From Anaerolineales bacterium (GTDB taxonomy: Bacteria; Chloroflexota; Anaerolineae; Anaerolineales; Villigracilaceae): 14,824 nucleotides of DNA. Below are positions 1 through 14,824 of the stretch, one piece after another. The DNA lies in NCBI GenBank assembly GCA_016789485.1, contig JAEURE010000037.1:1-14824 (forward strand), read 5' to 3'. The position numbers were made by a program, and so were the translations under genes. The notes beneath the pieces are model-generated. The model did not search any database. It had not been told where the DNA came from and worked only from the letters and a program-made list of their open reading frames with translations. The stretch's first letter is position 1. Each line of letters begins with the position of its first letter.

Positions 1-431
1 AGCAGGGTAAACTCGTGTGCCTTGGCGGATGGATTTGTCTTCGCGGCTTTCTTGACGACAGGCTTGCCCAACTTCCCGACCCAGGCTTGGAATTTGGTGT
101 TGAGGATATTCGCCTGCACGGACATTTGTTCAAATTCCGAGAGGATGCGCATGGCCGTCTGGTTGCGAGAGTCGGTGGAAATGAACGAGTAGATGTAAGG
201 ATTGATGGTGCCAGAGAGTTCAAAGATCTCATTGAAGCGGTCTACTGATTCGCCGAGAAGTTTGCCAAGTTTCTTCGGGTCGGTCTTTGAATCTGCCTTG
301 CTGGCTTTTTTGAAAAACACTTCCATTTCATCCAACAGGGATTTGTATTTCTTGATGGCGTTCTTGAATTCCTTCGATTCAAGTGAGGGATAGACGTTGG
401 TCAGATCCCAGCGGGTTGCGGAAACGGTCAT
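1..431 (-). CDS. pepF: Oligoendopeptidase F (M3 family), N-terminal part
   Basis: Reading leftwards from ATG 431-429, the frame stays open to the window edge, giving 143 residues starting MTVSATRWDLTNVYPSLES. The RWDLTNVYPSLES opening is the typical start of PepF/M3B oligoendopeptidases, zinc metallopeptidases of about 600 residues that cleave short peptides in the cytoplasm. The helical N-terminal region follows, with segments such as LGESVDRFNEIFELSGTI and YIYSFISTDSRN. A lysine-rich insertion (KKASKADSKTDPKK) lies near residue 40. The catalytic HExxH motif would lie far downstream, outside the window, so activity cannot be judged. AAGGAG at 443-438, six bases before ATG, fixes the start. 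The gene is divergent from the 580-1053 gene. PepF is my best call; another M3B peptidase is possible. Confidence 0.85.
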   Translation of the reverse strand, partial: MTVSATRWDLTNVYPSLESKEFKNAIKKYKSLLDEMEVFFKKASKADSKTDPKKLGKLLGESVDRFNEIFELSGTINPYIYSFISTDSRNQTAMRILSEFEQMSVQANILNTKFQAWVGKLGKPVVKKAAKTNPSAKAHEFTL

Positions 432-459
432 GGTGATCTCCTTGTGAAAAGATGGATTA

Positions 460-486
460 AGTATACCGTGATTGAGTTTTGAGCAA
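460..486 (-). promoter_or_regulatory. Possible sigma70 promoter of the oligoendopeptidase gene
   Basis: On the minus strand a TTGCTC hexamer (486-481) is followed after 15 bases by TATACT (465-460), about 30 bases before the ATG at 431. The -10 box is good, while the -35 and the short spacer are weak. Its place between divergent genes supports a promoter, but the exact one is uncertain. Confidence 0.4.
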
Positions 487-579
487 TACCTACTTAAGAA
501 GGGTCAAATTGCGGAACATTTGTATGGATGATTCAGTCATTTTTAGAGTACAGTTAATATAGATAAATGGAGGTGTTTT

Positions 580-1053
580 ATGAAACAGGATAAATTTCTC
601 ACGGGTATTCTGATCGGGATTGGAATACTCATCCTGCTGGCTTTGGGATTGTTCTTTACGCGGCAGGAAAAGCGCGAGTACATTGCCGACAATGCACCCG
701 ACAGCGTGGTGCATAACTATGTCCTCGCAATTCTGAACAAGGATTACCAAAAAGCCTATGGCTACCTCGCTGACCTGGAACACAAACCCACCTACGAAGA
801 ATTTCGCCAGTCCTTTTTTAACGGCATGGTCAACCCTGGTGATATAGGCGTGGATGTCGGCGAAGTAGATATCAATAATGATGAGGCTGTGGTTACGCTG
901 GCTGTCTATTATTCCAATACTGACCCATTCTCCACTCGGTATGCCAGCGAAGACCGCGCCTTGTTGGTGCGACAGGACGGTGACTGGAAATTGAATTCCA
1001 TGCCCTATAATTTCTGGGATTACAACTGGTATCAGGAACCGTACAAGCCGTAA
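580..1053 (+). CDS. Membrane-anchored hypothetical protein, NTF2/DUF4878-like
   Basis: The 157-residue protein has a short basic N-terminus (MKQDK), one hydrophobic helix at about residues 7-27 and then RQEKRE. This predicts a membrane anchor with an extracytoplasmic soluble part. Residues 40-150 read like a small lumazine-binding/NTF2-like fold of the DUF4878 kind: a helix pair (VVHNYVLAILNKDYQKAYGYL) followed by beta strands (EAVVTLAVYYS, DRALLVRQDGDWKLNSMPY). The ending 'DGDWKL' is usual for this superfamily. I do not recognise a named family and assign no function. GGAGGTG at 569-575, six bases before ATG, decides the start. It is first in a plus-strand run leading to dnaN. A weak promoter (TTCAGT at 532-537, TAATAT at 555-560) may precede it. 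Confidence 0.8.
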   Translation: MKQDKFLTGILIGIGILILLALGLFFTRQEKREYIADNAPDSVVHNYVLAILNKDYQKAYGYLADLEHKPTYEEFRQSFFNGMVNPGDIGVDVGEVDINNDEAVVTLAVYYSNTDPFSTRYASEDRALLVRQDGDWKLNSMPYNFWDYNWYQEPYKP

Positions 1054-1060
1054 TAATTAT

Positions 1061-1115
1061 GTCATTGCGAGGAGCGTTCATGTTCTTCGCGACGAAGCAA
1101 TCTCCTCGCAATGAC
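1061..1115. repeat. Inverted-repeat element, GTCATTGCGAGGAG type
   Basis: GTCATTGCGAGGAG (1061-1074) is perfectly complementary to CTCCTCGCAATGAC (1102-1115), a 14-bp stem around a 27-base centre containing CGAAGCAATCTC. Sequences of this form (GTCATTGCGAG...GAAGCAATCTC) recur between genes in many bacterial genomes, from memory. The element starts 7 bases after the previous stop. An octamer, GGAGCGTT, occurs inside it (1071-1078) and again just outside (1116-1123), where its GGAG serves as the apparent ribosome-binding site of the next gene. A related, diverged copy lies at 3050-3108. Confidence 0.8.
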
Positions 1116-1128
1116 GGAGCGTTAATCC

Positions 1129-3048
1129 ATGAAAACTATTCGACGACTTTACTTTTATGCCGTAGCCGCCATCAGCGTTGAAGTGGTGCTGTGGGGAATC
1201 ATCACCCTGCTGCGTTCCATTTTCAACACCAACAAAATTGTGGATGGTTCATCCACGCTGGCGCAGGCGTTATCCCTTATTCTCGTAGGCTTGCCGATCT
1301 TTCTCATCCACTGGTTGTGGGCGCAGCGCGTTTCCGCAAAAGATGATGAGGAAAAAACGGCAGGTGTCCGCGCGATTTTTCTTTACGGAATTTTGCTCGG
1401 CACGTTGATCCCTGCTGTGCAAAACCTGCTTGCGTTGATCGACCGCACCTTTCTCTCCGCGGCAAATTTATACACGTATCGCGCCATTGTCGGCGGTTCA
1501 CAAACATGGCTCGATAACCTGATCGCCATTGTCATCAACCTGCTTCTCGCCGCCTACTTCTGGAATATCCTCAAAGAAGAATGGCGCACACTTCCTGAAA
1601 CTGAAAGCTTCGCAGAGATCCGCCGCCTGTACCGTTTCATCTGGATGCTCTACGGACTGCTCATGGTGGTCTTTGGCGCGCAACAAGCCCTGGACTATGC
1701 TTTCACATTCTCCCCCGAAAATGTGCTTGGAGCAGTTGGCCGCGAGATCATTGTCAATGCGATTGCATTGCTTTTGATCGGTTCCCCAATCTGGTTTTTC
1801 TCCTGGCGCATCCTACAGAACGTTTTGCCTGATTCTGCTGAGAGAGAATCTTATCTGCGCCTCGGTATTCTCTATCTGCTCTCCCTGAGCGGTGTGGTCA
1901 TCGTGCTGACGGCAGGCGGTAATCTGCTCTATATGCTCCTGATGTACATCTTTGGTGATGGCAAAAGTTTTGTCGAATTCTTGCAGGATATTGGCGGTCC
2001 TATTTCCGTTGGGCTGCCGTTCGGGGTAATTTGGGCGTATTATGGCAAATGGCTCAACCAGCAATTTGACTTTGACGAAAACGCGCCGCGTCGCGCAGGC
2101 AAGCAGAGATTGTATTTTTACATCCTCTCCATTCTTGGCTTGGCAGCAACATTCTTCGCGATTGCATCCTTATTGTCTGTCATCATTGATCTGGCTACTT
2201 CCAGAGGATATCTTAGCATTAGCGGCATTGCTTCCCCGCTTTCCAGTGCATTGGCGGCTCTTATCGTAGGACTCCCCCTTTGGTTGATGACGTGGCGGCC
2301 GATGCAGGCACAGGCGCTGGAAGAAGGAGACCGCGGTGACCATGCCCGCCGTTCGGTCATCCGCAAGACATATTTATATATTGTGCTCTTCGCCTCTGTG
2401 ATCGGTGGAATGGTTTCGGCGGGGACTTTGATCTTTACGCTCATCAATTCCTTGCTTGGTGGAGATGTTTCTAATTTTACGAAGTCCACACTCAATAGTT
2501 TGCAGGTATTGATCCTGTTTGGCGTGTTGTTGCAGTATCACCTTTCCGCTTTGCGGAAGGATGGATCTGCCCGCACCGATGTGCTGGAAGCCAAACAGGA
2601 AGGTTTCGAACTCCTTGTGTTGGATAACACGGACGGAAAATTTGGAGAAGCTGTGAAAGCCGCCTTTGCCAAGCGTGCGCCGAAAGTCCCATTGACGGTG
2701 TTGAACGTCAAGGATGGAATCCCAGCCGATATGAAGGCGAATGCCGTCATTTTGCCTGGGTCGCTGGCCGTGAGTCCACAGGGAAATGTTGGGGCGTGGA
2801 TTCAGTCATTTGGCGGGAGCAAGCTCATCGTCCCGGATGAAGCGGCGGGCGTTTGGTGGTTGAATGATTTTGGACAGGCGGCTGATTCAGCGAAGGCATT
2901 GGCTGAAGGGCAGGATATCCGCCCGCAATCCGCAGTGCGAACAACTCCTGTGTGGACATATATCGCTTACGTGTTCGCGGCGTTGTTTGCATGTCAGTTG
3001 ATATTTATGCTGCTGGCATTCGGTGTTTCGATGGTGACAAGGTTTTAA
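1129..3048 (+). CDS. DUF5671-type polytopic membrane protein with C-terminal alpha/beta domain
   Basis: This 639-residue integral membrane protein is made of three units of about 160 residues, each opening with a similar motif: RRLYFY near residue 5, RRLYRF near 165, QRLYFY near 326. Each unit is itself two halves of about 80 residues; second halves start near 81 (RAIFLY), 244 (RLGILYLL) and 412 (RKTYLY). Halves typically end in a Gly-x-Pro-hydrophobic-Trp pattern (VGLPIFLIHW, IGSPIWFFSW, VGLPLWLMTW). This predicts about 12 membrane helices. Residues 485-600 are soluble, with alternating strands and helices (FELLVLD, LTVLNV, AVILPG, SKLIVP). A last helix spans about 609-637. I match it to DUF5671, a Chloroflexota-associated family of unknown function. 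The start follows GGAG at 1116-1119, nine bases upstream. It lies 118 bp before dnaN, possibly cotranscribed. No catalytic motif is visible. Confidence 0.8.
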   Translation: MKTIRRLYFYAVAAISVEVVLWGIITLLRSIFNTNKIVDGSSTLAQALSLILVGLPIFLIHWLWAQRVSAKDDEEKTAGVRAIFLYGILLGTLIPAVQNLLALIDRTFLSAANLYTYRAIVGGSQTWLDNLIAIVINLLLAAYFWNILKEEWRTLPETESFAEIRRLYRFIWMLYGLLMVVFGAQQALDYAFTFSPENVLGAVGREIIVNAIALLLIGSPIWFFSWRILQNVLPDSAERESYLRLGILYLLSLSGVVIVLTAGGNLLYMLLMYIFGDGKSFVEFLQDIGGPISVGLPFGVIWAYYGKWLNQQFDFDENAPRRAGKQRLYFYILSILGLAATFFAIASLLSVIIDLATSRGYLSISGIASPLSSALAALIVGLPLWLMTWRPMQAQALEEGDRGDHARRSVIRKTYLYIVLFASVIGGMVSAGTLIFTLINSLLGGDVSNFTKSTLNSLQVLILFGVLLQYHLSALRKDGSARTDVLEAKQEGFELLVLDNTDGKFGEAVKAAFAKRAPKVPLTVLNVKDGIPADMKANAVILPGSLAVSPQGNVGAWIQSFGGSKLIVPDEAAGVWWLNDFGQAADSAKALAEGQDIRPQSAVRTTPVWTYIAYVFAALFACQLIFMLLAFGVSMVTRF

Positions 3049-3049
3049 T

Positions 3050-3108
3050 GTCGTTGCGAGCTGCTGTTCTTGTTTTTTGGCGGCAAAGTGTGCCGCCCTC
3101 ACAATGAC
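3050..3108. repeat. Diverged inverted-repeat element with nested hairpin
   Basis: GTCGTTGCGAG (3050-3060) pairs with CTCACAATGAC (3098-3108) by nine Watson-Crick pairs, one G-T wobble and one mismatch. These are the same ends as the element at 1061-1115, in degraded form. The interior differs and holds its own perfect hairpin: GGCGGCA (3079-3085), loop AAGTG, TGCCGCC (3091-3097). It begins one base after the stop codon of the DUF5671 gene. The inner hairpin lacks a T-tract on its 3' side, so an intrinsic terminator is unlikely. Confidence 0.65.
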
Positions 3109-3166
3109 GCGCAGGTTAATGATATACTTTTGAAAATTAATCAAAAGAAACCGAGGGCGAACACCC

Positions 3167-4300
3167 ATGAAAGTAACTGTCCTTCAAGAAAATCTTGCAC
3201 GCGGTTTGAGCATTGTTTCACGTGCTGTGTCACCGCGTAGCACACTTCCCGTTTTATCGAATATTTTGATTGCAACCGATGAAGGCCGCCTGCGGCTCTC
3301 TGCAACCAACCTTGAATTGGGTATTACTTGTTGGATCGCGGCGCGCATTGACGAAGAAGGTTCGACCACCGTTCCTTCTCGCACGTTCTCTGACCTTGTG
3401 AGCGCCATGCCGAGCGATCAGGTACAGTTGACCCTCGATACGAAAACTCAGAGCCTGCATGTAAAAGGCGGTGCATCGAATAACGATATCAAGTGTATTG
3501 ATGCTCAGGAATTTCCGCCGCTCCCCACGCCTGAAATGGACAGCGCGATCCAGTTGAACGTGGCTGATTTCAAAGAGATGATCCATCAGGTTGCGTTTGC
3601 TTCTTCGACAGACGAAGCCCGCCCGGTGTTGATGGGCGTGTTGATGCATGTGGAAAAAGATAAAGTGACGATGGCGGCGGCTGATGGCTTCCGTCTTTCC
3701 GTCCGCAAGGCGCAGTTATCTCAGGCTGTTTCCCAGCCGATCAATGTCATCATTCCCGCGCGCGCATTGAACGAATTAGCCCGCGTTGCCAGCGATGGCG
3801 AAGAACCCATTTACATGGTTGTCCCGAAGAATCGCGGACAGGTCCTCTTCCGCGTGAAGGATGTGGAAGTGGTCTCGCAGTTGATTGACGGAACCTTCCC
3901 CGATTATCAGCAAATTATTCCGCGCAATTATAAATCGCGCACACTGGTTTCAACCGCCACCCTCCTCAAGGCTTGCAAGCAGGCAGAGATCTTTGCGCGT
4001 GAAGGTTCGAATGTGGCGCGTTTGGATATCAAAGAATCCAAAGGTGAGATGCAGCCAAGTGAAGTGGAAATCTCAGCAACTTCCGAGGAAACCGGCAAGA
4101 ACGAGACCATCGTCGAAGCCACAGTGGATGGCGGCAGTGTGCTGATCGCGTTCAATGTCAAATTCCTGCGCGAGGCGCTGGAAGTCATCAGGACCCCGAA
4201 TGTGGCGCTGGAAACTTCCGCCGCGAATGCGCCGGGCGTAATCCGCCCGGTCGGTGATGACAACTTCCTGCATGTCATCATGCCGATGCATTTGGGATAA
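3167..4300 (+). CDS. dnaN: DNA polymerase III subunit beta (sliding clamp)
   Basis: The product is the ring-shaped dimeric clamp that tethers replicative polymerase to DNA and docks many repair and replication proteins. Its 377 residues fit the usual 365-380 and three clamp domains. Family landmarks are present in order: MKVTVLQENLARGLSIVSRAV at the start with TLPVLSNILI, ARPVLMGVLM and ADGFRLSVRKA in the middle, ARALNELAR, the hallmark LIDGTFPDYQQIIP, and the C-terminal MPMHLG, equivalent to the MPM-R-L end that forms part of the partner-binding cleft. GAGGG (3153-3157), nine bases upstream, supports the start, and TATACT at 3123-3128 may be a -10 box. Neither dnaA, recF nor gyrB adjoins it, unlike the classical origin cluster. 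A strong terminator follows. Confidence 0.98.
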   Translation: MKVTVLQENLARGLSIVSRAVSPRSTLPVLSNILIATDEGRLRLSATNLELGITCWIAARIDEEGSTTVPSRTFSDLVSAMPSDQVQLTLDTKTQSLHVKGGASNNDIKCIDAQEFPPLPTPEMDSAIQLNVADFKEMIHQVAFASSTDEARPVLMGVLMHVEKDKVTMAAADGFRLSVRKAQLSQAVSQPINVIIPARALNELARVASDGEEPIYMVVPKNRGQVLFRVKDVEVVSQLIDGTFPDYQQIIPRNYKSRTLVSTATLLKACKQAEIFAREGSNVARLDIKESKGEMQPSEVEISATSEETGKNETIVEATVDGGSVLIAFNVKFLREALEVIRTPNVALETSAANAPGVIRPVGDDNFLHVIMPMHLG

Positions 4301-4317
4301 CTCAGTTATGAAAGATG

Positions 4318-4351
4318 AATCCGCCAGCGCAATTTGCCTGGCGGATTTTTT
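4318..4351 (+). terminator. Intrinsic terminator of dnaN
   Basis: AATCCGCCAG (4318-4327) and CTGGCGGATT (4338-4347) form a perfect 10-bp stem with a 10-base loop, running directly into a six-T tract (4346-4351). It lies 18 bases after the dnaN stop and separates dnaN from the next plus-strand gene. Confidence 0.9.
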
Positions 4352-4415
4352 GTTATCATTAAAGAAAACCAGGGGCCTTTAAGACCTTTCGGTTCAACAA
4401 AAAACAGGTGTTCCC

Positions 4416-6791
4416 ATGACGTTTCCCAGCATTTCGATGGACAATGTAATCAAGATATTGCTTGCGCTCAGCCAATATCCTATTCTCAGCACGCGCATCC
4501 GCCATCAAATGCGGAAGGCTTTGTTTGCACGCGGTATTATCACAAAGGATAATTTCGATGAAGAAGCGCGTCTCAAAGCCATTGAATCGCAGGAACGCGA
4601 GGGATTGCACAATCCGTATACGGAAGAGAAAGCGGACGTTTGGGCTACCCGTCTTGCTCGTGTGCGGGACTCGTTAACCGATTTCTATTTTGCCTACAAC
4701 CTGCCTTATCAGGAATTTGAGCATATCGTTCGCCAGACGTTGACCGAACGCGGCAGTACGGATTCGGATTTTATCTGGTTCAATCCAGAGTTGGCTCCGC
4801 AGGATTTGCTTTTTGAACAGGCAGAGATCATCGAGTCCATGCCGCCGAAGGAACGTGAAAAATATCAGGCACGCCTGCAAGAGATCATCGTAGTGCTCAT
4901 CCGCACTCTGGTCAGCGATCAATTGAAATATATCAAGATGGCACGCCATTGGTTTACAGTGGAAGATTTGAAGGAGATTCGCAGGCGCAAGATCGGCGGC
5001 GGAAAGATCGGCGGCAAGGCGGCCGGGATGTTGCTGGCGCTGCGCATTCTCAAAGAAACTGCTCCCGCGGAAATTCGCGAGAACTTCAGAATTCCCGTCT
5101 CCTATTATCTTGGCTCGGATGTGTTTTACAACTTCTTGACCTTCAATGGCTTGGTGCATTGGAACGATCAAAAATACAAAACTGAAGAACAGATGCGGGA
5201 GGATTTTCCGTTGCTGTATGCGGAATTTCTAAAAGGGCAATTCTCTTCTGAGATCATTGAACACTTGGAAGAGATTCTCGTTGAAGCTGGCGATACGCCT
5301 CTTATTGTCCGCTCCTCCAGCCTGCTCGAAGACAACTTTGGCACTTCCTTCGCTGGGAAATATGAAAGCATATTTCTTCCAAACCAAGGGACACGGGATG
5401 AAAAACTATCAGCGTTGACAAATGCCATTTCGAGAATCTATGCCAGCGTCATGGACCCGGATGCGCTGCTTTATCGTCACCTGAAGGATTTGGCTGATTA
5501 CGATGAACGCATCGGCATCCTCATCCAGTTTGTGGAAGGTGAAAAAATGGGGCGGTATTTCCTTCCGCATGGCGCGGGTGTTGCGTTCAGTCGCAATCTG
5601 TACCGTTGGTCCCCTCAGATCAAGCAGGAGGACGGATTCCTGCGCCTCGTTTGGGGACTTGGTACTCGTGCCGTGGACATGGTTGCAGATGATTATCCGC
5701 GCCTTGTTGCTCTCAGCCATCCGCGCCTGCATTCATCATCTGATGTTCGCACTACGAAGCGTTATTCTCAACAAAGCGTGGATGTGATCGACCTTGAAGA
5801 AAATATTTTCACAACCGTCCCCGTCCACAAGATTATTCACGCAGATTATGACCCGGTCCGTTATATTGCCCAGGTTGCAGAAGATGGTTATCTCGCCGCC
5901 ATTCGTTCAAGGATTGCTGATCCTGAAAAAATGGTCATCACGTTTGATGGATTGCTGACCCGCACTTCATTTGCTGTGAATATCCGTCAGGCTCTGAAGT
6001 TGTTGGAAACCCATTATGACTCTCCCGTGGACACGGAATTCACCGTTGAAATTCTCAACCCCGAAGAACAGCATCCGCAGGTTCGCATTACTCTGCTTCA
6101 ATGCCGCCCGCAAAGCCATATTCAGGAAGCTGATGAGGTACAACTCCCAATCGACTTACAAAATGAGAATATTATTTTTTCAACACAGCGCATGGTTCCG
6201 CAGGGAGCGGTACAAAACATTCGCTATATTCTTTTTGTACCGTCCGAGGGATATTTCAGCCTGACATCCCAATCGGAGCGCACTCAACTTGAAAGAGCCA
6301 TTGGTCAGCTTAATTCAGCGCTGAAGGATGAAACCTTTATTGCGGTCGGTCCCGGCCGTTGGGGCACATCCACGCCAGACCTTGGTGTTCATGTATCATA
6401 CAGCGATATTTACAACACACGTTCGCTTGTTGAACTTGCGGGCGAGGCCATTGGCGCCTCTCCTGAGCCGTCTTTTGGAACTCACTTCTTTCAAGATTTA
6501 ATGGAAGCGCAAATTTATCCCATTGCAGTTTTTCTGGATGATAAAGACACCATCTTCAACAGGGATTTTTTCTATGCTACACCAAGCCGTCTTGAAGAAT
6601 TTATCTCGGTTGAAAATCCCCGCGTCCTTGCATCCCTGCGTTTGATCGCAGTCAATGACTATCGCGCATATCATCACATGGACTTGGTCATGGACGCAAA
6701 TAAAAGTCGTGCAGTGGCGTTTCTGGTGGAAGAGGAAAAACCAAAAGAAGATGATGTGGCAAACAGCGCGGCACCGGCGCAATTGGAATAA
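4416..6791 (+). CDS. PEP/pyruvate-binding (PPDK N-terminal type) domain protein
   Basis: This 791-residue protein carries the ATP-grasp nucleotide-binding domain of PEP synthase and pyruvate phosphate dikinase. Residues 194-204 (GGGKIGGKAAG) are its glycine-rich opening, 299-309 (RSSSLLEDNFG) match the conserved VRSS-x-ED-x-x-x-S-FAG segment, and LLQCRPQS near 560-567 matches the typical domain end. Residues 1-190 are mostly helical and unrecognised. The C-terminal third is a separate domain with GPGRWGT (645-651), SYSDIYNT and SFGTHFFQDL (686-695). The phosphohistidine swivel domain (TSGG-T-CHAA type) and the PEP-binding barrel are absent, so it cannot be a complete PEP synthase. It may phosphorylate something else or use a partner; the substrate is unknown. 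The start has only a weak AGGTG upstream, but MTFPSISMDNVIKILLALSQ looks a natural N-terminus. Confidence 0.85.
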   Translation: MTFPSISMDNVIKILLALSQYPILSTRIRHQMRKALFARGIITKDNFDEEARLKAIESQEREGLHNPYTEEKADVWATRLARVRDSLTDFYFAYNLPYQEFEHIVRQTLTERGSTDSDFIWFNPELAPQDLLFEQAEIIESMPPKEREKYQARLQEIIVVLIRTLVSDQLKYIKMARHWFTVEDLKEIRRRKIGGGKIGGKAAGMLLALRILKETAPAEIRENFRIPVSYYLGSDVFYNFLTFNGLVHWNDQKYKTEEQMREDFPLLYAEFLKGQFSSEIIEHLEEILVEAGDTPLIVRSSSLLEDNFGTSFAGKYESIFLPNQGTRDEKLSALTNAISRIYASVMDPDALLYRHLKDLADYDERIGILIQFVEGEKMGRYFLPHGAGVAFSRNLYRWSPQIKQEDGFLRLVWGLGTRAVDMVADDYPRLVALSHPRLHSSSDVRTTKRYSQQSVDVIDLEENIFTTVPVHKIIHADYDPVRYIAQVAEDGYLAAIRSRIADPEKMVITFDGLLTRTSFAVNIRQALKLLETHYDSPVDTEFTVEILNPEEQHPQVRITLLQCRPQSHIQEADEVQLPIDLQNENIIFSTQRMVPQGAVQNIRYILFVPSEGYFSLTSQSERTQLERAIGQLNSALKDETFIAVGPGRWGTSTPDLGVHVSYSDIYNTRSLVELAGEAIGASPEPSFGTHFFQDLMEAQIYPIAVFLDDKDTIFNRDFFYATPSRLEEFISVENPRVLASLRLIAVNDYRAYHHMDLVMDANKSRAVAFLVEEEKPKEDDVANSAAPAQLE

Positions 6792-6792
6792 T

Positions 6793-6825
6793 AAAATGGG
6801 CGATGGTGAGTCGCCTATTTTATTT
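6793..6825. terminator. Bidirectional terminator between convergent genes
   Basis: AAAATGGGCGA (6793-6803) pairs with TCGCCTATTTT (6811-6821) through 10 Watson-Crick pairs and one G-T pair, with a seven-base loop. T-rich sequence follows on both strands (TATTTTATTT on plus, CATTTTATTATT on minus). It lies just past the plus-strand PEP-domain gene and about 45 bases past the stop of the minus-strand YhfC gene, so it can serve both. Confidence 0.8.
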
Positions 6826-6828
6826 GAT

Positions 6829-6872
6829 TAGTAATTAGAACAAATGTTCTATTTGTTTTCGCCTCATTACTA
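6829..6872. repeat. AT-rich nested palindrome at convergent gene ends
   Basis: TAGTAAT (6829-6835) and ATTACTA (6866-6872) form an outer 7-bp stem that includes the TAG stop of the YhfC gene. Inside, AACAAAT (6839-6845) and ATTTGTT (6851-6857) form a second 7-bp stem with loop GTTCT. An overlapping palindrome, AGAACAAATGTTCT, spans 6837-6850. It may help transcription end on the minus strand; the AT-rich stems are weak. Confidence 0.45.
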
Positions 6873-7667
6873 GCCCGCGCCTGCTCCCGTTTCCTCAAGC
6901 TGACTCTGTGCCTGAACATTCAGTGCTTCTGCGAATTTTGGTTTTATCCAAAATATGATGAATAGACTGATCACTGCGCAAATTCCAATGATCCCTTCCA
7001 GCGCAAGCATGTCAATTTTCTGGACAAGATAAACTGCCAGCGCATCCACAATGGTGTGCCATAAAACCGCCAGCCAGAACCATACCTTATTTTTAGTGAC
7101 AAGCCCATACAGCACCATCAAAGACAAGGCCACATGCAGTGTCATGGCAAAGATGCGTTCGACCAGCCCAAGGATTGCCATGTGTGCAGGTGTTGACCAG
7201 TATTCCTTAACCTGTTGTGTCGCCAATTCAACTTGTTCGGCTGGAATGCTCGGCACCGTGGAGAGGTCCATGTTGCGATATGCAAGCATGTTCACAAAGG
7301 TCAACAAGGTAATGACGCCAAGCAGAATGGCTTCGACTCCGCCATGTCCGATGCCGACATAAACACCTTCATTCCACGTTCTTGTTTTCTTGAGAATGAA
7401 TTTGTATAGGAAATAACGAGCTGTTTCTTCAAAGAGTCCTGCCAGCAGCCCAAGCACAATGGCGGATATGACAATGTTCAAAGATTGAAGAGATGAATTT
7501 AATGCCAGCACCAACGGAATGTGCAGAACCTGTGATGCGATGAAGGTCAATGCGCCGGCTAGAAAAAGTTTCCAGGATAGTTTCAACTTTCGAGAGAAAT
7601 AGAACGCGGCGATTAGGGGCAAAAGGAGCATGCCCAACGAGTTAATAACGAGTAGAATTTCAAGCAT
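6870..7667 (-). CDS. YhfC-family glutamic-type intramembrane protease
   Basis: This 265-residue, very hydrophobic protein has about seven or eight predicted membrane helices. It shows the YhfC/PF10086 motif set, related to the CPBP/Abi family to which eukaryotic Rce1 belongs: Glu-Glu-x-x-Arg at 80-84 (EETARY), GIGHGGVEA at 106-113 (His108, Glu112), His178 in LHVALS and His204/Asp208 in WHTIVDA. These residues are the expected catalytic and metal- or water-positioning set, so it looks active. Relatives are membrane proteases, some linked to bacteriocin immunity; the substrate is unknown. The ATG overlaps the stop of the upstream DUF4177 gene by one base (TAATG), so translation is probably coupled. 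The last 15 residues (Gln/Glu/Gly/Ala-rich, ending GAGAG) form a short soluble tail. Confidence 0.88.
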   Translation of the reverse strand: MLEILLVINSLGMLLLPLIAAFYFSRKLKLSWKLFLAGALTFIASQVLHIPLVLALNSSLQSLNIVISAIVLGLLAGLFEETARYFLYKFILKKTRTWNEGVYVGIGHGGVEAILLGVITLLTFVNMLAYRNMDLSTVPSIPAEQVELATQQVKEYWSTPAHMAILGLVERIFAMTLHVALSLMVLYGLVTKNKVWFWLAVLWHTIVDALAVYLVQKIDMLALEGIIGICAVISLFIIFWIKPKFAEALNVQAQSQLEETGAGAG

Positions 7668-7909
7668 TAAGTCTTTCCTCCAGAAAAATTGTACTGCGGC
7701 ATGGAACGCCGCCGAATTGCCTCGCGTGTCAGCGGACGTTTTGCCACGATGGTTACTTTTCCGCTGCCTTCAGGTGTGTATACATGCGTAACCTCCCAGC
7801 CTTCGTCGCCCCATTCATTGAGTGTGGCTTCGATGTTTTCATCTTTCGTCCCAAACATACTGCCGATGGTTTGGACACGGTATTCCCATTTTTGGATTTC
7901 TTCGCTCAT
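7667..7909 (-). CDS. DUF4177-family small protein
   Basis: This is an 80-residue soluble protein with the DUF4177 pattern: an early KWEYRVQTI strand, then LNEWGDEGWEVTHVYTP, where the Leu-Asn-x-x-Gly-x-Glu-Gly-Trp-Glu signature is diagnostic, and a closing strand VTIVAKRPL. The basic tail (REAIRRRSMPQYNF) is longer than the core needs. DUF4177 proteins are small alpha/beta proteins with no agreed function. The start has AAGGAG at 7921-7916, six bases upstream. A perfect parS palindrome sits immediately upstream of that site. The gene is coupled to the downstream YhfC gene by a one-base stop/start overlap, suggesting related products. Confidence 0.85.
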   Translation of the reverse strand: MSEEIQKWEYRVQTIGSMFGTKDENIEATLNEWGDEGWEVTHVYTPEGSGKVTIVAKRPLTREAIRRRSMPQYNFSGGKT

Positions 7910-7923
7910 GTTAAACTCCTTTT

Positions 7924-7939
7924 TGTTTCACGTGAAACA
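7924..7939. promoter_or_regulatory. parS site (ParB-binding), copy 1
   Basis: TGTTTCACGTGAAACA is an exact match to the 16-bp consensus parS palindrome known from Bacillus and conserved across most bacterial phyla. ParB loads there as a CTP-dependent clamp and recruits ParA and SMC for segregation of the chromosome origin. It lies between the SdpI-family gene and the DUF4177 gene, touching the ribosome-binding region of the latter. dnaN ends 3.6 kb away. Confidence 0.93.
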
Positions 7940-7975
7940 GAACTGCATGACCCTGCAAGAGCCATGCAATTCATT

Positions 7976-8626
7976 TCAGGCATGGGTTTCCTGGCGATAC
8001 ACAATATAAGAATAAATCACCAAAAAAATCGTTGACCCAATCAACGGAACGAACATCAGCCAAAAGGCTATCATGCCGCCGAAGAATCCTCCCAGGATGG
8101 CGAATGCTCCTGAAAGCATGAACAGAACCGAGCCGAGTTGATGCGTCTTATCCCAGACGGTATCGCTGGAAAGAGTCCATGGAGTCCGAATCCCGATGAA
8201 GAAGTTGCGCTTTGCTTTTCGCAGCAAAAAGCCGATGGCAATGAACAGGATGCCCATGAACGGCAGCATGGCTGCGCTCATTTTGAAATCCTGATACCCA
8301 AGGCTCCAGACTAAAGTCAGCGCGTGGATGTAAAGCATGAATGCCGCGATCAGCGCGATGAAAACGTTGAAAGTCTCGCGGAATTGCGCGATGTTCGCCT
8401 TGAGCGGGTCGATGTTCGGGACGACCAGGAACAGTGCGAACATGCCCAGCGTGATCAGCGGCATCATCCATACGCCCCAGAATTTGGGCATGGTGCCATC
8501 CACCTGATCATTTGCGTTCCAGTGAGAAGCCATTTGTTCAGGGAGTTGATTCCAAAGCGCCAGGCCTGCGATCAAAGCAACGGCGATCAGGGTCAGTACA
8601 ATAATGGAAGTGGTTTTGGTTGTCAT
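7976..8626 (-). CDS. SdpI-family membrane protein (DUF1648 + SdpI domain)
   Basis: The 216-residue protein is predicted to have six membrane helices. The N-terminal DUF1648 module is at about 12-60 (LPEQMASHWNANDQVDG followed by PKFWGVWMMPLI). The SdpI signature is at 141-162, with NFFIGIRTPWTLSS, then TVWDKTH, then two final helices. In Bacillus subtilis, SdpI gives immunity to the SdpC killing peptide and signals to the repressor SdpR. Most homologues elsewhere are uncharacterised, and no sdpC-like toxin or ArsR-type sdpR is seen here. AAAGGA just upstream supports the ATG at 8626. A parS palindrome lies 20 bases upstream of the start. It appears to belong to the operon headed by the GntR regulator. 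Confidence 0.88.
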   Translation of the reverse strand: MTTKTTSIIVLTLIAVALIAGLALWNQLPEQMASHWNANDQVDGTMPKFWGVWMMPLITLGMFALFLVVPNIDPLKANIAQFRETFNVFIALIAAFMLYIHALTLVWSLGYQDFKMSAAMLPFMGILFIAIGFLLRKAKRNFFIGIRTPWTLSSDTVWDKTHQLGSVLFMLSGAFAILGGFFGGMIAFWLMFVPLIGSTIFLVIYSYIVYRQETHA

Positions 8627-8645
8627 TCTTTTTCCTTTCTAAAAG

Positions 8646-8661
8646 CGTTTCACGTGAAACG
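8646..8661. promoter_or_regulatory. parS site (ParB-binding), copy 2
   Basis: CGTTTCACGTGAAACG is a perfect 16-bp palindrome holding the full parS core GTTTCACGTGAAAC (8647-8660), differing from consensus only in the outermost base pair. It lies in the 86-bp gap between the slipin and SdpI-family genes, 722 bp centre to centre from copy 1. Confidence 0.9.
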
Positions 8662-8672
8662 TTGTTTTTATA

Positions 8673-8704
8673 TGTGAGGAGCCGGCCCCGCCCGGCTCCT
8701 CACA
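8673..8704 (-). terminator. Strong GC-rich hairpin after the slipin gene
   Basis: TGTGAGGAGCCGG (8673-8685) and CCGGCTCCTCACA (8692-8704) form a perfect 13-bp stem with a six-base loop, nine bases past the slipin stop. On the minus strand it is followed by TATAAAAAC rather than a T-tract, so it is not a standard intrinsic terminator. It may instead be a pause, an RNA 3'-end stabiliser or a palindromic element. It could lower expression of the downstream SdpI, DUF4177 and YhfC genes relative to slipin. Confidence 0.5.
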
Positions 8705-8712
8705 ACGAAATG

Positions 8713-9639
8713 TCATTTTTCCTTTGGAACCGTATTTTGCGCGAGCGAGACCATTCCGCTCAAGCCGCCGAGATTCATCGTATCCACTGCGGAAGACGGG
8801 ACGATCACCAGCGCGCCTTTCTCTTTCAGTCCTTCAAACAGCATGTTCATCGCGCGCAAGTGCAACGCGGTAGGATTGTTGATGTAGGCTTGCGAAGCCT
8901 CGGAGAATGAAGCCGCGATCTGCTTCTCAGATTCGCCGAGGATCACACGCGCCTGACGTTCACGCTCCGCCTGGGCCTGACGGGACATGGCATCTTCCAG
9001 ATCCTGCGGAATGACGATGTCGCGAATTTCCACAGACTGCACGGTCACACCCCAGGGGGTTGTGCGCTCGTCAATGACAGCCTGAAGTTCCTTGTCAATC
9101 GCGCTGCGTCCAACGAGAATATCTGCCAGCATCTTCTTGCCGATGATGTCACGTAGCGCGGTTTGGGCAGCCCAGTCCACTGCGGCGCGGTAATCTTCCA
9201 CTTCAAGCGCGGCTTTCTCCGCATCCCACACGACCCAGAACAGTACAGCATCCACATCCACTGGCACGGTATCCTTCGTCAGCGTTTTCTGTGCGGCGAA
9301 TGGCGTAACCATCACGCGGTGATCGATCCAGGTTGCCGCATTATCCACGATTGGGATGATCCAGAACAAGCCGGGTCCTCTCAACCCGATGAATTTGCCG
9401 AAACGCAGCACGATCACCTTTTGCCATTGCGAGGCAACCTTCAGGGCAAACAGCATATAGGTGCCAACGGCTGTCCAGCCAAGAACCCACGCACCAAGCA
9501 CTGCATCTGGATATTTGCCATCTCCAAGTATGGCTCCCAAGGTTGCGATAACAAGGAACACTCCAAACAACGTTCCTGCGATCGGTGGAATGTGCTGTTC
9601 TTCTTTTTTGATCATTGAATTAAGTAACTTTGGTCTCAT
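8713..9639 (-). CDS. Slipin-family (stomatin-like) SPFH protein
   Basis: This 308-residue protein has two hydrophobic helices near the N-terminus (about 18-38 and 48-66) and then a stomatin/band 7 SPFH domain from about 68 to 250. Recognisable slipin segments are VIVLRFGKFIGLRGPGLFWIIPIVD, TKDTVPVDVDAVLFWVVWD, LRDIIGK, GVTVQSVEIRDIVIPQDLEDAM and the charged helix RQAQAERERQARVILGE. Slipins oligomerise on the inner membrane into scaffold-like microdomains and often pair with an NfeD-type protease; no NfeD gene is visible here. CAGGAG about nine bases upstream supports the ATG at 9639; Met9 is an alternative without a good binding site. It lies 23 bp downstream of the GntR gene and is almost certainly cotranscribed with it. 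Confidence 0.92.
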   Translation of the reverse strand: MRPKLLNSMIKKEEQHIPPIAGTLFGVFLVIATLGAILGDGKYPDAVLGAWVLGWTAVGTYMLFALKVASQWQKVIVLRFGKFIGLRGPGLFWIIPIVDNAATWIDHRVMVTPFAAQKTLTKDTVPVDVDAVLFWVVWDAEKAALEVEDYRAAVDWAAQTALRDIIGKKMLADILVGRSAIDKELQAVIDERTTPWGVTVQSVEIRDIVIPQDLEDAMSRQAQAERERQARVILGESEKQIAASFSEASQAYINNPTALHLRAMNMLFEGLKEKGALVIVPSSAVDTMNLGGLSGMVSLAQNTVPKEK

Positions 9640-9662
9640 TTTTACATTCTCCTGTTTGATAA

Positions 9663-10082
9663 TTATTCGTCATCACTGTCTTTCGCTTCTTTCCATGACT
9701 TGAGGCTGTCTCTCACCATCTGGCTGACTTCACGTTCTGAGAATCCCAGACGGAACGACTCGTTGATGAATCTGTGTGTAAGCGCGGCAAGCGATTCATT
9801 CCTGAGCTTTTCACTGACCTCCGGTGGCGGAATTTCAGTGATGTAGGTGCCGCGTCCTTGCTGCGTGGATATGATGCGTGCTTCATCCAATATACGATAC
9901 GCACGCGCCACGGTGTTGAAGTTGACGCGCAGTTCCTGCGCCAGTGCACGAACAGTTGGAAGCTGGTCACCGGGTTTGAGAATCCCATTTGCCAATTGAC
10001 TTTGGATCTGCTCCACGATCTGTGTGTAAATGGGCAGTCCGGAGTGAAAGTCAAGTTGGAGAGGTTGCTTTTTCTCTGTCAT
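9663..10082 (-). CDS. GntR-family transcriptional regulator, YtrA type
   Basis: This 139-residue regulator has an N-terminal GntR winged helix: PIYTQIVEQIQSQLANGILKPGDQLPTVR at about 17-45, recognition region LAQELRVNFNTVARAYRILDE, wing QQGRGTYIT. Only about 55 residues follow, a helical dimerisation tail as in the YtrA subfamily, not the large ligand domains of FadR or HutC types and not the aminotransferase domain of MocR types. YtrA-type proteins usually repress their own operon, often one encoding membrane proteins or ABC transporters induced by cell-wall or membrane stress. AAAGGAG at 10094-10088, five bases upstream, fixes the start. Four ATTGTA repeats just upstream overlap the promoter and probably form its operator. 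It heads the minus-strand run slipin, SdpI-like, DUF4177, YhfC. Confidence 0.93.
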   Translation of the reverse strand: MTEKKQPLQLDFHSGLPIYTQIVEQIQSQLANGILKPGDQLPTVRALAQELRVNFNTVARAYRILDEARIISTQQGRGTYITEIPPPEVSEKLRNESLAALTHRFINESFRLGFSEREVSQMVRDSLKSWKEAKDSDDE

Positions 10083-10094
10083 AGGCGCTCCTTT

Positions 10095-10126
10095 ATTGTA
10101 CTAATTGTATCATTGTATACATTGTA
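10095..10126 (-). promoter_or_regulatory. Putative GntR operator: four phased ATTGTA repeats
   Basis: ATTGTA occurs four times, at 10095, 10104, 10112 and 10121 (start-to-start spacing 9, 8 and 9 bp); on the minus strand these read TACAAT. The perfect palindrome TGTATACA (10114-10121) lies in the centre. The array covers the -10 box and the region down to the ribosome-binding site of the GntR gene, a suitable position for autorepression. Confidence 0.65.
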
Positions 10127-10148
10127 GCATTTAAACTGGTTTTGTCAA
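10121..10148 (-). promoter_or_regulatory. Sigma70 promoter of the GntR-slipin operon
   Basis: Minus-strand TTGACA (10148-10143), a 16-base spacer and TACAAT (10126-10121) make a near-consensus promoter with an extended TG-C before the -10. Start of transcription would be near 10114, about 30 bases before the GntR ATG. No comparably strong promoter is seen before the other genes of the run. Confidence 0.75.
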
Positions 10149-10272
10149 GTGCTTTTGGGAATGATAGAACCTCCCACAGAGTGCCCCCTTGTTTTTTCGT
10201 TGAATCAATTTTCAGGGAGAGGATGAAGCGTTATCTGCTTACAGTCTTCTTATGATTTAAAGATAGTCCACA

Positions 10273-10281
10273 TGGTAGAAT
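10273..10281 (+). promoter_or_regulatory. Possible extended -10 promoter of pdxS
   Basis: TGG-TAGAAT at 10273-10281 fits an extended -10 element (TGn-TAnAAT) and lies about 30 bases before the pdxS ATG. No convincing -35 hexamer is present, which the extended -10 could compensate for. The rest of the 229-bp divergent region 10083-10311 shows no gene or riboswitch that I can support. Confidence 0.45.
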
Positions 10282-10311
10282 TTATATGCATTTAATTCAA
10301 GGAGCATAATT

Positions 10312-11199
10312 ATGGAAACAAAAACTGGTACATGGACTGAGAAAAAAGGTTTGGCTCAAATGTTAAAAGGCGGCGTCATCATGGACGTGGTGAATGCCGA
10401 GCAAGCCAAAATTGCTGAAGATGCCGGTGCGTGCGCGGTGATGGCGTTGGAACGCGTGCCTGCTGATATTCGCGCGGACGGCGGTGTGGCGCGTATGTCT
10501 GACCCCGATATGATCTTGAAGATCATTGATGCGGTCAGCATCCCTGTGATGGCGAAGTGCCGCATTGGACATTTTGTGGAAGCGCAGATTTTGGAAGCCA
10601 TCGGCGTGGATTATATTGATGAATCCGAAGTGCTCACACCTGCGGATGAAGAACATCATATTTTGAAGCATAACTTTAAGGTTCCTTTTGTGTGCGGATG
10701 CCGTAATATCGGTGAGGCATTGCGCCGCATTGGGGAAGGCGCTGCAATGATCCGCACGAAAGGCGAAGCTGGTACGGGCGACGTAGTGGAGGCTGTGCGC
10801 CATGCACGCAGTGTGATCGGTTCGATCAAACATTTGCAGGTGATGGACGATGAAGAGTTGATGACCTTCGCCAAGAATAACGGCGCCCCGTATGAATTGG
10901 TAAAGGAAGTGAAAGAATTGGGACGTTTGCCCGTTGTCAATTTTGCGGCGGGCGGTGTTGCGACACCGGCAGATGCGGCGTTGATGATGCAGCTCGGCGT
11001 GGATGGCGTCTTCGTTGGTTCTGGAATTTTCAAGAGCGGCGACCCTGCCAAGCGCGCGGCGGCTATTGTCAAATCAGTGACACATTATCAGGACGCGTCC
11101 ATTCTCGCGGAGGTGAGCAAGAATCTTGGCGAGGCGATGGTCGGACGCAATGCCGCACAAATGCCCGAAAGTGAAAAGCTCGCGGTACGCGGCTGGTAA
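10312..11199 (+). CDS. pdxS: Pyridoxal 5'-phosphate synthase lyase subunit PdxS
   Basis: PdxS condenses ribose 5-phosphate (or ribulose 5-phosphate), glyceraldehyde 3-phosphate and ammonia to make PLP in the DXP-independent vitamin B6 route. The 295-residue length and a near-complete match to the family leave no doubt. Visible key residues are Asp25 in [10 protein letters not shown], the catalytic lysines Lys82 in [12 protein letters not shown] and Lys150 in [17 protein letters not shown], the phosphate-binding segment [19 protein letters not shown], and [10 protein letters not shown]. The protein forms a dodecameric (beta/alpha)8 barrel core decorated by PdxT. AAGGAG (10299-10304), seven bases upstream, supports the ATG. 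pdxT follows 75 bp downstream with an inverted repeat between them. Confidence 0.98.
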
Positions 11200-11206
11200 A
11201 TAAATT

Positions 11207-11269
11207 AACTTTCAGCGGTCAGCGAATAGCAGCAAGCCCGCTTGCGTTGGCTGCTGAAAGTCGAAAGTT
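11207..11269. repeat. Nested inverted repeat between pdxS and pdxT
   Basis: ACTTTCAGC (11208-11216) pairs perfectly with GCTGAAAGT (11253-11261). Inside, GCAAGC (11232-11237) and GCTTGC (11240-11245) form a second palindrome. The 5' AACTTTC (11207-11213) can alternatively pair with GAAAGTT (11263-11269), giving two competing stems. There is no T-tract, so a standard terminator is unlikely. It begins 7 bases after the pdxS stop and ends 5 bases before the pdxT ATG, occupying the place where a ribosome-binding site should be. Confidence 0.65.
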
Positions 11270-11274
11270 GATCT

Positions 11275-11853
11275 ATGAAAATAGGCGTTTTAGCCTTACA
11301 AGGCGATTTTGCAGAACATATTTCCATGCTGAAAAAAATCGGTGTGGAGACGGCGGAAGTGCGTTTACCCAAACACCTTGATGGATTGGACGGGTTGATC
11401 ATGCCTGGCGGCGAATCCACAACGATTGGCAAGCTGGCTGTTGCGTATGGATTAATGGAGCCATTGCGTGAGTTTGGAAAAATCCATGCGGTTTGGGGAA
11501 CGTGTGCAGGTGCTATTTTTCTTTCCCGGGATATTGGACGAGACCAGCCCCTGCTTGAATTAATGGATATCAAAGTCCGGCGCAATGCGTTTGGACGGCA
11601 GATCGACTCTTTCGAGACAGACCTCGAAATTGATGAACTGATGAAAGCCACCGGCACGGAGCATCCCTACCATGCGGTGTTCATCCGCGCGCCGATCATT
11701 GAATCTGTCAGTGGAAACGCAAAGGTCCTTTCGGCTTTGGAAGATGGACGTATCGTGGCTGCGCAGCAAGGACATTTACTGGCAACTTCCTTCCACCCTG
11801 AGTTGACCGGCGACACTCGTTTTCACGAATACTTTATTTCGCTTGCAAGTTAA
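11275..11853 (+). CDS. pdxT: Pyridoxal 5'-phosphate synthase glutaminase subunit PdxT
   Basis: PdxT hydrolyses glutamine and channels ammonia to PdxS. It is a class I glutamine amidotransferase of 192 residues, normal for the family. MKIGVLALQGDFAEH opens the protein; LIMPGGESTT supplies the oxyanion region; the nucleophile is Cys77 in WGTCAGA; and His174/Glu176 in SFHPELTGD complete the triad. RNAFGRQIDSFE is the usual PdxS-contact stretch. The ATG lacks a clear Shine-Dalgarno sequence because the preceding bases belong to an inverted repeat (a weak GAAAG is present). Expression may therefore depend on the structure of that leader or on pdxS readthrough. This start is nevertheless the conserved N-terminus. 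Confidence 0.97.
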   Translation: MKIGVLALQGDFAEHISMLKKIGVETAEVRLPKHLDGLDGLIMPGGESTTIGKLAVAYGLMEPLREFGKIHAVWGTCAGAIFLSRDIGRDQPLLELMDIKVRRNAFGRQIDSFETDLEIDELMKATGTEHPYHAVFIRAPIIESVSGNAKVLSALEDGRIVAAQQGHLLATSFHPELTGDTRFHEYFISLAS

Positions 11854-11861
11854 TAACGAGA

Positions 11862-11915
11862 CCCCAGGTTTTTTTAATTAATTGCGGTTATGATTAATCG
11901 CAGGAACCTCCAGGG
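11862..11915. other. Structured leader between pdxT and the next gene
   Basis: TGCGGTTA (11883-11890) and TAATCGCA (11895-11902) form an 8-bp stem (one G-T pair) with a TGAT loop. Outside it AGGTT (11866-11870) pairs with AACCT (11905-11909), and CCC (11862-11864) can pair with GGG (11913-11915). The moderately T-rich TTTCTATTTTC follows. It could terminate the pdxST transcript or fold as the leader of the next gene; the sequence alone does not decide. Confidence 0.4.
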
Positions 11916-11929
11916 TTTCTATTTTCAAT

Positions 11930-12847
11930 ATGCCCATACGCCCGCTTGACCTGCTCGATATTCCCACCATTGCACGTTATCGCAACGATGTGTTGACCCT
12001 CGATAGCGCGCGTGCCCTTACGCGTGGTCATCCTCTGGGTGCGATGGGGCTGTTGGCATATATCAACCCGGCGCGGCATTTGTATTCGGCAATTTCCAAC
12101 GGTGCTGAGTCTACTTTGTTGGGCGGCGTGATTCACACGCGCGGCGATACGTTCGCAAAATTGCTGTATCTTGCGCCTTCCTCCCAATTGCATGCCCCCC
12201 ACCTTCCAGCGTTGATCGAGCACCTTTCATTTCAGGCTGGGGAATGGCAGGCAATGCATGTCATTGCAGAGGTGGAGGAGAATAGCGATGTATTTCCTGC
12301 GCTTCGGATGGCCGGGTTCTCCGTTTACGCGTGGCAGCGGGTTTGGGATGTGAGTCTGCTGGAGAAAACAGAAGCAGAGAACGGCGGGGGATGGAAGCGT
12401 ATTCAGTCCATTGACCTGCATGCGGTGCAGAGCCTTCATTATCAGATCGTGCCTCAGTTGCTGCATCCCGTTGAACCTGCACCGAATCGTGTGATCGGTT
12501 TTGTGCATCAGGGATTGAAATGTTTTGCAAACGTCACCGCCGGCATGTATGGCATTGTGTTGACTCCCTTAATTCATCCCGATGAACAAAATGTCAGCGA
12601 AAAAATCCTGTCGCTTGTGGCGAATCTTCCAGACCGCCGCGGACGCGCTGTGTATTTAAATGTGCGTTCCTATCAGGCGTGGCTGGAGCCGGTCCTCGAA
12701 GATTTGGGCGCAAAGGCATCTGCGCGGCAGGCGGTGATGGTGAAACACCTTGCCCGTTTGGTGACCAATGGCCAGGCAGCGCGCGCAGTTCCAACGAACG
12801 TGGGTGTTCAGCCTTCGCGTATAAGCAGGATGGATATCGATGAATAG
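11930..12847 (+). CDS. GNAT-like acyltransferase-fold protein, uncharacterised
   Basis: The 305 residues look like two GNAT-type halves. The first, MPIRPLDLLDIPTIARYRNDVLTLDS, begins like an acetyltransferase. It continues with a GGVIHTRGDTFAKLLYLAP strand pair, a helix (LPALIEHLSFQAGEWQAMHVIAEV) and a FPALRMAGFSVYAWQRVWDV ending typical of GNAT domains. The second half repeats this logic (WKRIQSIDLHAVQSLHYQIVPQL, GMYGIVLTPLIHP, RAVYLNVRSYQAWLEPVLEDLGA). The acetyl-CoA pyrophosphate loop (R/Q-x-x-G-x-G/A) is not evident, so catalysis is doubtful. I assign only the fold, by eye. The start has a poor ribosome-binding site (AGGG 14 bases upstream). The 3' end overlaps the next gene by eight bases. 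Confidence 0.65.
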   Translation: MPIRPLDLLDIPTIARYRNDVLTLDSARALTRGHPLGAMGLLAYINPARHLYSAISNGAESTLLGGVIHTRGDTFAKLLYLAPSSQLHAPHLPALIEHLSFQAGEWQAMHVIAEVEENSDVFPALRMAGFSVYAWQRVWDVSLLEKTEAENGGGWKRIQSIDLHAVQSLHYQIVPQLLHPVEPAPNRVIGFVHQGLKCFANVTAGMYGIVLTPLIHPDEQNVSEKILSLVANLPDRRGRAVYLNVRSYQAWLEPVLEDLGAKASARQAVMVKHLARLVTNGQAARAVPTNVGVQPSRISRMDIDE

Positions 12848-13160
12848 ATGGGCCGCGTACGATAATGGCCGCAGCATCGGAAAGATAAGCCCTGAAGGCG
12901 GCTTGATCATGCGGGATGAGGAACATCCCAGCGGCGCGCGCATCACCTTCAAACGCGGCAAAGGATATATTTCAGTTTCCTGTAATCTTTATGGTTGGAT
13001 GGATCACACACGTTTTTTCAGCACAGCCTCCGATGCCCAGCGTGAATATGTGGCGATGAAAGCGGCGCTCATTCACGTGTTGGATGTCATCAACACCGAC
13101 GATGTTAAAGATATAAAAATTTGGGAAGCAATCTCAGAATTTGTAAGGCGGTTTCCGTAA
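12840..13160 (+). CDS. Small conserved-looking hypothetical protein
   Basis: This is a 106-residue soluble protein. The first part (NRWAAYDNGRSIGKISPEGGLIMRDEEHPSGARITFKRG) and the following strands (YISVSCNLYGWMDHTRFFST) are rich in Gly, Trp and Tyr and look like a compact beta sheet. The rest is helical (SDAQREYVAMKAALIHVLDVI, IWEAISEFVRRF). I recall similar hypothetical proteins in other bacteria sharing the IIRDEEHP-GARIT and YGWM-HTRFF segments, but know no function. It starts within the preceding gene (shared bases ATGAATAG) and its stop overlaps the next start (TAATG), so all three genes are likely translated as one unit. Confidence 0.75.
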   Translation: MNRWAAYDNGRSIGKISPEGGLIMRDEEHPSGARITFKRGKGYISVSCNLYGWMDHTRFFSTASDAQREYVAMKAALIHVLDVINTDDVKDIKIWEAISEFVRRFP

Positions 13161-13822
13161 TGCTAAAAGCTTTAATTTTTGATTTTGATGGGCTGATCCT
13201 CGATACCGAGACGCCCGAAGTTTTGGTTTGGCAATCCATTTATCGTGAACACGGCTTTGAACTCCCGGTGCATGAATGGGAAAAAACGATCGGCGGATAT
13301 GGTATTTCGAATTTTGATGCCGCTGAACATCTCTCGCAGCTTTCACAGGGACGGCTGGATGCCGCCACGATGCGCATTCGCTACCGAAGAGAATCAGACC
13401 TGCTCATCCACGCGAGCGAGGTTATGCCCGGCGTTGTCACCATTATTGAACAGGCGCGTTCTCAGGGCGTGACGGTCGCCATCGGTTCCAGTTCGCCGCA
13501 TTCATGGGTGGATGCGCACGTGAAACGGCTTGGTATCTTCCATTATTTCAAACATATTATTTGTCAGGATGATGTGGCACCCGGCAGGACAAAGCCCAAC
13601 CCGGATATCTATTTGAAGGCGCTGGAGATGCTCAGGGTCCAGAATACAGAGGCGGTGGTTTTTGAGGATTCGCTCAACGGAGTGGAAGCTGCCCGCCGCG
13701 CGGGAATCTTTGCAGTAGCGGTTCCCAATCCATTGACTGCAAAGATGGGAGTCACCGGCGATTTGACGGTTTCATCCCTGGCGGAATTGTCTCTGCTGGA
13801 TTTGCAGGCGAAGATTCCTTGA
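13160..13822 (+). CDS. HAD-superfamily hydrolase (beta-phosphoglucomutase-like)
   Basis: The 220-residue phosphatase or phosphomutase belongs to HAD subfamily IA. All four motifs are present: DFDGLILDTE at 8-17 (nucleophile Asp8, acid/base Asp10), GSSS at 109-112, Lys145 in GRTKPNPD, and VFEDSLNGVEAA with Glu169/Asp170. The helical cap lies between motifs I and II. The substrate is not predictable; small sugar phosphates are usual for this group. I prefer the ATG at 13160 to an upstream in-frame ATG at 13121: it gives the canonical MLKALIFDFDG start, has AAGGCGG upstream, and overlaps the previous stop as TAATG. The upstream start would add 13 residues overlapping the preceding gene by 40 bases. 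Confidence 0.93.
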   Translation: MLKALIFDFDGLILDTETPEVLVWQSIYREHGFELPVHEWEKTIGGYGISNFDAAEHLSQLSQGRLDAATMRIRYRRESDLLIHASEVMPGVVTIIEQARSQGVTVAIGSSSPHSWVDAHVKRLGIFHYFKHIICQDDVAPGRTKPNPDIYLKALEMLRVQNTEAVVFEDSLNGVEAARRAGIFAVAVPNPLTAKMGVTGDLTVSSLAELSLLDLQAKIP

Positions 13823-13834
13823 AAATGAATTTCC

Positions 13835-14824
13835 ATGCCTAAAAAAATTGTGCTTATTGTCGTGGCGATGCTTGCTTTGATAAGCACAATATTTTTTTTA
13901 ATGCAGCGTCCTCAGCCGCAACAGACGGTTGTCATACCTCCTGTATTGAACCTTCCGTCAACACCTACATTCACTCCTGCACTTATCCCCGAAACGATTG
14001 AAATTGAAGGCAGCCCGCTGAAGGAATCGGTCATTGCTGCCGGTGATTACCTCGTCCGCCAGCAATTGGTGAACGGTGAACTTTCCTATCAAGTTGATTT
14101 TATGACGGGCGAGCGTTCCTACACGCCGTCATATCTTCGCTTAATGGCGGGGACGGGATCACTTTATACGGTATGCAGGGTTTCCAGCGACTTACGATAT
14201 TGCGAAGCAGGGGATCGCGCACTCGATCATTATCTTGAGATGCTGCTTGGTGACCCTGATAATTTCACAGGGACCTGTTTGTATGTGAATGGCGGCTGTC
14301 CGCTTGGCGGCGCGGCGTTGACAGTGGATGCCATCTATAAGCGCTGGCAGGCTACTGGCGATTTCATCCTTAAAAATCGTAATCTGCTGACAACCGCCAT
14401 GGATCTTGGTTATTTCATCGTTTCAATGCGCAAGCCGGATGGCAGTTTCTATCACTCGTTTGACCCGCACCTCAAAGGTGCAGTGGATGCGGATTATTTT
14501 GTCGCTGATTTTCCCGGTGAAAGTCTGTATGCGCTTTTGGAATTGCATGAGATGACAGGCAATGGATTCTGGCTCGAACAGGCGCATGAAGTAAATGACT
14601 TTATGATCACACAGCCTGTCACAGAGGATCATTGGCACAGCTACGCCTTTGCCATGTTTGCCCGGCTGGATAAGCTCAACAAAGCTGATAAAGAGTATGC
14701 CGTAAAAATTGCCGAAACGGTCATTGATGGACAGATTCGCTCCTTGAACAGGGTTAACACCAGTGTTTCTACTGCTTCAAAAATAGAAGCGCTTTCTGCT
14801 CTTGCACAGGCTCTTTACCTTTCA
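13835..14824 (+). CDS. Membrane-anchored alpha/alpha-toroid-like protein, 3' truncated
   Basis: The frame is open from ATG 13835 to the window edge, exactly 330 codons. Residues 4-23 form a signal anchor (KKIVLIVVAMLALISTIFFL). A Pro/Gln/Thr-rich linker (about 24-55) follows, placing the rest outside the membrane. From about 62 the sequence is paired helices with turns of the kind seen in (alpha/alpha)6 barrels: AAGDYLVRQQLVNGELSYQVDFMTGE, then LGYFIVSMRKPDGSFYHSFDP, then FPGESLYALLELHEMTG. Such folds occur in glycoside hydrolases, lyases and epimerases acting on polysaccharides. I cannot identify the catalytic residues or name the family. Four cysteines at 114, 123, 148 and 155 lie close together and might form disulfides. 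The start follows the HAD stop by 12 bases and has no strong ribosome-binding site. Confidence 0.7.
   Translation, partial: MPKKIVLIVVAMLALISTIFFLMQRPQPQQTVVIPPVLNLPSTPTFTPALIPETIEIEGSPLKESVIAAGDYLVRQQLVNGELSYQVDFMTGERSYTPSYLRLMAGTGSLYTVCRVSSDLRYCEAGDRALDHYLEMLLGDPDNFTGTCLYVNGGCPLGGAALTVDAIYKRWQATGDFILKNRNLLTTAMDLGYFIVSMRKPDGSFYHSFDPHLKGAVDADYFVADFPGESLYALLELHEMTGNGFWLEQAHEVNDFMITQPVTEDHWHSYAFAMFARLDKLNKADKEYAVKIAETVIDGQIRSLNRVNTSVSTASKIEALSALAQALYLS

Follow-up and report, generated by a model that had tools for sequence, protein, structure and literature searches.

Two perfect 16-bp palindromes lie close together in the window, as we call the whole 14,824-nucleotide stretch of an Anaerolineales contig (family Villigracilaceae) analysed here. 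Are they the parS sites of this chromosome, and do they mark its replication origin? A sequence-only reading had proposed both, describing the locus as an origin-proximal segregation centre. We found the two palindromes and their common 14-bp core GTTTCACGTGAAAC where it had placed them (7925-7938 and 8647-8660, 722 bp from start to start), and its expectation of 5e-5 is correct if the 14-mer is specified beforehand (14,824 / 4^14). The consensus of parS is tGTTTCACGTGAAACa, and both 16-bp palindromes fit it. The half-sites GTTTCAC and GTTCCAC are given for parS in PMC7022226.

The source assembly (477 contigs, 2,828,418 bp) contains exactly two exact copies of GTTTCACGTGAAAC, both in the window; it is 75.3% complete, and the missing part could hold further copies. 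Many scattered copies are thus excluded for this assembly, where the scan found what is expected of parS, namely few copies in one cluster. A single copy with one mismatch is located on a different contig, and the reversed motif, used as a control, had no match in the assembly at up to one mismatch. Allowing two mismatches still gave just two matches in the window, while 200 dinucleotide shuffles had a mean of 0.07 and never reached two. In the whole assembly, however, the reversed control was as frequent as the motif at this threshold (14 versus 12 matches), and for this reason two-mismatch matches were discarded as background and given no weight.

The palindromes are part of a block of minus-strand genes in the order gntR, band7, site 2, sdpI, site 1, duf4177-like and yhfC (Table 1), with start codons 15-20 bp beyond each site. 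Genes for pdxS/pdxT-type and HAD proteins follow on the plus strand at the other side of the block. The end of dnaN is 3.6 kb from parS, which agrees with the earlier statement that it lies within 4 kb. None of the promoter-like sites listed by a promoter scan of the window covers a parS site, and the number of sites was close to that of shuffled sequences (5 versus 3.6, sd 1.8). The terminator scan, with a yield not far above the shuffles (7 versus 4.1, sd 1.9), reported a terminator-like element at 8644-8663 of the plus strand; we rejected site 2 as a terminator, since the palindrome and a T-run explain the signal. A defence function of the block was likewise rejected, PADLOC giving no match for five proteins. 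Neither Rfam, used at its gathering threshold, nor a tRNA scan gave a match in the window.

Table 1. Coordinates of features in the window and in related genomes (window positions unless a locus or genome is named)
Feature	Position	Strand	Description
parS site 1	7924..7939	.	Perfect 16-bp palindrome TGTTTCACGTGAAACA; 15 bp before the start codon of the duf4177-like gene (minus strand)
parS site 2	8646..8661	.	Perfect 16-bp palindrome CGTTTCACGTGAAACG; in the band7/sdpI gap, ~20 bp before the start codon of sdpI (minus strand)
dnaN (sliding clamp)	3167..4300	+	PF00712/PF02767/PF02768
PPDK_N-domain protein, 791 aa	4416..6791	+	PPDK_N domain; adjoins dnaN
YhfC-type intramembrane metalloprotease gene	6870..7667	-	PF10086
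DUF4177-like, 80 aa	7667..7909	-	PF13783, E 2.2e-4, 21.8 bits, under the curated cut-off of 25; downstream neighbour of site 1
SdpI/DUF1648 membrane protein gene	7976..8626	-	PF13630 + PF07853; between both sites
SPFH/Band 7 protein gene	8713..9639	-	PF01145; upstream neighbour of site 2
GntR-family regulator gene	9663..10082	-	PF00392; head of the block
DnaA-box cluster, candidate oriC	L234 (G063) 12642-12863; L256 (G008) 327-560		Boxes in one orientation
Map of G008 (4404 kb)	parS 476, dnaN 483, parB 3794, dnaA 3068 kb
Map of G063 (4128 kb)	parS 540, dnaN 573, parB 1516, dnaA 1487 kb
Map of G058 (3971 kb)	parS 3946, dnaN 3942, parB 3535, dnaA 553 kb

Related loci were collected by a search with the Band 7 protein, and the best 80 of 346 relatives together with the window make up 81 loci. 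According to their titles the 80 belong to Chloroflexi/Chloroflexota or a subgroup, with the exception of L070, titled Bacteroidetes. Most of the related loci analysed have kept the parS pair at this position: at up to one mismatch, 77 of the 81 contain at least one site and 62 at least two, and at least one exact site is present in 69. In many relatives the gap between sdpI and duf4177 holds a site. No site at this threshold was found in four loci, two of which are contigs of just 3.2 and 3.6 kb (L048 and L075), while L107 and L110 carry a two-mismatch variant near the band7/sdpI gap. All 33 one-mismatch sites differ at positions 4, 7, 8 and 11 alone, which are related by the palindrome. The columns flanking parS hold almost no information across the 81 loci; the conservation of the core is partly built in, because the sites were picked by similarity.

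Several loci show rearrangements. In L109, sdpI was not detected, and ABC ATPase-like and permease-like genes, assigned by eye, take its place at 11150-12955; the parS-like sites of this locus start at 12400, with one mismatch, and at 12842 and 12955. In L038, a transposase-like gene (by eye) separates band7 from sdpI from 11018 onward, and the site normally found in this gap is absent. Matches to the PPDK_N protein and dnaN occur together in 28 of the 81 loci, many of the 81 being truncated.

The location of the sites close to start codons would suit a second function. It is conceivable, but in our view rather unlikely, that ParB bound at these parS sites also represses or tunes sdpI and duf4177, and that gene control partly accounts for the retention of the sites. 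Both sites would then act from a leader position, and a precedent is known from P. aeruginosa, where ParB at parS3 and parS4 represses adjacent promoters (PMC5521831); there, too, parS lies ahead of genes, and the likeness to the present sites is one of position. Against a dual role, the promoter scan found nothing over parS, some relatives have sites inside coding sequence or a single site left, and in Bacillus the loss of Spo0J left the genes next to parS unchanged (PMC7022226).

Far less probable is a function of the palindromes as operators through which a dimeric transcription factor, such as the block's own GntR regulator, controls sdpI and duf4177. In favour of it, operators of GntR regulators are typically GT...AC palindromes. 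All 81 loci have a gntR match, and both window sites fall in likely 5' leaders. The commonest gap between parS and the start of sdpI or duf4177 in relatives is 11-25 bp (starts extrapolated from tblastn), a position before two start codons that also suits a regulatory site and was counted against parS. However, all 143 sites found at up to one mismatch in the 81 loci are downstream of the band7 match and none is ahead of gntR, in the regulator's own promoter. Although 129 of the 143 lie outside the tested gene matches, the other 14 are within an ABC-transporter ATPase gene, where one reading frame applies to all of them and they translate as F-H-V-K, F-H-V-E or F-H-M-K; sites inside this gene disfavour a promoter operator. 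Moreover, other families and classes have exact sites in other gene settings, and the 14-mer is the exact consensus of ParB, a matching form of which is encoded in the genome. The ATPase gene with parS in its coding sequence follows sdpI in 11 loci (e.g. L037, L056, L062, L069 and L108), and in L037, L069 and L108 it contains parS twice, ~636 bp apart.

Within the Villigracilaceae, 75 of 100 genomes have an exact site, with 0-3 exact copies per genome, whereas the reversed control matches in just one of the 100; 99 of 100 have an HTH_ParB match. A one-mismatch site occurs in 15 of the 25 genomes that lack an exact one, but since the reversed control matches 9 of these 25, lone matches of this kind are weak. 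Four of the 15 have paired one-mismatch sites, 684 bp (G071), 708 bp (G092), 679 bp (G065) and 72 bp (G085) apart. G001 and G024 carry only the one-mismatch form GTTTCAGGTGAAAC or its reverse complement, which is absent from the 81 block loci. No site at up to one mismatch was found in the other ten (G012, G032, G040, G046, G055, G064, G075, G079, G083 and G095). Near-complete assemblies are among them (G064 100%, G075 97%, G055 and G046 94%), and each of these four has a ParB match; some ParB-bearing relatives are therefore without a recognisable parS in their assemblies. These near-complete genomes, which would suit an operator, were counted against parS, as were the four site-less block loci.

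In a sample of the phylum, an exact site was present in 175 of 301 genomes (18 of the 301 from the family), and the reversed control was non-zero in 3. We examined 16 loci of this sample (L280-L295), 13 of them from outside the family. Among these 13, band7 and sdpI adjoin the sites of L280, a PPDK_N match occurs ~0.6-0.8 kb from parS in L281-L283, parS of L291 is 96 bp ahead of a dnaN match, and that of L290 is within a YhfC match. None of 13 window proteins matched within ~1.5 kb of the sites in the other seven. Many exact parS copies occur in some distant Chloroflexota, namely several genomes of f21 g61, G175, G267 and G322, with up to 22 in G213.

The protein expected to bind parS is encoded in the source genome, where parA is located directly upstream of parB on another contig (C77); an absence of parB is thereby excluded. 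The ParB of 289 aa consists of ParB_N, HTH_ParB and ParB_C domains. Its best sequence match among structures is the ParB of 6t1f (E 3e-55), which we take to be the Caulobacter protein, followed by Spo0J of 1vz0. We compared 31 ParB loci, the source and the best 30 of the family ParB matches, and all 31 have parA on the same locus. A ScpA gene was found in each of the four genomes searched. A ParB HTH match also occurs in long open frames (650-1196 aa) of G038, G039, G019, G098 and others, which differ from the chromosomal ParB of ~290 aa.

Noc, the nucleoid occlusion protein, is a close relative of ParB, and Noc structures are also among the sequence matches of the source ParB. Noc-binding sites (NBS) share the site architecture of parS, and the palindromes might be taken for such sites. 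According to PMC7383237, the specificity residues 173, 179, 184 and 201 are R, T, A and G in Caulobacter ParB; R173 and G201 are absolutely conserved in ParB and replaced by Q173 and R201 in Noc, and the bases at positions 1 and 6 distinguish Noc sites from parS. The source ParB has R, T, G and G at these positions (Caulobacter numbering). Moreover, all 31 ParBs have R173, N178, T179, G201 and R204, whereas position 184 varies, and the window sites have G1 and A6 instead of the NBS bases. With the bases of parS and the residues of ParB, Noc sites are highly improbable. A chance duplication of the 14-mer is practically out of the question, as no shuffle reached two matches, in line with the earlier judgement, and the site recurs in 77 of 81 loci between flanks almost without information.

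The exact sequence in two copies, a ParB with parS-specific residues and the wide conservation support well a reading of the palindromes as parS. We conclude that they are very probably the chromosomal centromere of this uncultured Anaerolineales bacterium, which would work via ParB clamps, SMC-ScpAB and ParA. From the sequence we infer binding and spreading of ParB, SMC loading and segregation at these sites. Dimers of ParB, encoded elsewhere in the genome, would load at both sites and close into CTP-dependent clamps, which may slide across the flanking gntR-band7-sdpI-duf4177-yhfC block. ParB on the DNA would then recruit SMC-ScpAB, and movement of the ParB-DNA complex by ParA could lead to early separation of this part of the chromosome.

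Whether this centromere also lies at the origin was addressed in three single-contig relatives (G008, G063 and G058), each contig taken as a circle, because the source assembly is too fragmented to plot its skew. In these, parS is ~1.09, 0.97 and 0.41 Mb from parB and ~1.81, 0.94 and 0.58 Mb from dnaA, respectively. On shared contigs of other relatives, parB is 50-57 kb (G078, G073, G048), 165 kb (G014) or 391 kb (G041) from parS, so parB can be fairly near parS in some relatives; dnaA is ~373 kb (G078), 578 kb (G044) or 1.93 Mb (G041) away. In all 12 genomes inspected for it, dnaN shared a contig with parS, at a distance of 1.9-31.5 kb. The proximity of dnaN had been used as an argument for the origin. 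Since dnaN travels with parS while dnaA sits elsewhere, it is no independent evidence, and we rejected it as an origin marker.

GC skew was fitted with 40 stretches of ~20 kb per relative, sampled more densely around parS. The skew is weak and noisy, and the fitted origins are at ~0.50 Mb in G008, ~0.70 Mb in G063 and 3.76-3.80 Mb in G058. This places parS ~24, 160 and 146-186 kb from them, with a wide bootstrap: 25 bootstraps each gave 0.18-0.76 Mb, 0.22-0.70 Mb and, in 24 of 25, 3.72-3.90 Mb. A naive combined chance probability is 0.004 (G058 at 3.78 Mb), which ignores kinship and the denser sampling around parS. With 20 even stretches only, the six best origins shift to 4.22-0.02 Mb (G008), 0.56-0.66 Mb (G063) and 0.18-0.28 Mb (G058), and of the grid positions, 23 of 221, 10 of 207 and 20 of 199 outrank parS, as against 2, 17 and 14 when 40 stretches are used. 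Both dnaA and parB fit the skew worse than parS in six of six fits. A position of parS near the replication origin is thus weakly supported: of the proposed origin-proximal segregation centre, the segregation centre stands as the likely reading, and origin-proximal holds only loosely, on a weak and noisy skew in three relatives.

The window itself has no DnaA-box cluster and is probably without oriC. The 80 related loci have no consistent cluster either, the largest same-strand group of exact boxes per 600 bp being none in 65, one in 11 and two in 4. Four exact same-strand TTATCCACA boxes within 600 bp were found in two of 120 sampled stretches, the other 118 having at most one, and 100 resamplings of each cluster stretch never gave more than one box. 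The two clusters are orthologous, located at the 3' end of rmlD before a DUF4260 gene, at ~793 kb (G063) and ~150 kb (G008). A DUF4260 protein search of 18 chosen genomes matched 8 and gave none in 10, including the source assembly. Smaller groups of 3-4 boxes, mostly with one mismatch, lie near DUF4260 in G037, G048, G058, G073 and G078, and no group was found near it in G082, of the same genus. The cluster is a candidate oriC away from dnaA and dnaN.

The distance between cluster and parS is ~252 kb in G063, 325 kb in G008, 269 kb in G058 and ~398 kb in G078 (partial protein match). It is possible, though doubtful, that the family centromere is a two-site mini-parS fixed beside dnaN in the block of membrane-protein genes and uncoupled from dnaA, parAB and the origin, which would be the DnaA-box cluster some 250-400 kb off. 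The 40-stretch skew origin falls between parS and cluster in G063 and G058, and with 40 stretches the cluster ranks 11 and parS 14 in G058. In G008, the cluster is clearly worse (49 versus 2). Overall, parS fits the skew better than the cluster in five of six fits and about equally in the sixth, which lowers the odds of the uncoupled arrangement. In Caulobacter the parS cluster is ~8 kb from ori (PMC5815017), unlike the 250-325 kb to the candidate oriC in the three relatives. Such distances are not disqualifying, because P. aeruginosa parS must sit within ~650 kb around the origin according to the same source.

We therefore regard the palindromes as a real parS locus of known type in a conserved, somewhat unusual setting. 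As in the chromosomal parS of Bacillus Spo0J and of Caulobacter and Pseudomonas ParB, the site is a perfect 16-bp palindrome with the core GTTTCACGTGAAAC, and adjacent parA-parB genes, a ParB with parS-specific residues and few clustered copies resemble ParABS. In contrast to known chromosomal parS, the two sites usually bracket a single gene, sdpI, and neither parAB nor dnaA adjoins them, which was counted against parS. The uncommon feature is the arrangement, in which parS stays with dnaN and is separate from parAB and dnaA. We found no study of this locus among the listed titles and abstract openings of the parS-ParB literature on Chloroflexi/Chloroflexota/Anaerolineae, a scope outside of which paywalled work falls, e.g. 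the 2007 Livny parS survey.

For the largely uncultured Anaerolineales, this pins a segregation site to an exact position and provides a map, open to testing, on which parS, parAB, dnaA and the candidate oriC are separate. If parS is indeed uncoupled from the origin in this family, segregation would start well after initiation, and ParB clamps would slide over, and perhaps silence, the SPFH-SdpI membrane operon.
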